DNA of 64,000 nucleotides from assembly GCF_002754475.1 (NCBI RefSeq), contig NZ_PEFL01000001.1, positions 2,790,001 to 2,854,000 of the forward strand, given 5' to 3'. This stretch comes from Comamonas sp. 26 (GTDB taxonomy: Bacteria > Pseudomonadota > Gammaproteobacteria > Burkholderiales > Burkholderiaceae_C). Below, one piece after another: positions 1 through 64,000 of the stretch. A program made the translations under genes and the position numbers. Below the pieces are notes generated by a model that saw nothing but the letters and a program-made list of their open reading frames with translations, was not told where the DNA came from and did not search any database. The number at the start of each line of letters is the position of its first letter. The first letter of the stretch is position 1.

Positions 1-67
1 GGGCCTGCGCGCCCAGCGCGGCCACAATGCGCCCCGGCAACTTGATGGTGGTTTCGCTCCAGCTCAT
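1..67 (-). CDS. Partial ORF running off the left edge
   Basis: An ATG at 67 opens a frame on the minus strand that reads MSWSETTIKLPGRIVAALG and leaves the window after about 22 codons. It lies downstream of, and in the same direction as, the MerR-type regulator at 125-598, so the two could be co-transcribed. No clear Shine-Dalgarno is visible, and another ATG about 24 bases upstream opens a different frame. Too short to assign a family. Confidence 0.3.
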   Translation of the reverse strand, partial: MSWSETTIKLPGRIVAALGAQA

Positions 68-124
68 GCAGGAATGATAGCGCCCGCATCCGGCTGCAGC
101 CCCATGCCGCACTGCGTATAGTTG

Positions 125-598
125 TCAGACATGGCGCTTTGCTGCGCCGCCGCTTTGCAGATTAACGGGTAGCGGCTCATCTGCCTGAGCGTGCAGGGCT
201 TCAATGATGTGGCAAAAGCTGTCCGAGCCATCGCACTGGCTGCGCAGCTGCATCAGCTCGTGCTCCAGCGCCTGCAGCTCGGCCAGTCGCTCGCGCACAT
301 GACCCAGATGGGCATCCAGGGTTTTATTGGCGGCCACGCAATCATCCTTGCGCGCACCGTCCAGCGCCAGCAGGGTGCGCACTTCGTCCAGCGACATATC
401 CATGGCCCGGCACAGGCGGATAAAGCGCAGGCGGTGCACATCACCATCGGTGTAGAGGCGGTACTGGTTGTCCTCGCGAACGCCGGGCGACAGCAGCTGC
501 TCCTTCTCGTAATAGCGGATATTGGCCGCCGCAATGCCCGAGCGCTTAGCTGCTTCACCAATGCGCCAGCGCGGAATATCCGAAGAATTGAGGGACAT
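125..598 (-). CDS. MerR-family metal-responsive regulator (CadR/PbrR type)
   Basis: Regulator of 157 residues. The N-terminal MerR helix-turn-helix reads RIGEAAKRSGIAAANIRYYE, followed by a dimerisation helix. A cysteine-rich C-terminal metal site is visible: Cys in DDCVAAN and a pair in QCDGSDSFCHII. Such Cys placement is typical of the Cd/Pb/Zn branch, not the Cu or Hg branches. I start at the ATG at 598 because the N-terminus then matches MerR proteins; a longer frame to 697 would run through the divergent promoter and the start of the ATPase gene. It is divergent from the P-type ATPase at 638, with an operator-like dyad between them, so it very probably activates that pump and controls itself. 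Family assignment is strong; the exact metal is inferred. Confidence 0.9.
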   Translation of the reverse strand: MSLNSSDIPRWRIGEAAKRSGIAAANIRYYEKEQLLSPGVREDNQYRLYTDGDVHRLRFIRLCRAMDMSLDEVRTLLALDGARKDDCVAANKTLDAHLGHVRERLAELQALEHELMQLRSQCDGSDSFCHIIEALHAQADEPLPVNLQSGGAAKRHV

Positions 599-600
599 GC

Positions 601-633
601 TTGACCTTAAAGTGACTTTATTGTTTTCAATAC
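601..633 (+). promoter_or_regulatory. MerR-type promoter/operator of the metal ATPase
   Basis: TTGACC at 601-606 is a good -35 box. A perfect dyad TAAAGT-G-ACTTTA (608-620) lies in an overlong spacer before a -10 like CAATAC at about 628-633, a spacing of 20-21. MerR-family activated promoters typically have such a 19-20 bp spacer with the dyad inside. The site lies between the regulator start (598) and the ATPase start (638). Confidence 0.75.
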
Positions 634-637
634 TGCC

Positions 638-2743
638 ATGAAGCCAGAAAGCCTGTCCACCCACGCCCATGCAGGGCACGACCATGACCACAGTCATGAG
701 CCAGTCCCTGCCACCTCAAAACCCATAGCAGCAACCGCAGGATCAGCCTGCGGCACCAGCTGTTGTGCACCGTTTTCCATCAGCGAGCCTGTCAAAAGCC
801 ATGGGCACGCGCATGATGAAAACGACGGCAACGACCACGGGCATGACCATGGCGTACTGCCCGGCTGGCCCCGCATCTACGCCGCACTGGTGGCGGCACT
901 GGCGGCAGAGGCCTGTCACTGGTTTGGCGACGCCAATGCCACCCTGCAATACCTGGGCATGGCACTGGCCGTGATCGGTATTGGTCTCTCGGGTCTGGGT
1001 GTCTACAAAGCCGGCATCAAGGATTTGTTTCGCTTCAAGCTCGGCATTCATGCGCTGATGGCCGTGGCTGTGACCGGTGCCTTCATCATCGGCCAGTGGC
1101 CTGAGGCCGCCATGGTCATGGCGCTGTACGCCGCCGCCGAGCGCATCGAAGATCAGGCCATGGACAAGGCACGCTTGGCCATCCGCAGCCTGCTGCAGCT
1201 GGCGCCCGAGACCGCCGATGTGCTGCAGCCCGACGGCAGTACCCAACGCATGGCCGCCAAGGATGTGCCGCTGGGCGCGGTATTGCGCGTGACGCCCGGT
1301 GCACGCGTGCCCCTTGATGGTCTGGTGACCGAAGGCGAAAGCTCGGTCAATCAAGCCCCCATTACCGGCGAGAGCGCTCTGGCGCACAAAGGTCCAGGCG
1401 ATGAGCTGTATGCGGGCTCCATTAATCAAGATGGCGAGCTGCACCTGCGCGTGACCGCTCCTGCCAACGACAGCCTGATTGCCCGCATCGTTCATGCCGT
1501 GGAGCAGGCACAGTCCTCAAAGGCACCCACTCAGCGCTTTGTGGATCGCTTTGCCGAGGTTTACACCCCCATCGTGCTGGTGCTTGCCATTGCGCTGGGC
1601 GTGCTCGCCCCCTGGCTGCTGGGCTGGGCCTGGCATCAGGCCGCGTATCAGGCGCTGGCCCTGCTGGTCATTGCCTGCCCTTGCGCACTGGTGCTTTCCA
1701 CGCCCATCACCGTAGTCAGCGCGCTCACCGCTGCTGCAAAACGCGGCATCTTGATTAAGGGCGGCAGCGCGCTGGAATCGGCCCGCAAGCTCAAAGCCAT
1801 TGCCCTCGATAAAACCGGCACGCTGACCACAGGCTCGCCAAAATTAGTGGACTGGCAAAACTGGAATGGCTCCGCCAGCGAAGCCATGGCAGAGCACGCC
1901 TATGCGCTGGCCTCGCGTTCCGACCACCCGGTATCTCGCGCGATTGCCCAAGGCCTGCAAACCCAGGTGAGCAGCCGCGTTGCCGAGGCTCAGCAGCTTC
2001 AAGCCCTGCCCGGGCGCGGCGTGCAGGCGCAGGTCAATGGCGAGCTGTGGACGCTGGCCAATCTGCGCTGGGCCGCCGAGCAAGGCTGGGACAGCGCCGC
2101 ACTCAAGGCCGCGCTGATGCGGCACGAGCAGCAAGGCCGCACCGTCACCCTGCTGGCCAATAGCCAAGGCGTGCAAGCCCTGTTTGCCGTGGCCGACCCG
2201 CTGCGCCCGCAGGCCAAAGAAGCCGTGGCGCAGTTGCAGGCGCTGGGCGTCAAACCCATTGTGTTGAGTGGCGACAACAGCGCCACCGTGCGCACCGTCG
2301 CGGCAGAAGCAGGCATTGACGATGCACGCGGCAATATGCTGCCCGAAGACAAACTCAAAACCCTGAGCGAGTTGCAGCGCAGCATAGGCCCCACGGCCAT
2401 GACCGGCGACGGCATCAACGACGCACCGGCTCTGGCCCAGGCCGATATCGGCTTTGCCATGGGCGGCATGCACGCCACCGACATGGCCATGGAAACGGCC
2501 GATGTGGTGCTGATGAACGACGACCTGCGCCGCATCCCCGATGTGGTCGACCTCTCACAGCGCGCCCACAGCGTGCTGTGGCAAAACATCGGGCTGGCGC
2601 TGGGCATCAAGCTCGCGTTCTTTGCCCTGGCTGTCAGCGGCAACGCCAGCATGTGGCTGGCCGTGCTGGCAGACATGGGCGTCAGCCTGCTGGTCGTGGC
2701 CAACGGCCTGCGACTGCGCCACTGGAAGAATGGTGAAATTTAA
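638..2743 (+). CDS. Heavy-metal P1B-type ATPase (Cd/Zn/Pb exporter)
   Basis: Inner-membrane ATPase of 701 residues that exports divalent soft metals using ATP. Visible motifs in order: a His-rich cytosolic N-terminus (HAHAGHDHDHSHEP and a second HGHDH stretch near residue 70), a Cys cluster ACGTSCCAP, the actuator loop TGES, the transmembrane metal site CPCALVLSTP, the phosphorylation site DKTGTLT, the P1B-specific HPVSRAI, and the hinge GDGINDAPAL. The usual N-terminal HMA domain (GMxCxxC) is absent and the His-rich tail takes its place. The CPC motif and the adjacent CadR/PbrR-type regulator point to Cd/Zn/Pb. The predicted transcription start of the divergent promoter falls almost on this ATG and no Shine-Dalgarno is visible, so translation may be leaderless. 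Confidence 0.93.
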   Translation: MKPESLSTHAHAGHDHDHSHEPVPATSKPIAATAGSACGTSCCAPFSISEPVKSHGHAHDENDGNDHGHDHGVLPGWPRIYAALVAALAAEACHWFGDANATLQYLGMALAVIGIGLSGLGVYKAGIKDLFRFKLGIHALMAVAVTGAFIIGQWPEAAMVMALYAAAERIEDQAMDKARLAIRSLLQLAPETADVLQPDGSTQRMAAKDVPLGAVLRVTPGARVPLDGLVTEGESSVNQAPITGESALAHKGPGDELYAGSINQDGELHLRVTAPANDSLIARIVHAVEQAQSSKAPTQRFVDRFAEVYTPIVLVLAIALGVLAPWLLGWAWHQAAYQALALLVIACPCALVLSTPITVVSALTAAAKRGILIKGGSALESARKLKAIALDKTGTLTTGSPKLVDWQNWNGSASEAMAEHAYALASRSDHPVSRAIAQGLQTQVSSRVAEAQQLQALPGRGVQAQVNGELWTLANLRWAAEQGWDSAALKAALMRHEQQGRTVTLLANSQGVQALFAVADPLRPQAKEAVAQLQALGVKPIVLSGDNSATVRTVAAEAGIDDARGNMLPEDKLKTLSELQRSIGPTAMTGDGINDAPALAQADIGFAMGGMHATDMAMETADVVLMNDDLRRIPDVVDLSQRAHSVLWQNIGLALGIKLAFFALAVSGNASMWLAVLADMGVSLLVVANGLRLRHWKNGEI

Positions 2744-2754
2744 TCAAACAAGCC

Positions 2755-2805
2755 CTTGACGCTTTAGCAGCAAGCGCAAGCAGCTCTCTTTTTTGATAGC
2801 ACCTT
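2755..2805. repeat. Comamonadaceae-style intergenic element
   Basis: The bases after the ATPase stop contain GCTTTAGCAGCAAGCGCAAG followed by TTTTTTGATAGC. A related arrangement (TTTTTGATAGC then GCGCTTGCTGTCTAGGCTAG) lies at about 3300-3340. I know this kind of short element as dispersed between genes in Comamonas, Delftia and Acidovorax. It supports the taxonomic guess; its function is unknown. Confidence 0.4.
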
Positions 2806-2810
2806 AACCT

Positions 2811-2833
2811 GGGCGGGGAACTAAACCCCGCCC
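2811..2833 (+). terminator. GC-rich hairpin after the ATPase gene
   Basis: GGGCGGGG (2811-2818) pairs perfectly with CCCCGCCC (2826-2833) around a 7-base loop. No T-run follows, so it may be a weak terminator or a 5' hairpin of the copper operon mRNA. Confidence 0.4.
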
Positions 2834-2851
2834 ATCGTTATCATTCAAGCC

Positions 2852-3280
2852 ATGCGTCGTTTTCTCTCCCTGTTCATGGTTTTTCTGCTGGCCCTGCGTG
2901 GCCTGGCAGGCGACGCCATGGCCATGGAGCAGAACACGGCTCCGGGCCACTCCATGGGACATGAACAAAGCCTGAGTCATGCTCAGCCTCTGGGCGAGAT
3001 GGCGGCCATGGCGCAGCACATGCATCACGACATGGGCTCGCACCATGAAGCAGCGCCCAATGCAGCAGCCACTTGCAGCGCAGATGCAGCTAGCAGCGAT
3101 TGCCACCAGCATGAAGGCCATTGCACGGCCTGCGGCATCTGCCACTCGACGCTGGCCACGCCAGAACTGTTGAGCCCTCACGCCAAAGCACCCCGAGCCG
3201 TGCTGCTGGCTCATGGCACAGCGCGCTTTTCCAGCGCTGCGCCTTTTCAGCTCGTCAAACCACCGATTTCTGCCCTCTGA
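2852..3280 (+). CDS. Exported His/Met-rich metal-binding protein
   Basis: Protein of 142 residues with a clear N-terminal signal segment (MRRFLSLFMVFLLALRGLAG). The mature part is rich in His and Met (HSMGHEQ, MAQHMHHDMGSHHE) and has a Cys/His patch DCHQHEGHCTACGICH near residues 85-100. The composition fits a periplasmic copper or divalent-metal buffer; its position at the head of a copper gene run supports copper. It resembles the small CopL-like proteins that precede copper oxidase genes, but I cannot assign a formal family. Probably first gene of the operon 2852-7958. Confidence 0.7.
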   Translation: MRRFLSLFMVFLLALRGLAGDAMAMEQNTAPGHSMGHEQSLSHAQPLGEMAAMAQHMHHDMGSHHEAAPNAAATCSADAASSDCHQHEGHCTACGICHSTLATPELLSPHAKAPRAVLLAHGTARFSSAAPFQLVKPPISAL

Positions 3281-3396
3281 CGCCCTAGGTGCGTCCGCAT
3301 TTTTGATAGCAGCCACCGCGCTTGCTGTCTAGGCTAGAGCCTTTTATCGCTCAAACCTGCGGACCTTCTCTTGGTTTTAGACGACAGGAATCCTCT

Positions 3397-3750
3397 ATGC
3401 GCAAAGCGCATCCTCTTTCTCTGACGGCCCTCGTGCTTGTCGCAACAGCCAGCCCGCTGGCTTTTGCCCAGACCACAGCTGCGCAGCCGCAGGCCAGCAT
3501 CCCGGCTCAAGACAACCCCGTCTTTAGCCCCTCTGCGCCCACCCTGCCCCTGCAGCACCAGCCGCTGGCTGCCAGCGGTGCCATCGTTGCCCAGCCCGCC
3601 GACTGGAAGGCCGCCAATGCGGCCGTGGCCGAGTTTCCGCGTGGCCATGGCGATGTGCTCAAGTGGGAAAAAGCCCAGAACCCCGCCACAAAAAACACAG
3701 ATCAGGCCGCGCCTGCGCATGGCCATCACGACCACGGAGGCCAGCGATGA
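3397..3750 (+). CDS. Small exported protein of the copper operon
   Basis: Protein of 117 residues starting at the ATG at 3397 behind ACAGGAA. It has a Sec signal peptide ending in PLAFA-Q. The rest is low in motif content (PADWKAANAAVAEFPRGHGD) and ends in a His-rich tail GHHDHGG. The ATG of the downstream TolC-like gene overlaps its stop (ATGA at 3747-3750), which indicates translational coupling. Probable periplasmic partner of the efflux/oxidase system; the exact role is unknown. Confidence 0.75.
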   Translation: MRKAHPLSLTALVLVATASPLAFAQTTAAQPQASIPAQDNPVFSPSAPTLPLQHQPLAASGAIVAQPADWKAANAAVAEFPRGHGDVLKWEKAQNPATKNTDQAAPAHGHHDHGGQR

Positions 3751-5177
3751 AGCGCCCCCTGACCCGACTCTCGCCTCTGCTGGCCGCGCTGGTGCTGGCC
3801 GGCTGCGCCAGCATCTCGCCCGACGGGCTGCGAGGCGATGTCGCCCAGCGCACCGAAGGCCGTTTGCCCGCAGGCGCACAGCTGCCGCCTGTCGATGCCA
3901 AGGCCCAGCAAAATGCACAAGCGCAGGTCACAGACTGGCTCAAAACGCCCGTCGATGCCGACACGGCCGTGCGCATTGCCCTGCTCAACAACCCCGGCCT
4001 GCAGGCCCAACTGGCGCAGCTGGGCATTGCCGATGCACAGCGCGTGCAGGTGCTGACCCTACCCAATCCCAGCTTTACCTTTGGCCGCTTTCGCAACGGC
4101 CACGAGCGCGAGATTGAGCGCCAGCTGAGCTTTGGGCTGGTGCAGCTTGTCACCCTGCCCTGGCGCAGCCGCTGGCAAGGCTGGCAGATGGAGCAAGCCA
4201 CGATGACGGCAGCCCAGCAAGTGCTGCTGCTGGCCGCAGACACGCGCCGCGCCTGGCTACGCGCCGTGGCGGCTGAACAGGCGCTGGCCGCCAACGAGCG
4301 CATGCACGATGCTGCTGCGCTGGGCGGCGAGCTGGCAAAACGCATGGCGCAGGTCGGCAACTTCAGCAAGATGGATCAGGCCCGTGAACTGGCCCAGCAA
4401 CAGCAAGCCGCCGCCCAGCTGGCGCGTGCACGCCTGAACGCCCAGCTGGAGCGCGAGCAACTGGCCCGCCGCATGGGTCTGTGGGGGCAGCAACTGGCTT
4501 TCAAGCTGCCTGCGCAACTGCCTGCCCTGCCCAAAAATGCAGAGCTGCGCAGCGGCGATGACGCCGAAGCCACGGCCCTGCGAGAGCGTCTTGATCTGGG
4601 CGTGCTGCGCCGCGATCTGGATGTGACGGCGGGCCGCCAAGGCTGGGCCACGGTTGGCTCCATCTTTGGAGATATTGGCGCCACCTACAGCAACAACACC
4701 AGCACGGATAGAGCCACCGGCCACAGCGACAAGACCCAGGGCTGGGAGTTCGATGTGCCGCTGCCGCTGTTTGACTGGGGCTTTGCCGCACGCGGCATGG
4801 CGCGCAATCAGGTACTGCGCAGCGCATCGCTGCTGCGCGACAACGCCATCCGCGCGCGCAGCGAGGCGCGCAGCAACTGGCTGAGCTACCGCACCGCCTA
4901 CGACCTGGCCCAGCAACAACAGGCCGAGGTGCTTCCTCTTGCCAAGCTGATGCAGGAAGAAACCGTGTACCGCTACAACGGCATGTTCATGAGCGTTTGG
5001 CAGCTGCTGGCACAGGCGCGCAGCACCACGCAGGCCGTGGTCACGGCAACCGAGGCGCAACGCGACTTCTGGCTGGCCGAGACCGATCTTCAACTGGCCT
5101 TAACAGGTACATCACCTGGTACATCGCCCACAGTTAACACCGCAGCGCCCGCTGCAGCTCCCGAGGCAGGTCACTGA
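3747..5177 (+). CDS. TolC-family outer-membrane lipoprotein (copper efflux channel type)
   Basis: Protein of 476 residues with a lipobox LVLAGC near residue 20, which predicts outer-membrane lipid attachment as in CusC/OprM proteins. The body is the long Ala/Gln/Leu-rich alpha-helical repeat of TolC proteins, with two similar halves (for example AVRIALLNNPGLQAQLAQL and DLAQQQQAEVLPLAKLMQEE). I use ATG 3747 because it places the signal peptide correctly; the upstream extension lies inside the preceding gene. No RND pump or membrane-fusion gene is adjacent, so it may borrow one from elsewhere or work with the periplasmic copper proteins here. Confidence 0.88.
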   Translation: MKRPLTRLSPLLAALVLAGCASISPDGLRGDVAQRTEGRLPAGAQLPPVDAKAQQNAQAQVTDWLKTPVDADTAVRIALLNNPGLQAQLAQLGIADAQRVQVLTLPNPSFTFGRFRNGHEREIERQLSFGLVQLVTLPWRSRWQGWQMEQATMTAAQQVLLLAADTRRAWLRAVAAEQALAANERMHDAAALGGELAKRMAQVGNFSKMDQARELAQQQQAAAQLARARLNAQLEREQLARRMGLWGQQLAFKLPAQLPALPKNAELRSGDDAEATALRERLDLGVLRRDLDVTAGRQGWATVGSIFGDIGATYSNNTSTDRATGHSDKTQGWEFDVPLPLFDWGFAARGMARNQVLRSASLLRDNAIRARSEARSNWLSYRTAYDLAQQQQAEVLPLAKLMQEETVYRYNGMFMSVWQLLAQARSTTQAVVTATEAQRDFWLAETDLQLALTGTSPGTSPTVNTAAPAAAPEAGH

Positions 5178-5178
5178 T

Positions 5179-6564
5179 ATGCAACGCCGCAATTTTTTCA
5201 CCGGCGCTGCTGCCGCAGTCGCCGCCGCCTCCGTTAGCAAGGTCGCCATGGCAGCCCTGCCCGAGCCCGTCATGCAAAGCAGTGCCGATACCGCTGCGCC
5301 ACTCACGCCACCCAACGGCCGTCCCTACCAGCCCGTGGTTACGCTCAATGGCTGGACCACGCCGTGGCGCATGAATGCGGGCGTCAAGGAATTCCACCTG
5401 GTGGCCGAGCCCGTGGTGCGTGAGGTGGCACCGGGCTTTTTCGTCAATATGTGGGGCTACAACGGCCAGTCGCCCGGCCCCACGATCGAGGTGGTGGAAG
5501 GCGACAAGGTACGCATCTTTGTCACCAACCGCCTGCCGGAGAACACCACCATCCACTGGCATGGCCAGCGCCTGCCCAATGGCATGGACGGCGTGGGTGG
5601 GTTGAACCAGCCGCATATCCCGCCCGGAAAAACCTTTGTCTACGAGTTTGAAGCACGCCGCCCCGGCACCTTCATGTACCACCCGCATTCCGACGAAATG
5701 GTGCAGATGGCCATGGGCATGATGGGCTTGTGGATCACCCACCCCAAGGGAAAGCACCCGCTGATCGACGATGTGCAGCGCGACTACGCCTTCTTGCTCA
5801 GCGCATACGCGGTCGAGCCCGGCACCATGACGCCGCGCATCAACGAAATGACGGATTTCAACATCTGGACTTTCAACAGCCGCGCCTTCCCCGCCATCAC
5901 ACCCATGGTGGCCAAACAAGGCGACCGGGTCCGCATCCGCGTGGGCAATCTGACCATGACCAACCACCCCATTCACATCCACGGCCATGAGTTCGAAGTG
6001 ACGGGCACCGACGGCGGTCCCACGCCCAAGGGTTCGCGCTGGCCCGAGGTGACGACGGACGTGGCCGTGGGCCAGATGCGCCAAGTGGACTTTATCGCAG
6101 ACGAGCCCGGCGACTGGGCATTTCACTGCCACAAAAGCCACCACACCATGGGCGCCATGGGCCACGATGTGCCCACCATGATTGGCGTGGACCACCGGGG
6201 GCTGGTTGGCAAGATTCAAAAAATCGTGCCCGACTACATGCTGATGGGCGAGCGCGGCATGGGCGATATGGGGGCCATGGAAATGCCCCTGCCCGACAAC
6301 ACCTTCCCCATGATGACGGGCACCGGCCCCTACGGTGCTATCGAGATGGGCGGCATGTTCACCAGCTTCAAGGTGCGCAAGGGCCTGGGCGCCAACGATT
6401 ACAAGGACCCCGGCTGGTACCAGCAGCCCAAGGGCACACAAGCCTATGAATGGAAGGGAGCGCCGCTGGATGCAACCGCCCCGCGCCAGACCATACCCGG
6501 CACCGCCCCCGGCGCAGCCAGCGTGCGCAAGCCTGATACCGGCAAAGACCACGCCAACCATTGA
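5179..6564 (+). CDS. Multicopper oxidase, Tat-exported
   Basis: Periplasmic copper oxidase of 461 residues that probably oxidises Cu(I) to less toxic Cu(II). The N-terminus MQRRNFFTGAAAAVAAASVS is a twin-arginine signal. All copper-site motifs are present in order: HWHGQ (near residue 128), MYHPHSDE (near 165), HPIHIHGHEF (near 262) and HCHKSHHTMGAM (near 317). The last holds the type 1 Cu ligands with an axial Met. It begins one base after the TolC-like gene and lies in the same operon. The C-terminal 100 residues carry Met-rich stretches (MLMGERGMGDMGAMEM), as in CueO/CopA-type oxidases. Confidence 0.93.
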   Translation: MQRRNFFTGAAAAVAAASVSKVAMAALPEPVMQSSADTAAPLTPPNGRPYQPVVTLNGWTTPWRMNAGVKEFHLVAEPVVREVAPGFFVNMWGYNGQSPGPTIEVVEGDKVRIFVTNRLPENTTIHWHGQRLPNGMDGVGGLNQPHIPPGKTFVYEFEARRPGTFMYHPHSDEMVQMAMGMMGLWITHPKGKHPLIDDVQRDYAFLLSAYAVEPGTMTPRINEMTDFNIWTFNSRAFPAITPMVAKQGDRVRIRVGNLTMTNHPIHIHGHEFEVTGTDGGPTPKGSRWPEVTTDVAVGQMRQVDFIADEPGDWAFHCHKSHHTMGAMGHDVPTMIGVDHRGLVGKIQKIVPDYMLMGERGMGDMGAMEMPLPDNTFPMMTGTGPYGAIEMGGMFTSFKVRKGLGANDYKDPGWYQQPKGTQAYEWKGAPLDATAPRQTIPGTAPGAASVRKPDTGKDHANH

Positions 6565-6578
6565 AAGGAGTGCTCATC

Positions 6579-7061
6579 ATGAAAACTATGCAATTCATAG
6601 CTGCCTGCGCCTTATTGGCGGGCGCTAGCGCCACATTTGCGCATGGAAATATCAGCCATGCACCGACAGCCGCCACCCCACAACAAAAGACCTGGGGCAT
6701 TGCAGGCAAGGCCCAGGATGCCCAGCGCACCATCACTCTGAACATGAGCGACGACATGCGCTTTGCGCCCAGCCACTTCAGCGTAAAAAAGGGCGAAACA
6801 CTGCGCCTGCGCGTGGTGAACAAAGGCCAGGTGATGCACGAAGTGGTGCTGGGCACCCAGACCAGCCTGGATGAACACGCGCAGATGATGCTCAAGTACC
6901 CCGGCATGGAGCATGCCGAGCCCTATATGGCCCATGTCGCGCCCGGCAAAAGCGAAGACCTGGTCTGGAGCTTTAACCGCGCAGGCAACTTTGACTTTGC
7001 CTGCCTGATTGCCGGCCACTACCAGGCTGGCATGACAGGCCGCTTCACCGTCACCGAATAA
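6579..7061 (+). CDS. Periplasmic cupredoxin (type 1 copper protein)
   Basis: Protein of 160 residues. ATG 6579 is chosen because AAAGGAG lies at 6564-6570 and the N-terminus becomes a clean signal peptide (MKTMQFIAACALLAGASATFA). The plastocyanin-like domain carries the type 1 site: His in MHEVVLG and the C-x-H-x-M set in FACLIAGHYQAGM. It probably binds or shuttles copper to or from the oxidase encoded 14 bases upstream. The 480-base length is typical of this cupredoxin subfamily. Confidence 0.88.
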   Translation: MKTMQFIAACALLAGASATFAHGNISHAPTAATPQQKTWGIAGKAQDAQRTITLNMSDDMRFAPSHFSVKKGETLRLRVVNKGQVMHEVVLGTQTSLDEHAQMMLKYPGMEHAEPYMAHVAPGKSEDLVWSFNRAGNFDFACLIAGHYQAGMTGRFTVTE

Positions 7062-7082
7062 CTGTTGAAAAGGAATCACCCC

Positions 7083-7574
7083 ATGCAAACCACCACCCGC
7101 CGCCACGCCCTGCACCTGCTGGCCGCCGCCGCTAGCATGGCTGCCCTGCCCGCCTTCGCGAACAAAGCCACGGCCAAGACCGCCATGGAAGTCTGGAAAA
7201 ACCCGAACTGCGGCTGCTGCAAGGACTGGATCGTTCTCATGGAAAAAGCCGGCTTTGCCGTCCAAGTCCACGACGTGGGCAACAGCGCCGTGCGCGCCAA
7301 GATGGGCCTGCCCCAGCGTCTGGGCTCCTGCCACACCGCACTGGTCGGCGGCTATTTTGTAGAAGGCCATGTGCCCGCCGCCGATGTGCACAAGCTGCTC
7401 AGGGAAAAGCCCAAGGCACTGGGTATCACCGTGCCCGGCATGCCCATTGGCAGCCCCGGCATGGACGGCCCTGAATACAACGGCCGCAAAGACCCCTACG
7501 ACGTGCTGCTGGTCACCAAAAACCTGATGAACAGCGATGTATCGACCCGCGTCTTCACCAGCTATCGCGGCTAA
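7083..7574 (+). CDS. DUF411 metal-binding protein, exported
   Basis: Protein of 163 residues starting at ATG 7083 behind AAAAGGAAT. A signal peptide with a Tat-like TTTRRHALHLL start ends near AFA-N. The DUF411 signature is clear: VWKNPNCGCCKDW (Cys pair NCGCC), then GLPQRLGSCHTALVGGYFVE with a conserved Cys-His and EGHVPAADV. DUF411 proteins commonly sit in copper-resistance operons and are thought to bind copper in the periplasm. Same operon and direction as the cupredoxin (21 bases). Confidence 0.88.
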   Translation: MQTTTRRHALHLLAAAASMAALPAFANKATAKTAMEVWKNPNCGCCKDWIVLMEKAGFAVQVHDVGNSAVRAKMGLPQRLGSCHTALVGGYFVEGHVPAADVHKLLREKPKALGITVPGMPIGSPGMDGPEYNGRKDPYDVLLVTKNLMNSDVSTRVFTSYRG

Positions 7575-7604
7575 GACCCGCGAGCACCATTTCTGGAGAA
7601 ACTC

Positions 7605-7958
7605 ATGAAAACCATTCTGTCTATTCTGGCCCTCAGCGCTGCGCTGGCCACCCCTGCTTTTGCGCAGGACCACTCTGCCCACGCCGGTCACGGCGACCAC
7701 AGCGCTGCTGTTGCCGCTGCCCCCGGCGCTGAGGCTGTGCTGACCGCTGGTGAAGTCACCCGTGTCGATGCCCGTAGCGGCAAGCTCACCATTCGCCATG
7801 AGGAAATCAAGAACCTGGACATGCCGCCCATGACCATGGTGTTTGCGCTGGCTGAATCGGCCAAGCCTGCAGCCATCAAAGCTGGCGACAAGGTGCTGTT
7901 CCGCGCCGAAGAAAAAGAAGGCGCGTTGATCATCACGCGCATTCAACCGGCATCCTGA
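7605..7958 (+). CDS. CusF-like periplasmic copper-binding protein
   Basis: Protein of 117 residues with signal peptide MKTILSILALSAALATPAFA and a His-rich linker (DHSAHAGHGDHS). The OB-fold copper domain has the CusF pattern: His in TIRHEEIKNL and the Met pair in MPPMTMVF. In E. coli CusF a Trp stacks on the Cu(I) in a WPEMTM motif; here that position is Met (DMPPMTM), which could give an extra thioether ligand in place of the cation-pi contact. Last gene of the copper operon; SD CTGGAG lies just upstream. Confidence 0.88.
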   Translation: MKTILSILALSAALATPAFAQDHSAHAGHGDHSAAVAAAPGAEAVLTAGEVTRVDARSGKLTIRHEEIKNLDMPPMTMVFALAESAKPAAIKAGDKVLFRAEEKEGALIITRIQPAS

Positions 7959-8047
7959 CGACTGGATCAGCATGGCAAGCGGGCGTGGATTCAACCGGTA
8001 GATGCAGCACATTCGTTAAACATCGCAGCCGGGCTCTGGTCGCGGCC

Positions 8048-8437
8048 TCACTTGGCCGCTTCTTCGCGAATCCAATCCAAGAACACACGCACTTCATTAC
8101 GGTCAGTCGCTCCAGGCTGAGTCACCGCATAGTAGGCAAACCTTGCCGGCCAGGGCTTGTCCAGCACCTGAATGAGTCGGCCGACGGCGATTTTCTCCTG
8201 AGAAGCGACGGGCGTCAAAACCGGAGCCATGAGAAAAGCCACCTCAAGCGCAGCTCCTCCTATGCCGCGTTTTTCGGACACCCCGGCTGCCTGCGCATGT
8301 TTGCACCAAACAGGTTGTCCCTGGGTATCTTCCTGCCACTGCGCATATACAAAGGCGATATGTCGGTGCTTCATGGTCAGACAGACCTCGTCACCGATAT
8401 CGACAGATGCGGGTTTGCCGCCGTGTGGGTTCTTGTA
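8048..8437 (-). pseudogene. Remnant of a LysR-type regulator (C-terminal end only)
   Basis: The minus-strand frame reads ...LTYKNPHGGKPASVD, then MKHRHIAFVYAQWQED and ends VRVFLDWIREEAAK. This is the end of the effector-binding domain of a GcvA-like LysR protein (conserved 'GRLIQVLDKPWPARFAYYAV' and 'VRVFLDW'). A TAG precedes LTYKN, and no DNA-binding domain is found upstream to the right. The gene is therefore a decayed fragment. Confidence 0.7.
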
Positions 8438-8533
8438 TGTCAGCTAGCGGTGCTTATTAGCTTCGGAATCACGGGTCTTGAAAGAGTAGATTTCGCGACT
8501 GCCAAGTCACTGATAATTGGCTGATTAAACAAG

Positions 8534-8568
8534 GCCCGATCCGAGTGTTTGGATCGGGCTTATTTTTT
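8534..8568 (+). terminator. Rho-independent terminator without an upstream gene
   Basis: GCCCGATCC (8534-8542), loop GAGTGTTT, GGATCGGGC (8551-8559), then TTATTTTTT. No plus-strand gene ends nearby (the last is at 7958). It is probably left over from a deleted gene or RNA, or protects the gene at 8579 from read-through. Confidence 0.8.
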
Positions 8569-8578
8569 GGATGGAAAC

Positions 8579-9082
8579 ATGACGAGCATCACTGAAGACT
8601 TGCGCTTTGTAGGTATTGACGACGAAGGCTATGCGCAGGCGGTCGCTACTGCCAAGGCCTTCAAGTATGGAGATGACGAATCCGGCTTCGCTTTCACGGG
8701 CAAGGCAACGCTGATGTTCCAACGCGAAAAGGAAGATTGGGCCCATGACTCATTCAGCAGTACGCCCATGATTGTCTTCATTGATCCTATGCAGGGGTCA
8801 CCGGAAGCACTAGATCCACAAGACGATGAGTTGCTGCGTGCCGTCAGCGACCGCGTGACCTTCATGCACATTCCATCACAGTGCAAAGATATGCAAGTCG
8901 ATGACGTTTGGGGCATCGACTGCGAGTTCCTGATGTTTGCAATGCCGCACCCGCAGGAAGAAGGAGCAACGGCTTGGCTGCTCATCGCGGGACCCAACAA
9001 CCGCGCCATCTCTTCCAGGCAGACCGTGCAGGACTACCAGTTCGCAGAATTAAAGAGAGCAGCAACAGATTTGGGCCTGTAA
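8579..9082 (+). CDS. Hypothetical protein
   Basis: Soluble acidic protein of 167 residues (MTSITEDLRFVGIDDEGYAQ...). I start at ATG 8579 because the upstream extension would overlap the terminator stem. No signal peptide, membrane segment or motif that I recognise. It lies between a decayed LysR gene and a Gre-like factor, with no evident operon partner. Confidence 0.6.
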   Translation: MTSITEDLRFVGIDDEGYAQAVATAKAFKYGDDESGFAFTGKATLMFQREKEDWAHDSFSSTPMIVFIDPMQGSPEALDPQDDELLRAVSDRVTFMHIPSQCKDMQVDDVWGIDCEFLMFAMPHPQEEGATAWLLIAGPNNRAISSRQTVQDYQFAELKRAATDLGL

Positions 9083-9177
9083 GGCGACTAAGTATCAAAG
9101 CAGTACTGATTCATGCGGGTGAGGCACTTCATAGTCAAGGCCTCCTTCCCACTTGTTCGAGATATATACCTTTCACT

Positions 9178-9648
9178 ATGGATAAATTGTTGCTGCAGCA
9201 GCAGGTGCTGGAACGGCTAGCCAAGGACCTGCTTCAAGTCGAGCAGGCAGCGCGGGCGGCCCATGAGACGGCGACTCACGAAGAAAACATCGCCGAAAAC
9301 AAATACGACACTTTGGGTCTCGAAGCCGCCTATCTGGCCACTGGCAAGGCTAGACGCGCCGAAGCCATCCGCCAGGCGATGGCCCATTGGCAGCAGTTCC
9401 GCCCGCGCCCCTACAGCGCCAGCGAAGGGATACAGCTAGGCGCGTTGGTCTGCCTGGTGGATGCCGACGGCAAGCAGCAGCAGCTCTTTCTCGGCCCGGA
9501 TGGGGGAAGCATGAAGCTGGTCTGCGGCACTGAACTCGTTCAGATCATCAGCTGCAAAGCCCCCTTGGGCAGGGCCATGCTGGGCAAGTGCGAGGGTGAT
9601 GAGGTATCGATACTGGTCCAGCAGTTTGAGGTGCTGTGGGTTCAATAA
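9178..9648 (+). CDS. GreA/GreB-like transcription elongation factor
   Basis: Protein of 156 residues. The N-terminal about 70 residues form a charged heptad-like helix region (LLLQQQVLERLAKDLLQVEQ), as expected for the Gre coiled coil that enters the RNA polymerase channel. The C-terminal domain carries the Gre FKBP-like signature APLGRAMLGKCEGDEVSI. The middle is divergent from standard GreA (LVDADGKQQQLFLGPDGG). Such Gre-like paralogues occur in addition to greA/greB in many beta- and gammaproteobacteria; the precise role is not clear. Confidence 0.8.
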   Translation: MDKLLLQQQVLERLAKDLLQVEQAARAAHETATHEENIAENKYDTLGLEAAYLATGKARRAEAIRQAMAHWQQFRPRPYSASEGIQLGALVCLVDADGKQQQLFLGPDGGSMKLVCGTELVQIISCKAPLGRAMLGKCEGDEVSILVQQFEVLWVQ

Positions 9649-9684
9649 GCCCACGCTAGTTCACGCTGACTTGATCAGAAACTA

Positions 9685-9841
9685 TTCACCCCAATACCTT
9701 CAGCAGCGCTTCTGGCTGATACAGGATCGCAGCGCGGTAGCTCTGCGCTGAAGATTCCCGCTGGCTGAGCGGCAAGTCCTACCAAGCCACCGCATACAGC
9801 TCTGCCAGCGCCAATGCCTGCAAGGCGTTAAAGATTTTCAT
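9685..9841 (-). pseudogene. Short broken ORF
   Basis: On the minus strand an ATG at 9841 reads MKIFNALQALALAELYAVAW and then stops. Another frame continues LPLSQRESSAQSYRAAILYQ and ends at 9685. The two parts look like one small gene with a frameshift. The family is not recognised. Confidence 0.3.
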
Positions 9842-9868
9842 TCGATGCTGCGCTTAGACTGCGGCTCC

Positions 9869-11080
9869 ATGTTGACGCTCAAGCAATTTCACTCTCAGTT
9901 AGCCGAAGGTACGCTGGCCGGTGCCCGCCATATCCGCATCAGCGATGCACTGACGGAGTTTCCACAGGCGCTACATGCGCTGGCTGATTCGCTGGAAATT
10001 CTGGACCTGTCGGGCAACCAGCTCAGCCAGCTCCCTGCCGATCTGCCGCGCTTCAAAAAGCTGCGCATTCTGTTTGCCTCGAACAATCCGTTCACTGAGC
10101 TGCCCACCGTGCTGGGCCAGATGCCAGAGCTGGAGATGGTGGGCTTCAAGGCCTGCCAGATTACCCATGTTCCCGAGCAAAGCCTGCCGCCACGCCTGCG
10201 CTGGCTGATCCTGACCGACAACCGGATCCAAGCCCTGCCAGAATCCATAGGCCTGTGCACGCGTTTGCAAAAGCTCATGCTGTCTTGCAATCAGTTGCAG
10301 CAACTGCCTGAGGCTCTGGTCCAGTGCCAGAAGCTGGAGCTGCTGCGCATTGCCAGCAACCGTTTTGAGCAGCTCCCAGAGCTGATCTTTGCACTGCCGC
10401 AGTTGGCCTGGTTGGCCATGGCTGGCAACCCTATTACTCAAAAAAGTGAGCTGCTAGCGCTTGATGAGCATGGGATAGAGTCCATTTCTTATCAAAACCT
10501 GCGGATAGGTGAAAAACTGGGCGAAGGCGCCAGCGGCCACATCTACCGCGCCAACCATGCAGGCCATGCTCTGGCGCTGAAGGTTTTCAAAGCCGCCCAC
10601 ACCAGCGACGGTACGCCGCAATCTGAACTGGCGGCAGGGCTTGCGGCAGGCAGCCACCCCAACCTGCTGACGCCGCTAGGCCCGGTCAGCGGCCTACCCG
10701 AGCAGCAACTGGCCATGGCCTTGCCACTGTTGCCAGCCGCCATGCAGGCACTGGCGCAGCCCCCCAGTTTTGAGAGCTGCACGCGCGATGTTTACGGCGC
10801 TGAGCAGCATTTTTCACAGCAGGCCGCTCAGTACCTGCTGCAAGGCATGCAAAGCGCTGTCGCTCACCTGCATGCGCGCGGCGTGCTGCATGGCGATCTG
10901 TATGCGCACAACATCCTCTGGAATGCGGCAACGGGCGAAGCCGTGCTCAGCGACTTTGGCGCCGCCGCCTTGCTGCAATCACTGTCCCCAAAGCAGATGG
11001 CGCAGCTGCAGCAGATCGAGCTGCGCGCGCTGCACCACTTGCAGGATGAGGTTCAGGCAAGAACCTCTACTGCCTATTGA
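9869..11080 (+). CDS. Leucine-rich-repeat protein with C-terminal protein kinase-like domain
   Basis: Protein of 403 residues. Residues about 1-205 are eight or so LRR units with the LxxLxLSxNxLxxLP pattern (for example LEILDLSGNQLSQLP, LRWLILTDNRIQALP). Residues about 215-400 are a kinase fold: glycine loop GEGASGHIYRA, VAIK-like ALKVFKA, catalytic loop HGDLYAHNILW (the D and N needed for catalysis are present) and DFGAA. The C-terminal lobe is short. Start at ATG 9869 gives the typical N-terminus; ATG 9845 is also possible. It converges with the gene at 11085-11933, with only four bases between the stops. Substrate unknown. Confidence 0.85.
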   Translation: MLTLKQFHSQLAEGTLAGARHIRISDALTEFPQALHALADSLEILDLSGNQLSQLPADLPRFKKLRILFASNNPFTELPTVLGQMPELEMVGFKACQITHVPEQSLPPRLRWLILTDNRIQALPESIGLCTRLQKLMLSCNQLQQLPEALVQCQKLELLRIASNRFEQLPELIFALPQLAWLAMAGNPITQKSELLALDEHGIESISYQNLRIGEKLGEGASGHIYRANHAGHALALKVFKAAHTSDGTPQSELAAGLAAGSHPNLLTPLGPVSGLPEQQLAMALPLLPAAMQALAQPPSFESCTRDVYGAEQHFSQQAAQYLLQGMQSAVAHLHARGVLHGDLYAHNILWNAATGEAVLSDFGAAALLQSLSPKQMAQLQQIELRALHHLQDEVQARTSTAY

Positions 11081-11084
11081 TTGC

Positions 11085-11933
11085 TTACTGCAGAAAGGCC
11101 GGCTTGGCGTAGCCGGAAAACTTGCTATCCACCACGGACTTGAATTCCACGGACTTGTAAGCCTCGGCCAGATCCTTGGCCCACTGGCTGTTCTTGTCTT
11201 TGGACTTGACGGCCACGATGTTCAGATACTGCTCGGGCGTCTTTTCCAGCAAGACGGAGTCCGAAAGTTTCAGGCCCGAGGAAATCGCGAAGTTGCCGTT
11301 GATGATGGCGTACTGCGCATCATCCAGGGCGCGCGGCAGGTGGGCCGCATCCAGCGGCACCAGCTTGATTTTCTTGGGGTTGGATGCCAGGTCCAGCTCC
11401 GAGACACGCAGCGGGTTCACGCCTTCCTTTAGCTTGACCAGCCCAGCCTGCTGCAGCAGCAAAATACCGCGCGCCAGATTGCTGGCGTCATTGGGCAGGG
11501 CCACACGGTCGCCTTCCTTCAGATCAGCCAGGCTTTTGCGCTGCTTGCTGTATACGCCCATGGGCGCAATAGGCCCTTGCACCAGAGCAGCCAGATCCAG
11601 CTTGCGATCGCTCTTGAACTGGTTGAAATACACCTCGTGCTGGAAGAAGTTGGCATCGAGAGAGCCGTCGGCCAGCGCCAGATTGGGCTGGACATAGTCA
11701 TTGAACTCTACCAGTTTGACCTTGTAGCCCTTCTTTTGCAGGATGGGGACGATACCCGCCTGCAGCTGGTCGATGTTCGAGCCCGCCGTGCCGCCAATCA
11801 CCAGCTGCTTTTTGCTCGTATCCTGAGCAGCCACCGGCAGAGCCGTTACCAGCGCTGTAGTGCCGGCCATGGCGAGGGCCGCCACAGCCAGAAAACGACG
11901 GCGAGCCTGCACTACGGAGAAGGGAAAGTCCAT
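11085..11933 (-). CDS. MetQ/NlpA-family ABC transporter substrate-binding protein (copy 1)
   Basis: Protein of 282 residues with an exported N-terminus (ARRRFLAVAALAMAGTTALV, twin-Arg-like) and no lipobox Cys, so it is probably free in the periplasm. Body motifs typical of MetQ: LVEFNDYVQPNLAL, GSLDANFFQH, VALPNDASNLARG and AQYAIINGNFA. It is paralogous to the gene at 14641-15477, with very similar sequence throughout. No ABC ATPase or permease gene is adjacent, so it may serve a shared methionine or other sulfur-compound importer. An upstream element at 12048-12091 is shared with copy 2. Confidence 0.88.
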   Translation of the reverse strand: MDFPFSVVQARRRFLAVAALAMAGTTALVTALPVAAQDTSKKQLVIGGTAGSNIDQLQAGIVPILQKKGYKVKLVEFNDYVQPNLALADGSLDANFFQHEVYFNQFKSDRKLDLAALVQGPIAPMGVYSKQRKSLADLKEGDRVALPNDASNLARGILLLQQAGLVKLKEGVNPLRVSELDLASNPKKIKLVPLDAAHLPRALDDAQYAIINGNFAISSGLKLSDSVLLEKTPEQYLNIVAVKSKDKNSQWAKDLAEAYKSVEFKSVVDSKFSGYAKPAFLQ

Positions 11934-12047
11934 GAAATGCTCCTATGGTTTCTTGAATGAAATCTCTGGGGCCGACGGCCTTGATAAGACGGCGAAAAGC
12001 ACTGGCCAGATGCAGTATCAAGACAAGGCGAACAATCTCAAAACAAC

Positions 12048-12091
12048 AAAAATCCATCTCTTTATCTAAAAATTCATATATAGACCATCTC
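12048..12091 (-). promoter_or_regulatory. Shared upstream element of the MetQ-like genes (site 1)
   Basis: Read on the plus strand it contains CCATCTCTTTATCT, then AAAA and CATATA, then CATCTC. A closely similar block lies at 15586-15628, at nearly the same distance (about 110-115 bases) from the start of the second MetQ-like gene. Probably an activator site or promoter for coordinated sulfur-source control; the regulator is unknown. Confidence 0.5.
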
Positions 12092-12133
12092 TTACGTCTT
12101 TCGCATAGGCTTCCTCTGGGAGGAGGGTGCCCC

Positions 12134-13096
12134 TTATCCAGGTAAGCCCGGTGTTGCAAAACCGGCTTCCCGCCCCTCTCTTTCAATCAGTAAATCCACA
12201 AAAGCCCTGACCTTGGCTGCGCGAAAACGTGCTGCCGGGAATACGGCATGAATGCCGCCGTCCGGCAAATGCCACGCTGGCAGAACCTGTATAAGCCGCC
12301 CGCCAGCCAGATCTGAGGCGACCACATAGTCCGGCAACACCGAAAGGCCGACACCCTGGCGCACGGCCTCTTGCACCGCCAGCGTTGCGTCCAACGAGAC
12401 AATGGGATGAACGGCCACGTTCTGGACTCTCTGATCTGTATGCGAAAAACACCAGTGCGCCGGATCTCGCAGCGCGGTGTTCGCCACAAAAGGCAGCACC
12501 TCTATCTCTTGGGGCTCATTCAGCCTCTGCACCTGTGCGGCCCAGGAAGGCGCGGCCACCAGCAATTGATTGAAGCTGCCGACCTGCCTGGCCTGCAGAT
12601 TGAGCTGCGTCAGCCAGCCAACGCGAATCGCCAGTTCCACCTGCCCAGACATCAAATCGACAGACTGATCGCTGAGCACGGCATCCACCTTGCACTGCGG
12701 ATAACGGCGTGTGAACTCTGCGATGGCCGGCACGACGGCGGCGATGCCGTAGTCCAGCGCCGCCGTCAGCCGCAGCGTGCCTGTGGGCTCCGCCGCCACC
12801 TCGGCCAGTTCGTCAAAGGCCTCACCCGCCTCCTTGAGTATTAGCGCGCAGCGCTGGTAAAACGCTCTGCCGGCGTCCGTGGGTGCGACCCTGCGCGTCG
12901 TGCGCGTGAGCAAGCTCGCTCTGAACTCACGCTCCAGTCTGGCCACCTGCTGGCTGACCACGGCCTTGGTGATACCCAGACGGTCGGCAGCAGCCGTGAA
13001 GCTGCCCGTCTCGACCACGGCCGCAAAGTACGCCAGTCGCTTGAGGTTGGCGAAGTTACTCGCGCCGGGCTCCTCGTTATTGTTTGCTTTATGCAT
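12134..13096 (-). CDS. LysR-family transcriptional regulator
   Basis: Protein of 320 residues. N-terminal helix-turn-helix: LAYFAAVVETGSFTAAADRL followed by GITKAVVSQQVARLERE. The effector domain follows (GTLRLTAALDYGIAAVVPAI) and the end is typical (RFRAAKVRAFVDLLIER). It is divergent from the MBL-fold gene at 13241, with 144 bases between the starts, so it probably regulates that gene and the SnoaL-like gene after it. Confidence 0.88.
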   Translation of the reverse strand: MHKANNNEEPGASNFANLKRLAYFAAVVETGSFTAAADRLGITKAVVSQQVARLEREFRASLLTRTTRRVAPTDAGRAFYQRCALILKEAGEAFDELAEVAAEPTGTLRLTAALDYGIAAVVPAIAEFTRRYPQCKVDAVLSDQSVDLMSGQVELAIRVGWLTQLNLQARQVGSFNQLLVAAPSWAAQVQRLNEPQEIEVLPFVANTALRDPAHWCFSHTDQRVQNVAVHPIVSLDATLAVQEAVRQGVGLSVLPDYVVASDLAGGRLIQVLPAWHLPDGGIHAVFPAARFRAAKVRAFVDLLIEREGREAGFATPGLPG

Positions 13097-13240
13097 ACGG
13101 TCTATCTATTTCATCGCTATTTATTTGTCAATGCATTCTTTCTAACATTGCTACCTAGCCTGAAACCAAGCCCGGTGCCCGCAAACCCTGCGTGACGAGT
13201 TCTGGAATCGGACCTCGACCAAACTCAACAGGAAACCCAT

Positions 13241-14143
13241 ATGCTGACTCGTCGCCACTTCGTTCTCACCGCCACTGCCGCTGGTGCGGCCACCGCTCTG
13301 GCGGGCTGCGCTGCCCCATCGAACAACACCGGTGCGCCGCTGCAATGGAAGCATTTCCCAGCAGGTGAAAAAGGCTTTTTCCGCGCCCCGGTGCTGCTGT
13401 CCGGCGACAAGGAAGCCATGCTGATCGACGGGGGCTTCTCCCTGCCCGATGGCCGCGCCGTGGCGGAGGCCATCAAGGCTTCAGGCAAGACGTTGACCAC
13501 CATCTACATCAGCCAGAGCGACCCCGACTACTATTTCAGCCTGGGGCCCATCAAGGCAGCGTTTCCACAGGCCAGGGTAATTGCCGCATCCGACACGCTG
13601 GCCGCCATCCGCGCCAATGTGCAAAAGAAGATTGACACTTGGGCCCCCCAGCTCAAGGAAAACGGGCCACAGAAGCTGGCCGACATTGTCTTGCCCGAGG
13701 CCTTCGATGCGCCGTCGCTGACGCTGGAAGGCAAGACCATCGAGATCGTAAAAGCCCAGGGCATGGACAACCGCCGCTATCTGTGGGTGCCCTCGCTAAA
13801 TGCCGTATTCGGCGGCGTGCTGATTTTCTCGGGCCTGCATGTCTGGACGGCAGATACGCCCACTCCAGCCTCTCGCGCCGCCTGGATCAAAAACCTGGAA
13901 GCCATGGCTGCACGCCAGCCCTCCGTGGTCGTGCCAGGCCATATGGCGGCTAACGGCGCGCTCGATGTCTCGGCCATCCACTACACCCGCGACTACCTGC
14001 TGGCCTTTGAGCAGGAATTGGCCCAGGCCGCCAACGCCGAGGCATTGATTGCTGCTATGCAGCGTCGCTACCCGAATGCAGGCTTGGCTGCTGCGCTGCA
14101 GATTGGCGCCAAGGTCGCCAAGGGCGAGATGAAATGGGGTTGA
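13241..14143 (+). CDS. MBL-fold hydrolase-like protein with lost metal ligands
   Basis: Protein of 300 residues with a Tat-like signal and lipobox (RRHFVLTATAAGAATALAGC), probably a periplasmic lipoprotein. It follows the metallo-beta-lactamase fold order: MLIDGGFSLPDGRAVAE, the motif 2 position, the VVPGHM motif and a C-terminal helix region. Motif 2, usually HxHxDH, reads SQSDPDYYF here, so the His ligands are missing. Either it binds metal differently or it is a non-catalytic member. ATG 13241 has a good SD (AGGAAA). Divergent from the LysR gene and followed closely by the SnoaL-like pseudogene. Confidence 0.8.
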   Translation: MLTRRHFVLTATAAGAATALAGCAAPSNNTGAPLQWKHFPAGEKGFFRAPVLLSGDKEAMLIDGGFSLPDGRAVAEAIKASGKTLTTIYISQSDPDYYFSLGPIKAAFPQARVIAASDTLAAIRANVQKKIDTWAPQLKENGPQKLADIVLPEAFDAPSLTLEGKTIEIVKAQGMDNRRYLWVPSLNAVFGGVLIFSGLHVWTADTPTPASRAAWIKNLEAMAARQPSVVVPGHMAANGALDVSAIHYTRDYLLAFEQELAQAANAEALIAAMQRRYPNAGLAAALQIGAKVAKGEMKWG

Positions 14144-14145
14144 GC

Positions 14146-14540
14146 ATGACTACAAACCTCGACCTCATTCGCGCGACCTATGAAGGCTTGCCGCAAGAAA
14201 CGTCAAAAATCTGCGGGCCTTGCTGACCCCGGATACCCGCTGGACGGAAGCTGCCGGCTTTCCCTACGCTGGCACTTATGTCGGTGCCGAGCAGATCATT
14301 TCCGGCGTATTCCAGCGCCTGACCATGGAATGGGAAAACTATCAGGCCCAGGTTCACACCTACCTGGCCGATGGACAGCGCGTGGCCGCCTTCGGCGTCT
14401 ACTCGGGCATTTATCGCGCCACCGGTAAACCCATGACTGCCAGCTTTGCCCACCTCTACAGCCTTGAAAATGGAAAAATCATGCGCATGGAGCAGTTCGT
14501 GGACAGCCATGCCGTGCGGCAAGCCCTGCAATCCGACTGA
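14146..14540 (+). pseudogene. SnoaL/NTF2-like protein gene with a one-base frameshift
   Basis: ATG 14146 starts MTTNLDLIRATYEGLPQE and runs into a stop at about 14224. The rest of a ketosteroid-isomerase-like protein (TRWTEAAGFPYAGTYVGAEQ ... EQFVDSHAVRQALQSD) continues two frames over. Adding one A in the GAAAC run near 14198-14200 would restore QENVKNLRALLTPDTRW, the expected junction of this family. So the gene is broken by a single-base deletion, or the base is a sequencing error. It is two bases downstream of the MBL-like gene. Confidence 0.8.
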
Positions 14541-14580
14541 GAGCCGAGAACCAGAAGCTGGCACCATTTGTGCGTCCACG

Positions 14581-14610
14581 AAAAAAGGACCGGTAGCTCC
14601 GGTCCTTTTT
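14581..14610. terminator. Bidirectional terminator
   Basis: AAAAAAGGACCGG, loop TAGCT, CCGGTCCTTTTT. It lies between the convergent SnoaL-like gene and the second MetQ-like gene and can act in both directions. Confidence 0.85.
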
Positions 14611-14640
14611 CTCCAGCCAACGGCTTTACGCCAACTTGGC

Positions 14641-15477
14641 TTACTTCAGAAATGTCGGCTTGGAATAGCCAGGAAACTGGCTGTCCACCACGGCCTTGAA
14701 CTCGGGCGAACGGTAGGCTGCTGCCAGATCCTGCGCCCATTGCGACTTTTCGTTGCCGGTTTTCACGGCCACCACGTTCAGGTACAGATCGGGGGTCTTT
14801 TCCAGCACCACGGCTTCGCTCAGCTTCAGGCCGGACGAGACGGCAAAGTTGCCGTTGACCACCACATAATCAGCATCTTCAAGCACGCGGGGCAGCTGGG
14901 CGGCTTCCAGCGCCACAAACTTCAGCTTGTGGGTGTTGGCAGCCAAGTCCAGCTCGGAGATACGGGCGGGGTTCACGCCTTCCTTGACCTTGACGAGGCC
15001 AGCCTGCTGCAGCACCAGCAGTGCGCGGGCGAGGTTGCTGGGGTCATTGGGCAGAGCGACCTTGGCGCCGCTCTTGATATCGGCCAGACCCTTGTGCTTC
15101 TTGCTGTAGATGCCCATGGGCGCCACCGGGCCTTGAGCAATAGCAGTCAGCGCCAGCTTGCGGTCGGCAGTGAACTGGTCAAAGTAAGCACGGTGCTGGA
15201 AGAAGTTGGCGTCGAGCGAGCCGTCGGACAGCGCGAGGTTCGGCTGAACATAGTCGTTAAACTCGATCAGCTTGATCTGGTAACCCTTTTTCTGCAGCTG
15301 AGGCACGATGCCTTTTTGTAGCAGGTCATAGTTGGAGCCTGCGGTGGCGCCAATCAGCAGGTTTTTCTTGGCTGCGTCTTGCGCCATGGCAGGAGCGCCC
15401 AGAGTGACGGCAAAGGCCAGAGCAGCAGTTGCCAGCACGGTGCGGCGGTTAGCGGCAAAAGAGAAATGGGCAGACAT
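14641..15477 (-). CDS. MetQ/NlpA-family ABC transporter substrate-binding protein (copy 2)
   Basis: Protein of 278 residues with signal peptide ending APAMA-Q. It has the same motif series as copy 1: LIEFNDYVQPNLAL, GSLDANFFQH, VALPNDPSNLARA and DYVVVNGNFA. The two copies are 2.7 kb apart in the same direction and align without large gaps, so they arose by duplication. No lipobox and no adjacent permease or ATPase. The shared upstream element at 15586-15628 suggests common control. Confidence 0.88.
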   Translation of the reverse strand: MSAHFSFAANRRTVLATAALAFAVTLGAPAMAQDAAKKNLLIGATAGSNYDLLQKGIVPQLQKKGYQIKLIEFNDYVQPNLALSDGSLDANFFQHRAYFDQFTADRKLALTAIAQGPVAPMGIYSKKHKGLADIKSGAKVALPNDPSNLARALLVLQQAGLVKVKEGVNPARISELDLAANTHKLKFVALEAAQLPRVLEDADYVVVNGNFAVSSGLKLSEAVVLEKTPDLYLNVVAVKTGNEKSQWAQDLAAAYRSPEFKAVVDSQFPGYSKPTFLK

Positions 15478-15585
15478 GAATCACTCCTTGAATTGAATGC
15501 GCTTTCGCAGCACAGTTCTCATTTGTTTACCGCGCTGCAACAATGTGAGTAAGTATGAACCTTCTTAGAGCCCACTCTTAAGAAT

Positions 15586-15628
15586 AAAAACCCATCTGTT
15601 TATCTTGAAAAGCATATAAAAGATCTCC
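15586..15628 (-). promoter_or_regulatory. Shared upstream element of the MetQ-like genes (site 2)
   Basis: Plus-strand reading: AAAAACCCATCTGTTTATCT, then GAAAA and CATATA, then GATCTCC. It matches the block at 12048-12091 in order and spacing. It lies between the divergent MetQ-like gene and the P1-family peptidase gene (15641), so it may also affect the latter. Confidence 0.5.
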
Positions 15629-15640
15629 GGGAGCCTGTGC

Positions 15641-16666
15641 ATGACCTCTATCTCGTCCATCCAAGACCTGCTGGCCCACCAAGGCCATATCGCCCGCGTC
15701 AAAGGCATTCGCGTGGGACAGTTCACCGATGCGCGCCGCCCCACCGGCTGCACCGCCGTGCTCTGCGCTGAAGGCGCTGTTGGCGGCGTGGATGTGCGTG
15801 GTGCAGCACCGGGCACGCGCGAGACGGATTTGCTGCACCCCAGCAATCTGGTGCAGGAGGTGCACGGCATCATGCTGGCAGGTGGCAGCGCCTGGGGGCT
15901 GGATGCTGCCAGCGGCGCCGTTCAGTGGCTGGAAGAGCAAGGCGCAGGCCTGAACATTGGCGTGGGCCGCATTCCACTGGTACCCGCCGCCGTGTTGTTT
16001 GATGTGATGCTGGGCGATATGCGCATTCGCCCCGATGCCGCTGCGGGCTACGCCGCCTGCCAGAGCGCCCACACCGATCGCCCCGCCGAAGGCAGCGTGG
16101 GCGCAGGTGCAGGGGCCGTGGTGGGCAAAGTTTTTGGCCATGAGCGTGCCATGAAGGGGGGTATTGGCACGGCCAGCTTTACCGTGGATGGTGTGACCGT
16201 GGGCGCCATCATTGCCTGCAATGCGCTGGGCGATGTGTTCAACCCCTTCAATGGCGAGCTATTGGCGGGAGCACGCACCGCTGATGGTCAACAGTTGCGC
16301 AACACGCGCGATGCCTTGCTGGCCGGCGAAGAGCCCCGCCCCATTCTGGCAGGCAGCAACACCACGATTGGCGTGGTCGCCACCGATGCCATCATCACCA
16401 AGGCGCAGGCCCATCGATTGGCCGTAGTGGCCCATGACGGTCTGGCCCGCGCTATCAACCCCGTGCACACCATGAGTGATGGCGACAGCCTGTTTGCACT
16501 GGGGACAGGCCAGAGCGGTAAAAGTCCGGGAATGATGACACTTAGCACGCTTGCAGCAGAAGCCGTCGCGGTAGCGACGGTCCGCGCTATTTTGCTGGCG
16601 CAGTCGGTGCAGGTCGCAGGACAGGCAACGCTGCCTAGCTATCAAGATTTCAATGCCAAGAATTAG
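15641..16666 (+). CDS. P1-family peptidase (DmpA/BapA-type aminopeptidase)
   Basis: Protein of 341 residues with the N-terminal-nucleophile fold of family S58. Motifs: VGQFTDARRPTGCTAVLCAE at the start, GIMLAGGSAWGLDAASG, EGSVGAGAGAVVGK, and NTTIGVVATDA around residue 245, which contains the self-cleavage site (nucleophile Thr in NTT). This family removes N-terminal residues from small peptides or amides, including beta-amino acids. No signal peptide. Its stop overlaps the stop of the convergent DUF1631 gene. Confidence 0.88.
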   Translation: MTSISSIQDLLAHQGHIARVKGIRVGQFTDARRPTGCTAVLCAEGAVGGVDVRGAAPGTRETDLLHPSNLVQEVHGIMLAGGSAWGLDAASGAVQWLEEQGAGLNIGVGRIPLVPAAVLFDVMLGDMRIRPDAAAGYAACQSAHTDRPAEGSVGAGAGAVVGKVFGHERAMKGGIGTASFTVDGVTVGAIIACNALGDVFNPFNGELLAGARTADGQQLRNTRDALLAGEEPRPILAGSNTTIGVVATDAIITKAQAHRLAVVAHDGLARAINPVHTMSDGDSLFALGTGQSGKSPGMMTLSTLAAEAVAVATVRAILLAQSVQVAGQATLPSYQDFNAKN

Positions 16667-18966
16667 GCCATTGCCTCAAGGCGACGCAGCTGACCTTGTG
16701 TCAGCAACTTGTCGCGCATGCGCCGCGTCATAGACTGGGTGCTGCCATCCTCTGCTGTAAAGAGGAACAGGCTTTGTTGCGGGCTGACCCAGGTCAGCTT
16801 GGTACGCAGTTGCTGGCGCTCGTTGCGCAGCTCCACCCAGGTGCCCAGCGGCCATTCGAAGAGTTCAGCGCCATTGGGCTGCGGGGCTTGGGCGGAGGCA
16901 GGGGCAACCACCGGTTCGACCACGACAGCAGGCTCTCGCCTTACGGGTTCAGGCCTGAACGCGAACGGCACCGCTGGCTTGAGTGGGTGCAGCGGCTTGG
17001 CTTCAGGCTCGGGAGCAAAGTCAAACACCACATCCATCATTTCGGTCAAAACCGGCGGTGACGAGTCCAGACCCGCATGCACGGTTTCCGTCGCCCCATC
17101 GAGCCCAACCAGCATGCTGGGCAACTCATCCAGCACATCCGTCGCCAAAAAGCTTTCTGCGCGCAGGCACGCAGCTTCGGCAGCATCCAGAACACGCTGC
17201 TGCAAGCTACCCAGACGGGCTGCCAGCGCCGCAATCTCGACATCCGTACGGCCCACGCCGCGCAGTCCCCGCGCCAAGCGGCGCTGAAGCTTGGGGGCAA
17301 TGGTCACCAGCCGCTCTACATCTTGAGACGCCTGAGGTGACACGCTCCACAGCAAACTGGGCACCAAAGCCAGATAACCACCGGGATCACGCTCCTGAGC
17401 AGTCCCGCCCTTTTGCAAAGCCTGTTGCTGCGCCTGTGCAATGACACCCGCCCAAGGGCCGGTCACAAAATCCAGAATATCTTCAGGCACGCCCTTGGCG
17501 CTGGGCAGGCTGCGAATCATCTGCGCCAGCTGCATGGCATCGGGCTGCGCCTGCTCCATAACGGCACTCACCATCTGGCGATCTACCAGCCCCAAGGCCG
17601 AACTCATCAACCCTTGCTGGGTAGATTGCTCACCATCGGCCTGCGAGCCCAGTGCGACAATACGGCTCATCCGCCCTTCTGGCGGCCACTGCTCACGCAC
17701 ATATTGCAGTGCCTGCGAAAACATGGCTGCATTCACCTGAGCAAGGCTGGCGAGCTTGTTCGTGGCCGCTTCGGCCACGGCAATAAAGTGCGCAAAGCCC
17801 AGAGCAGATTCGCTGGAAAACCACAGGCTGCGTGCCGTCAGCTCATCAAGCAATTGCCGTGCCGGATGCATCCGATCGTCAAAAAAGCTACGGTCATGCA
17901 CCACGAGCTGATGCAGCACAGGCTCCAGGTGTCGCAGCACTTTTTGCACTGCGGGCAGCAAACGCCCGTCACTGGTCATATGGCTCATCATGCGCTGCAG
18001 CGTGCGCATATGAATCAGCGAGATAGGTGCCTGACTCGGCTGCGCCGGTCGCAACCCACCAAGAGAACTGGATACCCAGGGCTGATGCGTGTTCTGCAAT
18101 GCAGAGGCGGAATATGAAGTCCAGCCCGGCTGCAGGCCTTGCCCGCGGTCTGGCATCGCGACGGGAGCAGGCTCAGTCGCCGGCCAGCCCGCTAACATGG
18201 AATCGGTCAGCGACTGCGGCACGGTGCAGCGCATGTCGTCAATCCAGCGCAGGTCTGATGCCATTTCCTGTAGCAAACGCAGGGTCAGCAGGCACTGAGG
18301 TTGGGCATCAACGTCTGCGCCATAACGCGCAGGCTGCACGCCCTGCTGACGCAACAGATTAGCGGCGCGGGAGTATTCACTGACGAGTAACGCGCCCAGT
18401 TGCTGCACCATGAACTCGCGCCAGCAATCGGCCACTTCAGTAGCGGGCTGCAATGCTGTCAATGACTGGCTCAGGGCCCGTACATAGTTTTCCAGTCGCA
18501 GCGGGTTGCACTCGGGATGGGCAGATTCCAGACCCTGTGCACCACTCATCAACGCATCCAGATCGGCCAGTGCCAGCTCGACCTGCGGGGAGATCAGTTG
18601 CACCAGTTTGTGCTCAGCCTTGAGCTGACGACTTGCTGACTCCGCCATGGAAGCCAGTGGTAAAAGCTGCCCAGTGCCAGTGTCCAGCGTCTGGGCACTA
18701 AAGGAAAAAGGTTGGCGCGCTGACAGGACCAGTGCTTCCAGCAAGTTCTGCGGAAAGCTGTTGATGATCGAGGTCCGGTGCTGCTGCAGGTTGTGCAGCG
18801 CCGCACTGAGCACATCGCGCCTTGCAAAGGAAAAATCCGTTGAGAGCGTCTGCTCCAACGCATATTCGGTGCGCTGCAATAAACGCAGCGCGAATGCATC
18901 AGCGCCACGTACTGCCTGGACTAGGCATGTACGCAGCACGGTGACAGATGCATGTGCGAGGCTCAT
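16663..18966 (-). CDS. DUF1631-family protein
   Basis: Large, mostly helical cytosolic protein of 767 residues. The N-terminal part (LLQRTEYALEQTLSTDFSFA) and the C-terminal segment (GTWVELRNERQQLRTKLTWV, then LFLFTAEDGSTQSMTRRMRD) match the DUF1631 proteins of Betaproteobacteria and relatives. The last 70 residues look PilZ-like in pattern (W..LR..WVS...LF). A proline/alanine-rich linker near residues 650-700 separates the two parts. Function not established. Confidence 0.8.
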   Translation of the reverse strand: MSLAHASVTVLRTCLVQAVRGADAFALRLLQRTEYALEQTLSTDFSFARRDVLSAALHNLQQHRTSIINSFPQNLLEALVLSARQPFSFSAQTLDTGTGQLLPLASMAESASRQLKAEHKLVQLISPQVELALADLDALMSGAQGLESAHPECNPLRLENYVRALSQSLTALQPATEVADCWREFMVQQLGALLVSEYSRAANLLRQQGVQPARYGADVDAQPQCLLTLRLLQEMASDLRWIDDMRCTVPQSLTDSMLAGWPATEPAPVAMPDRGQGLQPGWTSYSASALQNTHQPWVSSSLGGLRPAQPSQAPISLIHMRTLQRMMSHMTSDGRLLPAVQKVLRHLEPVLHQLVVHDRSFFDDRMHPARQLLDELTARSLWFSSESALGFAHFIAVAEAATNKLASLAQVNAAMFSQALQYVREQWPPEGRMSRIVALGSQADGEQSTQQGLMSSALGLVDRQMVSAVMEQAQPDAMQLAQMIRSLPSAKGVPEDILDFVTGPWAGVIAQAQQQALQKGGTAQERDPGGYLALVPSLLWSVSPQASQDVERLVTIAPKLQRRLARGLRGVGRTDVEIAALAARLGSLQQRVLDAAEAACLRAESFLATDVLDELPSMLVGLDGATETVHAGLDSSPPVLTEMMDVVFDFAPEPEAKPLHPLKPAVPFAFRPEPVRREPAVVVEPVVAPASAQAPQPNGAELFEWPLGTWVELRNERQQLRTKLTWVSPQQSLFLFTAEDGSTQSMTRRMRDKLLTQGQLRRLEAMA

Positions 18967-19014
18967 AGCCCCTAAGAATACCCGCTCCAGCCGAGGCTGG
19001 AAGCATTTTGTCGT

Positions 19015-20676
19015 TTACTTCAACGCTTTGTAACGCATGCGCTTGGGTGCCGCACCCTCAACGCCCAGGCGCTTCTTCTTGTCGGCTTCGTACTCTTGGT
19101 AGTTACCGTCGAAGAACACCCACTGCGAATCGCCTTCAGCAGCCAAAATATGGGTAGCAATACGGTCCAGGAACCAGCGATCGTGAGAAATCACCATCAC
19201 GGTACCAGCGTATTCCAGCAGCGCATCTTCCAGCGCACGCAGGGTTTCCACGTCCAAGTCGTTGGATGGTTCGTCCAGCATCAGCACATTGCCGCCCTGA
19301 ATCAGGGTCTTGGCCAGGTGCAGACGACCACGCTCACCACCGGAGAGGTTGCCGACCTTCTTTTGTTGGTCTTGGCCGTTGAAGTTGAAGCGACCGGCGT
19401 AGGCACGCGAAGCCATCTGGAACTTGCCCACGGTGATGATATCAAGACCACCGGAGATGTCTTCCCACACCGTCTTTTCATTGGCCAGCGCATCGCGGTG
19501 CTGGTCAACAAAAGCCATCTTCACGGTGGAGCCAATATCCACGGTACCCGAATCAGGCTGTTCCTTGCCAGCGATCAGTTTGAATAGCGTCGACTTACCC
19601 GCACCGTTAGGGCCAATGATGCCGACGATGGCACCAGCTGGAATGTTCATCGACAGGTTGTCGATCAGCATGCGGTCGCCAAACGACTTCGACACGTTGT
19701 TGAACTCGATAACCTTGGAGCCCAGACGCTCGGCCACAGGAATAAAGATTTCCTGTGTTTCGTTGCGCTGCTGGTATTCGTAATCGCTCAGTTCCTCGAA
19801 GCGTGCAATACGCGCCTTGGACTTGGCCTGACGACCCTTGGCGTTCTGGCGCACCCACTCTAGCTCCTTCTTCAAGGCCTTGGCGCGGGCTTCCTCACCC
19901 TTTTGTTCAGCTTCCAGGCGGTTGCCCTTCTGGACCAGCCAGTCGGAGTAGTTGCCCTTGTAAGGAATGCCGTGACCACGGTCCAGTTCCAGAATCCACT
20001 CAGCAGCGTTATCCAGGAAGTAGCGATCGTGGGTAATCGCCACCACAGTGCCGGTAAAGCGGTGCAGGAACTGCTCCAGCCAGTCGACAGACTCAGCGTC
20101 CAAGTGGTTGGTAGGTTCGTCAAGCAGCAGCATGTCGGGCTTGGACAACAGCAGCTTGCACAGCGCCACGCGGCGCTTTTCACCACCAGACAACTGACCC
20201 ACGATGGCATCCCATGCGGGCAGGCGCAGCGCGTCAGCAGCGATTTCCAGCTGGTGCTCGGAGTCTGTACCAGCGGCAGCAATCACCGCTTCCAGCTCGC
20301 CCTGCTCTGCGGCCAGCGCATCAAAGTCAGCGTCTTCTTCAGCATAGGCTGCGTAGACTTCTTCCAGACGAGCCTTAGCGTTGTTCACCTCGGCCATGGC
20401 TTCTTCGACAGCCTGACGCACGGTGTGCTCGGGGTTGAGCTGAGGCTCCTGGGGCAGGTAGCCGATGGACAGGCCCTGCATTGGGATAGCTTCGCCTTCG
20501 AATTCCTTGTCCACGCCAGCCATGATCTTCAGCAGCGAAGACTTGCCCGAACCATTCAGGCCCAGCACGCCAATCTTGGCGCCAGGGAAGAAGCTCAGCG
20601 AAATACCTTTCAAGATCTGGCGCTTTGGCGGCACCGTCTTGGTCAGCTGATTCATCGAAAAAACGTATTGAGCCAT
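19015..20676 (-). CDS. ettA: Energy-dependent translational throttle protein EttA (ABC-F)
   Basis: Cytosolic ABC-F ATPase of 553 residues that binds the ribosomal E site and gates the first translation steps according to ATP/ADP. Two ABC domains: Walker A GLNGSGKSS (near residue 40) and GPNGAGKST (near residue 350), signatures LSGGEKRRVA and LSGGERGRLHLAK, and Walker B LLLDEPTNHL and LMLDEPSNDL. The linker between the domains has the basic ABC-F helix pair (WVRQNAKGRQAKSKARIARF). Length and motifs are exactly those of EttA. Confidence 0.95.
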   Translation of the reverse strand: MAQYVFSMNQLTKTVPPKRQILKGISLSFFPGAKIGVLGLNGSGKSSLLKIMAGVDKEFEGEAIPMQGLSIGYLPQEPQLNPEHTVRQAVEEAMAEVNNAKARLEEVYAAYAEEDADFDALAAEQGELEAVIAAAGTDSEHQLEIAADALRLPAWDAIVGQLSGGEKRRVALCKLLLSKPDMLLLDEPTNHLDAESVDWLEQFLHRFTGTVVAITHDRYFLDNAAEWILELDRGHGIPYKGNYSDWLVQKGNRLEAEQKGEEARAKALKKELEWVRQNAKGRQAKSKARIARFEELSDYEYQQRNETQEIFIPVAERLGSKVIEFNNVSKSFGDRMLIDNLSMNIPAGAIVGIIGPNGAGKSTLFKLIAGKEQPDSGTVDIGSTVKMAFVDQHRDALANEKTVWEDISGGLDIITVGKFQMASRAYAGRFNFNGQDQQKKVGNLSGGERGRLHLAKTLIQGGNVLMLDEPSNDLDVETLRALEDALLEYAGTVMVISHDRWFLDRIATHILAAEGDSQWVFFDGNYQEYEADKKKRLGVEGAAPKRMRYKALK

Positions 20677-20941
20677 GTTCGAATTGCTTTGAGTTGCTTG
20701 AATTTATGCAAAAAAGTGTGCCGCATTTCACGGCAAACAAACCATGATTATCGGCGCATGCGACAATACCCCTCGCAATAGGCGTCCAGTTGCCTTCTGC
20801 AGCAGCACTTCAGCTGGGGACAACGGAAGCGTTTCCAAGCTCCCAACACGCAACTTTATCTGCCTACAACTGGCCAGGCAGCCCAACGGGCTGCCATGAC
20901 AGGCTGATACCCCGCGCCCAGGATTGGCGCAATTGATCACA

Positions 20942-22858
20942 ATGACATTTGAAGAACTGAATCTGGCTCCGGCCATTCTCAAGGCCGTACAAGAGCAGGG
21001 TTACGAAAACCCCACGCCCATTCAGGCGCAAGCCATTCCGCTGGTTCTCGCAGGTCACGACCTGCTGGCAGGCGCTCAGACCGGCACCGGCAAGACCGCA
21101 GCGTTTACGCTGCCCATGCTGCAACGCCTGGCAACTGGCACAGCGCCCAAGAACCGATTTGGTGGCAAGGGCATTCGCACGCTGGTGCTGACGCCCACCC
21201 GTGAGCTAGCCGCTCAGGTTGAAGAAAACCTGCGCAGCTACGCCAAGTACATGGACATCAACTCCACCGTCATCTTCGGTGGTGTTGGCATGAAGCCACA
21301 AATCGCCCGCATCGAAAAAGGCGTGGACGTTCTGGTCGCCACTCCCGGTCGTTTGCTGGATCTGGCAGGCCAGGGTTTCATGGACCTGTCTACCGTCGAG
21401 ATGCTGATTCTGGACGAAGCCGACCGCATGCTGGACATGGGCTTTATCCACGACGTCAAGAAGGTGTTGGCACTGGTGCCCAAGGACAAGCAAAGCCTGC
21501 TGTTCTCGGCCACTTTCAGCGATGAAATTCGTGATCTGGCCAATGGCCTGCTGCGCAACCCTAAGTCCATTCAGGTTACGCCCAGCAACACGACAGTGCA
21601 GCGCATCAAGCAGGTGATCCACCCCGTGGGTCGCGGCAAGAAGAAGCAGGTTCTGCTGCACATCATTCAGGAAAACAACTGGAGCCAGGTGCTGGTGTTC
21701 ACCCGCACCAAGTTTGGCGCCAACAATGTTGCCGAGTACCTGACCAAGAATGGCGTCTCCGCCATGGCCCTGCACGGCAACAAGAGCCAAAGTGCCCGCA
21801 CTCAAGCCCTCGAAGGCTTCAAGACCGGCGAACTGCGTGCACTGGTAGCTACTGATATTGCAGCACGCGGTATCGACATCGACGAACTGCCCAACGTGGT
21901 CAACTACGAGATTCCTAACATCTCGGAAGACTATGTGCACCGCATTGGCCGCACTGGCCGCGCAGGTCGCGAAGGCAACGCCGTGAGCCTGGTCTGCATG
22001 GACGAAGAAGGCTTCATGATGGACATCGAGCGCTTTACCAAGCAAGAGATTCCAGTGGCGCTGGTCGAAGGCTTTGGCCCCGAAGAAGGCGAAGTGGCTG
22101 AGCCCATCGCCATGGGTCGCCAAACTCTGTGGGGCGGCGCAGGCAAGCCTCCTAGCCGCGACGTCATGCAGGCAGCTGCCAAGGCTGCACGCCAAGAAAT
22201 GATGGATCGCATCCGCACCAACAAGGCCCCCAACGGTGGCCGTGGCGGTGCTCGCCGCCCCGCAGCGGACGGCCAGGGCGAGGCCGAAGGCGAAGCCCAG
22301 CAGCGTCCTTCACGCCAGAACAAGCCACGCAGCAACAGCCGCTTCGGCAGCCCACGCCCTCAAGGCCAGGGCCAGCAAGGCGCAGAACGCAGCAACGGCC
22401 GCAATTCGGACCGCGGTTTTGACCGCCACTCCGAGCGCAGTTCTGAACGTGGTGCTGAGCGCGGCTCTGATCGCAACCAGCAGCAAGGCCAGCCACAATT
22501 TGGCCAGAGCGAACGCGCACCCCGCCCTTACAACAACGACCAGCAGCGCGCACCCAAGCGCAACGACTCTCGCCAGTTTGGTGACCGTGAACGCGGCGGC
22601 CGTTATGACGACCAGCCCCCACGCGCTGATGCACACCTGGGCACTCAGCAAGGTCATGCTCGCAACAACAGCGCGCGCGGCAGCAATGGCGGCCAGCCTG
22701 ATCCTATGCGCACCAGCGTAGACAGCATGGCCGACCGCGGTCGCCGTGGCGGCTTTGGCGGTGGTAACCGTGGCAGCTTCGGCGGCGGCAACAGCAACGG
22801 TGGTGGCGGCAATCGCGGTGGCAACCGTGGTGGCTTTGGCGGCGGTTACGGCCGCTAA
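20942..22858 (+). CDS. DEAD-box RNA helicase, RhlE type
   Basis: Helicase of 638 residues that unwinds RNA in ATP-dependent ribosome or mRNA remodelling. All core motifs are visible: Q motif ENPTPIQAQAIP, motif I AQTGTGKT, Ia PTRELAAQ, II DEAD (LDEADRML), III SAT, IV VFTRTK, V ATDIAARGID, VI HRIGRTGRAGR. After about residue 400 there is a long low-complexity tail rich in Arg, Gly, Asn, Gln and Ser, ending in repeated RGG/GGN units (RGGFGGGNRG, RGGNRGGFGGGYGR). ATG 20942 is preferred over an upstream TTG. Confidence 0.92.
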   Translation: MTFEELNLAPAILKAVQEQGYENPTPIQAQAIPLVLAGHDLLAGAQTGTGKTAAFTLPMLQRLATGTAPKNRFGGKGIRTLVLTPTRELAAQVEENLRSYAKYMDINSTVIFGGVGMKPQIARIEKGVDVLVATPGRLLDLAGQGFMDLSTVEMLILDEADRMLDMGFIHDVKKVLALVPKDKQSLLFSATFSDEIRDLANGLLRNPKSIQVTPSNTTVQRIKQVIHPVGRGKKKQVLLHIIQENNWSQVLVFTRTKFGANNVAEYLTKNGVSAMALHGNKSQSARTQALEGFKTGELRALVATDIAARGIDIDELPNVVNYEIPNISEDYVHRIGRTGRAGREGNAVSLVCMDEEGFMMDIERFTKQEIPVALVEGFGPEEGEVAEPIAMGRQTLWGGAGKPPSRDVMQAAAKAARQEMMDRIRTNKAPNGGRGGARRPAADGQGEAEGEAQQRPSRQNKPRSNSRFGSPRPQGQGQQGAERSNGRNSDRGFDRHSERSSERGAERGSDRNQQQGQPQFGQSERAPRPYNNDQQRAPKRNDSRQFGDRERGGRYDDQPPRADAHLGTQQGHARNNSARGSNGGQPDPMRTSVDSMADRGRRGGFGGGNRGSFGGGNSNGGGGNRGGNRGGFGGGYGR

Positions 22859-22912
22859 CCGCTGGCTTAGCTGAGGGCGTGAAAACGCCGTCAAAGCAAT
22901 TCACACCTCATC

Positions 22913-22952
22913 AAGGGCTGCAATAGCAAATATTGCAGCCCTTTTGTTTTTT
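22913..22952 (+). terminator. Terminator of the helicase gene
   Basis: AAGGGCTGCAATA (22913-22925), loop GCAAA, TATTGCAGCCCTT (22931-22943), then TTGTTTTTT. It has a 13-bp perfect stem. Confidence 0.9.
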
Positions 22953-23073
22953 CTTGGCTCGGCAGCGCTACGCGCTGACAGCAGATCGCAAGCCAGTCGG
23001 CCTAACATCCGATCTGGATGTGCGAAGCTTCAGGTTTCGCGCTTGGCGTGCTCTTTTTATTTGCGTTGAACTT

Positions 23074-24822
23074 ATGACATTTCTAACCAAGCCCGTTTTC
23101 TCTCAAGCCAAGCGCCCTCAGCCTGTCTGGGCTCATCGCATGCTCAAGCTGACGACCGTGGGCTCTGCAGTGTTACTGACGGCCTGCGCCAATGTGCAGT
23201 TACCGCCTTGGACTGGCATGTCAAACAGTTCACCAACAAAAACAAGCCAGCCAAGTGCCAGTGTGACTTCAGCACCTGCAGTGCAGCCGGCCGTTAGCCA
23301 CCCCGTCGCACCTGCTCCACAACTCGCAGCGCTACCCTACAACCCCGCGATCGAATCTCTTTTTCCAGACCCAACAGCCCTCTACGCCACGCCGGGCCTG
23401 GGTGCGAATCGCCAGCAGTTCAGCACCCATACAGAAATCGCTACTTTGCTGCAATCGCTGAGCAGCAAAGCTGGCAACGGTTACCAGCTTGGCACGACAG
23501 CCATCGGCACCTCTCAGCGCGGGCTGCCAATTCAGGCACTGATTGCAACACAAGGCCAAAGCACGCAAGCCACTGCCATTAACAACAATGGCAAGCCCAC
23601 TGTGCTGCTCGTCGGCGGACAGCGTGGAGATGAACCCGCCAGTACTGAGGCCTTGCTGGCTGTCGCCAGCGAACTAGGCCAAGGCGGCCTGCTCGCGCCC
23701 TTGTTACAACAAATCAACATCATCATCGTGCCGCGAGCCAACCCTGATGCAGCAGACACAGCCAGCCCCGTGACAGCAGATGGCACCGATCTCACACACG
23801 ACCACCTGCTTTTAAACACCCCTGAAGCACAGGCACTCGCTCGCCTGATGCGCAACTACCGGCCAGCAGCCGTCATCGACCTGCATGAATTTGCTGCTGG
23901 CGGTGCTTTTCTGCAGAAATTTCAGGCCGTACAGCGCTATGACGTACTGCTGCAACCCGCCGCCGCCGCTAATACGCACGAGTTCATCAACAAAGCTGCC
24001 CGGGAGTGGTTCAGCCAACCTATACGCTCGGCCCTCAATCAGGCAGAGCTCAGCAATGAATGGTTCTTTCAGCCCAGTGCGCAGCCAGGCGACAAATCGC
24101 TCTCCATGGCCAGCCTTGATGCAGACACGCTGATCAACGCCAGCAGCCTCAAAAATTCGGCCGCTCTGCTTATCGCCAGCCGCGGCTCCGACTTAGGCCG
24201 CTTGCATATCCAGCGTCGCGTGCACAGCCTTGTAATCGCCGCCACCGCCTCGCTGAGAGCAACTGCAGAAAAATCACAGAACTTGAAACAAGTCGAATCC
24301 TTTGTGTCCCGCGACATCTCGGCTCTGGCTTGCCGAAACACACTTACTGTTCAAGCAGTCCAAACGCCTGAACAACACAGCGTTCGCATGCTGCAAGCCG
24401 ACTCAGGACAAGAGGTCGAAGCACGCGTGGACTGGAACTCATCCCTGCGCATAAAACCTGAAAAGACACGCCCACGCCCCTGCGGCTACTGGCTATCTGC
24501 AGACTCAGGCAGAGCGGTAGATCGGCTTCGTCTGCAAGGCGTGCAAGTCATGCAAATTGCAGAACCTGGACAAATGCTCGCCGACAGCTACAACGCAGCT
24601 CGCAGCGGCAGCAGCTCGCCAGTGCTGACACGCGGAGCCATCGACACCCCAATGGGCAGCTACTACATCACACTCAACCAAGCTAAAGCCCATCTGGCCA
24701 CTTCAGCACTGGAGCCAGACACGCCGTTTAGCTATGTCAGCAAGAGTTTGATCACATCGCCAGCAGACATAGGTCGAGTCGTCGCAGCACCTTCGGTCGT
24801 ATTCGAAGAAGAAATGGAATAA
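23074..24822 (+). CDS. M14-type carboxypeptidase-like lipoprotein
   Basis: About 582 residues from ATG 23074; a start at 23140 (MLKLTTVGSAVLLTAC) would place the lipobox even closer to the N-terminus. After a Thr/Ser/Pro-rich linker comes a zinc-carboxypeptidase-like domain: LLVGGQRGDEPASTEALLA, VPRANPDAAD and AAVIDLHEF. The classical first motif HxxE reads RGDE, so one zinc His is replaced, while the second His (DLHE) is kept. The C-terminal 150 residues are not assigned. Probably an outer-membrane or periplasmic lipoprotein acting on cell-wall peptides or related amides, if active. Confidence 0.7.
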   Translation: MTFLTKPVFSQAKRPQPVWAHRMLKLTTVGSAVLLTACANVQLPPWTGMSNSSPTKTSQPSASVTSAPAVQPAVSHPVAPAPQLAALPYNPAIESLFPDPTALYATPGLGANRQQFSTHTEIATLLQSLSSKAGNGYQLGTTAIGTSQRGLPIQALIATQGQSTQATAINNNGKPTVLLVGGQRGDEPASTEALLAVASELGQGGLLAPLLQQINIIIVPRANPDAADTASPVTADGTDLTHDHLLLNTPEAQALARLMRNYRPAAVIDLHEFAAGGAFLQKFQAVQRYDVLLQPAAAANTHEFINKAAREWFSQPIRSALNQAELSNEWFFQPSAQPGDKSLSMASLDADTLINASSLKNSAALLIASRGSDLGRLHIQRRVHSLVIAATASLRATAEKSQNLKQVESFVSRDISALACRNTLTVQAVQTPEQHSVRMLQADSGQEVEARVDWNSSLRIKPEKTRPRPCGYWLSADSGRAVDRLRLQGVQVMQIAEPGQMLADSYNAARSGSSSPVLTRGAIDTPMGSYYITLNQAKAHLATSALEPDTPFSYVSKSLITSPADIGRVVAAPSVVFEEEME

Positions 24823-24846
24823 AAAACAGTTAAGTCGCAGAATTTT

Positions 24847-24885
24847 CCTCGACAGGGATCAAACCTGTGACCCACAGTTCAGAAG
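24847..24885 (-). pseudogene. tRNA 3'-half fragment (candidate attachment-site remnant)
   Basis: On the minus strand: CTTCTGA (anticodon-loop-like), ACTGT, GGGTC, then a proper T-arm ACAGG-TTTGATC-CCTGT. No D-arm or 5' acceptor strand precedes it, and no CCA follows. Tyrosine integrases often leave such 3' tRNA copies. It is next to an integrase fragment. Confidence 0.35.
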
Positions 24886-25029
24886 GAAATTGCTACATTT
24901 CATCAACCCATTGAATTTACTTACTTTTTTCTATCCTAAAATAATTTGGGGAGATTTTTTGGAAAAAATTAAAGTTCAAATATAAAGAACTTAAATGAAA
25001 GAACTTTCTGCAATTAAGACAAACGTAGT

Positions 25030-25101
25030 GGGGCTACGATTGTTCCGCGTGAAGGTAAAAAAGGGACTACTTATCAAGCCCGTTTTTTGCGGGATGGCTT
25101 C
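25030..25101 (+). pseudogene. Integrase N-terminal remnant cut by IS
   Basis: The frame reads GATIVPREGKKGTTYQARFL then RDGFG and is interrupted by the IS903-type element. Phage-type tyrosine recombinases of Burkholderiales commonly begin MATIVPR...YQAR. The first codon here is GGG instead of ATG, so the fragment has no start. Identification rests on a short stretch. Confidence 0.5.
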
Positions 25102-26133
25102 GGCGTTGTTGCATAAATCAGCCCCAGGTCAGATTTCCCCAACCCCAGACGTGGCTACGCCACAGCCACCGTCTGGGGGCAGCCCAGTTCAGTAAACCGG
25201 TTGAGGATGGCGGCTCGAATGTGCAGTTCGTTGACCTGCCGCTCGAACGTGCGTGACATCACTCGTTCACCCAGCCGTTTGATGCAGTTCATCTTGGTTT
25301 CCACCAGGCTGCGCCGGTGGTAACCACTCCAGTTTTTCCATAGCTTGCGACCGAAGCGCCTACATGCGGAGATAGCCGCATTGCGGTGCGCAAAGGCATC
25401 GCCTTTGCGCATCCTGGCATTCTTTCTCCGGGGAATGATGGGCGTGGCATTGCGCTGCATGACCGCCGCATGGACGGGCTGCGTGTCATAAGCCCCATCG
25501 CCTGTCACTGTCAGCAGTGGCTCCTCGGCAGGAACTTGCTCCAGCAACTGCGGCAACACAGCGGCGTCAGTGACATTGTTCGAAGTAACGCAGATGGCTC
25601 GTACCTGTAGCGTTTGCGCATTAATGCCGATGTGCAGCTTGCGCCACTGGCGGCGGCGCTCTGGCCCGTGCTTTTTGCACTTCCACTCGTCTTCGCCCAG
25701 GAACTTGATGCCAGTGGAGTCGACCAGTAGGTGCAGTCCGGCTACGCTAGAGCGGTACGCCACTTGGACATCCAGACTGCGTTGGCGACGACACAACGTG
25801 CTGAAGTCGGGAACTGGCCACAGCAGTCCAGACAACGCCAGTAGTGACTGAACAAAGCCTGTGGTCTGCCGCAAGGCCAATCCAAAGAGGTTCTTGATGG
25901 TCAGGCAGAACTGAACCGCTGCATCCGAGAACTGCGGGCTGCGCCCGCGTTTGCCGCTGGCAGCGGCAAACCAAGACATATCCCTGTCCAGCCAGATGGT
26001 CAGTGAGCCCCGCGCTTTGAGCGCAGCGTTGTATTGCTTCCAATTGGTGGTGCGATAGCGAGGTTTGGACTGCGGGGACTGACTCATCGCACGAGGCTAC
26101 CTGACCCTAGCCGGCGATTTGTGCAACAACGCC
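25102..26133 (-). mobile_element. IS903-group element (IS5 family), copy 1, intact transposase
   Basis: Terminal inverted repeats GGCGTTGTTGCATAAATC (25102-25119) and, as reverse complement, GGCGTTGTTGCACAAATC (26116-26133) match at 17 of 18 positions. Length 1,032 bp. The 9-bp flanks (GATGGCTTC and GCTTACCCC) do not match, so no target duplication is visible. It interrupts a small gene on its right and an integrase fragment on its left. Confidence 0.9.
25155..26087 (-). CDS. IS5-family (IS903 group) transposase
   Basis: Complete DDE transposase of 310 residues. N-terminus SKPRYRTTNWKQYNAALKAR as in IS903-type proteins. Catalytic residues: D in LLVDSTGIKF, D in VTGDGAYDTQ and E in the Y(2)R(3)E(6)K signature YHRRSLVETKMNCIK. 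The C-terminal helix region is VMSRTFERQVNELHIRAAIL. This is the only unbroken copy of four in the window and could supply transposase in trans to the others. Confidence 0.93.
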   Translation of the reverse strand: MSQSPQSKPRYRTTNWKQYNAALKARGSLTIWLDRDMSWFAAASGKRGRSPQFSDAAVQFCLTIKNLFGLALRQTTGFVQSLLALSGLLWPVPDFSTLCRRQRSLDVQVAYRSSVAGLHLLVDSTGIKFLGEDEWKCKKHGPERRRQWRKLHIGINAQTLQVRAICVTSNNVTDAAVLPQLLEQVPAEEPLLTVTGDGAYDTQPVHAAVMQRNATPIIPRRKNARMRKGDAFAHRNAAISACRRFGRKLWKNWSGYHRRSLVETKMNCIKRLGERVMSRTFERQVNELHIRAAILNRFTELGCPQTVAVA

Positions 26134-26232
26134 GCTTACCCCAACAATTTTCTCAAGTTGTGCAGGTGTCATTACTTCTTTTTGATCTGTGAGGTTGCGC
26201 AGATAAGCAAGCAAATTTTCATAGGTGTTCAT
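26134..26232 (-). pseudogene. Small ORF truncated by IS copy 1
   Basis: ATG 26232 behind GGAGG encodes MNTYENLLAYLRNLTDQKEV followed by MTPAQLEKIVGVS, and then enters the IS inverted repeat. Good SD and codon flow suggest a real small gene whose 3' end is lost. Family not recognised. Confidence 0.45.
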
Positions 26233-26287
26233 AGTTCCTCCAACTTGAATTTTGGACGAAAAAAAAGCACCAGAAGGTGCTTGTTTT

Positions 26288-26364
26288 TGGCGTCCCGTAG
26301 TGGATTCGAACCACTGACCTACGGTGTAGAAGACCGCTGCTCTATCCAGCTGAGCTAACGAGAC
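26288..26364 (-). tRNA. tRNA-Arg (anticodon TCT)
   Basis: Complete cloverleaf of 77 bases on the minus strand with encoded CCA. Acceptor GTCTCGT pairs with ACGGGAC, D-arm TTAGCTCAGCTGGATAGAGC, anticodon stem-loop GCGGT-CTTCTAC-ACCGT, variable AGGTC-like, T-arm CAGTGG-TTCGAAT-CCACTA. It lies between IS copies 1 and 2. Confidence 0.93.
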
Positions 26365-26373
26365 ATTTTTGCT

Positions 26374-26402
26374 ATTGCAATGATAGCGCAATTCTAAGTC
26401 AA
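26374..26402 (-). promoter_or_regulatory. Promoter of tRNA-Arg(TCT)
   Basis: On the minus strand TTGACT (26397-26402) and TGCAAT (26374-26379) are spaced by 17 bases, with the tRNA beginning about nine bases later. Confidence 0.5.
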
Positions 26403-26730
26403 CAGTCTACGTTGGCAAACTTAAAATTGTTGACTATTATTGATGGTTACTATCCATCAAATTTTTCGAAAAAATTGAAAAAGTTTTTGGGGAAACCTGC
26501 ACGGAATTGGGAAGGATTTGGAGGAATTCAAAGGAATTCAAAGGAATTCAAAGGAATTCAAAGGAATTCAAAGGAATTCAAAGGAATTCAAAGGAATTCA
26601 AAGGAATTCAAAGGAATTCAAAGGAATTCAAAGGAATTCAAAGGAATTTTGCTATTCTTTTTTAACCTCAACCTCTTAAAAATCAATAACGTGCAGATTT
26701 TTCTAAATCAATTATTGATGGCTTAGAAGG
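26403..26730. other. AT-rich intergenic stretch holding the tandem repeat
   Basis: Low-GC sequence between the tRNA promoter and IS copy 2. One frame is open through the repeat (26412-26726) but starts without SD and consists mostly of the repeat-encoded peptide, so I do not call it a gene. Confidence 0.6.
26523..26648 (+). repeat. Tandem array of a 10-bp unit (GGAATTCAAA)
   Basis: Twelve perfect head-to-tail copies of GGAATTCAAA plus a partial unit. Each contains an EcoRI site, and they are spaced by almost one DNA helical turn. All three forward frames are free of stops and encode the same cyclic peptide, because 10 is not a multiple of 3. It is next to tRNA-Arg(TCT), between two IS copies. 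Confidence 0.95.
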
Positions 26731-27755
26731 AGCGCTGTTGCATAACTCCAGTTTGAGGCGAACCACCCCAACCCCAGCCGTGTCTATGCCACGGCCACCG
26801 TCTGAGGACGGCCCAGTTCAGTAAATCGATTCAATATGGCTGACCGGATATGCAGCTCATTCACTTGGCGTTCAAAGGTTCGGGACATCACACGCTCGCC
26901 TAGGCGCTTGATGCAGTTCATCTTGGTTTCCACCAAACTTCTGCGGTGGTAGCCGCTCCACACTTTCCATATCTTTCGCCCAAACCGCCTGCATGCAGCT
27001 ATTGCTGCGTTGCGATGCACAAAGGCAGAGCCTTTGCGCATTCGAGCATTCTTGCGTGGCGGAATAATCGGGATCGCACCACGGCGAATCACAGCCTCAT
27101 GGACCGGCTGCGTGTCGTAGGCCCCATCACTTGCCATGCTCTTGAGCACCTCATCTGCAAGTAGCTGTGCAAGTAAATCAGGGATCACTGATGCATCGCT
27201 CACATTGTTGGACGTCACAGCGATCGCCCGAATCTGTAAGGTCTGGGCATCTATGCCAATGTGCAGTTTGCGCCATTGACGACGGCGCTCAGGTCCATGC
27301 TTTTTGCATTTCCACTCACCTTCACCCAAGAACTTGATGCCTGTGGAGTCCACCAGCAAGTGCAGCCCCGCTTGGCTGCGTGTGTAGGGCACTTGAACAT
27401 TCAGATCGAGTTGCCGTCGGCACAGGGTACTGAAGTCCGGCACCGACCATGCAAGCCCACTCAGTTGCAGCATCGATTGCACCAATCCCGTGGTTTGCCT
27501 GAGCGCTAGGCCAAACAGGTTCTTGAGCGTCAAACAAAATTGGATGGCTGCATCCGAGAACTTCGGCTACGCCCGCGTTTGCCGCTGGCTGCGGCAAACC
27601 AAGCCATGCACTTATCCAGCCAAACCGTCAACGAACCACGGGCTCTAAGGGCTGCGTTGTATTGTTTCCAGTTGGTCGTGCGGTAGCGTGGATTACGTGG
27701 CTGGCTCATGCAGCTAGCCTACCGCTTGCGCAGCGTCGATTTGTGCAACAGCGCC
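26731..27755 (-). mobile_element. IS903-group element, copy 2 (defective)
   Basis: Ends AGCGCTGTTGCATAACTC (26731-26748) and the reverse complement of GATTTGTGCAACAGCGCC (27738-27755). Flanking 9-mers CTTAGAAGG and TATGGGCGG differ, so no target duplication. Same orientation as the other copies. Both ends share the variant GCGCTG instead of GCGTTG, so this copy is a slightly different lineage. Confidence 0.88.
26784..27709 (-). pseudogene. IS903-group transposase with frameshift
   Basis: The C-terminal 249 residues are intact (LLVDSTGIKF, SDGAYDTQ-like, YHRRSLVETK). The N-terminal part from ATG 27709 (MSQ...RYRTTNWKQYNAAL) is in another frame. The break is a one-base deletion near 27560, where copies 1 and 4 have GAACTGCGGGC or GAACTTCGGGC and this copy has GAACTTCGGC. 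Confidence 0.85.
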
Positions 27756-28051
27756 TATGGGCGGTGAATGGAGTGACTCCAATCCAGTCTGAACGTGTGC
27801 ATTCTTAAGGAGAAATATGGTACCGTAAAACGTTTATAGCGCGGCTGCTCCTGGCCGATAGCAGCCCGCTGACAAGAGGCTTTAGGTTAGGCTTGGGCTG
27901 CACGAAAACACTCACCGGAGCTAGCATCAGCAAAGACTATGCCTCCATCTGGGTACCGGCCAGCGCCCACAACAATCGGTTGATGCACAGTCCGGTTAGC
28001 TCTTAGAAGGCACATTGCCGCTTCTTCTGCAAAAAAATTTGCAATCAGTGC
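27756..28051. other. Spacer with no recognised gene
   Basis: Nearly 300 bases after IS copy 2. Short open frames exist (one reads IWVPASAHNNRLMH) but none has SD or family resemblance. Confidence 0.5.
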
Positions 28052-28077
28052 ATCCAAACATCGATCTCATGGGTAGT
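28052..28077 (+). promoter_or_regulatory. Candidate ECF-sigma promoter upstream of the DUF3455 gene
   Basis: ATCCAAAC as -35-like block and TGGGTAGT as -10-like block, 10 bases apart. The same two blocks with the same spacing (ATCCAGAC and TGCGTACT) lie upstream of the fasciclin gene at 30240-30265; 18 of 26 positions agree. The sigma factor encoded between them is the likely reader. Confidence 0.55.
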
Positions 28078-28145
28078 ACCTGCAGCAACACAGCAAATGT
28101 GCTGCATCAGCGAATTTTCTCAACCAATCTATTTGGAGAATCTCG

Positions 28146-28721
28146 ATGTCGACCACTCAATTAGCACACCGCCTAGCAGCCTTTGCTGCCATCACCTCCA
28201 CCGCAGCTTTACTCACTGCCTGCGGCTCGATGAAGTCTCCGGCTAGCAACTTCTCTCAGGCCTCGCTGCCAGCGCCCATTCAGGTCCCAGCCGGTCACAA
28301 GGTCGCCTGGGAAACTGTGGGTAGTGGCGACATCACCTACGAATGCCGGGACAAAACCAACGCACCAGGTCAAACCGAATGGGTCTTCGTAGGACCTAAT
28401 GCTGTACTGAAAGACCGCTCCGGCAAAACTGTAGGCCGCTACTACGGCCCGCCCGCAACCTGGGAAGCCAACGACGGCTCTAAGCTCACCGCCACACAGC
28501 TCGCAGTGGCTCCTTCCGGCCCTGGCAACTTGCCATATCAATTGGTCAAAGCCAATCCCGCCATGGGTGTCGGCTCACTGGTAGGCGTTAGCTACATACA
28601 GCGCGTAGCGCTCCAAGGGGGCGTGGCACCGGCCGATCAACCTTGCACCCCGGTAACCAAGGGTCAAAAGACCATGGTCAAGTACCAAGCTGATTACATC
28701 TTCTGGAAACCCACGATGTAA
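28146..28721 (+). CDS. DUF3455-domain lipoprotein
   Basis: Protein of 191 residues with signal peptide and lipobox (LLTACGS). Domain features: IQVPAGHKVAWETVGSGDIT, TEWVFVGPNAVLKDRSGK, YYGPPATWEANDGSK and a C-terminal Cys in DQPCTPVTKG. DUF3455 proteins are secreted and of unknown function. It lies 27 bases upstream of the ECF sigma gene, behind the candidate sigma-specific promoter at 28052, so the three genes 28146-30091 probably form one autoregulated operon. Confidence 0.85.
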   Translation: MSTTQLAHRLAAFAAITSTAALLTACGSMKSPASNFSQASLPAPIQVPAGHKVAWETVGSGDITYECRDKTNAPGQTEWVFVGPNAVLKDRSGKTVGRYYGPPATWEANDGSKLTATQLAVAPSGPGNLPYQLVKANPAMGVGSLVGVSYIQRVALQGGVAPADQPCTPVTKGQKTMVKYQADYIFWKPTM

Positions 28722-28748
28722 GGCTTTGCCACGGCATGACTAGAATGA

Positions 28749-29366
28749 ATGAAGGATCTACCTCTATTTCTTTCTACCCTTTTATTTGTGCCGCCTGCAG
28801 CCGCCCTCCAAGACGACGCTTTCGACCACGACGCTGCGCTACAAGCCTGTGCGCGAGGTGATAGCGAGGCCTTGCGCAGCATCTATGAGCGCGAAGCGCG
28901 CTACCTGCTGGGTGTAGCTCTCAGAATTGTTCGCGATCGTGCCGCTGCAGAGGATGTTCTGCACGATGCTTTTGTGTCCATCTGGGAGCGCGCCTCGAGT
29001 TTTGACGCCGGCCGAGGTGCTGGGCGAGGCTGGATCTACAGCATTGCCAGACATGCCGCACTGAATAGAGTGCGTGACAGCGCACGCGAGACAGTGCTGG
29101 ATGAACCGGCTACGACTCACCTCGATGCACAGGCAGCTTTTGCTACATGGCAGGAAGGTGGCGATGAACTTGCACGACAGGTAGCGCTTGGCCGTCTGGG
29201 ACAATGCCTTGATGGTTTAGAGCCAGCACGCCGCGCATGCCTGTTGCACGCTTATGTTGACGGCTGCACACATAGCGAAATTGCCGAGAGGGTCAAAGTC
29301 CCCCTGGGCACAGTAAAAGCCTGGATTCAGCGCGGACTGCGCGCACTGCGGGAATGCATGCAATGA
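28749..29366 (+). CDS. ECF RNA polymerase sigma factor (SigK-like)
   Basis: Protein of 205 residues. Region 2: EREARYLLGVALRIVRDRAA, AEDVLHDAFVSIWERA and GRGWIYSIARHAALNRVRDS. Region 4: CLLHAYVDGCTHSEIAERVK and VPLGTVKAWIQRGLRALREC. It is coupled to an anti-sigma gene through ATGA overlap at 29363. The pairing with an RskA-like anti-sigma and a nearby fasciclin gene is like the actinobacterial SigK module. Confidence 0.9.
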   Translation: MKDLPLFLSTLLFVPPAAALQDDAFDHDAALQACARGDSEALRSIYEREARYLLGVALRIVRDRAAAEDVLHDAFVSIWERASSFDAGRGAGRGWIYSIARHAALNRVRDSARETVLDEPATTHLDAQAAFATWQEGGDELARQVALGRLGQCLDGLEPARRACLLHAYVDGCTHSEIAERVKVPLGTVKAWIQRGLRALRECMQ

Positions 29367-30091
29367 GCAGAGAAGCCCAACAACCACAGCCTCCAGACGA
29401 CCTGTATACCCAGGCCGGAGAGTATGTATTGGGTACACTCGAAGTCAGTCAGCGTCGTTCCATCGAAGCTCGCCTGCCTTACGAACCCGCCCTGCGTGCA
29501 GCCGTGGACGAATGGGAGCAGCGACTGCTGCCCCTCACCTCGTTGGCTGAGCCGGTCGAACCGGCAACCAGCCTCTGGCAGCGCATTGCCGCAAGCATTA
29601 CAAAAGCCAAGCCCACCCAAGCTGCAGCGGCAAAGATTCGCTGGTGGCAGTGGGAGAGCGTGGCTCTCTGGCGCGGACTGACCGGTACCAGCTTCGCCGC
29701 CGCGGCGGTGTTGGCAGCAGTCCTTGTTGCGCGCGAAGCCTCAACTCCTGCAGCGCCCCGCTATTTCGTCGTACTAGCGGCACCTCAAAGCCAGTCTCCG
29801 GGGTGGCTGGTGCAAGCCCAGGTCGAGGGAAGACTGCGTCTGGTCCCGCTAGGTACTGACAGCGTTCCCGCCGAGAAATCCCTGCAGTTCTGGACCAAGG
29901 CTGACGGCTGGAGCGCACCTGCATCTCTGGGCTTGGTAAAGCCTGGCGAGGTCATAGAGATTCCGGTGGACAAGCTTCCCCCTCTGCAGCCCAATCAGTT
30001 GTTCGAGCTAACCTTGGAGCCCTACGGTGGATCGCCGATTGGCCGCCCCACAGGCCCCATCCAGTTCATAGGCCGAGCCGTCCAGATCTAG
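29363..30091 (+). CDS. Anti-sigma factor (RskA/anti-sigma-K type), membrane-bound
   Basis: Protein of 242 residues. The N-terminal zinc-free anti-sigma domain (LYTQAGEYVLGTLEVSQRRS, IEARLPYEPALRAAVDEWEQ) is followed by one transmembrane helix near residues 108-128 (GTSFAAAAVLAAVLVA). A periplasmic anti-sigma-K-like domain follows (FVVLAAPQSQSPGWLVQA, LQFWTKADG, PVDKLPPLQPNQLFELTLEP). It holds the sigma factor at the membrane until a periplasmic signal triggers release. ATG 29363 overlaps the sigma stop. Confidence 0.88.
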   Translation: MSREAQQPQPPDDLYTQAGEYVLGTLEVSQRRSIEARLPYEPALRAAVDEWEQRLLPLTSLAEPVEPATSLWQRIAASITKAKPTQAAAAKIRWWQWESVALWRGLTGTSFAAAAVLAAVLVAREASTPAAPRYFVVLAAPQSQSPGWLVQAQVEGRLRLVPLGTDSVPAEKSLQFWTKADGWSAPASLGLVKPGEVIEIPVDKLPPLQPNQLFELTLEPYGGSPIGRPTGPIQFIGRAVQI

Positions 30092-30239
30092 GATTACCGC
30101 CGATAAAAAACAGAGAGGCACCGCCTCGCCTGAGCATTTTCATAGACTAGCATCTTCGCTATTTAAGGCATTCTTGCCATATGTCTTCGTGTGCGCAGCT
30201 AAATCATCACCAAGACAAGTAACTAGAAAAATTTAATGA

Positions 30240-30265
30240 ATCCAGACATGGCTTGCCTGCGTACT
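30240..30265 (+). promoter_or_regulatory. Candidate ECF-sigma promoter upstream of the fasciclin gene
   Basis: ATCCAGAC and TGCGTACT, spaced as in 28052-28077. Located 44 bases before the fasciclin ATG. The shared architecture suggests both promoters are read by the sigma factor at 28749. Confidence 0.55.
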
Positions 30266-30308
30266 CATTACAGCCGGCATTTTTCGGCTTGTATATCAAG
30301 GAGCATCC

Positions 30309-30872
30309 ATGTTCTCGATTCAATCTGCACGTAAGTTGGCCTCGTTCAGCCTGGCAATCTCGTTGTCTGCTGTATCCGCTGCGGCAATGGCTGATGTGAT
30401 GGTGGGTGGAGCGCCCATGCTGCCTTCCAAGGACATCATCGACAACGCCGTCAACTCCAAAGATCACACCACTTTGGTTGCAGCGGTCAAAGCTGCCGGC
30501 CTCGTCGACACACTCAAAGGACCCGGACCATTTACCGTCTTTGCTCCAACCAATGCCGCGTTTGATGCTCTGCCCGCAGGCACTGTCGATACGCTGCTCA
30601 AGCCGGAAAACAAAGAGATGCTGACAACAATCCTTACCTACCACGTTGTCCCAGGAAAATGGGACGCCGCGGCTCTCAGCAAAATGATCAAGGACGGTAA
30701 AGGCAAGGCCATGATCAAGACTGTCAGCGGTGGCACCCTCACGGCCAAGTCCAGCGGCAAGAAAATCATGCTAATAGATGAAAAAGGTGGCATGGCCACA
30801 GTGACCATTCCAAACGTGTATCAATCCAATGGCGTAATTCACGTGATTGACAAGGTATTGCTACCCAAATAA
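30309..30872 (+). CDS. Secreted fasciclin-domain protein
   Basis: Protein of 187 residues with a Sec signal peptide (cleavage near AAAMA-D). One complete fasciclin (FAS1) domain: NSKDHTTLVAAVKAAGL, GPFTVFAPTNAAFDALPAGT, LTTILTYHVVPGKWDA, and the C-terminal NGVIHVIDKVLLPK. Extracytoplasmic adhesion or stress protein. SD AAGGAG precedes ATG 30309. In mycobacteria FAS1 proteins MPT70/MPT83 are the main SigK targets, matching the neighbours here. Confidence 0.9.
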   Translation: MFSIQSARKLASFSLAISLSAVSAAAMADVMVGGAPMLPSKDIIDNAVNSKDHTTLVAAVKAAGLVDTLKGPGPFTVFAPTNAAFDALPAGTVDTLLKPENKEMLTTILTYHVVPGKWDAAALSKMIKDGKGKAMIKTVSGGTLTAKSSGKKIMLIDEKGGMATVTIPNVYQSNGVIHVIDKVLLPK

Positions 30873-31037
30873 TTGAAAGCCCAAGCCGTAGGATCTAAAT
30901 GAGCCTTCAGCTGAAATATGGGATATCCCTTGAAATCGACCCCAACATCACTGGCGTGATGATTGCGGTCGATGGTACGGAAACCCGCTGGAGTACAAGA
31001 CCCGCTGCCGCTATATTCACCGAAATGAGATCCACTA
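30873..31037 (+). other. Spacer with a short ORF truncated by IS copy 3
   Basis: ATG 30900 reads MSLQLKYGISLEIDPNITGV and runs into the IS left end at 31038. It could be the 5' end of a lost gene, but there is no clear SD and no family is recognised. Confidence 0.3.
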
Positions 31038-32018
31038 GGCGTTTTTGCATAAATCCGTCTGAGGTTGAGTTACCTCTTAACCCCAGACGCAGCTATGCCA
31101 CGACCACCGTCTGCGGATGTGCAGTTCATTGACTTGCCGTTCAAAGGTGCGGGACATGACCCGCTCGCCCAGTCGTTTGATGCAGTTCATCTTGGTCTCT
31201 ACTAGGCTGCGCCGGTGATAACCACATATCCTTCGGCCCAAGTGTCTGCATGCGGTGATAGCCGCATTGCGATACGCAAAGGCATCGCCTTTGCGTATTC
31301 GTGCATTTTTCCTCGGGTGAACGATGGGAATGGCTCCTCTTTGGATGGCCGCTTCATACATCGGCTGGGTGTCATAGGCATCATCACCGGTAAGGCTGAG
31401 TACAGCCTCGTTGCCAGGGACTTGTCCAACATCTGGGCAACGACAGCCGCATCGCTCACATCATTGCTGGCCACGCAAATCGCCCGTATCTGCAACGTTT
31501 GAGCGTCAATGCCGATATGCAGCTTGCGCCACTGACGTCGGCGCTCAGGGCCGTGCTTTTTGCACTTCCACTCGCCTTCACCCAAAAACCTGATACCCGT
31601 AGAGTCCACGAGTAAATGCAGCCCTGCCTGACTAGAGCGATACGGCACATGAACTTGCAGACTATGTTGACGACGGCAGACAGTGCTGAAGTCAGGCACT
31701 GACCAATGCAGTCCTGACAAATGCAAAAGGGATTCAACAAAGCCCATCGTCTGGCGTAACGCTAGACCGAACAAGTTCTTGATGGTCAGGCAAAACTGGA
31801 CGGCTGCATCAGAGAACCTCAGACTGCGCCCACGTTTACCGCTGGCTGAGGTAAACCATTGCATGCGTTTATCGAGCCAGATAGTCAACGAGCCCCGTGA
31901 CTTCAAAGCGGCGTTGTAGCTAGGCAAGTTGGTAGTGCGATAGCTGGGCCTAGAACTGCGGGTCTTACTCATCCGGCGAGCCTATCGGATCGCACTGACT
32001 GATTTATGCAACAACGCC
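31038..32018 (-). mobile_element. IS903-group element, copy 3 (defective, with deletions)
   Basis: Ends GGCGTTTTTGCATAAATC (31038-31055) and reverse complement of GATTTATGCAACAACGCC (32001-32018). It is 981 bp, about 50 bp shorter than copy 1. Flanking 9-mers GATCCACTA and GCTGAGTGG do not match. Confidence 0.88.
31077..31972 (-). pseudogene. IS903-group transposase, multiply disrupted
   Basis: The N-terminal 190 residues from ATG 31972 are normal (PSYRTTNLPSYNAALKSRGS, LLVDSTGIRF). A frameshift near 31405 then breaks LSLTGDDAYDTQ; the rest (IPIVHPRKNARIRKGDAFAY, GYHRRSLVETK) is in another frame. A few codons are missing before GYHRR, and the last 20 residues are replaced after VNELHIR. Not functional. 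Confidence 0.88.
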
Positions 32019-32075
32019 GCTGAGTGGCTGGACGAACAAACTGCGCAATGCCCAAAGGATAAGCCGTGACGAGCA

Positions 32076-32519
32076 TCAAGGACTGCTGCTGAACATTCTG
32101 TCCCGTTGCGCGATCAATACCCGGCTCATCACTTGATCGACGGCATTCAAATACTGATCGTTCGACTCTTGTCCGCGACCGTTTGGCCTGAGCCAAATAT
32201 GACCTCGCTTAGAGACGGATGAAGTGTAGAAATACGGGGACAAAGGGGGCCCTGTGTACGTTGCGCTTAATGCAATGCGGTGTGACGCAAAGTCCAAGTA
32301 GAGACAGAAGTCACGTGGCACCCTCCAGCACTCTGACACAGCGTCGGTCAACCCTGGTATGCCGCTCTTCTTATAAACCTGCAGCGCATCGGAAACAGCT
32401 CTCTTTACCTCGCTCGAAACTGTACTGGCGACATCGCTGGTGTCCTGCGCAATCGTTTTTTCAGACAGTGTGGCAAAACAGATTGATGCCAGTAAGAACG
32501 TAATGGCTTTTGTTTTCAT
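32076..32519 (-). CDS. Hypothetical secreted protein
   Basis: 147 residues from ATG 32519. The N-terminus MKTKAITFLLASICFATLSE is a Sec signal peptide. The mature part has one Cys pair (SECWRVPRDFCLYLDF) and no recognised domain. It stands alone between IS copy 3 and the rdgC remnant. The longer frame to 32549 is less likely because it would hide the signal peptide. Confidence 0.5.
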   Translation of the reverse strand: MKTKAITFLLASICFATLSEKTIAQDTSDVASTVSSEVKRAVSDALQVYKKSGIPGLTDAVSECWRVPRDFCLYLDFASHRIALSATYTGPPLSPYFYTSSVSKRGHIWLRPNGRGQESNDQYLNAVDQVMSRVLIAQRDRMFSSSP

Positions 32520-32622
32520 GACATGACAGACAAGAAGCAACCCCGACAACTAAATTTGTTATCTGTGATCAATTTTGCGGCAGCTCACACTCCGAAATAT
32601 TGCAGTGCATCAAAAACCAACA

Positions 32623-32650
32623 AACCCGCAATCAGCGGGTTTTATTATTT
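32623..32650 (+). terminator. Terminator preceding the rdgC remnant
   Basis: ACCCGC-AATCA-GCGGGT followed by TTTATTATTT. Phage-type spacing: the next ORF starts 12 bases later. Confidence 0.75.
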
Positions 32651-32661
32651 ATGGAGCCAAA

Positions 32662-33232
32662 ATGTTCAATAACATAACCATTTACCGCATTACCGAGAGC
32701 TTGCAGGTGCTGGCTGATGCCCTGCAAAAGACAGTTTTTGCCGAGTGGTGAGCAGCATGGCCGGCTGGTCGAATCTGTGGCCGGGCAATGCGTGATGCGC
32801 TTCATGAGCGAATCCAAGATGTTGCCTGTCAGTATGCTCAACCGCAGGGTTCACGAAAAGGCTGCTCACATTCAGGCGACTGAGGTCCGCAAGCTAGGCA
32901 AAAAAGAGAAAAAAGACCTGAAGGACGAGGCCAAGCTGGCCCTGCTGGCCGCCGAAGACGAACGCCTGCCCGGTTTTACGCTGGCACTGGTAGATACACA
33001 GACCAGCCCACAGGCTGCCATGGTCCATTGGCTGATGACGCAAGAGCCGCCCGCAGGCTTTGTGGTGGATCGCGAATATGAACTGAAGGCTGCCGACGAA
33101 TCCAAGGCTGTGGTGCGTTACGCACTCCACCCGCTGGATATTGACGAGGTGCGCCAGCACATCGAGCACGGCAAGATGCCCACCAAGCTGGCCATGACAT
33201 GGGACGACCGGCCCATAAGCTGCACCTGCTGA
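32662..33232 (+). pseudogene. rdgC: Phage rdgC remnant
   Basis: ATG 32662 begins MFNNITIYRITESLQVLADA as in RdgC (usually MFKNLTIYRI), then stops at about 32752. The protein continues one frame over with GRLVESVAGQCVMRFMSESK, KKEKKDLKDEAKLALL and AAMVHWLMTQEPPAGFVVDR, through VVRYALHPLDIDEVRQHIEH to KLAMTWDDR. About 35 residues expected after KLALL are missing, and the final segment is out of frame (ISCTC). RdgC is a ring-shaped DNA-binding protein that modulates RecA; this copy cannot be functional. Confidence 0.8.
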
Positions 33233-33280
33233 TACCGCCCCCCCAGCGAAAACCCATTCTAAGAAGCCACCTCACAACCC

Positions 33281-33306
33281 AGCCCGCCATGCAGCGGGCT
33301 TTTTTC
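33281..33306 (+). terminator. Phage-type terminator
   Basis: AGCCCGC-CATGCA-GCGGGCT then TTTTTC. The same stem recurs at 49237 and 50352, which links this segment to the prophage genes at 48.7-52.3 kb. Confidence 0.85.
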
Positions 33307-33319
33307 TTTGGAGGCTCAA

Positions 33320-33703
33320 TTGAGTCTGACTTTCGTGAACCACAACGGCGACCGTATCTCTCAGAGCCGAATGGCAGACATGCGAGCCCAAGGAGCAGAG
33401 CTCGACCGCAAGCGTCGCCTTACTGTCAAGACAGACCCCGTGTCAGTGCACAAGGGCTGGCGCGTCTCGGGTATCCAGCTTGGCAAGCTGGAAAAGGCAA
33501 TGCAAGCGCACGGGCGGCTGCGCCAAATGGCGCAAAAGGCAGGCGGCAAACTGCCAGAACCATTTGATGAAACAGCATGGCTTCGCCCCGCCAAGCACAC
33601 TGCTGTACGCGGCAAGGCCTACATCCTTCAAGAGGCTGCCCAGCAATGCAAAGAACTGACCGCCAAGGCCGGATGGATCAATGCCCAGATTCAAGAAATC
33701 TAG
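33320..33703 (+). CDS. Small phage hypothetical protein with TTG start
   Basis: 127 residues, basic. TTG 33320 is chosen because GGAGG lies six bases upstream; no ATG is suitably placed. Begins LTFVNHNGDRISQSRMADMR and ends ELTAKAGWINAQIQEI. No known domain. It contains a 22-base string (33452-33473) that also occurs at 49030-49051. Confidence 0.6.
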   Translation: MSLTFVNHNGDRISQSRMADMRAQGAELDRKRRLTVKTDPVSVHKGWRVSGIQLGKLEKAMQAHGRLRQMAQKAGGKLPEPFDETAWLRPAKHTAVRGKAYILQEAAQQCKELTAKAGWINAQIQEI

Positions 33704-33842
33704 AAGGTTGTCTCTTGATGTCCATGACCTCAAGCAGATCCTATTCAGAATCTTCAACGTGATTTACTTATGAGGAAAGTCAGGCAAACTGCTATTTGCA
33801 ACAACTATTCGCGCTACGGATTTACGCGTCTATTAACTGGCA

Positions 33843-34997
33843 ATGGCATCCACCTCCGAGAAAACACGTGGACTTCCTCTGTGGAGCCCTAAGTCTTCAT
33901 CGCCTCTGGCTGATGAGGTTCAGCACTTCGAGCGCTGGCGACGGCGCACCTGGCAGCTACATATATCAGTCCTATTGAGCCATCTATATGCCTTTGGACT
34001 ATTTCTCGGACACTCCTGGGCAGGCTACGCGCCACTGCATGCAGTTTTGCTCTACGGCCTCTGGATAAGCATAGGAATGGCCTTCATCACCTGGGCCTAC
34101 GCAAGTGGCTGGAGTCAGACTCAACGCGACCCTGGCTTGTTCTTCTGGCACCAATTGATCGCGGTTACAGGGGTGCTGGGCTTGCTTATGGCAGCACCCA
34201 AAGTCGCGTTTCAGGCACTGGTTATGCTTTTAGTCTTCAGCACCGATGGATTTCTTGCGCCACGGCGTACCAGCTTCTGGATGACTTGGAGCCGCACGCT
34301 CATTGCAATTGCTTTGGCCGTTTACTGGGTGGGGCCACAGATGCGTATGACGACCGACACACTGATCGGGCAATTCCTAACCGTCGGCACTATGCTGGGT
34401 GCGGTCGTCCGATGCAGTGTCCTAGTCACTTACTTTCGCAGCATGCAATATCGACTCAGTGCGAGTAATGAAAAACTGGCCATCGCGCTAAAGCAGATTG
34501 AAGACTTAGCGCGCAATGATGATTTGACGGGAATAGCGAACCGCCGAGGCATCATGGAGCGGCTGCAGCAATGCATCAACACAGCCCGGCGCAGTAATAC
34601 TCCATTTTGCATTGCATTACTTGATATTGATTTTTTCAAACAAGTTAATGACCGCTATGGTCATGAAGGCGGAGATAAAGTGCTTAGAGCCTTTGGTCAA
34701 CTTCTTTCATCGCAGATTCGTGCAGCCGATCATGTTGGTCGTTATGGTGGAGAAGAATTTCTTCTAGTGCTCTGTGACACCGAAGCTTCCCAAGCCAAGG
34801 TATTGCTTGAGAGAATTCGCGAGCGAACAGAATCCCTTCCGTGGTCGCAAATGCTCCACAAAGAACTGCGAGTAACCTGCACGCTGGGTGCTGCTCAGTA
34901 CCGACAGGGAGAAACCGCCGAAGCTCTCATCTCCCGTGCTGATGTCGCCATGTACAAAGGTAAAGCGACAGGGCGCAATCGCGTAGTTCTCGCTTAG
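33843..34997 (+). CDS. Diguanylate cyclase (GGDEF), membrane-bound
   Basis: Protein of 384 residues. Residues about 45-200 hold five to six transmembrane helices (LHISVLLSHLYAFGLFLG, ALVMLLVFSTDGFLA, WSRTLIAIALAVYWV). Residues about 220-384 are a GGDEF domain: DDLTGIANRRGIMERL, ALLDIDFFKQVNDRYGHEGG, RYGGEEFLLVL (active-site GGEEF) and RADVAMYKGKATGRN. An RxxD inhibitory site (RAAD) lies just before the active site, so c-di-GMP product inhibition is expected. Makes c-di-GMP; ends 14 bases before IS copy 4. Confidence 0.92.
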   Translation: MASTSEKTRGLPLWSPKSSSPLADEVQHFERWRRRTWQLHISVLLSHLYAFGLFLGHSWAGYAPLHAVLLYGLWISIGMAFITWAYASGWSQTQRDPGLFFWHQLIAVTGVLGLLMAAPKVAFQALVMLLVFSTDGFLAPRRTSFWMTWSRTLIAIALAVYWVGPQMRMTTDTLIGQFLTVGTMLGAVVRCSVLVTYFRSMQYRLSASNEKLAIALKQIEDLARNDDLTGIANRRGIMERLQQCINTARRSNTPFCIALLDIDFFKQVNDRYGHEGGDKVLRAFGQLLSSQIRAADHVGRYGGEEFLLVLCDTEASQAKVLLERIRERTESLPWSQMLHKELRVTCTLGAAQYRQGETAEALISRADVAMYKGKATGRNRVVLA

Positions 34998-35010
34998 TTA
35001 AAATTACTCG

Positions 35011-35928
35011 GGCGTTGTTGCATAAATCCGGTTCGAGGCAAGCTCCCTCTAACCCCAGCCGTGGCTATGCCACGGCTGCCGTCTGAGGACGGCCCAGCTC
35101 TGTGAATCGATTCAATATGGCTGCTCGGATATGCAGCTCATTCACTTGGCGCTCAAAGGTGCGGGACATCACACGCTCACCCAGCCGTTTGATGCAGTTC
35201 ATCTTGGTTTCCACCAAACTTCGCTGGTGATAGCCACTCCAACGTTTCCAGATACCTCGTCCCAATCGCCAACACGCGGCAATCGCTGCATTGCGATACT
35301 CAAAGACGCACCCTTTACGGAGTCGTGCATTCTTTCGAGCAGGGATGGCAGGAGTAGAACCACGCCTCATCACCGCTTCATGGACTGGCTGCGTGTCGTA
35401 AGCGCCATCGCCTGTCAAGCTCTCAAGCGCTTCATCCTCCGGCAACTGCTGCAGTAAGTCAGGTAGAAAAGACGCATCGCTGACGTTATTTGAAGTTAAG
35501 CAGATCGCTCGAATCTGTAATGTCTGGGCATCAATGCCAATGTGCAGCCCTGCTTGGCTGCGTGTGTACGGCACCTGAACATTCAGCTCGAGTTGCCGCC
35601 GGCAAGGCGTGCTGAAGTCCGGCACTGGCCATGCAAGCCCACTCAGTTGCAACACCGATTGCACCAAGCCCGTGGTTTGCCGTAGGGCCAGGCCAAACAG
35701 GTTTTTGAGCGTCAAACAAAATTGGATGGCTGCATCCGAGAACTTCGGGCTTCGCCCACGTTTGCCGCTAACAGCGGCAAACCAGGACATGGCCAGATGG
35801 ACAACGAACCCCGCGCTTTAAGGGCAGCGTTGTACTGCTTCCAGTTGGTCGTGCGGTAACGGGGTTTACTGGACTGGCTCATGCCACAAGCCTACGGCCT
35901 GTAGCGCAGCGATTTATGCAACAACGCC
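35011..35928 (-). mobile_element. IS903-group element, copy 4 (defective, internal deletion)
   Basis: Ends GGCGTTGTTGCATAAATC (35011-35028) and reverse complement of GATTTATGCAACAACGCC (35911-35928). Only 918 bp. Flanking 9-mers AATTACTCG and CATCGGCAC differ. Its right end interrupts the integrase pseudogene. Confidence 0.9.
35065..35882 (-). pseudogene. IS903-group transposase with deletions
   Basis: From about 35790 leftwards the frame is open, but the segment containing the first catalytic Asp (LLVDSTGIKFLG to RRQWRKL, about 33 residues) is deleted in frame: SQAGLHIGIDAQTLQ. The N-terminal part from ATG 35882 is out of frame because of a short deletion near 35795. Lacking the first Asp of the DDE triad, it is inactive. 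Confidence 0.88.
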
Positions 35929-37112
35929 CATCGGCACCGAGGCGCAGCTTGTCCAGGTAGTCGGCCCACTGCTGAATCAGGTCAAAGCGCTTGGCTAGGT
36001 ACTTGGTGCGATTGTAGCTACGACCGTTGGCATCTTTCACGACGTGGGCCAGTTTGGCCTCGATGGCCAGCGGGTCCAGATCCACCAGCATGGTGCGGGC
36101 ACTGGCTCTGAAGCCATGCCAGCTTTGCTCCGTACCGAAGCCCAGCCCATCGAGAGTGCTGCACTCAGAGTTGTCGGACAGGGTGCGGTCGTGGTTGCGC
36201 TGGTCGGGGAACACATAACGGCCATGGCCTGTTAGGGAGTGCAGCTCTCGCAGCAGATCCACCGCTTGGACGGGCATGGACACCACGTGCAGCTCGCCAT
36301 TTTCTTTCTCCTGCCTGGTGTGCGCGTCATCTTTTCACTGGGAAGGGTCCGCAGGCCAGCATCCAGATCCAGCTCAGCCCATTCCATCATGCGCAGGTTG
36401 CCGGGGCGCTGGCACAGCAAGGGAGCCACCAGCAAGGCGTGCGCCCACCTTTGTAGGCATGCATGGCCCCCAGCAGCTCGTCAAAGCGCTGTGGCTCGAC
36501 GATGGCGGCAAAGTTCTTTGCATGGTACGGGGTGAGGCGGCTTTTCAGGCCTTCGGTAATGTCGCACTGGTTGTTGCTGACGGTGGGCAGCCCATAGCGC
36601 CATATCTGGCGGGCCAGCATTAGTGCCCGGTCGGCAGTCTCCAGTGCGCCACGCTCTTCCACCTTCTGCAAGACGAACACCAGCTCCATGGGCTCGATGC
36701 CGGCCAAGGGGGCTGACCCAGCCAGGGGAACAGGTCGCGCTCCAACTGTCTCAAGTTCGGCATTCCAACCGGCTACCTGCTTGCCGTGCCAGTCCAGCGC
36801 CACGGCCTGGAAGCTATCTCCGCGATCGATCCCGCCTTTGAGCTTTTCCAGCTTGCGTGCCTCGATAGGGTCGCTGCCCTGCGCCCGTTGCATCTTGGCA
36901 ACATCACGCGCTTTGCGGGCTGCGGTCAGCCCTACGGCGGGGTAACTGCCCAACGCAAGCTGCTTTTCTTTTCCGTCGGTACGGTACTTGTAGAACCAGC
37001 GCTTGGAGCCGCTGGGGCTGACTTGCAGGTACAGCCCGCCAGCGTCGGTGAAGCGTGCCTGCTTGCGATCAGGTGGGCAGATGGCGTTGCGGCAGTGGGC
37101 ATCGGTCAGCAT
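35929..37112 (-). pseudogene. P4-type tyrosine integrase, frameshifted and truncated by IS
   Basis: ATG 37112 starts MLTDAHCRNAICPPDRKQAR and FTDAGGLYLQVSPSGSKRWF, the DUF4102 N-terminus of P4-like integrases. The core is present in pieces in different frames: PLLCQRPGNLRMMEW (first Arg), HGFRASARTML (His-x-x-Arg), LAHVVKDANGRSYNRTKYL (second His, then catalytic Tyr). Frameshifts lie near 36430 and 36290, and the 3' end is cut by IS copy 4 at 35928. Once an island integrase, now inactive. Confidence 0.85.
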
Positions 37113-37290
37113 GGGGTACAGCCTTCCTAGGTGGGGGTACAAATTCCCGCTCTCGGCCCCAGGGTGGGGGTACAACGCATGGGCCGCCAGGCCGCATGGT
37201 TGCTGGGTTGCTGGGTTGCTGGGTTTAGCCTGAAAGTGGGGGTACAACTTAGCCAAAGTATAGGCTTTTGGCGAGTTCTACCCCCACTTT
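37112..37290. repeat. Repeated GTGGGGGTACAA sites upstream of the integrase
   Basis: GTGGGGGTACAA occurs at 37131-37142, 37164-37175 and 37236-37247, with a variant ATGGGGTACA over the start codon (37112) and an inverted copy CTACCCCCACTT at 37278-37289. Three copies of TTGCTGGG lie at about 37200-37223. Such iterated sites beside a P4-type integrase are probably arm-type integrase sites or an excisionase/regulator operator. Confidence 0.6.
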
Positions 37291-37712
37291 GCCTCGGATG
37301 CCCACGAACCTCGGCGGGCGACTACGGAAGGCAAGTCGTTGATTTACCAAAGAAAAATGGCGCTCACTGGACTTCAGTGAACGCCCTTGGACGTGCTGGC
37401 GTGAATTTAATCACCTTTCAAAAACAAAGTCAAATATAAGTTTTTGTTATTTTAGTAACTTTAATATTCCCATATTGTTCCCCATTAAATGGGGCATTGG
37501 AAATCAAGGATCTTTGAAGAATTATAACTTATATCAATACACCTGAATCATCCAAAAATATTCTGAAGAAAGTTTGTCTTAGACTCCATCAAGTTCGTAA
37601 TTCAATGCTGATCTGTGAATAATTCGATATCAAGGCAAGGTTCTCTGAATCTTGGCGAGTTACTTCTACACGCTGGACCAAATGGTAAATGTGTAACTTG
37701 ATGATTGAAAAC
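37113..37712. other. Spacer between integrase and AlpA-like gene
   Basis: Holds the GTGGGGGTACAA array, then about 380 bases of AT-rich sequence. The latter contains a perfect 15-base palindrome CCCCATT-A-AATGGGG at 37480-37494, a possible operator. No tRNA or gene seen. Confidence 0.55.
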
Positions 37713-37916
37713 ATGATGAAAAATAGTATTTCCCCCGAAGATAGATTCTTGCGTTTGCCTGAGGTTTTGGAGCGATTGACTGTCTCAAGGTCTAGCTTCT
37801 ATGCGGGGATGAAGACAGGCATCTTCCCTGCACCCAAGAAGCTCGGAGCCAGAACCTCTGTTTGGCTGGATTCAGAAATCACAGAATTCATCAGAAGCTT
37901 CTATCAGTCAAAATAA
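37713..37916 (+). CDS. AlpA-family regulator (excisionase-like)
   Basis: 67 residues, winged-helix MerR-like DNA-binding protein: EDRFLRLPEVLERLTVSRSS then FYAGMKTGIFPAPKKLGART and SVWLDSEITEFIRSF. AlpA proteins activate integrase genes and act as excisionases in P4-like islands, which fits the broken P4-type integrase 600 bases away. The start is uncertain among ATGs at 37689, 37701 and 37713; the last gives the usual length. No clear SD. Confidence 0.85.
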   Translation: MMKNSISPEDRFLRLPEVLERLTVSRSSFYAGMKTGIFPAPKKLGARTSVWLDSEITEFIRSFYQSK

Positions 37917-37922
37917 AAGGTT

Positions 37923-37960
37923 TTCACCCTCAATAATCATCTTTTTTTCTTGAGGGTGAA
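37923..37960. terminator. Bidirectional terminator between convergent genes
   Basis: TTCACCCTCAA and TTGAGGGTGAA form an 11-bp perfect stem around a T-rich loop. It separates the AlpA-like gene from the minus-strand gene at 37984. Confidence 0.65.
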
Positions 37961-37983
37961 TTGAAATTTAATACACGCTTCTT

Positions 37984-38235
37984 TTAAATTTCAAACCATT
38001 GCTGTCCCTCTTTAGGCCTCTCACCTGCTAAAACATAACAAAACTCTATATCGCCTGAGAAAGAGGTTCTCTGGACTTTTTCAATAAGCCCTTGAACAAT
38101 CATTTGGTCGCGAATAGAACAAGCCTTGTTGTAACCCGTTCGCAATTTTCTTTGAACCCAAGCAACAGAAAACTGCTCACTGCTATCGTTCTTTAATAGC
38201 TTAATAAGCTGAGCGATTGATTCAGAATCACTCAT
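37984..38235 (-). CDS. Small protein with FtsK-gamma-like winged helix
   Basis: 83 residues. FSVAWVQRKLRTGYNKACSI followed by RDQMIVQGLIEKVQ resembles the FtsK gamma domain pattern (S-x-x-LQRRLRIGYNRA...EGIV), which binds directional DNA motifs in large translocases. Here the domain stands alone. It overlaps the upstream gene by four bases (ATGA at 38232-38235), so the two are co-translated. It may be a DNA-binding partner of the DUF262-type protein; this is inference. Confidence 0.65.
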   Translation of the reverse strand: MSDSESIAQLIKLLKNDSSEQFSVAWVQRKLRTGYNKACSIRDQMIVQGLIEKVQRTSFSGDIEFCYVLAGERPKEGQQWFEI

Positions 38236-38825
38236 TTTTTAGGCTCCTCACTTTTTAACCCTAGCAATTTCAACATTCCCTGCTCATGTTTACTCATAGT
38301 AGATTCATTCCACTTCTCGTTATTCTCTTTATATGACTTATGCATTGCATGAATTTTTAAACTTTGTGGGAATGCACTACCCAACAGCTCTCCAAACTTC
38401 GCATCCTCGGCACGATCACTGAGCTTGGAGTTCATAGACTGAGTAACCAAGCACAAGTTGCCAAAGGCATGCAGGTGCGATGGATCCCATTGGTACGCTG
38501 AGCCGGAAATATTTTGGTTTTGGGGGTGCAAGTGCTCAACAGAGCGCCGCGCTGTGGAGAACGCAAAATTCACAGCTTTGTCAGCACTGTTACGCCACAG
38601 CAGATAGTCCAAATAGTTCAGCACAAAGGGATGCACATTGGGGTACTTCAGCTTTTTAGCGACTTGCTCTTGGAACAAGTCTGAAAGTCCCACAGGGACA
38701 AAATCACCTACCCACCACGTCAACGCTGCCCTGTAGGTGTTATAGGTAGATTTTCGCTGCCCAAACTGCGCCAATACTTCAAACCATGGGCTAAGCTTGT
38801 TGATTTCCACCCAGAAGTGACCCAC
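38232..38825 (-). pseudogene. DUF262/GmrSD-type restriction protein, C-terminal (HNH) part
   Basis: Open frame of 197 residues with the DUF1524 HNH-like signature: RSVEHLHPQNQ, then SHLHAFGNLCLVTQSMNSKL. This is the C-terminal nuclease half of DUF262 (GmrS/GmrD-like, type IV restriction or BrxU-type) proteins, which are usually 550-700 residues. The N-terminal DUF262 part is absent: the frame begins with a weak GTG directly at the junction with IS21-type sequence (about 38826). Probably a gene cut by insertion or recombination. Confidence 0.7.
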
Positions 38826-39822
38826 TAGCCCCCGGTTTTTCCATCTCAGTCTGATCCACGCATTAACCCTAGCCTGCTGCTTTCTTGTGCAGTAGGAGAC
38901 CAGGAGTGATTGACGTGGCTACTTTGAGTGTCATCAGACGCTGGGCTCTACGTGAGCACCTGTCCATCCGAGAGATCGCCCGCAGAACCGGGCTTTCTCG
39001 CAATACCATCCGCAAGTATTTGCGCTCCGACGTTGTGCAACCTCAACTTGCACAGCGCACCATTGCCACCAAGCTCGACCCCTTCGCCAGCAAGCTGTCA
39101 GGCTGGCTGCGTACAGAAGTCAACCGCTCTCGCAAGCAGCGGCGCACGATCAAGCAGATGTTTCTGGACTTGGAGGCGTTGGGCTACACCGGCTCCTACA
39201 ACCGAGTCGCTGCCTTTGCCAGAGTATGGAAGGCTCAGTGTCATGCGGCGGAGCAGACATCAGGGCGAGGCGTTTTTGTGCCCCTGGTCTTCGGCGCTGG
39301 AGAAGCCTTCCAGTTTGATTGGAGCGAGGATTGGGCTGTCATTGCGGGTGTACGCACCAAGCTGCAAGTGGCTCACTTCAAGCTCAGCCACAGCCGAGCC
39401 TTCTATCTGCGGGCCTATCCCCTGCAAACCCATGAGATGCTGTTCGATGCCCACAACCGTGCCTTTGCGGTGTTTGGAGGCGTCCCTAGGCGGGGGATCT
39501 ACGACAACATGCGCACAGCCGTCGATCGTGTCGGCCGTGGCAAGCTCAGAGAGGTCAACGCCCGCTTCAGTGCGATGGCCAGCCATTTCCTGTTCGAGGC
39601 ACAGTTTTGCAATCCGGCCTCGGGATGGGAGAAGGGACAGGTCGAGAAGAATGTTCGGGACGCTCGCCATCGTATCTGGCAATCTGTACCAGCGTTTCCG
39701 ACACTCAGAGCCCTCAACGATTGGCTAGAGCAACGGTGTCAACAGTTATGGCAAGAGATTGCGCATGGCCAATTGCCTGGCTCACTTGCTGATGTGTGGG
39801 AGCAAGAACGCTCAACCTTGAT
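38826..39822 (+). mobile_element. istA: IS21-family element fragment
   Basis: Contains the 5' 305 codons of istA and its leader. The 3' part of istA and all of istB are missing; the sequence switches near 39822 into a prophage gene on the opposite strand. Left end not exactly defined. Confidence 0.7.
38906..39822 (+). pseudogene. istA: IstA transposase of an IS21-family element, truncated
   Basis: GTG 38906 behind TAGGAGA starts MIDVATLSVIRRWALREHLS, then helix-turn-helix IREIARRTGLSRNTIRKYLR. The DDE core is visible: FQFDWSEDWAVI (first Asp), IYDNMRTAVDRVGRG (second Asp) and CNPASGWEKGQVEKNVR (Glu). After about residue 305 (QERSTLMP) the reading frame continues into unrelated phage sequence. 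Normal IstA proteins have about 500 residues. Confidence 0.88.
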
Positions 39823-39955
39823 GCCCATCCACCACATCCACATTCACTGCGCCTTTGAGCAAATCGATGGTGGCGCGCTCCACGCGGATAGACAGATCCG
39901 TCTCGGCGCGGCGGTTGTTGATGCCCAGAGGAAACGGGCCAATATTGGGGCGCAT
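39823..39955 (-). pseudogene. Prophage structural-type gene, 5' end only
   Basis: ATG 39955 overlaps the previous stop (TAATG). It reads MRPNIGPFPLGINNRRAETD then LSIRVERATIDLLKGAVNVD, a start that I associate with phage tail-side proteins (PLGINNRR...AVNVD), and ends at the IS21 junction. Confidence 0.6.
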
Positions 39956-40869
39956 TACGGCACCTCCCGGGTTTGAAGGAAGTCCGTCCAGAACTCAGAA
40001 ACAGGTGGCGCCATGCCTTCGGCGTAATAGACCACCGTGCCATAGCCGCCCCATTCAGGCGCCGTGAGCGTGCACACCAACTGATTGGCAAAAGGCACGC
40101 CGCCCACCGTGCCCGTGATCTCGTACACCCCGTAGATCACCGGATCAAACCAGGACTCGCCGGCATGAAAAAATATGTCGGCAAGTACCGGGTTGTCTGT
40201 AAAAGTCCTGGTCAGCACGGGAGAGCCATCGACCGGAGTGCAGGTCATCAAAAACTGCACGGACCCGGTATGCCCTCCCAACGTCGCCGCGCCAAACATC
40301 CAGTTGGAGCCAGGCATGTACGACGCCGTTCCGGCGCTTTCCTGGCTCACCGGGTCGCCGGCAGGCTCGCCACCGGCAAAGTACGGCGTGCCCCAGCCCA
40401 TGAGGGCATCGGTGAGTTCGCCCCCATCCTCCTCATTGGTTTCTGAATACCAGCTCATGGCCGCATACCCGGCCTCAGACCCGTTGCCAGTGATCGTCAG
40501 GTACGAGGTGTTCTTGGTCGCCACGCCATTGATCGTGGCCGTGATCGTGTACACCCCGGCAATCATGGATGCACCCTCGTCCGGGCCGTCCATCAGAATG
40601 AATTCAATCAGGTAGCTGCCATCGGGATGCTCACCTGCAAACTCGGCAACCTGCGCCGCTTCGCCTGACAAAGGCTCAAAACGAACGCGGTACACCACCT
40701 GATCGCCATCGGCCAGCAAGTCGTACTCCACACTCAGTGCAGCCCAGCGATTGCCATTGAGGGCGCTGCCCTGGTTGTTGCGATTGGGGCCCAGGCCGTT
40801 GTGCACCCAGCCGGGGCCGCTACTGGTGGCGTCCTCCCAGCCCAGCCAATATTCGGCGCTCTCAGCCAT
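39955..40869 (-). CDS. Prophage protein, probably structural
   Basis: 304 residues from ATG 40869, which overlaps the upstream glycosyltransferase stop by eight bases. Ig-like or beta-rich sequence with two similar halves: GVYTITATINGVATKNTSYL and GVYEITGTVGGVPFANQLVC. This repeat pattern (GVYxITxTxxGV) suggests two tandem beta domains, as in tail or host-recognition proteins. No enzyme motif. The order GT - this protein - truncated gene indicates a late-gene segment of a tailed prophage. Confidence 0.65.
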   Translation of the reverse strand: MAESAEYWLGWEDATSSGPGWVHNGLGPNRNNQGSALNGNRWAALSVEYDLLADGDQVVYRVRFEPLSGEAAQVAEFAGEHPDGSYLIEFILMDGPDEGASMIAGVYTITATINGVATKNTSYLTITGNGSEAGYAAMSWYSETNEEDGGELTDALMGWGTPYFAGGEPAGDPVSQESAGTASYMPGSNWMFGAATLGGHTGSVQFLMTCTPVDGSPVLTRTFTDNPVLADIFFHAGESWFDPVIYGVYEITGTVGGVPFANQLVCTLTAPEWGGYGTVVYYAEGMAPPVSEFWTDFLQTREVP

Positions 40870-41458
40870 GCTCGGCACCCCGCTGCTGCGCAATCCAGCG
40901 CCCGGTCAGCACCTGCGCCGTCAAAGTACGGGGGTCGCGGCTAAAGCCTTTGGGGTTGCGGTTCCAGATATAACCCACACGCCAGATGCCTACGCCGCCT
41001 TGGCGGCCCAGCGCCCAATACAGCATGTGCTCGGTCCAGAAATTGCCGCGTGGCAAGCCGCGCGCCACCTCCTGCGCCGGCACCGTCTCCATCACCACCA
41101 GGTGATGCAATGCCATGGGGCCCACAGCGTGGCGGTCGTTGTCGTACTCGTACCAGCTGCGCCGCACATCGCTTTTACCGGGCTCGCGCAGAATCTCCTC
41201 GGTGTAAGCCATGGGCACGCCACGTGAGCGCATCTTGGCCTCACACTCCGCCAGCACGCTCAGATAGTCGTCGGGCAGCTCATCGTCGTCATCGAGGTAA
41301 AAGCAGTAAGGCGTCTGCACCTTGGCCAGCGCATCCAGGCGCGCGGAATGCAGGTCAGCGGCAGAGCGCAGCACCTGGGTGCAGCCCAACACTTGCACGC
41401 CTGGAAGAACCAGTGTGACAGGCTTGGCAGATAGAACAATGGCCGTGAAAAGAGACAT
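40862..41458 (-). CDS. Prophage-encoded GT2-like glycosyltransferase
   Basis: 198 residues. The fold start FTAIVLSAKPVTLVLPGVQV is followed by ALAKVQTPYCFYLDDDDELP, a GT-A nucleotide/metal site (DDDD), and WTEHMLYWALGRQGGVGIWR near the end. Shorter than free-living GT2 enzymes. It is translationally coupled to a beta-rich phage protein, so it may glycosylate a virion or host surface component. Start at ATG 41458, which forms part of a 10-bp hairpin stem (41456-41482). Confidence 0.75.
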   Translation of the reverse strand: MSLFTAIVLSAKPVTLVLPGVQVLGCTQVLRSAADLHSARLDALAKVQTPYCFYLDDDDELPDDYLSVLAECEAKMRSRGVPMAYTEEILREPGKSDVRRSWYEYDNDRHAVGPMALHHLVVMETVPAQEVARGLPRGNFWTEHMLYWALGRQGGVGIWRVGYIWNRNPKGFSRDPRTLTAQVLTGRWIAQQRGAEHG

Positions 41459-41482
41459 GGCCGCGAGTTTTACGCGGCCATG
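41456..41482 (-). promoter_or_regulatory. Hairpin covering the start codon of the phage glycosyltransferase
   Basis: CATGGCCGCG (41456-41465) and CGCGGCCATG (41473-41482) pair perfectly around a 7-base loop. The ATG of the gene is inside the stem, so the mRNA structure would hide the initiation codon unless melted. Confidence 0.5.
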
Positions 41483-42126
41483 GATTGGAGTCGAACCCTA
41501 GAGGGGTGCTAATGTTGAACGGCTATTAGCGGCCAGAAGCAGAGTTTCGACTGATTGATGCCAGCGACGGCTTCAGGCTGATTGCCGCCTCCGCACTTTA
41601 AAAAGCCTATGACCGCTGCTCTCAATAGCGGACGCTGATCTTCTATCTATTCAAGCGTCCGCTGTAGACCTCAAACCGTAAACTTGCTGCTTTGTTGCGC
41701 GTCAGACAATCTGAACAGCAACTCTCGTCAGCTGTGAACTGGTGGTGACGACTTGAAGCCTCCTCGAATCTTCGCGCCACTCATATCGGTCATTGGCTGG
41801 TTTGGATTCTTCGCCAGACACCCGTTATTCGCCCGAGATTTGGAGCAAGTGCGCCTGAAATAACTTGGGTAGTTAAGCATGCTTAAAAATATATCAAGAC
41901 TTGATTGACGAAGTTGGCACATGCATAGCACCATGTGCTCATCGTCGCTAATGCCAGACTAGGTGGAGGCCCTTCGCTGAGGCCTGACCAGTTCAGCAAT
42001 GCGTCATCAGGTAGGCACTATAGGTGGCCTCCAGCTTGTCATGCTCGACTCTGCTGATTAGTAGTAGCTAGGGGCGGAGGTCCTGTCGAATTTGAGAGCC
42101 TGACTCAGATCGAGGAATTGAGACTT
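41483..42126. other. Intergenic stretch with one long hairpin
   Basis: About 640 bases without a convincing gene. AGCGGACGCT (41627-41636) and AGCGTCCGCT (41654-41663) form a perfect 10-bp stem with a 17-base loop. A minus-strand frame at 41728-41934 has no SD and no family resemblance. Confidence 0.5.
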
Positions 42127-43362
42127 ATGCAGCTGAGTTGGGCCGGTGTTGATCCTTGGGTAGTCTCGTTAGGCTGTGGTCTGCTTATTGGTGTCGTGAG
42201 CGAGCGTCGCGACAGTGAACGAGAAAGCATGGCTGGAACTCGTACACACGCCATAGCAGCGCTGCTTGGCTGCACGGCTTGGTCGTTAGGTGTGCCGCCT
42301 TTTGTTGTGGTCCTTCTGCTAGTAGGTGCACTGACCGTCGCGGCTTACTGGCAGTCAGCCCCCAAAGACCCAGGTTTGACAAGTGAAGTGACCCTACTTT
42401 TCTCGGTAACTCTGGGAGGGATATCGCATAAGAGTGCCACCTTGACTGCAGCTCTGGGCATCCTTTGCGCTTTGCTTGTGTACTCCAAAGGCCCCATACA
42501 GCGCTGGAGTCGTGAGTTGCTAAGAGAGAATGAGTTGAGGAATGGCCTTTTGCTAGGCGCCGCAGCGTTGATCGTGATGCCACTTCTGCCACAAGCGCCT
42601 GTGGATCCATGGGGCGTATTGAGCCTCGCCGCCCTTTGGAAAGTTGTTGTGCTGTTCATGACCATAGGTATGCTTGGCCACATACTTACTAGAGTGCTCG
42701 GCCCGCACTGGGGGTTGCCCGTTACCGGATTTTTTTCTGGATTTGTGTCATCTACCGCTGCTATAGCGAGCCTTGGTCACCTAGCCAAGTCAGACGAACA
42801 TCAGCTGGCGCAAGCATTTGGCTGCGCCATGTTGGCTCAGTTGGCCTCACTATGCCTGTTCATAGCAATTCTCTCGACAACATCCATAGCTCTGATGCTT
42901 TCTATGACAATTCCTCTACTCATTGCGGCACTTTGCCTTGTGCTGGCTGCAGCCTCAGGATTGTTGAATCGACAAAAAACAGCCCCAAAAACGGAATTTG
43001 AATCGGAACGGGTATTTAAGCTTTCAAGTGCATTGCTGATTGCGGGCATCATCGCGCTGATGTTATTTCTCGCCGCTTGGCTACAGCATGTCTTTGGTAA
43101 CACTGGTGTTTTGGTCGCAGCGGCATTCGCCGCTTTAGCCGAGCTGCATGCCGCTGCTGCTAGTTTAGGGCAGCTTTTTGCCTCGGGTAGTTTGCCATTG
43201 TCAACCGCTCAATGGGGGGTGGTTGTAATTCTTGCTTCCAGCGCAATGGCCAAATCGGTACTGGCGTTCTCCATTGGGGGAATCAAATATGGGGCACGAA
43301 TCAGCTTGGGACTAGCCTCAATGGTGACAGGAGCAGGCCTGTCACTGCTATGGCTGGGCTGA
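42127..43362 (+). CDS. MgtC/SapB-type membrane protein with DUF4010
   Basis: 411 residues, integral membrane. The N-terminal MgtC-like part (LGCGLLIGVVSERRDSERES then MAGTRTHAIAALLGCTAWSL) is followed by about ten further hydrophobic helices of DUF4010 (PVTGFFSGFVSSTAAIASLG, VLVAAAFAALAELHAAAASL). The role in cation or stress physiology is inferred from the family. ATG 42127 preferred over an upstream TTG. First of four same-direction genes. Confidence 0.85.
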   Translation: MQLSWAGVDPWVVSLGCGLLIGVVSERRDSERESMAGTRTHAIAALLGCTAWSLGVPPFVVVLLLVGALTVAAYWQSAPKDPGLTSEVTLLFSVTLGGISHKSATLTAALGILCALLVYSKGPIQRWSRELLRENELRNGLLLGAAALIVMPLLPQAPVDPWGVLSLAALWKVVVLFMTIGMLGHILTRVLGPHWGLPVTGFFSGFVSSTAAIASLGHLAKSDEHQLAQAFGCAMLAQLASLCLFIAILSTTSIALMLSMTIPLLIAALCLVLAAASGLLNRQKTAPKTEFESERVFKLSSALLIAGIIALMLFLAAWLQHVFGNTGVLVAAAFAALAELHAAAASLGQLFASGSLPLSTAQWGVVVILASSAMAKSVLAFSIGGIKYGARISLGLASMVTGAGLSLLWLG

Positions 43363-43507
43363 CGTGGACTGCCAATCTGCTATCGAAACCTAGATCTGAT
43401 TCATTACGTAATAGATGTCATCCGTGAGAGCCTTGAGGGCAATAAGGCACAGAATGCGAATCTGCACACTGCAGATTGCCACCACGAACCTTTTGCAAGG
43501 AAACGTC

Positions 43508-44605
43508 ATGACTCAGATGATGAAAGCGGCTGTTTTTGTAGAGCCAGGTCGCATTGACGTTGTGGAAAAACCGATTCCAGATGTGGGCCCTAATGATGCT
43601 CTGATCAAGATCACAACAACGACGATCTGCGGGACCGACATTCACATTCTCAAAGGTGAATACCCTGTCGCCAAGGGGTTGACGATTGGGCATGAGCCCG
43701 TTGGCATCATCGTTAAGCTTGGCAATGCTGTTCAGGGTTACAAAGAAGGACAGCGCGTGATTGCGGGCGCCATTTGCCCTAACTTCAATAGCTACGCAGC
43801 CCAGGATGGTGCGTCCTCGCAGGATGGTAGCTATCTGGCAGCCAGTGGGCGCTGCGGGTGCCATGGATACAAGCTAACTGCCGGATGGCGCTTTGGTAAC
43901 CTAATCGACGGGGCACAGGCTGAGTACATTCTTGTACCTGATGCTCAAGGTAACTTGGCGCCGGTCCCAGATGGATTGACCGATGAACAAGTCCTGATGT
44001 GCCCGGACATCATGTCTACCGGATTCGCCGGTGCGGAGAATGCGAACATCAAGATAGGTGATGTCGTTGTCGTGTTCGCGCAAGGGCCAATCGGCTTGTG
44101 TGCCACTGCTGGCGCCAAGCTTCGTGGGGCAAGCATCATCATCGGTGTGGATGGCAATGAAGATCGACTTGCTGTAGCTAAAAAGCTTGGTGCCACTGTA
44201 ACCTTGAACTTCAAAACTGAGGATGTAGTCGCTGAGGTGCTAAAAATTACGGGTGGCAAAGGGGCTGACAGCGCAATTGAAGCACTTGGCACACAAGGCA
44301 CATTCGAGAGCGCATTGAGATGCATCCGCCCAGGAGGCACTGTATCGAGCTTAGGTGTTTACTCGGAAGATTTAAAGATTCCATTGAATGCTTTTGGGGC
44401 TGGATTGGGAGACCACCGTATCAATACAGCCTTATGCCCAGGTGGCAAAGAGCGCATGCGTCGTCTTATGTCCGTGATTGAAAGTGGCCGCATTGATCTC
44501 AGCCCGCTAGTCACCCATAAGTACAAGCTTGAAGACATCGTTGCTGCATACGACCTCTTTAGTCATCAACGTGATGGAGTTCTAAAAGTTGCCATTAAGA
44601 ATTGA
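43508..44605 (+). CDS. Zinc-dependent alcohol dehydrogenase (MDR family)
   Basis: 365 residues. Catalytic zinc ligands in TTICGTDIHILKGEYP (Cys, Asp) and TIGHEP (His-Glu). Cofactor-binding Rossmann motif VVVFAQGPIGLCATAGAKLR; GVDGNEDRL suggests the specificity region. The four-Cys structural zinc lobe is absent, as in the Clostridium/Thermoanaerobacter secondary alcohol dehydrogenase subgroup. Reduces or oxidises short alcohols/ketones with NAD(P). ATG 43508 has SD AAGGAAA. Together with the beta-CASP and USP genes it resembles low-oxygen stress clusters of Burkholderiales. Confidence 0.9.
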   Translation: MTQMMKAAVFVEPGRIDVVEKPIPDVGPNDALIKITTTTICGTDIHILKGEYPVAKGLTIGHEPVGIIVKLGNAVQGYKEGQRVIAGAICPNFNSYAAQDGASSQDGSYLAASGRCGCHGYKLTAGWRFGNLIDGAQAEYILVPDAQGNLAPVPDGLTDEQVLMCPDIMSTGFAGAENANIKIGDVVVVFAQGPIGLCATAGAKLRGASIIIGVDGNEDRLAVAKKLGATVTLNFKTEDVVAEVLKITGGKGADSAIEALGTQGTFESALRCIRPGGTVSSLGVYSEDLKIPLNAFGAGLGDHRINTALCPGGKERMRRLMSVIESGRIDLSPLVTHKYKLEDIVAAYDLFSHQRDGVLKVAIKN

Positions 44606-44799
44606 TCTATGGATCATGTGCAATGCAATCACCCCAGGCAACTTGAAATACGCATGAGCAAGGCCCAAGATAAAAGGATGGATCAAGAGCGGATTTAAAG
44701 CATTTTTCGTTTGATCCACGCTGGATCGACTACAAGTGACATGTTGTGATCTGCCTTGGCACCATCATTAATTCCTGAAACTTCCATTGGCTTTAGTCT

Positions 44800-46215
44800 A
44801 TGCAAATTACCTTTCATGGCGCAGCGCAACAAGTGACAGGATCCTGTTTTCTTATAGAAGCTGAAGGCTGCCGCTTCCTCGTGGATTGCGGCATGGTTCA
44901 AGGCAGTCGCATGGCCAAGGAGCGCAATTACAAGCCATTTGCATTTGACCCCAAGCTAATCGACTTCGTGTTGCTCACACATGCGCACATAGACCACAGT
45001 GGCCTGCTACCTCGGCTGAGCATGCATGGCTTTGTCGGGCCGATATTTACGACGCCAGCCACCTTTGATCTTCTGGACGTCTTGTTAAAAGACAGTGCGC
45101 ACATCCAAGAGATGGAATCTGAGCGCAACGAAAAACGGGCGACCAAAGGTAAGAACCAGGTGCATCGTCGCGAAGTGCACCCGCCGCTTTATACGCTGCG
45201 CGATGTAAACCATTGCATGCGCCAGTTACGGACCATCTCCTACGATATTGAATTTTCACCGCATGCTTCTGTAAAGGCTTGCTTTCGCGATGCAGGACAT
45301 ATCCTGGGTTCAGCAATTATTGAAATTTGGTTAACGGACTCGTTGGGGAAAATATGCAAGCTCGTCGCCAGCGGTGATCTGGGCCAGCCAGGACGCGTCA
45401 TCCTGCGTGACCCCACCTTCATTGAAGAGGCCGATGTGCTGCTGATAGAGTCCACATACGGAGATCGCATGCACAAAGACATGCCTTCCACGCTTGATGA
45501 ACTGGTTGGGGTGATCAAAAACACTTTAGTCAAAGGCAATGTTGTTATTCCAGCGTTTGCTGTTGGCCGCACGCAAGAACTGCTCTATCACCTTCTGCTT
45601 CTTTCAACGCAGGGTAGGTTAGGCCCTTTAGATGTATATATAGATTCGCCCATGGCCGTTGCTGCCACAGAGATCACCCTCAAACATTTCGCGCTGTTTG
45701 ATGACGATGCACGCGAACTGCTCTCGCAAGCCAAGCAGTTGCGGCTGCAGTTTCGCCTTCACTTCGTAAGTGATGTTAAGGACTCCATAGAGCTTCTTCT
45801 AATTAGATCTGGTGCGGTGATCATCTCTGCTAGCGGCATGTGCGACGCGGGCCGGGTGATCCGCCATCTGCACGAAAATCTGGGACGCCGAGATTGCGCT
45901 GTAGTTATTGCAGGGTTCCAGGCTGAGGGAACGCTGGGTAGACGCTTAGTCGATGGTGAAAAGCATGTTCGCCTTTTGGGTGACGATATCGAAGTTCAGG
46001 CTTCTATACATACTCTTGGCGCATTTTCGGCACATGCCGATCAGAAAGCGCTTATCGACTGGGCACATGCTTTCAAGCGCCATCCTCGCAAGGTTTTTGT
46101 GGTGCATGGAGAGAATCCTGCATCCCAGGCCTTAGCGGTGCTTCTGCGACAGCAGCAAGCTTGGGAGCAGTGTGACGTTATTGTTCCTCAAGAAGGAGCA
46201 ACCTATAAATTTTGA
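44800..46215 (+). CDS. MBL-fold beta-CASP nuclease-like protein
   Basis: 471 residues. MBL motif 2 LTHAHIDHSGLLPRL, motif 3 DAGHILGSAIIEI, motif 4 ESTYGDR; beta-CASP motif A VVIPAFAVGRTQELLYHL, motif B ISASGMCDAGRVIRHL and motif C GAFSAHADQKALIDWA. C-terminal RNA-specificity region KVFVVHGENPASQAL. All metal ligands are intact, so RNA endo/exonuclease activity is expected. Cytosolic. Such genes often sit beside universal stress protein genes in proteobacterial stress islands. Confidence 0.9.
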   Translation: MQITFHGAAQQVTGSCFLIEAEGCRFLVDCGMVQGSRMAKERNYKPFAFDPKLIDFVLLTHAHIDHSGLLPRLSMHGFVGPIFTTPATFDLLDVLLKDSAHIQEMESERNEKRATKGKNQVHRREVHPPLYTLRDVNHCMRQLRTISYDIEFSPHASVKACFRDAGHILGSAIIEIWLTDSLGKICKLVASGDLGQPGRVILRDPTFIEEADVLLIESTYGDRMHKDMPSTLDELVGVIKNTLVKGNVVIPAFAVGRTQELLYHLLLLSTQGRLGPLDVYIDSPMAVAATEITLKHFALFDDDARELLSQAKQLRLQFRLHFVSDVKDSIELLLIRSGAVIISASGMCDAGRVIRHLHENLGRRDCAVVIAGFQAEGTLGRRLVDGEKHVRLLGDDIEVQASIHTLGAFSAHADQKALIDWAHAFKRHPRKVFVVHGENPASQALAVLLRQQQAWEQCDVIVPQEGATYKF

Positions 46216-46276
46216 AATCAATGTTGGGTAACGGTTTATCGCTCATGGGTTTTTCGCGTAAATGTTAATTCTCGGC

Positions 46277-46288
46277 TACCTACAAGTA
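46277..46288. promoter_or_regulatory. Palindromic site TACCTACAAGTA upstream of the USP gene
   Basis: Near-palindrome TAC-CTACAA-GTA followed by TTTTT. A second copy TACCTGCAAGTA lies at 46994-47005. TAC-N6-GTA dyads are typical of response regulators of the NarL/FixJ type; the regulator here is unknown. Confidence 0.4.
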
Positions 46289-46454
46289 TTTTTCCTCTGA
46301 ACGGCTCTCGGCAGGAGCACTCAATGGTATCTGTAGAGCTGCTCATATGCACTAGAGAAGTGATAGAGACTTTGTTTAGTGCCATATGCAGCGAGCTAAG
46401 TGTGCACTAACGAATGTTGCCATAAGCATCCATTGGCTTCAAAAAGGAGATCCT

Positions 46455-46916
46455 ATGTATCAGAGAATTCTTGTTCCTATTGATGGAAGCGACACAGCTA
46501 AATTGGGATTGGAAGAATCAGTTCGGCTCGCAAAGTCGACAGAGGGAAGATTACGATTGATTCATGTTGTTGACGATCTTTCTCTCGCCCTTGCGATGGA
46601 TTCCTATTCAGGTCATGCTGGAGACTGGTTAAATGAACTGCGTATGGACGGTGCACGCATTCTTCAGGAAGCTGCTGATGTGGCACTTAAAGCTGGTGTT
46701 ATGGTCGACATAAAATTAAAAGAGGAATTTAAAGGTGCCGTATATGAGATTGTTCTCGCCGAAGCGCAGGGATGGCGAGCTGATTTGATCGTCCTGGGTA
46801 CACACGGAAGGCGTGGATTCGGGCGTGTCGTTCTAGGTAGTAGCGCGGAGAGCATTCTTCGACATTCACCGATTCCCGTTTTGTTAGTTCGCTCTCCGCA
46901 GAGTCTTTCTGCATGA
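46455..46916 (+). CDS. Universal stress protein (UspA family)
   Basis: 153 residues. Start MYQRILVPIDGSDTAKLGLE after SD AAAAGGAGA. The C-terminal ATP-binding signature GTHGRRGFGRVVLGSSAESI contains the G-2x-G-9x-G(S/T) pattern and is followed by LRHSPIPVLLVR. Single USP domain, cytosolic. Last of the group 42127-46916. Confidence 0.93.
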   Translation: MYQRILVPIDGSDTAKLGLEESVRLAKSTEGRLRLIHVVDDLSLALAMDSYSGHAGDWLNELRMDGARILQEAADVALKAGVMVDIKLKEEFKGAVYEIVLAEAQGWRADLIVLGTHGRRGFGRVVLGSSAESILRHSPIPVLLVRSPQSLSA

Positions 46917-47671
46917 AGTAAATTCAGATTCGCAGCAGGTGGCTTTGTTTGGTGAGTGAGCGACATCTTAAATTGAATCTGCCTGCTGTTAATACCTGCA
47001 AGTATTTTGGGTAGCCATCGGAATCTCCGGACAGGGTCTATCGCTTATCTTCCAGATAGGCATAGGACTGTGCGTATAACTAGACATACAGAGACGATAG
47101 AGAGACCAGCACAGGCGGAGCTGGTAGGCCGCTGAGAAGGCGGCCTTGGTTCGCAAGACGTACGAGCCAAGCATGTTTTATCAAATGCTAGTCCAAGTTG
47201 CAGATGTCGAATAACTTGGCACCTAAATGGGGCGAGCATGTCCGCCTGAGGCTACATGCTCTAGACGATAACGAGGTTCATAGTCCGCGTCCACAAGTCG
47301 ATATGGCCCGCAGCATTCGCTTTAAGCGGATTCTTGGCAGAGTAGAGCTTCTGTGACCAAAGTTAATGCCTTCTTTTGCCCTAATCCCAATTATCTGCTT
47401 CGGATCGGGAGCGTGAGCCAATTTTCGATAGAAGCGGTCATCAGAAGGCTGCGTACCCTATCAACGGGTCAGAACGTCGCAAACGGCTGCTGCGATCTTC
47501 AGACCAGCCGCTCGACCGATCTGGGGCCGAGCAAGTCGATGACGGCTTGTTACCAGAAAGCGTGAGTTCGACCCTGGCAGACGAAGGACCGGACACGCTG
47601 CATAGCAGTCATCTGCGTTCGATGTCTGGGTGACAGCAGTGGGTCGCAACCGGCCCCACGGCCGGCCACTC
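46917..47671. other. Long intergenic stretch, no gene recognised
   Basis: Contains the second palindrome TACCTGCAAGTA (46994-47005) and a hairpin AGGCCGC-TGAGAAG-GCGGCCT (47126-47146). Frames in it are short and lack SD. Probably decayed sequence at the edge of the prophage island. Confidence 0.5.
46994..47005. promoter_or_regulatory. Palindromic site TACCTGCAAGTA
   Basis: Second copy of the TAC-N6-GTA motif that precedes the USP gene. It is now isolated from any gene, which suggests a lost downstream or divergent gene. Confidence 0.35.
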
Positions 47672-48670
47672 TCAGCTCCGCAACGCAGCCGCTTCCTCCC
47701 TCATTTGCGCCCTAAGCGCCTTGGGCGCCGTATCCGCGATCCGCTGGGTGCGGTCCTTGTTCATCTCGCGCACCTTCTTCCACACATCCGGCATCTTCAC
47801 CACCATGGGCTGCTCGGGGTTGTCGCGGTTCCAGGCCGCCAGGCGCTCGCGCACCCGCTGCACATCACCCTCAAGCGTATCAATCAGCAGCTGGGCAGCC
47901 GCTTCCACGGATGGCTGGCCCAGCACGGCATCGCGCATGGCCTCGTACTTCTCGCCCACTACACGCAGCATGTCGGTGCGTGCCGTCATGTCGATGGAGC
48001 GATCAATGGCCGCGCGCGCTTCCTGGTACAGACTGATCTGGTTGGCATTGGCGCCAAACAGAGATTGCAGCTCGGCATCACTCCAGACAATACCGGGCTT
48101 GAGAAACACGCTCTCAAAACGAGAGTCAATCAACTTCTCAAACTGCTCCAAAGGCTTGCCCTGCCACATGGCCAGCACACCCGAATCAATCTTTCCCTGC
48201 TTGAGCAGCATGGCCGCCTTGTTGTGCACCGAGAGGCTGGCATGGCGCTTTTGCAGATCCTCCACCAAGGTCGCCTTGCCGTTCTCGTCGCGCCCCCAGA
48301 TCAGCGTGCCCTCGAACAACGGCTTGCCCACGGCCTTGTTGTCGGCGGCAGAAACCGGCTTTTTCTTGAGGTCGCCCAGAGACTCGACACGCGGCAGAAT
48401 GCGCGGCGCCATGTCGGCGGCATCGTTGGCCAGCATGCTCACATCGTCAATGTTCTGGCTGGCTGCCTCGTACACCGGCTTGAAGGCCGGGGCGCGCTCA
48501 CCCAGGTGGCGCATGGTGCCCACGGACTTGTCCCACAGCGACACCTTGCCCTCGTGGGTAAAGGTCTGGCTCAGCTGGTCCAGGGCACTGTCCTTGAGCT
48601 CCAGAATCTTGGAGCGGCTGAACATCAAATCATCTGCATCGCTTTCGCCATTCGCTGCATCGCGCTGCAC
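47672..48670 (-). CDS. Prophage protein fragment (large polyvalent-protein type)
   Basis: 332 residues, charged and helical, no signal: for example SKILELKDSALDQLSQTFTH, EDLQKRHASLSVHNKAAMLL and QISLYQEARAAIDRSIDMTA. It resembles the C-terminal region of very long phage polypeptides (PLxRFG/LPD-containing), which place a helical tail after other domains. No convincing start or SD near 48670 and neighbouring sequence is unrelated, so it is probably a 3' fragment. Two long plus-strand frames over it are its shadows. Assignment is tentative. Confidence 0.5.
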   Translation of the reverse strand: MQRDAANGESDADDLMFSRSKILELKDSALDQLSQTFTHEGKVSLWDKSVGTMRHLGERAPAFKPVYEAASQNIDDVSMLANDAADMAPRILPRVESLGDLKKKPVSAADNKAVGKPLFEGTLIWGRDENGKATLVEDLQKRHASLSVHNKAAMLLKQGKIDSGVLAMWQGKPLEQFEKLIDSRFESVFLKPGIVWSDAELQSLFGANANQISLYQEARAAIDRSIDMTARTDMLRVVGEKYEAMRDAVLGQPSVEAAAQLLIDTLEGDVQRVRERLAAWNRDNPEQPMVVKMPDVWKKVREMNKDRTQRIADTAPKALRAQMREEAAALRS

Positions 48671-48709
48671 TTGGTTGGTGTCCAGAGTCAGCAGGCGGTT
48701 GCAGAGCCT

Positions 48710-48736
48710 GCGCCACCCGAGGGCGCTTTTGTTTTT
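48710..48736 (+). terminator. Terminator before a small phage gene
   Basis: GCGCC-ACCCGAG-GGCGC followed by TTTTGTTTTTT. Confidence 0.8.
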
Positions 48737-48750
48737 TCAAGGAGTGCCAG

Positions 48751-49122
48751 ATGACACCAGTACAGAAGTTGAAGTGGGCGATTCTGCTGAAGGCAGTTGC
48801 ATTCGAGAACATCGCCGACCCCGGCGCGATCACCGCCGAGAACGTCGATCAACTCTACGACGACAACAACCAAAACCGGGAACTGCAGGACGCCCGCAAC
48901 GAAATACGCTGCACCTGCCAAGAAACAGACTTCCCCACTCCCCTCTCGCGCCATTACGAATGCAACTCCGTCGCTGCTCGGATGCCCGATGGATCGTGGG
49001 TTGGCTGGAACTACTGGTATGGAGGCGGTAAGGGCTGGCGCGTCTCGGGTACCCGCGCACCTGTGCCGAGACTAGCCAACTGCGACGGGTTAACAAGATT
49101 TCGACCCCGGACTCGGTCTTGA
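48751..49122 (+). CDS. Small phage protein with a replaced C-terminus
   Basis: 123 residues; SD AAGGAG precedes ATG 48751. Residues 1-90 (VQKLKWAILLKAVAFENIAD, SRHYECNSVAARMPDGSWVG, WNYWYGGGK) look like a known type of short phage protein in Burkholderiales, which usually continues with KHGEPEAI. Here the sequence changes at KGWRVSG, inside a 22-base string shared with the phage gene at 33320. The C-terminus is therefore likely a recombination product. Confidence 0.6.
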   Translation: MTPVQKLKWAILLKAVAFENIADPGAITAENVDQLYDDNNQNRELQDARNEIRCTCQETDFPTPLSRHYECNSVAARMPDGSWVGWNYWYGGGKGWRVSGTRAPVPRLANCDGLTRFRPRTRS

Positions 49123-49236
49123 CCGTGATGTAAGTAACAGCTTTCATTCTTATCCTTTCATGGGCGCATATGCGCAATAAAAGTAAACCATGAGTCCTCA
49201 ATTTGGTGGCTGCGGGTAAATTTCGCAGCGCCTGAG

Positions 49237-49260
49237 AGCCCGCCACTGAGCGGGCTTTTT
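49237..49260 (+). terminator. Phage-type terminator
   Basis: AGCCCGC-CACTGA-GCGGGCT then TTTT. Same stem as at 33281 and 50352. Confidence 0.85.
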
Positions 49261-49273
49261 GCTTTCTGGAGCC

Positions 49274-50338
49274 ATGAAACCTGCGTACTACAACGAAATC
49301 GACCAGTTCGCGGCCCAGATGCTGCGCAATCTCATTGCAGCCGGGCACATCGCACCAGGCGACGTTGACGAAAGGAGCATCGAAGATGTTCACCCCTCAG
49401 ACCTCAAGCCCTACACCCAGTGCCACTTCTTCGCCGGTGTCGGCGTCTGGTCACATGCACTTCGCCGCGCCGGCTGGCCAGATGATCGACCTGTTTGGAC
49501 TGGTTCCTGCCCCTGCCAACCTTTCAGCGCGGCAGGCGCGGGAGCTGGGTTTGATGACCAGCGGCACCTTTGGCCGCACTTCCACTGGCTCATCTCGGAG
49601 TGCCGCCCTCCAGCAATCTTTGGAGAGCAGGTTGCGAGCCGTGACGCAAATCCTTGGATCGACCTTGTACAAGATGACTTGGAAGGAGTGGGATACAGGG
49701 TCGGGGCGGTCCCGTTCCCGTCTGCGGGCGTCGGTGCTCCGCATATCCGCGACCGGCTCTACTGGATGGCCTACGCCGACGAAGGGCGACGGGGACGGAG
49801 GCCACTTAATGGGCAACTCCAGCGCGACAGGCCGCCGGCCGGATGGATCGAAAACGCAGGTAACCCTGCCAGGCCTGGCTCAATTTGCGGGCTGGAACAC
49901 TCCGGACAGCACGATGACGCAGGCCAAAGCGCGGCCGCCAATACTTGGCACACGAAAGCCAACGGATCCTCAGATCAGTCTGGCGGACCAGGCATTCCAT
50001 CTTTCAGGATGGCCGACACCGACCACAACCAACAATGGAAAAGGAGAGGCCCCGGAGGCCAAGGTGCTACGCGGCATGAATCCGGGACTGAACCCCGCGG
50101 ATGCAGCCCGGCTGACGGGTTGGGACTGCGATCAAGGACCAGCCCGACTAACGGCCACTGGTCAGCTGCTGACTGGCTCCTGTGCCGGGATGGAAAGTGG
50201 CGGCCAGTTGAACCCGGCTCATTCCCGCTGGCTCATGGGGCTCCCGCCAGAGTGGGACGCCTGCGCGCCTACGGCAATGCCATCAACGCGGAAGCCGCGC
50301 GCGTCTTCATCGAAGCAGCCATGAGCTGTATGCCCTGA
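49274..50338 (+). CDS. Phage DNA cytosine-5 methyltransferase
   Basis: 354 residues from ATG 49274 (SD CTGGAG). Starts [20 protein letters not shown]. Motif [18 protein letters not shown], motif IV with catalytic Cys [12 protein letters not shown], motif VI-like FGEQVAS (replacing ENV), motif [13 protein letters not shown] and motif [17 protein letters not shown]. The region between VIII and X (about residues 170-310) is low-complexity and hydrophilic, where the target-recognition domain normally sits. That region and most of the gene overlap another ORF in the +1 frame (49386-50324). Probably protects phage DNA; activity uncertain because motif VI is unusual. Confidence 0.85.
49386..50324 (+). 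CDS. Overlapping +1-frame ORF inside the methyltransferase gene
   Basis: 312 residues, wholly nested in the methyltransferase gene. ATG 49386 has its own SD (AAAGGAG at 49370-49376). The product is Ser/Thr/Pro-rich: [71 protein letters not shown]. It ends [20 protein letters not shown] then [17 protein letters not shown] remember proteins with the same signature ([14 protein letters not shown]...WPTPT...[14 protein letters not shown]) from many prophages, also beside such methyltransferases. That recurrence and the SD argue for real coding. Function unknown. Confidence 0.65.
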
Positions 50339-50351
50339 TCACCTACACACC

Positions 50352-50374
50352 AGCCCGCAGCAGCGGGCTTTTCT
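50352..50374 (+). terminator. Phage-type terminator after the methyltransferase
   Basis: AGCCCGC-AGCA-GCGGGCT then TTTCTC. Confidence 0.85.
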
Positions 50375-50393
50375 CATTCTGGGAGCTACCTAT

Positions 50394-51491
50394 ATGCAAG
50401 ACAAGATCACGATCGCGGATGCGCCTGACTGCTTGAACACCAATGACAAAGCAATGTGGGTGCTTGGCTATCAAGCGGCTATTGAAGCACGCAGTACATG
50501 CCTGCTCCAGATCCAAGAGCCACCCACAAAGACCGAAGCTCTTGCTCACTACAGCAAACAGGCGATTCTCGCCATGGATGAAGCAGCGCCCGCAGCCGTG
50601 GCAGTGCCTGATGCAGTGCGCGACGCGCTGCTGCAATCCGAAGCAGCGCTGGAAGTCGCCACTGCGCGCATCCTGAAAGCCGATCCAGTCCATTCCATCA
50701 GTGTGACCAGCGAAGCGAAGGCGCTGGTTGCAGTTCGCGCCGCGCTTGCCGCCACCCCGGCAGCCGCGCCTGTTGCACTGACCATTCCACAGCCATTAGG
50801 ATATGTCGTAACCACGCCGGCCGGAGCGGATCTTTTCTATCGGCACCCGGCAGACCTCGCTATCCACAATGATCACCGTGCCGAGACTGTCTACACGCTG
50901 CCAGCGGTTCTAGCAGCCGCGCCAGTGGTGCTGCCTGAGCCTGCAGTCATAGCCACAAGCAAGCGTGAATCGCCCACGAAAGGCTCTGTTGAATTCACTT
51001 GGGGCGTTGATGCACTCAAAGAAGAAGGCGAGCACAAGCTATTCACAGAGCAGCAACTGCGCGCCCAGCTGGCTACTGGTGGAAAGGCGCAGGCGGTGGA
51101 AGTGGACGACAGCATGGCGCTGGCGTTCCATCACGCGATTACAGACGGGGCCATCGGACAGGATGACCTGAACGAAATCAAGATCCGGTTGCGCGCTGCG
51201 CTGGTCAACTTGCACGCACCCCAGGCGCAGGCAGACGCGCGGGATGCGCTGACACCAGCAGCGCGCGATGTGCTTGCAGAGCGGGCGCGCCAGATCGCAA
51301 AAGAAGGCTACGACCCAGAGCACGACGACCACCATTTGAACGACGAGATAGCCGCCATGGCTGCGTTGTTCATCATGCCCGAGGGCGCGTGCGACTGGGA
51401 CGCCACAAGCACAAGCTACGGGGATACCTTAGGCGAGGCCATGCTGCCATGCGACTGGGAAATGCCGAACTTTGGCGATGAGCAGCCATGA
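50394..51491 (+). CDS. Phage hypothetical protein
   Basis: 365 residues, Ala-rich with three loosely separated parts: an N-terminal segment (CLNTNDKAMWVLGYQAAIEA), a middle stretch with YVVTTPAGADLFYRHPADLA, and a C-terminal LTPAARDVLAERARQIAKEG followed by YDPEHDDHHLNDEIAAMAA. The last part is common at the end of small phage proteins ('ERxRQIxxEGxxPEHDD'). Probably a fusion of several short phage modules. Overlaps the next gene by 14 bases. Confidence 0.7.
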   Translation: MQDKITIADAPDCLNTNDKAMWVLGYQAAIEARSTCLLQIQEPPTKTEALAHYSKQAILAMDEAAPAAVAVPDAVRDALLQSEAALEVATARILKADPVHSISVTSEAKALVAVRAALAATPAAAPVALTIPQPLGYVVTTPAGADLFYRHPADLAIHNDHRAETVYTLPAVLAAAPVVLPEPAVIATSKRESPTKGSVEFTWGVDALKEEGEHKLFTEQQLRAQLATGGKAQAVEVDDSMALAFHHAITDGAIGQDDLNEIKIRLRAALVNLHAPQAQADARDALTPAARDVLAERARQIAKEGYDPEHDDHHLNDEIAAMAALFIMPEGACDWDATSTSYGDTLGEAMLPCDWEMPNFGDEQP

Positions 51492-51738
51492 CAACCCACT
51501 GATTGACGCCAACCGTGGAAGCGAAGGCCTGCCCGAAGACCGGGACTACCTGCTCCACCACTTCAACTGCCCCTATTGCATTTCAGCGGGCGCAACGCCT
51601 GGAATGCAGGAGCGGTGTCCTGAGGGGCTGCAGCTCTGGGATGCATACAACCAAGCCACCCGGCCACAGCCCAACACCCGCAGGCAGCGCCCATCACCAG
51701 ACGCTGGCTACCTCGTCAAAACCAGAATTCGGCCTTGA
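51478..51738 (+). CDS. Small phage protein with a Cys pair
   Basis: 86 residues (MSSHDNPLIDANRGSEGLPE, DYLLHHFNCPYCISAGATPG, MQERCPEGLQLWDAYNQA). The CPYC motif plus a third Cys could bind zinc. Its start overlaps the end of the preceding gene. Function unknown. Confidence 0.65.
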   Translation: MSSHDNPLIDANRGSEGLPEDRDYLLHHFNCPYCISAGATPGMQERCPEGLQLWDAYNQATRPQPNTRRQRPSPDAGYLVKTRIRP

Positions 51739-51741
51739 TTT

Positions 51742-52125
51742 ATGAAACATTCAGATACACAAGCTGCAAAACCTGCCGCCAATGATGAGTCGGTCAATGC
51801 TCCCGAGTGGGTCCTGGCCTCGAAGTTTGAGGAACTCACAGGCGTAACTCGAGAGACAGTCAAACAACGCAAGAAGGCTGGCACCTGGCGCGAAGGCGCG
51901 CAGGTCGCTGTCGTTCACCGCCGCCTCTACGTCAACATCAAAGCAGCCGATCAATGGATAAAAGACCACCTATCGGAAAGCACTGACCCAGTGGGAAAAC
52001 GAGCATCCGATGCCAGACAGCCTGCGTCAGAAGATGCAGGCGCTCGATGCACTGGAGCAAGAGTCCCGGCAAAAACAAGAGCACAACCAGCCCAAAAACA
52101 CCATCTTCGGCAAGGTGAAGGATAG
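51742..52125 (+). CDS. Excisionase-like helix-turn-helix protein
   Basis: 127 residues. EWVLASKFEELTGVTRETVK, QRKKAGTWREGAQVAVVHRR and LYVNIKAADQWIKDHL form the winged-helix pattern of phage excisionases. After residue 80 the sequence becomes Arg/Ala-rich and overlaps a better-looking ORF in another frame (52010-52324), so the natural C-terminus may have been lost by a frameshift. Confidence 0.65.
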   Translation: MKHSDTQAAKPAANDESVNAPEWVLASKFEELTGVTRETVKQRKKAGTWREGAQVAVVHRRLYVNIKAADQWIKDHLSESTDPVGKRASDARQPASEDAGARCTGARVPAKTRAQPAQKHHLRQGEG

Positions 52126-52324
52126 CGTCTGGTCCATGTACGTTGCTGGATGCCCGAATGGAGGCTCCGCGAAGTTGTTCTATCCCGCGCTGCTTCAGAT
52201 CTACAACGAAGCCGCCAAGGCACAGGATGTCTTGTACTGGCTGCAAGAGCAGCAGCTTCAAATGAAGGGAAGCATCACCATGCGCAAAACCGAGAACGGC
52301 TGGCGAGCACTAAGCGAAGGATGA
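52010..52324 (+). CDS. Phage hypothetical protein
   Basis: 104 residues: KMQALDALEQESRQKQEHNQ, IFGKVKDSVWSMYVAGCPNG and LFYPALLQIYNEAAKAQDVL. Charged and helical, no known domain. Overlaps the end of the excisionase-like gene by 116 bases. Last gene of the plus-strand phage run before the convergent brxL. Confidence 0.5.
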   Translation: MPDSLRQKMQALDALEQESRQKQEHNQPKNTIFGKVKDSVWSMYVAGCPNGGSAKLFYPALLQIYNEAAKAQDVLYWLQEQQLQMKGSITMRKTENGWRALSEG

Positions 52325-52438
52325 TTTTCAGTCAGCAATGACCCACCCAGCCTGGCGCCTTGTGCGCTGGGCTCCACGTTATACGGTTTTGTTTTTTGCC
52401 TATCTGAAGATGACCTCGGACGACTGTCAAATGCAGCT

Positions 52439-54529
52439 TCACTGCAATCTCACGAATGTGATGTTGAACTCCTTGCATTGTCGGTGCTGCTGCATGCGGT
52501 TGGCGAAGCTGAAGGCATCGTTCAGCTCGCAACGCTGAAACACATCAAGCCCACGGCTAAGCACGATCTTCCAGCCATGATCCGTTGTGATGTCGCGGTC
52601 GTGCTTGGTGCCAGAGGTGTCGTATGTCCAAGAGAACTGAATACCGACGGAGGTGCATGCCTCAGCCATCTTCTCGAAGTTCTCTGTCTGCCGGTCCCCG
52701 CTGAATTCGTCTTCCACCGTCACGACGTGAACAGCCACTTCATCTTCGGGTTTTGAGTTGCGGCTGATCGTCTCGAGAAGCTCCATCAGATTGCGTTGCT
52801 GGTGGAACATGCGCAGATACGGGTCTGTCACGATGATTCGCTTCGCGCCTGCCAGGTAAGGCCCGAACAGCTTGTCGAATGCCACGCCGCGCTGGTTCTC
52901 TTGGAACACCAAGTGCTGCTCTTTCGGCGCGTCAGCGGCCGGAGATACGGGTGCCGGTGGAGCAACAATGGTCGCTGGAGCCGATGCTGCTGGAGTGGCC
53001 GGGACTTGGATGGCTGCGTCCATTGCGAAGGCCCCACTGTTTGGCGCTTCTGCAGCAATGCGCTGGTGATAGGCCGCAGGGTATTCCTCCTCTTCCAGCG
53101 TCGTCACCGCATGCTCTTTACCTTGCTGGTCGATGTAGCTAAACCGAACGGCTGGATAGGTGGAATCAATACGCAGCAGCTGGTCCTTGACCCGCTTTCT
53201 TCCTTCGATCGCCGACCGGAGCAACGCCTCGATCTCCTCCGTGCTCGCCTCACCGTGGGGGTAAATCACCTTCATCAAGCCCGAGAATGTCTTGTTGATG
53301 CCATCGCGGTCGCGCGTCGAGATGTCATCTGACAATCTGAAGTAGGCCTTGTAGCGGTCAGAGAAATCATGGTTGCGAAGTGCCCGCAGGATCTCCGCCA
53401 GATAGTCCACGACGAAGCCGTAGCCGCTGGAGAACATTTCCCCTCGAATCACATCCACTTCCCAGCCCGGGATGTAACTATGGATGCGATCCAGGAAGGC
53501 CGAGTCATGGAACTTCTCAGGCAGAGGATCGAAAAGGTCCGAGTGCTTGAGCATGTAGGGCACTGTGTGGTCAGTGTTTCCTACAAACACCATGCTGGCC
53601 TCAGCGCCAAGCGTTTCCACTCCACGCGAGAACGACTTATTCGCCATGTAGTTCTTCATGATGTCCACCAGCGCTTTGTCCACACGCTTTTGCTTGCCGG
53701 CGAACTCGTCGAAGGCCACCACGTCCCAATAGCCTACCAGGCCCAGTTTGCCCGTGCCGTTGTGGACGAACAGCTTGGGCACAGTCACCTCACCGCCGGA
53801 AATCAAAATGCCGTGTGGTGAAAACTCCGAGAAGATGTGCGACTTGCCCGTGCCCTTGGGACCTAGCTCTATCAGGTTGAAGTTGCGCTCGCAAAAAGGA
53901 ATCAGACGCACCAGTTGGCTGAGCTTGTTGCGCTTGCCGAACATCTGCGGGTTGAAGCCGACGCTCTGGATGAGTAAGTCAATCCACTCCTCCGTGCTGA
54001 ACTGCTTGCGCGCTGCTAGGTAACCGTCGAAGTCGAAGTGCGACAGCTGAATGGGCTTGATGGATGCGAGTACCCAAGGGGTAGCGTTCTTGTCCTCCGT
54101 GAACATGTACTCCAGGTCAGCGATGCACCACACACCGCCCACCAGCAGCTTGGGGTGCGCCTTCACCGTGGCCGAATCAATGATGACCTTCTTGATGCCT
54201 AGGTTCGCAAATTCAGCCTCATAGGCATCGGACTTGTCATTGAGCGCCACACTGATGCGGTCGATCACCTTGTGACGGCCCTTTTCCTTAATGGTGGAGC
54301 GCACCAACCCGGCTTCATTACGATGCACATAGTGCTTGCGCAGGATTTCGCGCACGGTGTCGATGCCTGCCTGGATGGTATTCTCGTCGTCAGTCGCACA
54401 ATACTGGCCCAGCAGGTACTCAAGCACGTAGGTGGGCACGATGGCGTTGCCCTTCACAGTCTTGACCAAGTCCTTGCGAACCACCAGCCCGGCAAAGTGT
54501 TGATTGATCTTGTTATCCAGTTGACTCAT
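52439..54529 (-). CDS. brxL: BREX protein BrxL (Lon-like AAA+ protein)
   Basis: 696 residues from ATG 54529. MSQLDNKINQHFAGLVVRKD is the typical start. AAA+ core: Walker A ELGPKGTGKSH (near residue 230), Walker B VVAFDEFAG, and GNTDHTVPYMLKHSDLFDPL near residue 345. C-terminal Lon-like domain IIVTDPYLRMFHQQRNLMEL through DITTDHGWKIVLSRGLDVFQ. BrxL is needed for phage resistance in type I BREX and forms a DNA-threading ring. It appears complete, although most of its system is missing here: only the 3' part of pglZ precedes it. Confidence 0.92.
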   Translation of the reverse strand: MSQLDNKINQHFAGLVVRKDLVKTVKGNAIVPTYVLEYLLGQYCATDDENTIQAGIDTVREILRKHYVHRNEAGLVRSTIKEKGRHKVIDRISVALNDKSDAYEAEFANLGIKKVIIDSATVKAHPKLLVGGVWCIADLEYMFTEDKNATPWVLASIKPIQLSHFDFDGYLAARKQFSTEEWIDLLIQSVGFNPQMFGKRNKLSQLVRLIPFCERNFNLIELGPKGTGKSHIFSEFSPHGILISGGEVTVPKLFVHNGTGKLGLVGYWDVVAFDEFAGKQKRVDKALVDIMKNYMANKSFSRGVETLGAEASMVFVGNTDHTVPYMLKHSDLFDPLPEKFHDSAFLDRIHSYIPGWEVDVIRGEMFSSGYGFVVDYLAEILRALRNHDFSDRYKAYFRLSDDISTRDRDGINKTFSGLMKVIYPHGEASTEEIEALLRSAIEGRKRVKDQLLRIDSTYPAVRFSYIDQQGKEHAVTTLEEEEYPAAYHQRIAAEAPNSGAFAMDAAIQVPATPAASAPATIVAPPAPVSPAADAPKEQHLVFQENQRGVAFDKLFGPYLAGAKRIIVTDPYLRMFHQQRNLMELLETISRNSKPEDEVAVHVVTVEDEFSGDRQTENFEKMAEACTSVGIQFSWTYDTSGTKHDRDITTDHGWKIVLSRGLDVFQRCELNDAFSFANRMQQHRQCKEFNITFVRLQ

Positions 54530-54549
54530 CGGTACACCCTCCGCCTGTT

Positions 54550-55800
54550 TCAAAAGTCAAACTCGCTGGTGAACGAGCGACGGATCGTGTATCGCACTGA
54601 CACGTAGCGCGTGTAGTGGGAAGTGCCGTCCACCGGTTCGTCCATACGCAGCTCAACCTGCTGATTGTTGTAATCATCCGACTTGCGGCTGAGGATGAAG
54701 CGCACAGCGACCTCACGCTCACGCGGGTTGCAGGAGGGCATATCGAAGCTCAATTCCTGCACGTCCGAGATTGCCTCGCCTGACAGCGCATACAGGCCCA
54801 CGCGCAAGCGGCGCGGTTGCCGTTTGTCTGTCACCGGTTCAGTCTGGTAAAGCACGACGGCCAGCTGCCCCGTCGTGATGGTTTTGCCGCCACCACCGAT
54901 CAACTCCACCTCCACCTTGCCAACGTCACTTTGGCGCTTCTTGTTGATACTAATGACAGGGATCACCACTTCCTGCAAGGTGGCACCACCGTGCACGAAA
55001 CGACTACCCGAACCTTTCAGGCGCAGGCGATTGATCGACTTGGGGATCTGTACCTGCAAGCTGCCCGCTAAGCTCAACTGCTGTGGCTGAAAGGTTTTGA
55101 AGCTGCTGTGTTCACGCAGGCCGCGCCCCAACACAAAGCGCCTGTCGACATAAAGGATCTCATCACCGCTGGGCTCGGTGCTGAGGAAGTCGCTGTCCTG
55201 CAGCGGGTGGTGTTGGTAGATAAATCCATGATCCGCCGTGACCACGATGTTGCTGGCATTGGCATTGGCCAGCTTTTTGATCACCCGCAGTAACTCGTCC
55301 AGCGTATCTTCCGCAGCATTAAAGACGCGCTCTTCAGTGGACAGCTTGTCGCCAATGTTGTCGATCAGGTTGTGATAGACGTACACCACATCGTGATCGC
55401 GCACCAAGGCGCGTGAATCCTCCTTGCCCATGGCCAGCACATCTTTCGCCAGCACAGCAGTGGATGCAGCCACTGTCTGAGCCAAGATGCGGGCTCGGTT
55501 GGCGGTGCCAGTGGCGCTGATGCCATCGGCCTCCACCTGGCCACTGCCGTCCTCCACAATCTGCAGTGTCTTGTGCGGCAAGAGCGAGGCCATCCCCAAC
55601 TGGGTATAGCTGGGCAGGCAAGACAGGGCTGGTACCAGCTCAGCGTCAAAACGGTCTTCGCGCCGAATCAGGCTTTGCAGTTCCTCGCCTACCTCATAGC
55701 GGAAGGCATCCGAGATCAGCACACACACTTTGCCTTTTCGGCTTAGAGCGGGCTGCACGAAACGTTCGTAGAAGTCGGCCTGACTCACCACCGGCGAGGC
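54550..55800 (-). pseudogene. pglZ: PglZ, C-terminal half only (BREX)
   Basis: About 415 codons. From ...SQADFYERFVQPALSRKGKV onwards the frame matches the alkaline-phosphatase-like core of BREX PglZ: VCVLISDAFRYEVGEELQSL, YVYHNLIDNIGDKLSTEE, NIVVTADHGFIYQ, and the C-terminal beta domain. Normal PglZ has about 800-880 residues, so the N-terminal half is lost. Upstream it joins the N-terminal coding part of brxR in a different frame. A GTG pair at 55786-55791 could start a shortened product. Stop lies 20 bases before brxL. Confidence 0.88.
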
Positions 55801-56003
55801 TTGCCACGGCTTTCGTAATCAATGTTCGCCGGTGCCAGCTCCTTGTAAAGCGCAAGGTCCCGCGAAGCCGCAGCCGACTGGATGCCGAAGCGCTGCATCA
55901 AATCGGGGCGGCGAACCTCCCCGAGAAAGCGCAACCGCAACTCGATGTGTTTGAGCCGGTCCCGCTGGTATTGGGGCAGTTCGGATGTCGGATCAGATTC
56001 CAT
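55785..56003 (-). pseudogene. brxR: BrxR (WYL-type BREX regulator), wHTH domain only
   Basis: 72 codons. HIELRLRFLGEVRRPDLMQR and FGIQSAAASRDLALYKELAP followed by ANIDYESRGK match the N-terminal winged helix of BrxR/CapW-type regulators; then the sequence crosses into pglZ and stops (PRRW). The WYL and C-terminal dimerisation domains, usually about 220 more residues, are missing. A nested palindrome at 56042-56082 lies just upstream, in the position of a BrxR operator. Confidence 0.85.
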
Positions 56004-56041
56004 AACAGTGGGAACGACTCCGAGACAAAAACATCCGAAGA

Positions 56042-56082
56042 TTGTATCAAAATAAAATTTTGATCAGATCAAAAAGATACAA
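56042..56082 (-). promoter_or_regulatory. Nested palindrome upstream of brxR (candidate operator)
   Basis: Inner perfect palindrome TTTTGATC-A-GATCAAAA (56058-56074). Outer arms TTGTATC (56042-56048) and GATACAA (56076-56082) are inverted copies. AT-rich, 40 bases before the brxR start. Its position and symmetry fit autoregulation by a dimeric wHTH protein. Confidence 0.6.
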
Positions 56083-56157
56083 AACTAAGAAACCATAACA
56101 TTATTTTCTGTGTTATCCGTTCCCCGCTTCCTAGGCTTTGCCGCATAAGAGACCGAA

Positions 56158-56595
56158 TTACTCTCTCTCATATCCAGCCCGACTTACATCCCTTAGTAAA
56201 ATCACCTTGCTGTACGTCGTGAAGTCACACAGATGCTTAGTGATGACAGCCTCCACGATAGGCAACTGCAGCGCTTGATAGTCGTGCACCGCAATATTTC
56301 GAAAGCCAACCATCTTCTGTAAACGCTCAGCGAGTACAGCTTCAATCCAGCCAGCTTGAGCTAGTAGAGTGAACACGTCTCGCGAGCTTTGAGGAATGCC
56401 CAGGCGCTCTCGTCGAATCAAGTGCTGCCCCATGTCTAGTGCAGCTTCGCAGGCCCGTTGCACATTCAAGATGGCTGCGTCTTGTCGGGTGTGATCAGCA
56501 GCAAATGTCGCAGGCGACTTGTCGTACTCTTCCCGCGCACGCATGACGCAGCGCTCTATGGTCGCCGCCTTGTTGATCAACACATCATCGACCAT
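56158..56595 (-). CDS. hepT: HepT-like HEPN toxin
   Basis: 145 residues from ATG 56595. HEPN helical fold with the catalytic R-x4-H motif in GFRNIAVHDYQAL. Typical ends: VDDVLINKAATIERCVMRAR and ITKHLCDFTTYSKVILL. HepT is an RNase-type toxin whose conserved motif Tyr is AMPylated by the MNT partner. It overlaps mntA by 11 bases, so the pair is one operon with antitoxin first. Confidence 0.9.
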   Translation of the reverse strand: MVDDVLINKAATIERCVMRAREEYDKSPATFAADHTRQDAAILNVQRACEAALDMGQHLIRRERLGIPQSSRDVFTLLAQAGWIEAVLAERLQKMVGFRNIAVHDYQALQLPIVEAVITKHLCDFTTYSKVILLRDVSRAGYERE

Positions 56596-57019
56596 ACACA
56601 GTCCCCGTCTTCTGAATGTCATCTAGCAGCCCTGCCCGCGCTTCGTCCAATGCGGTCTTCTGGCTCAGGATAAAGGTTTCGTAGAGAGCCGCCTGTTCAT
56701 CTCTGGCCCACAGTCGCTGCCCTGTTGTCACTATCCGGTACTGCATGACCGTCGAGGCAGATCGCAGATCCAGCAAGTCAACATGACAACCCACAATGCC
56801 AGCCAATCGACTACTGAGACCCCAAAGGGCCTCTGCCGCCAGTGGCTCGTCAGACATCAAAGCAACATCCAGATCACTCTCTGGTCCAGCCTCACCACTG
56901 ACTTGGCTTCCGAAGGCATAGACAGCGGACAAGCTAGGGACCGCTTCTTTCAGCGCAAGAACAACCGCGGAAAAGTCTATGGCACGCAGAGCAGGCATGG
57001 GCAAATCAATAGAGGACAT
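56585..57019 (-). CDS. mntA: MntA-like nucleotidyltransferase antitoxin
   Basis: 144 residues. Minimal nucleotidyltransferase domain with GSx10DxD: AFGSQVSGEAGPESDLDVAL. The C-terminal DEARAGLLDDIQKTGTVYG is as in MntA proteins. It neutralises HepT by adding AMP residues near the HEPN active site (known for this family). It lies directly behind the BREX remnant and may stabilise the island. Confidence 0.9.
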   Translation of the reverse strand: MSSIDLPMPALRAIDFSAVVLALKEAVPSLSAVYAFGSQVSGEAGPESDLDVALMSDEPLAAEALWGLSSRLAGIVGCHVDLLDLRSASTVMQYRIVTTGQRLWARDEQAALYETFILSQKTALDEARAGLLDDIQKTGTVYGR

Positions 57020-57098
57020 GGGTAAAAAAGTGCCAATGGCTCAGGAAGTATGCCAGTTGAATCATGCACTCCAGAATGCAGGCGACGATGCAGCGCGT

Positions 57099-58262
57099 TC
57101 AGTTTGACCCTCCTTTGGACCACGCCCTCCTTCTGGGAGGCAGCAGCAATCGCATGAAATACAGTTCTTTTACGAAGACCTCATCCACAAATTGGTGCAG
57201 GGCCCTCCAGGCGCTTGCGCTTTTTTCCGGCAGTGACCACTCGCAGCCTTGCAAAATCCGCAGACCAGGGGCGCGCATTGACCTGCCCCAATGTCCTTTC
57301 AGCATTCCCCATGGACCCAACATGAAATCCGCCCATAACAGCGAAAGCTGAGAGTGCTGAGTAGCACGACTGGCTAGGAGTTCCTTCACCTCTGGCCCCA
57401 CTAGGATCAAGGTACAACGAGGCTCTCCCCGCTCTGTAGCCGAGAGCTTAATCAGATGGCCTTTGATTTCAGCTGAGCCCTGTTTTTTAAGATAAGCAAC
57501 GAATGCAGCAGATTGCTTTAGAGCTTCCAGGAAGTTCTCTGGAAATTCGCACATCAGTTGATGCCGAGCACGCTTTACCTCCTGGTCCACGGCCAAGGCA
57601 TTGCCTTCAAAGGTGTCCAGGCAAATTTCAAATGCAAAAGCTTCCAGGCGGGGGTGAGCGGCCCTCAGCTCATTCAAATAGCTCTGGATAGATTGCTCTG
57701 CATGGTAAGCCTCGTCGTAGAGGCCTTTATTGCGCTTTCGCGCCTGAGGTTCGCAAAGCCTGCCGAGGGTCTCATCCAGACGACTCTGCAGTGCAACGGC
57801 ATCCTCCCTGGTAAAGCGGTGATTCTCTAAGTACAGTTCTGCGTTGGCGCCCTTTATGGCCTCAGCTTCCCGAGCGAGCAATTCCTGAAACAGAAAAAAG
57901 TGAGCGCTCTCAACAAAAGCCGCCGAACGCAAAGAATCCCTTACATCACGAGCAAGCAGCTCCTGCTCCAACCTTGATAGGTCCAGGCAAAGCAGCAAGC
58001 GCTTTCCAAGGGCGCTGAACTCCATCCGTTCGCGTGACTCGTTCCATCGGAAGTGAGGGCCGGAAACATTGACGGCCAACGAAAGATACGTGTGCACTGC
58101 CACGCGCAGAACTTGCCAAGGGAAGGAGCTATACCACCCCTTCCCCAAGGCCAGCTCTCCACGTCGGGGAGAACGAAGCCCCCCATACGATCGCGCAATT
58201 GAGCGAGAGAACAGCAGCCCAGCTTCTCGCTCCACCCGTTCAACCGCGTCTAAATAATCCAT
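57099..58262 (-). CDS. Unrecognised protein of the defence island
   Basis: 387 residues from ATG 58262; a GTG at 58298 would add 12. Basic, helical, no signal peptide or membrane helix. Notable stretches: GLLFSRSIARSYGGLRSPRR, YSSFPWQVLRVAVHTYLSLA, RLDETLGRLCEPQARKRNKG and LLWADFMLGPWGMLKGHWGR. The Arg/Lys clusters suggest nucleic-acid binding. I do not recognise a family; inovirus or plasmid replication-type proteins are a remote possibility. Convergent or independent from both neighbours; placed between MntA-HepT and another orphan gene. Confidence 0.6.
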   Translation of the reverse strand: MDYLDAVERVEREAGLLFSRSIARSYGGLRSPRRGELALGKGWYSSFPWQVLRVAVHTYLSLAVNVSGPHFRWNESRERMEFSALGKRLLLCLDLSRLEQELLARDVRDSLRSAAFVESAHFFLFQELLAREAEAIKGANAELYLENHRFTREDAVALQSRLDETLGRLCEPQARKRNKGLYDEAYHAEQSIQSYLNELRAAHPRLEAFAFEICLDTFEGNALAVDQEVKRARHQLMCEFPENFLEALKQSAAFVAYLKKQGSAEIKGHLIKLSATERGEPRCTLILVGPEVKELLASRATQHSQLSLLWADFMLGPWGMLKGHWGRSMRAPGLRILQGCEWSLPEKSASAWRALHQFVDEVFVKELYFMRLLLPPRRRAWSKGGSN

Positions 58263-58422
58263 CTCTTCAAATGCCTTATCACCAACTAACCGAGGCACTA
58301 CCGCCGGGTAGAGCTACCTGCCTGATGTTTGAGCTTAAGGCACTCTGGCGCATGTAATATTAAAGACACTTACAGATACACAAGGGCTAACACCCTGGCC
58401 ACGAGTCCACGGAAAGACACCT

Positions 58423-59049
58423 ATGGAACAGACAGCATCACATCCAATCGGCCCCGTTTTCAGCCAAGTTGATGAGCAACGATACCAGGAGCTGACAGGG
58501 CTCTACATCGACGGTAAGACTGATGCAGCTCAAGAAGCTGAGTTCCAGGAGTTGCGCCAAAAAAAGATCGCCGCACGAGCCAAACGAGAGCATTGCATTA
58601 CGCAATTGATCAAAGACATCAAAGAACAAGATATCTCGTTTGCAGAGCTAACCCAAGCCGGCTTGAGGGTGCCGGCGATTACTGATCTGTACTCCGACAG
58701 CGAAATTCTGAAAGCAGCCAAAGCACTTGGTGTCAACACTTCGGCAAAGGCTGCAGAGCCCTCGCAGCCCAAGATGAGCAGCAAGAAGCGGGAAGTCAAA
58801 GGCTACATCAAGAGCATCCAAAACCCAGACGAGACAGTGGTTTGGAGAGCTGGTCCCCCGAGCTTTTTAAAAGAAGAAGGCTGCTTGGCTACATACGATC
58901 AAGGCCAGTCTGTCGACCGATGGCTCGTAGACCCTAAAGATGAGCAGAGCAAGATCAAGTTTCTTCAAAAGCTAGCAAAGAAGCAGGGGAAAGAACCCAA
59001 TGAAGAGCAACTTGGCGACATCTCTGCCGAAGCCTATGCCAAAGGATAA
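58423..59049 (+). CDS. Unrecognised charged protein
   Basis: 208 residues. The N-terminal half is a long charged helix (DAAQEAEFQELRQKKIAARA, KREHCITQLIKDIKEQDISF) followed by LTQAGLRVPAITDLYSDSEI. The middle carries a basic linker (KMSSKKREVKGYIKSIQNPD). The C-terminal half is small (TVVWRAGPPSFLKEEGCLAT). The coiled-coil plus basic-linker layout is loosely like H-NS-type nucleoid proteins, but their C-terminal signature is not visible. Divergent from 57099-58262. Confidence 0.6.
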   Translation: MEQTASHPIGPVFSQVDEQRYQELTGLYIDGKTDAAQEAEFQELRQKKIAARAKREHCITQLIKDIKEQDISFAELTQAGLRVPAITDLYSDSEILKAAKALGVNTSAKAAEPSQPKMSSKKREVKGYIKSIQNPDETVVWRAGPPSFLKEEGCLATYDQGQSVDRWLVDPKDEQSKIKFLQKLAKKQGKEPNEEQLGDISAEAYAKG

Positions 59050-59053
59050 AACG

Positions 59054-59108
59054 ACCACACTGCCGCGATAGAAACTAGGCGGTCACGCGTTATCGAATGC
59101 AGTGTGGT
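59054..59108 (+). terminator. Long interrupted hairpin after the gene at 58423
   Basis: ACCACACTGC (59054-59063) pairs with GCAGTGTGGT (59099-59108), and inside it CGATA (59066-59070) with TATCG (59091-59095). Begins four bases after the stop. No T-run, so it may be an mRNA-stabilising structure or a factor-dependent terminator. Confidence 0.45.
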
Positions 59109-59393
59109 ATTTCCAGATGGCTGCATTAGGCTGGTTGCAGTCGTTCAACTTAAAAATACCAATGACTGCTTATGCTCAGAGCAGTCATTGAGTTGAGACT
59201 TCTTCAGATGTCTGCTCAAGGCTTGAAAGCAATATAGGAAAAGCTGGTCGATTTAACAATAATGTGCGGGAAGCTAACATTGCGGCTACGTCCGCGATCA
59301 ACAGCATCCGCTACTTTTCGTCCGCTTACCGGTTTAGAGTAGCTCGCGCGCGTTCCTTTAGATGACCGCATTTTTCTTCAACTGTTTACTGTC
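59109..59393. other. Intergenic spacer before the radical SAM gene
   Basis: Contains a second hairpin AATGACTGCT-TATGCTCAG-AGCAGTCATT (59161-59189). Otherwise nothing recognised; no clear promoter for the downstream cassette. Confidence 0.5.
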
Positions 59394-60293
59394 TTGTACG
59401 TGTCATCATCACGCTCATCTTTTCGACGAGAGCCGCGTCGCTATATCCGATTTCCTCGACTTGCACGTGTACTGATTCATCTGCGTCAGGCATGGAGATC
59501 CTTGCGTGTACTGAAGTTCATGCATCACCCGCTGGGATATCACTTTGCGCCGGCACAAGATCAGATCGAAATTGACCTGACCTATCTGTGCAATCTCCGC
59601 TGCAATAACTGCAACCGCTCTAGCGCACAGGCCCCAGAGTCCTTGCATCTTGAGTTGGAGCAACTGCGGCAGTTCGTTGTCGACAGCATTGAACAGGGGC
59701 GCAAATGGAAAAGGATCCGTCTTTTGGGTGGAGAGCCCACACTGCACCCTCAATTTGAGGAGGTGTTTGGCATCCTAGACCCATTACGGTCACTCTACCC
59801 AGATATGAAAATCGAGGTGGTTTCCAACGGCTATGGGGAAAAAGTCCGCCGAAAGCTGCAAGCGCTTCCTAAAAATATCTGGGTGGAGAATTCGTCCAAG
59901 CAAGGCAATATTCAACCGCATTTCGGACCCTTCAATCTTGCGCCGCAAGATACATGGTGGCACCGATGGGTTGACTATCGCCATGGTTGCAGTATTCCGC
60001 AAGAGTGTGGCATGGGGCTGACTCCAACTGGCTATTACCCATGCGCAGTGGCTGGAGGGATTGATCGTGTCACGCGTCAAGGTAACGGTCGGGAACGCTT
60101 ACCTGCTAAAGACGACAATATGCGAGATTTGATGAATCGTGCATGCCGTCTATGTGGACGGTTTCGTGATGGCTACTTCGTTCCGTACAACCTGCGACCT
60201 CCTCTTGATGAGCAACTCACCTCGCAAAGTTGGCAGAAAATCTACCTGAACTGGTCAGAGTTAAAGAATAAGAACTTGGCGACAAAAGAATGA
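59394..60293 (+). CDS. Radical SAM protein
   Basis: About 298 residues; start uncertain (TTG 59394, GTG 59400, or ATG 59520 giving MHHPLGYHFAPAQDQ). The [4Fe-4S]/SAM site is CNLRCNNC near residue 66 in EIDLTYLCNLRCNNCNRSSA. GGE-type motif LLGGEPTLHP follows. C-terminal cysteines (HGCSIPQECGMGLTPTG, YYPCAVAGG, CRLCGRF) suggest extra Fe-S clusters of SPASM/twitch type. Its stop overlaps the next ATG (ATGA at 60290), so it is translationally coupled to a GT2 glycosyltransferase. Substrate unknown; probably modifies a peptide or sugar handled by the downstream enzymes. Confidence 0.85.
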   Translation: MYVSSSRSSFRREPRRYIRFPRLARVLIHLRQAWRSLRVLKFMHHPLGYHFAPAQDQIEIDLTYLCNLRCNNCNRSSAQAPESLHLELEQLRQFVVDSIEQGRKWKRIRLLGGEPTLHPQFEEVFGILDPLRSLYPDMKIEVVSNGYGEKVRRKLQALPKNIWVENSSKQGNIQPHFGPFNLAPQDTWWHRWVDYRHGCSIPQECGMGLTPTGYYPCAVAGGIDRVTRQGNGRERLPAKDDNMRDLMNRACRLCGRFRDGYFVPYNLRPPLDEQLTSQSWQKIYLNWSELKNKNLATKE

Positions 60294-61075
60294 AGGTTGC
60301 CGCACTAATTGCGACTCGTCCCCGCGTTAAATGCCTGCTCAGTACCTCACTACCGAGCATTCTCAGACAAAGCCAGCCTCCTGATGTCGTTGTGCTGGTG
60401 CCCGATGCTAGGCCCTTGACAGATGATGAAGTACTGCACTGCAGAGCGGCCTTAAACGATATTCCATTGCACCACCTGCCTGATGTGCAAGGAGCAGGAC
60501 TTGCCGCAGCCTGGAACTCTGGACTGAGTGCAATATCCCATCTAAAACTTGCAGACTACGTCGCGTTACTCGACGACGATGACGAATGGGACAGTATTCA
60601 CTTGGAAGCATGTCAATCCGCTGCCCGACAGCAGGAACTAAATGCTGATGTGGTGATTTCCGGGCTGCGCGTTATTCGCGAAGGAATAGAACTACCGCGC
60701 CAACCCCTGAATGCTGTTCGTGTGGATGATTTCCTCGTCGGCAATCCTGGCTGGCAAGGGTCAAACACGTTCGCTAAGCTGGAACTACTCCAGCGTGTAG
60801 GTGGATTCACGTCCGGCCTACGTAGCGCCAACGATCGAGATCTAGCGATACGGGTTCTTGATCAGGCTAATGTGCGTTTCGCATTCACGAAACAGATGAC
60901 CGCAACTTGGCATCTCGGCAAACAGCCCGACGCAATCTCTACTTATGGGAGTGAGGATAAGCGCTTGGGTCTGCGTCAATTTCATCAAATGTACAAACAC
61001 AGAATGACGGACTCGCAACTTCGGTGTGCTGTTAACCGGGCGATCGAATTGTTTGGCATCAATCCAGAGGCGTGA
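60290..61075 (+). CDS. GT2-family glycosyltransferase
   Basis: 261 residues. GT-A fold: KVAALIATRPRVKCLLSTSL, SLPSILRQSQPPDVVVLV, GAGLAAAWNSGLSAI, and the metal/nucleotide site ADYVALLDDDDEWDS (near residue 92). The C-terminal part GGFTSGLRSANDRDLAIRVL contains the ED-like catalytic region (NDRD). Coupled to the radical SAM gene, 43 bases before the giant gene. Cytosolic, no membrane helix. Confidence 0.88.
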   Translation: MKVAALIATRPRVKCLLSTSLPSILRQSQPPDVVVLVPDARPLTDDEVLHCRAALNDIPLHHLPDVQGAGLAAAWNSGLSAISHLKLADYVALLDDDDEWDSIHLEACQSAARQQELNADVVISGLRVIREGIELPRQPLNAVRVDDFLVGNPGWQGSNTFAKLELLQRVGGFTSGLRSANDRDLAIRVLDQANVRFAFTKQMTATWHLGKQPDAISTYGSEDKRLGLRQFHQMYKHRMTDSQLRCAVNRAIELFGINPEA

Positions 61076-61118
61076 CTACTTTCGGCACGTACCGCCCATT
61101 TTTTCTCATGCGTCGCTG

Positions 61119-64000
61119 ATGAACTTTCAAGAACGAGCCCCTCTAAAAATGGCTGTGTCGCTTTCAGCGCGCAGTTTGCATTTCTCACAAGCCCCGAACC
61201 CACAGACCCAGCAAGCTCAGATCGTCGTGGTGATGGCACTTCGGAATCAAGCAGCCTATCTATCTTCAGCGCTCGCCAGTGCCTTAGGGCAAAACATTGA
61301 ACTTGGAAAACTTGCTGTCTTGATCCTCGATGATCAGTCTTCTGACAATTGGCGCGAAACGGCGCATGTCCTTTTGGCTGATCCACGTGTTGTCATTGCA
61401 CACGGCATATGTGGTTCCGCAGCGCATGCACGTAATGCACTGCTAGATCTTGTTGACCTGCACCTCCCTTCGGCGAAGTGGGTTGCGCGATTGGATGCTG
61501 ACGACACCTTCGCATCCCCCAATGTATTACAAGTGATGACCGACGAGGGGGAACGCACTGGAGCAAGCTTTGTTCTCGGAAGTAATCATCTCCTACTCAA
61601 CGACAAGCACTTGCCTCAGAGCAATATTGCCGACCCAGTCGCACTGAGCGATCCAAAGCAACTGCTGGAGTTCATTGAGGCGTTCTGTCACCAACGCTCC
61701 CAATTCGAGCTGCCATCCTGCAATCTGGTTCTTCGAGCAAGACAAGGAGTCCGCTATCCAATAATACGCAGCGCAGAGGATCACTGGTTGGTCTCATCCT
61801 TGCTGCTATTTCGCTTATCGGAAGCGGCAATTGTTCCTTATCCGGTCTACTGTACATATCGTTTAGACGGTTCGACTTCGCAACAGAACCGCGATTCGAC
61901 AGAGTGGCACCAAACTCGAACGCGGCTTGCGCAAGCCTTTGCAATTTGGTACGAGACGCTTCAAAACTTTGATGATGTGCTTGGTCACGGTATGGAAGGC
62001 ATCGTTTGGAATAAGGATGGCCACATTCATAAAAGATTCTACCCATGGACAATCCAACTAGAGCAACTGGAAGCAGTACAGCGACTAGCCGCTGCCTGTC
62101 CCAAGCACATCGTTAAGTTTGAAATTCTTCCAAGCAAAGACGGAGCCTGCGTCACACGCTATAAAGGACAGCCAACAGAAGTCATCAGCGGATCTGTGAC
62201 GACGAGTGTGTTGCGAGAGTTCTTGCTAGCCCTGTGGCGGTCCCAAGTTGTTGTAAGCAACATCAGACGTGACAACCTGCGTCTCAGCACCGAAGGGCTG
62301 TTGATGTACATTGATATCGGCGCAGATATTGTGCCGCTTAGCGTTTCGCGATTCATGGACTGCGCGGCAAGGGCTTACGCTGTACTGATTCTTGAGTGGT
62401 CTGACTTTGAGTTAGCACGCCGACTAACGACACGTCGTGAAGAAGAAGTGCTGGCTGATTTGCCAGGCTTCGAAAGGTTCTACGGCAACCTTATCAACGA
62501 GTTGCACCCTTTGGTAGCATCGCCAGCAGTCGCTTCATCCCCAGTCCACACGCACGACGATGTCAGCCTTTTGATTAAGTGCTGTCCGCAGGATGCAGAC
62601 AGCTTGAGAGATCAGGTGATGCACATCGTTGGAACACTGGCAGGACAGACACGATTTGAGCGACGGATTCTGACAGTAGACCCATTCGAAGGGCCGTACC
62701 TGCGTGAGTTCGGTAAAGGCAATCTCCCTGCCGTGCTCAAAATTGCATATCGCCTGCAAGCTGAGTCTTGGATCGACGAAGTTTGGATTGCGCCGAAGGA
62801 CCCGCATAGCGTATCGCAGGTCAATGCTCGGTGGTTCGATTCCGGCACATGTCTCTCGACGCACACTCTCATGGGGGCACCAGTGACATCTCAGGTATGG
62901 GCCTTTGATCAGGTGGTCACTCGCTATGTGCTTCAGGTGGACTGTGATGTTCTTGTAGGTCGCCAGGATGCCGAGCATGACTACGTGAGCGACATGCTCA
63001 ATGCGATGAGACCTGATGACGTTTGGTGCGTTGGCTTCAACATTCCAAAGGCCCTGAACGGAAGCCACCCCTACACGGCGCGCGAGGAAGGCTTCGCTCC
63101 TGAGATCCGGTTGGGACTACTTGACCTCAGACGAATTCGATCTCGTAGACCGTTCGTAAACCCAGTTATTGATGGAAAGTTGACGCTAATGTGGCATCGA
63201 GCTCTAGAGCTAGAGCAGAGACAAAGTGGGATGCGAAGCCTGCGCGGGGGAGATAGCCGAAGTTTTTACATTCATCCGATGAACTTCGATAAGCATGACC
63301 CGAGGCTAATATTGGTGCGCGACATGGTTGGGCAGGGGAAATATCCTCTACGTCAAGCGGAGCAGTGGGATTTGGACATATCTTTGGATTGGCATTATCC
63401 AAAACGTGGCGAGGATATCGTGTTCCTGCTCCTTGGGAGAAAAACACCACTATCACTTTTTCAACGATGTATCACATCACTACAAGCACAAACCGACCAA
63501 GAGTTTGGGGTTATCGTCGTCGACGATGCAAGTGAGAGTTGGTTCAGCCAACAAATGCCGTTTGCACTAGGTTCGCTGAAGAATCGCACCACGCTGGTTC
63601 GTCATTCTCAAAGACAGGGCTACCTCGAAAACTTCCGTTTGGCAGTGGAAGAAATCTGTTTAAGGTCAGATACGTTGGTTGTTGTGCTTGATCAAGATGA
63701 TGCGCTCATGAGTCCAAACGTTGTTGAGTCACTGAGGGCGCGTTGGACAGATGGCGCGGACATGATTCATGCACCTATGTTCAGACCAGAAAAGCCTTTG
63801 CGTCGCTACACACCTGACTATACGTCCCCCAGATTGAAAGGCGGAGGCAATGTCTGGGCGCATCTCCGTGCCTTTCGAAAATCTCTGTTCATGGCAGTAC
63901 CTGCTGCGGAATGGGATCTTCCGAATGAATATTTTGATGCGCTCAGCGACTACCTGATGATGGTGCCCATGGCAGAAATGTCGCGGCGACCGATGTGGGT
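61119..64000 (+). CDS. Giant multidomain glycosyltransferase with kinase-like insert (partial)
   Basis: ATG 61119 opens a frame of 960 codons without a stop to the window end. Domain 1 (residues about 35-270): GT2, IVVVMALRNQAAYLSSALAS, WVARLDADDTFASP. Region 2 (about 285-450): kinase-like, EGIVWNKDGHIHKRFYPW, then VVSNIRRDNLRLSTEGLLMY and IDIGADIVPL, resembling the catalytic D-x4-N and DFG loops of APH/RIO-type kinases, with Asn where His is usual. Region 3 (about 475-720): GT-A-like, VLQVDCDVLVGRQDAE. Region 4 (about 765 onward): GT2 again, VFLLLGRKTPLSLFQRCITS, FGVIVVDDASES, VVVLDQDDALMSPN. Likely builds or modifies a complex surface glycan together with the two upstream genes. Confidence 0.8.
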   Translation, partial: MNFQERAPLKMAVSLSARSLHFSQAPNPQTQQAQIVVVMALRNQAAYLSSALASALGQNIELGKLAVLILDDQSSDNWRETAHVLLADPRVVIAHGICGSAAHARNALLDLVDLHLPSAKWVARLDADDTFASPNVLQVMTDEGERTGASFVLGSNHLLLNDKHLPQSNIADPVALSDPKQLLEFIEAFCHQRSQFELPSCNLVLRARQGVRYPIIRSAEDHWLVSSLLLFRLSEAAIVPYPVYCTYRLDGSTSQQNRDSTEWHQTRTRLAQAFAIWYETLQNFDDVLGHGMEGIVWNKDGHIHKRFYPWTIQLEQLEAVQRLAAACPKHIVKFEILPSKDGACVTRYKGQPTEVISGSVTTSVLREFLLALWRSQVVVSNIRRDNLRLSTEGLLMYIDIGADIVPLSVSRFMDCAARAYAVLILEWSDFELARRLTTRREEEVLADLPGFERFYGNLINELHPLVASPAVASSPVHTHDDVSLLIKCCPQDADSLRDQVMHIVGTLAGQTRFERRILTVDPFEGPYLREFGKGNLPAVLKIAYRLQAESWIDEVWIAPKDPHSVSQVNARWFDSGTCLSTHTLMGAPVTSQVWAFDQVVTRYVLQVDCDVLVGRQDAEHDYVSDMLNAMRPDDVWCVGFNIPKALNGSHPYTAREEGFAPEIRLGLLDLRRIRSRRPFVNPVIDGKLTLMWHRALELEQRQSGMRSLRGGDSRSFYIHPMNFDKHDPRLILVRDMVGQGKYPLRQAEQWDLDISLDWHYPKRGEDIVFLLLGRKTPLSLFQRCITSLQAQTDQEFGVIVVDDASESWFSQQMPFALGSLKNRTTLVRHSQRQGYLENFRLAVEEICLRSDTLVVVLDQDDALMSPNVVESLRARWTDGADMIHAPMFRPEKPLRRYTPDYTSPRLKGGGNVWAHLRAFRKSLFMAVPAAEWDLPNEYFDALSDYLMMVPMAEMSRRPMW

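Follow-up and report, generated by a model that had tools for sequence, protein, structure and literature searches.

In the window analysed here, a stretch of 64,000 nucleotides from Comamonas sp. 26, a phage-type cytosine methyltransferase gene contains a second long open reading frame in the +1 register. This arrangement raises the question of whether the same DNA encodes two proteins and, if so, which role the second would play next to the enzyme. The outer frame, which we term alpha, is intact and encodes 354 residues from an ATG at 49274 to a TGA at 50336-50338, with its match to PF00145 spanning residues 75-169. The nested frame, termed beta, extends from an ATG at 49386 to a TGA at 50322-50324, its offset of 112 nt placing it in the +1 register of alpha. 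Both phrog_363 and phrog_1008, the families matched by alpha and beta respectively, are described as 'DNA methyltransferase'. The sequence bears out the preliminary description of an uninterrupted nested frame of 312 codons (49386-50324) with its own AAAGGAG, and also its remark that the bases of YGNAIN (alpha residues 333-338) encode CAPTAMPS in the +1 frame. The features of the locus are given below, where I, IV, VIII and X are the customary names of the alpha motifs at these positions.

49274..50338, + strand: alpha, predicted catalytic subunit, C5-cytosine DNA methyltransferase (PF00145 3e-12, phrog_363 8e-85, M.HhaI 1.8e-5)
49371..49377, + strand: AAAGGAG, Shine-Dalgarno-like site of beta, 8 nt upstream of its ATG (sequence)
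49386..50324, + strand: beta, nested +1-frame ORF of 312 aa, proposed target-recognition subunit (phrog_1008 4.5e-36, 160/160 loci, dual-frame constraint)
49386..49766, + strand: beta N-terminal domain, aa 1-127 (alignment A1, codon profile)
49415..49450, + strand: alpha motif I (alignment A2)
49511..49528, + strand: alpha motif IV, PCQPFS, with the catalytic Cys (alignment A2, M.HhaI alignment)
49739..49765, + strand: alpha motif VIII, PHIRDRLYW (alignment A2, M.HhaI alignment)
49767..49892, + strand: beta cassette 1, aa 128-169 (module parsing, cluster of 24)
49893..50009, + strand: beta cassette 2, aa 170-208 (module parsing, cluster of 43)
50010..50144, + strand: beta cassette 3, aa 209-253 (module parsing; no clustered relative among 207 parsed proteins)
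50205..50255, + strand: motif IX-like block in the beta frame, aa 274-290 (invariant or near-invariant columns in A1; alignment to IX of single-frame enzymes)
50258..50287, + strand: alpha motif X (alignment A2)

The length of the open +1 frame is only mildly unusual and on its own constitutes weak evidence, because the observed 348 codons were reached by 61 of 5000 synonymous shuffles of alpha, which left a mean open stretch of 209 codons; it is the comparison across loci that is decisive. Scans of viral contigs provided 160 loci, the best 80 obtained with the alpha query and the best 80 with the beta query, located on 144 contigs of which 16 were found twice (as judged by contig names). In all 160, beta is found in the same +1 register within alpha. 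An intact alpha coding sequence is present in 150 sequences (149 loci and the window), the 11 loci that failed including L138, where alpha is interrupted by a stop, and a reduction to genes of less than 85% alpha identity left a non-redundant set of 99. Stops in the +1 frame of most homologues, which the preliminary description had named as evidence against a second gene, were not encountered, as the beta core is interrupted in only 3 of the 150 sequences (L062 and, from one contig, L023 and L153) and in 2 of the 77 loci with intact alpha that were fetched with the alpha query alone. Real genes are thus stop-free in 147/150 cases, whereas alpha-synonymous shuffling left the core stop-free in 502/7500 and interrupted in 6998/7500. 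In two further loci (L053 and L056), beta is interrupted in its first part. A natural control is offered by EBPR siphovirus 2, where an insertion in the PCQPFS motif of alpha, intein-like as judged from its sequence, has 12 +1 stops in 376 codons, with the remainder open from codon 29 to the end of beta. The comparison across loci confirms the +1 frame as a second coding frame inside the methyltransferase gene, whose translation is predicted.

Purifying selection acts on both frames in the 99 non-redundant genes. This is reflected in a two-frame substitution count (an OLGenie-like tally of our own, comprising 1421 pairs at 5-22% divergence), the rates of which are descriptive only because the pairs are not independent and few sites are silent in both frames. 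In alpha codons 81-168, changes that affect both proteins (NN) occur at a rate of 0.104 in this count, those that affect only alpha (NS) at 0.207, those that affect only beta (SN) at 0.251 and those that affect neither (SS) at 0.815. The equivalent values in codons 296-333, which overlap with motif IX, are 0.057/0.164/0.137/0.589. In the 5' part that is used by alpha only, the alpha-silent rate is 0.627, and a would-be effect on 'beta' matters little for alpha-altering changes (0.099 vs 0.087). The rate of alpha-synonymous change, whose lack of depression had been proposed as a further argument against dual coding, is thus depressed from 0.627 to 0.251. In alpha codons 38-80, which cover the first ~40 residues of beta, SN amounts to 0.49 and NS is similar to NN, indicating little constraint on beta. 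The initial claim of about 940 bp with two conserved frames is therefore supported by the count, with the reservation that these first residues are little constrained.

The diversity at individual codon positions of alpha follows the same pattern. In the alpha-only 5' part, it amounts to 0.16/0.13/0.54 at positions 1/2/3 (99 genes). At the third position it is 0.48 in codons 38-80, 0.27-0.31 in codons 81-172, where beta overlaps motifs IV-VIII, 0.13 in codons 311-333, which underlie motif IX of beta, and 0.52 in codons 334-348, which underlie the variable tail of beta. As single-frame control, we used relatives of the mycobacteriophage protein ShiLan gp70 (16 non-redundant sequences, from the 23 of 47 candidates that yielded a long catalytic ORF), where third-position diversity is 0.48-0.58 everywhere and 0.505 at IX, a control that is modest because IX was pattern-confirmed in the catalytic frame in only 6 of the fetched loci. 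In a Paenibacillus-type nested set (40 non-redundant), the value is 0.65 outside and 0.39-0.43 inside the overlap, and in an L238-type nested set (9 non-redundant) it is 0.12 at IX.

Signals for a separate start of beta are also conserved. Asp38 of alpha is encoded by GAT in 81/99 genes compared to 947 of 2435 Asp codons in the background (column included), a choice that creates a +1 ATG if the next base is G, and this column reads ATG in 67/99 genes. Similarly, the Arg codon at the Shine-Dalgarno site is AGG in 31/99 homologues but in only 237 of 3040 Arg codons of these genes (column included). Within a surrounding zone of 180 nt, 92/99 genes have an ATG with a Shine-Dalgarno-like 4-mer ahead of it in the beta frame, whereas the two remaining frames contain this combination in 10/99 and 0/99 genes. 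The N-terminal domain of beta consists of a weakly constrained first part followed by a conserved core (LESRLRA..GSTLYK.TWK..RLRAS). In phage N15, +1 stops are located within the first residues while the core is open and, together with the weak constraint on the first ~40 residues, this places the start of the required part of beta near the LESRLRA..TWK core.

The potential function of beta is illustrated by the distribution of motifs between the two frames. Alpha carries motifs I-VIII and X, with the PCQ of motif IV and motifs VI-VIII found in invariant columns of A2. The usual motif IX of a single-chain enzyme is absent from alpha, and an IX-like block is instead contained in the nested frame, where a pattern scan detected it in +1 relative to motif IV in 154/160 loci (with no IV or IX in 4 and a spurious match in 2, L087 and L133). 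Both halves are joined in ShiLan gp70, which contains the catalytic part, PTP-type cassettes, an EWMMGWPAGW block and motif X in one frame, whose +1 frame contains stops and which matches the alpha family phrog_363 (4.1e-79) as well as the beta family phrog_1008 (2e-61, residues 196-388). In profile alignments, alpha matches residues 25-161 of the single-frame set A3 with an E-value of 4e-21, and the cassettes and IX of beta match residues 201-356 with an E-value of 4.2e-6 and a probability of 87%, compared to 0.19 for alpha against beta and 0.03 for the best of 20 column-shuffled beta profiles. Searches with beta in Pfam, NCBIfam and PADLOC gave no match; 60 beta members searched against Pfam hit six families with one member each (best E 0.03), and single-sequence and profile searches of the PDB returned nothing up to an E-value of 10. 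A small domain that comprises the variable region and motif IX and makes all specific DNA contacts has been described (PMC3404938). Beta would correspond to this small domain and alpha to the large domain. Since IX and the cassettes reside in beta and ShiLan gp70 combines both halves, these sequence relationships most likely reflect a methyltransferase that is naturally split, with beta as subunit for target recognition and alpha as subunit for catalysis.

Between its N-terminal core and the IX domain, beta contains a run of 1-10 units, which start with W.TP, end near LAG and have a median internal length of 36 aa. We parsed 207 beta proteins (the window, viral loci and 120 listed database proteins, excluding those without both anchor motifs), in which 705 units of clusterable length form 73 clusters (singletons included) that appear in 161 distinct orders. 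The longest array among them is found in P0001, a protein of 627 aa with ten cassettes. In pairs whose flanks are at least 80% identical, cassette order or content differs in 3469/3592 cases, a value to be taken as an upper bound, given that the parser does not always separate two adjoining units. In pairs with flanks of less than 55% identity, 201/4650 share a cassette that is at least 80% identical. In P0103, the most identical among the relatives listed (81%), the first two cassettes are common with the window and the third is different. By their position, their variability and by analogy, the cassettes would act as DNA-recognition domains.

The same region sheds light on the unusual middle part of alpha. 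Within cassettes, the diversity at positions 1/2/3 of beta codons is 0.345/0.292/0.538 (nine clusters, 223 instances, not thinned), and the codon signature thus belongs to beta, which led us to reject alpha as recognition subunit. With the beta protein kept fixed, about 7.6 alpha-frame stops per gene would be expected and only 2 of 9600 shuffles were stop-free, whereas no stop was found in the 96 genes tested, an absence that is in part a consequence of the sample, which was chosen for an intact alpha (which 11/160 loci failed to provide) and excluded two loci where beta is interrupted. The middle region of alpha is most readily interpreted as a by-product that arises from translating the cassettes in the alpha frame and is maintained without stops for the sake of motif X further downstream. 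The preliminary proposal that the overlap explains the odd target-recognition region of alpha is supported by these data and sharpened, as it is beta and not alpha that displays the codon signature there.

These results have to be weighed against other explanations of the nested frame, one of which regards it as an untranslated by-product of the GC-rich codons with which the methyltransferase is encoded. The open stretches that persist after shuffling of alpha, some of which match the observed length, would be in line with such an origin, and so would the long mirror ORFs found nearby opposite a phage gene (47630-48754, 47721-49031). Length by itself would thus not suffice to dismiss a chance ORF, which we reject on the substitution data, as these reveal selection on both frames. 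The conserved start signals of beta, the same nested layout at lower locus GC (0.42-0.46) and the normal third-position variability in single-frame relatives equally contradict a by-product, and we find this explanation scarcely credible. Programmed frameshifting would also account for a constrained +1 frame, with the beta sequence being reached from alpha to yield a fused protein instead of a separately started subunit. With the N-terminal catalytic portion encoded in frame 0, and target recognition together with IX in +1, the shifted product would resemble a normal enzyme up to IX, but with motif X located in frame 0 a full enzyme would require two shifts. The internal ATG with its Shine-Dalgarno-like site in 92/99 genes and the constraint acting on the N-terminal domain of beta itself, where it overlaps motifs IV-VIII, further argue for an independent start, and frameshifting appears improbable.

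Beta might also be a genuine second protein that serves another purpose than target recognition, such as an anti-restriction or regulatory factor. Its N-terminal domain, for which Pfam and NCBIfam contain no match that would suggest a function, leaves room for such a role, whereas its cassettes and IX can be aligned to their counterparts in single-frame methyltransferases, alpha is devoid of IX and the cassettes vary in the way expected of recognition domains, which makes a different function quite improbable.

The nested arrangement is not confined to the window. Among 50,697 phage records (E up to 1e-5), beta was detected in 195 and alpha in 348, and among 72,556 plasmid records (E up to 1e-3) beta was detected in 15. 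A match on a plasmid of K. aerogenes NCTC9644 was considered as a potential link to M.EaeI and discarded, with phage-like genes nearby and 0 restriction nucleases among 16 annotated features. A profile search of a protein database identified at least 7827 beta relatives among the 8000 scored, of which 120 were listed, without a Pfam domain. Beta is also present in 8 of the 100 genomes searched (including that of the window), all from one genus and one of them being a short match with a stop, a patchy spread that would fit a mobile element. Phages with a nested frame include N15 (core), epsilon15, K1G, Rhodobacter phage RcSalem, Vequintavirinae phage NINP13076 and the BASEL phage Bas76. In K1G, both frames were annotated by the depositors, with beta as 'putative Mte8-like protein', and the depositors of Paenibacillus phage Toothless likewise annotated both a divergent alpha and a nested beta of 234 aa.

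The nested layout is also observed in two further sets of phage loci that are dissimilar to the window type. In a scan derived from Toothless, IX is located in +1 within the span of alpha in 62/80 loci, at a GC content down to 0.42, and 14/80, where no IX was recognised by pattern, stay unclassified. The 77 loci of a scan derived from ShiLan contain IX in +1 inside alpha in 26 cases and in the same frame in 6, with no IX detected by pattern in 40, which likewise stay unclassified, no IV in 1 and IX past the alpha stop in another frame in 4. In the 26 nested loci of this type, motif X was unseen by pattern, yet it is visible in the alpha frame of L238 and L247. With the nested form present in three dissimilar sets, and single-frame and AquI-like organisations existing alongside them, it is probable that the split emerged, or was reversed, on more than one occasion.

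Several loci show individual peculiarities. In L255, L265, L266 and L267, motif IX is located in the +2 frame, downstream of where the catalytic ORF ends, and L265 looks frameshifted or rearranged. An intein-like insertion of ~375 residues is located exactly at the catalytic PCQPFS of EBPR siphovirus 2 gp44 (L171:136-2631). In L076:1604-3205, beta (534 aa) extends past the end of alpha, and the extension matches phrog_18562 (8.2e-7), a possible fusion with a downstream gene.

In the window, we read the methyltransferase gene as part of a prophage remnant of roughly 47.6-52.2 kb, where small genes of phage type accompany an excisionase-like gene and a fragment of a giant phage protein. The fragment (47672-48670, - strand) matches positions 692-932 of the 1664 positions of phrog_21376 and is a remnant of a very large phage protein; the + strand mirror ORFs opposite to it (47630-48754, 47721-49031) look spurious. 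Directly adjoining the remnant are the BREX genes brxL (PF13337 4.6e-129) and pglZ (PF08665 9.2e-62) at 52439-55791 (- strand). An integrase-like ORF (phrog_1 3.9e-9) is found at 36387-37256 (- strand), ~10 kb from the remnant.

Conserved register, selection on both frames, start signals, shuffled cassettes and the homology that both halves share with a single-frame enzyme were all obtained by computation. Collectively, we consider it very likely that the locus gives rise to a naturally split C5-cytosine methyltransferase with catalytic and recognition halves that are both read from the same DNA. In the mechanism that we propose, alpha, translated in frame 0, would constitute the large catalytic domain with the cofactor and catalytic motifs I-VIII and X, and beta, started separately at the internal ATG with its own Shine-Dalgarno site, would provide the small domain, composed of the conserved N-terminal part, exchangeable cassettes of ~36 residues for reading the DNA target, and motif IX. 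We infer that both proteins associate into a heterodimer to form the active methyltransferase, with the cassettes determining which sequences become methylated. Phages could thus change or add specificities by swapping cassettes, with the presumed benefit of protecting their DNA from host restriction. The cassette region of alpha would merely be kept free of stops for its frame to reach motif X, and storage in two frames would require each imported cassette to lack stops in both.

With less assurance, we lean towards viewing these proteins as a widespread class of phage enzymes for which one stretch of DNA encodes, in separate frames, a catalytic subunit and a combinatorial subunit for specificity. 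It is uncommon for genes of 200-300 codons to be fully nested and to be under selection in both frames. If our interpretation is correct, recombination would reprogram specificity while the catalytic gene stays readable, and the system would permit the study of cassette exchange under the demand for read-through in two frames. It would also imply that thousands of beta proteins in databases are the unrecognised half of methyltransferases and that the annotation of many phage cytosine methyltransferases covers only one of their halves, and it suggests a testable function for each frame. In practical terms, the catalytic ORF may look inactive when expressed without its nested counterpart, and codon optimisation of alpha would destroy beta.

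How this organisation relates to described enzymes is best seen from the division of motifs between chains. PHROG 363 (alpha) and 1008 (beta) appear as separate families in the match table, which is silent on an overlap or a joint enzyme, and in a search of the open-licence literature we came across no description of phage methyltransferase genes that overlap in a nested fashion, which is weak evidence of absence. In M.EcoHK31I, two genes overlap in different frames, and the recognition domains of SPbeta-type methyltransferases have a length near 40 residues. Like the protein of the window, ShiLan gp70 combines motifs I-VIII, (L)PTP cassettes, an IX-like EWMMGWP block and X, but it does so in a single frame with its +1 frame stopped, whereas in the window these elements are distributed over two frames.

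M.EcoHK31I, which recognises YGGCCR, contains motifs I-VIII and X in its large subunit and motif IX in a smaller polypeptide, with the predicted recognition domain assigned to the large subunit (PMC3404938). Compared by this described motif layout, the window enzyme is equivalent in placing I-VIII and X on alpha and IX on beta, but it differs in that the recognition-like cassettes, in arrays of 1-10, are found in the nested frame and not in the catalytic subunit. M.AquI is a C5 enzyme split into two polypeptides (PMC3404938), a property it would share with the enzyme of the window; a difference concerns motif X, which is on alpha in the window. An AquI-like division with partial overlap is found in L289. 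The multispecific C5-methyltransferases of Bacillus temperate phages (SPbeta-type) contain serial target-recognition domains in a single polypeptide (PMC12707154). Beta, whose exchangeable cassettes would each recognise DNA, may resemble them in its array of several modules, and it differs in that the array of the window is carried by a separate nested +1 protein. M.EcoHK31I and the recognition-domain arrays of Bacillus temperate phages are thus the closest precedents for the enzyme described in this study.
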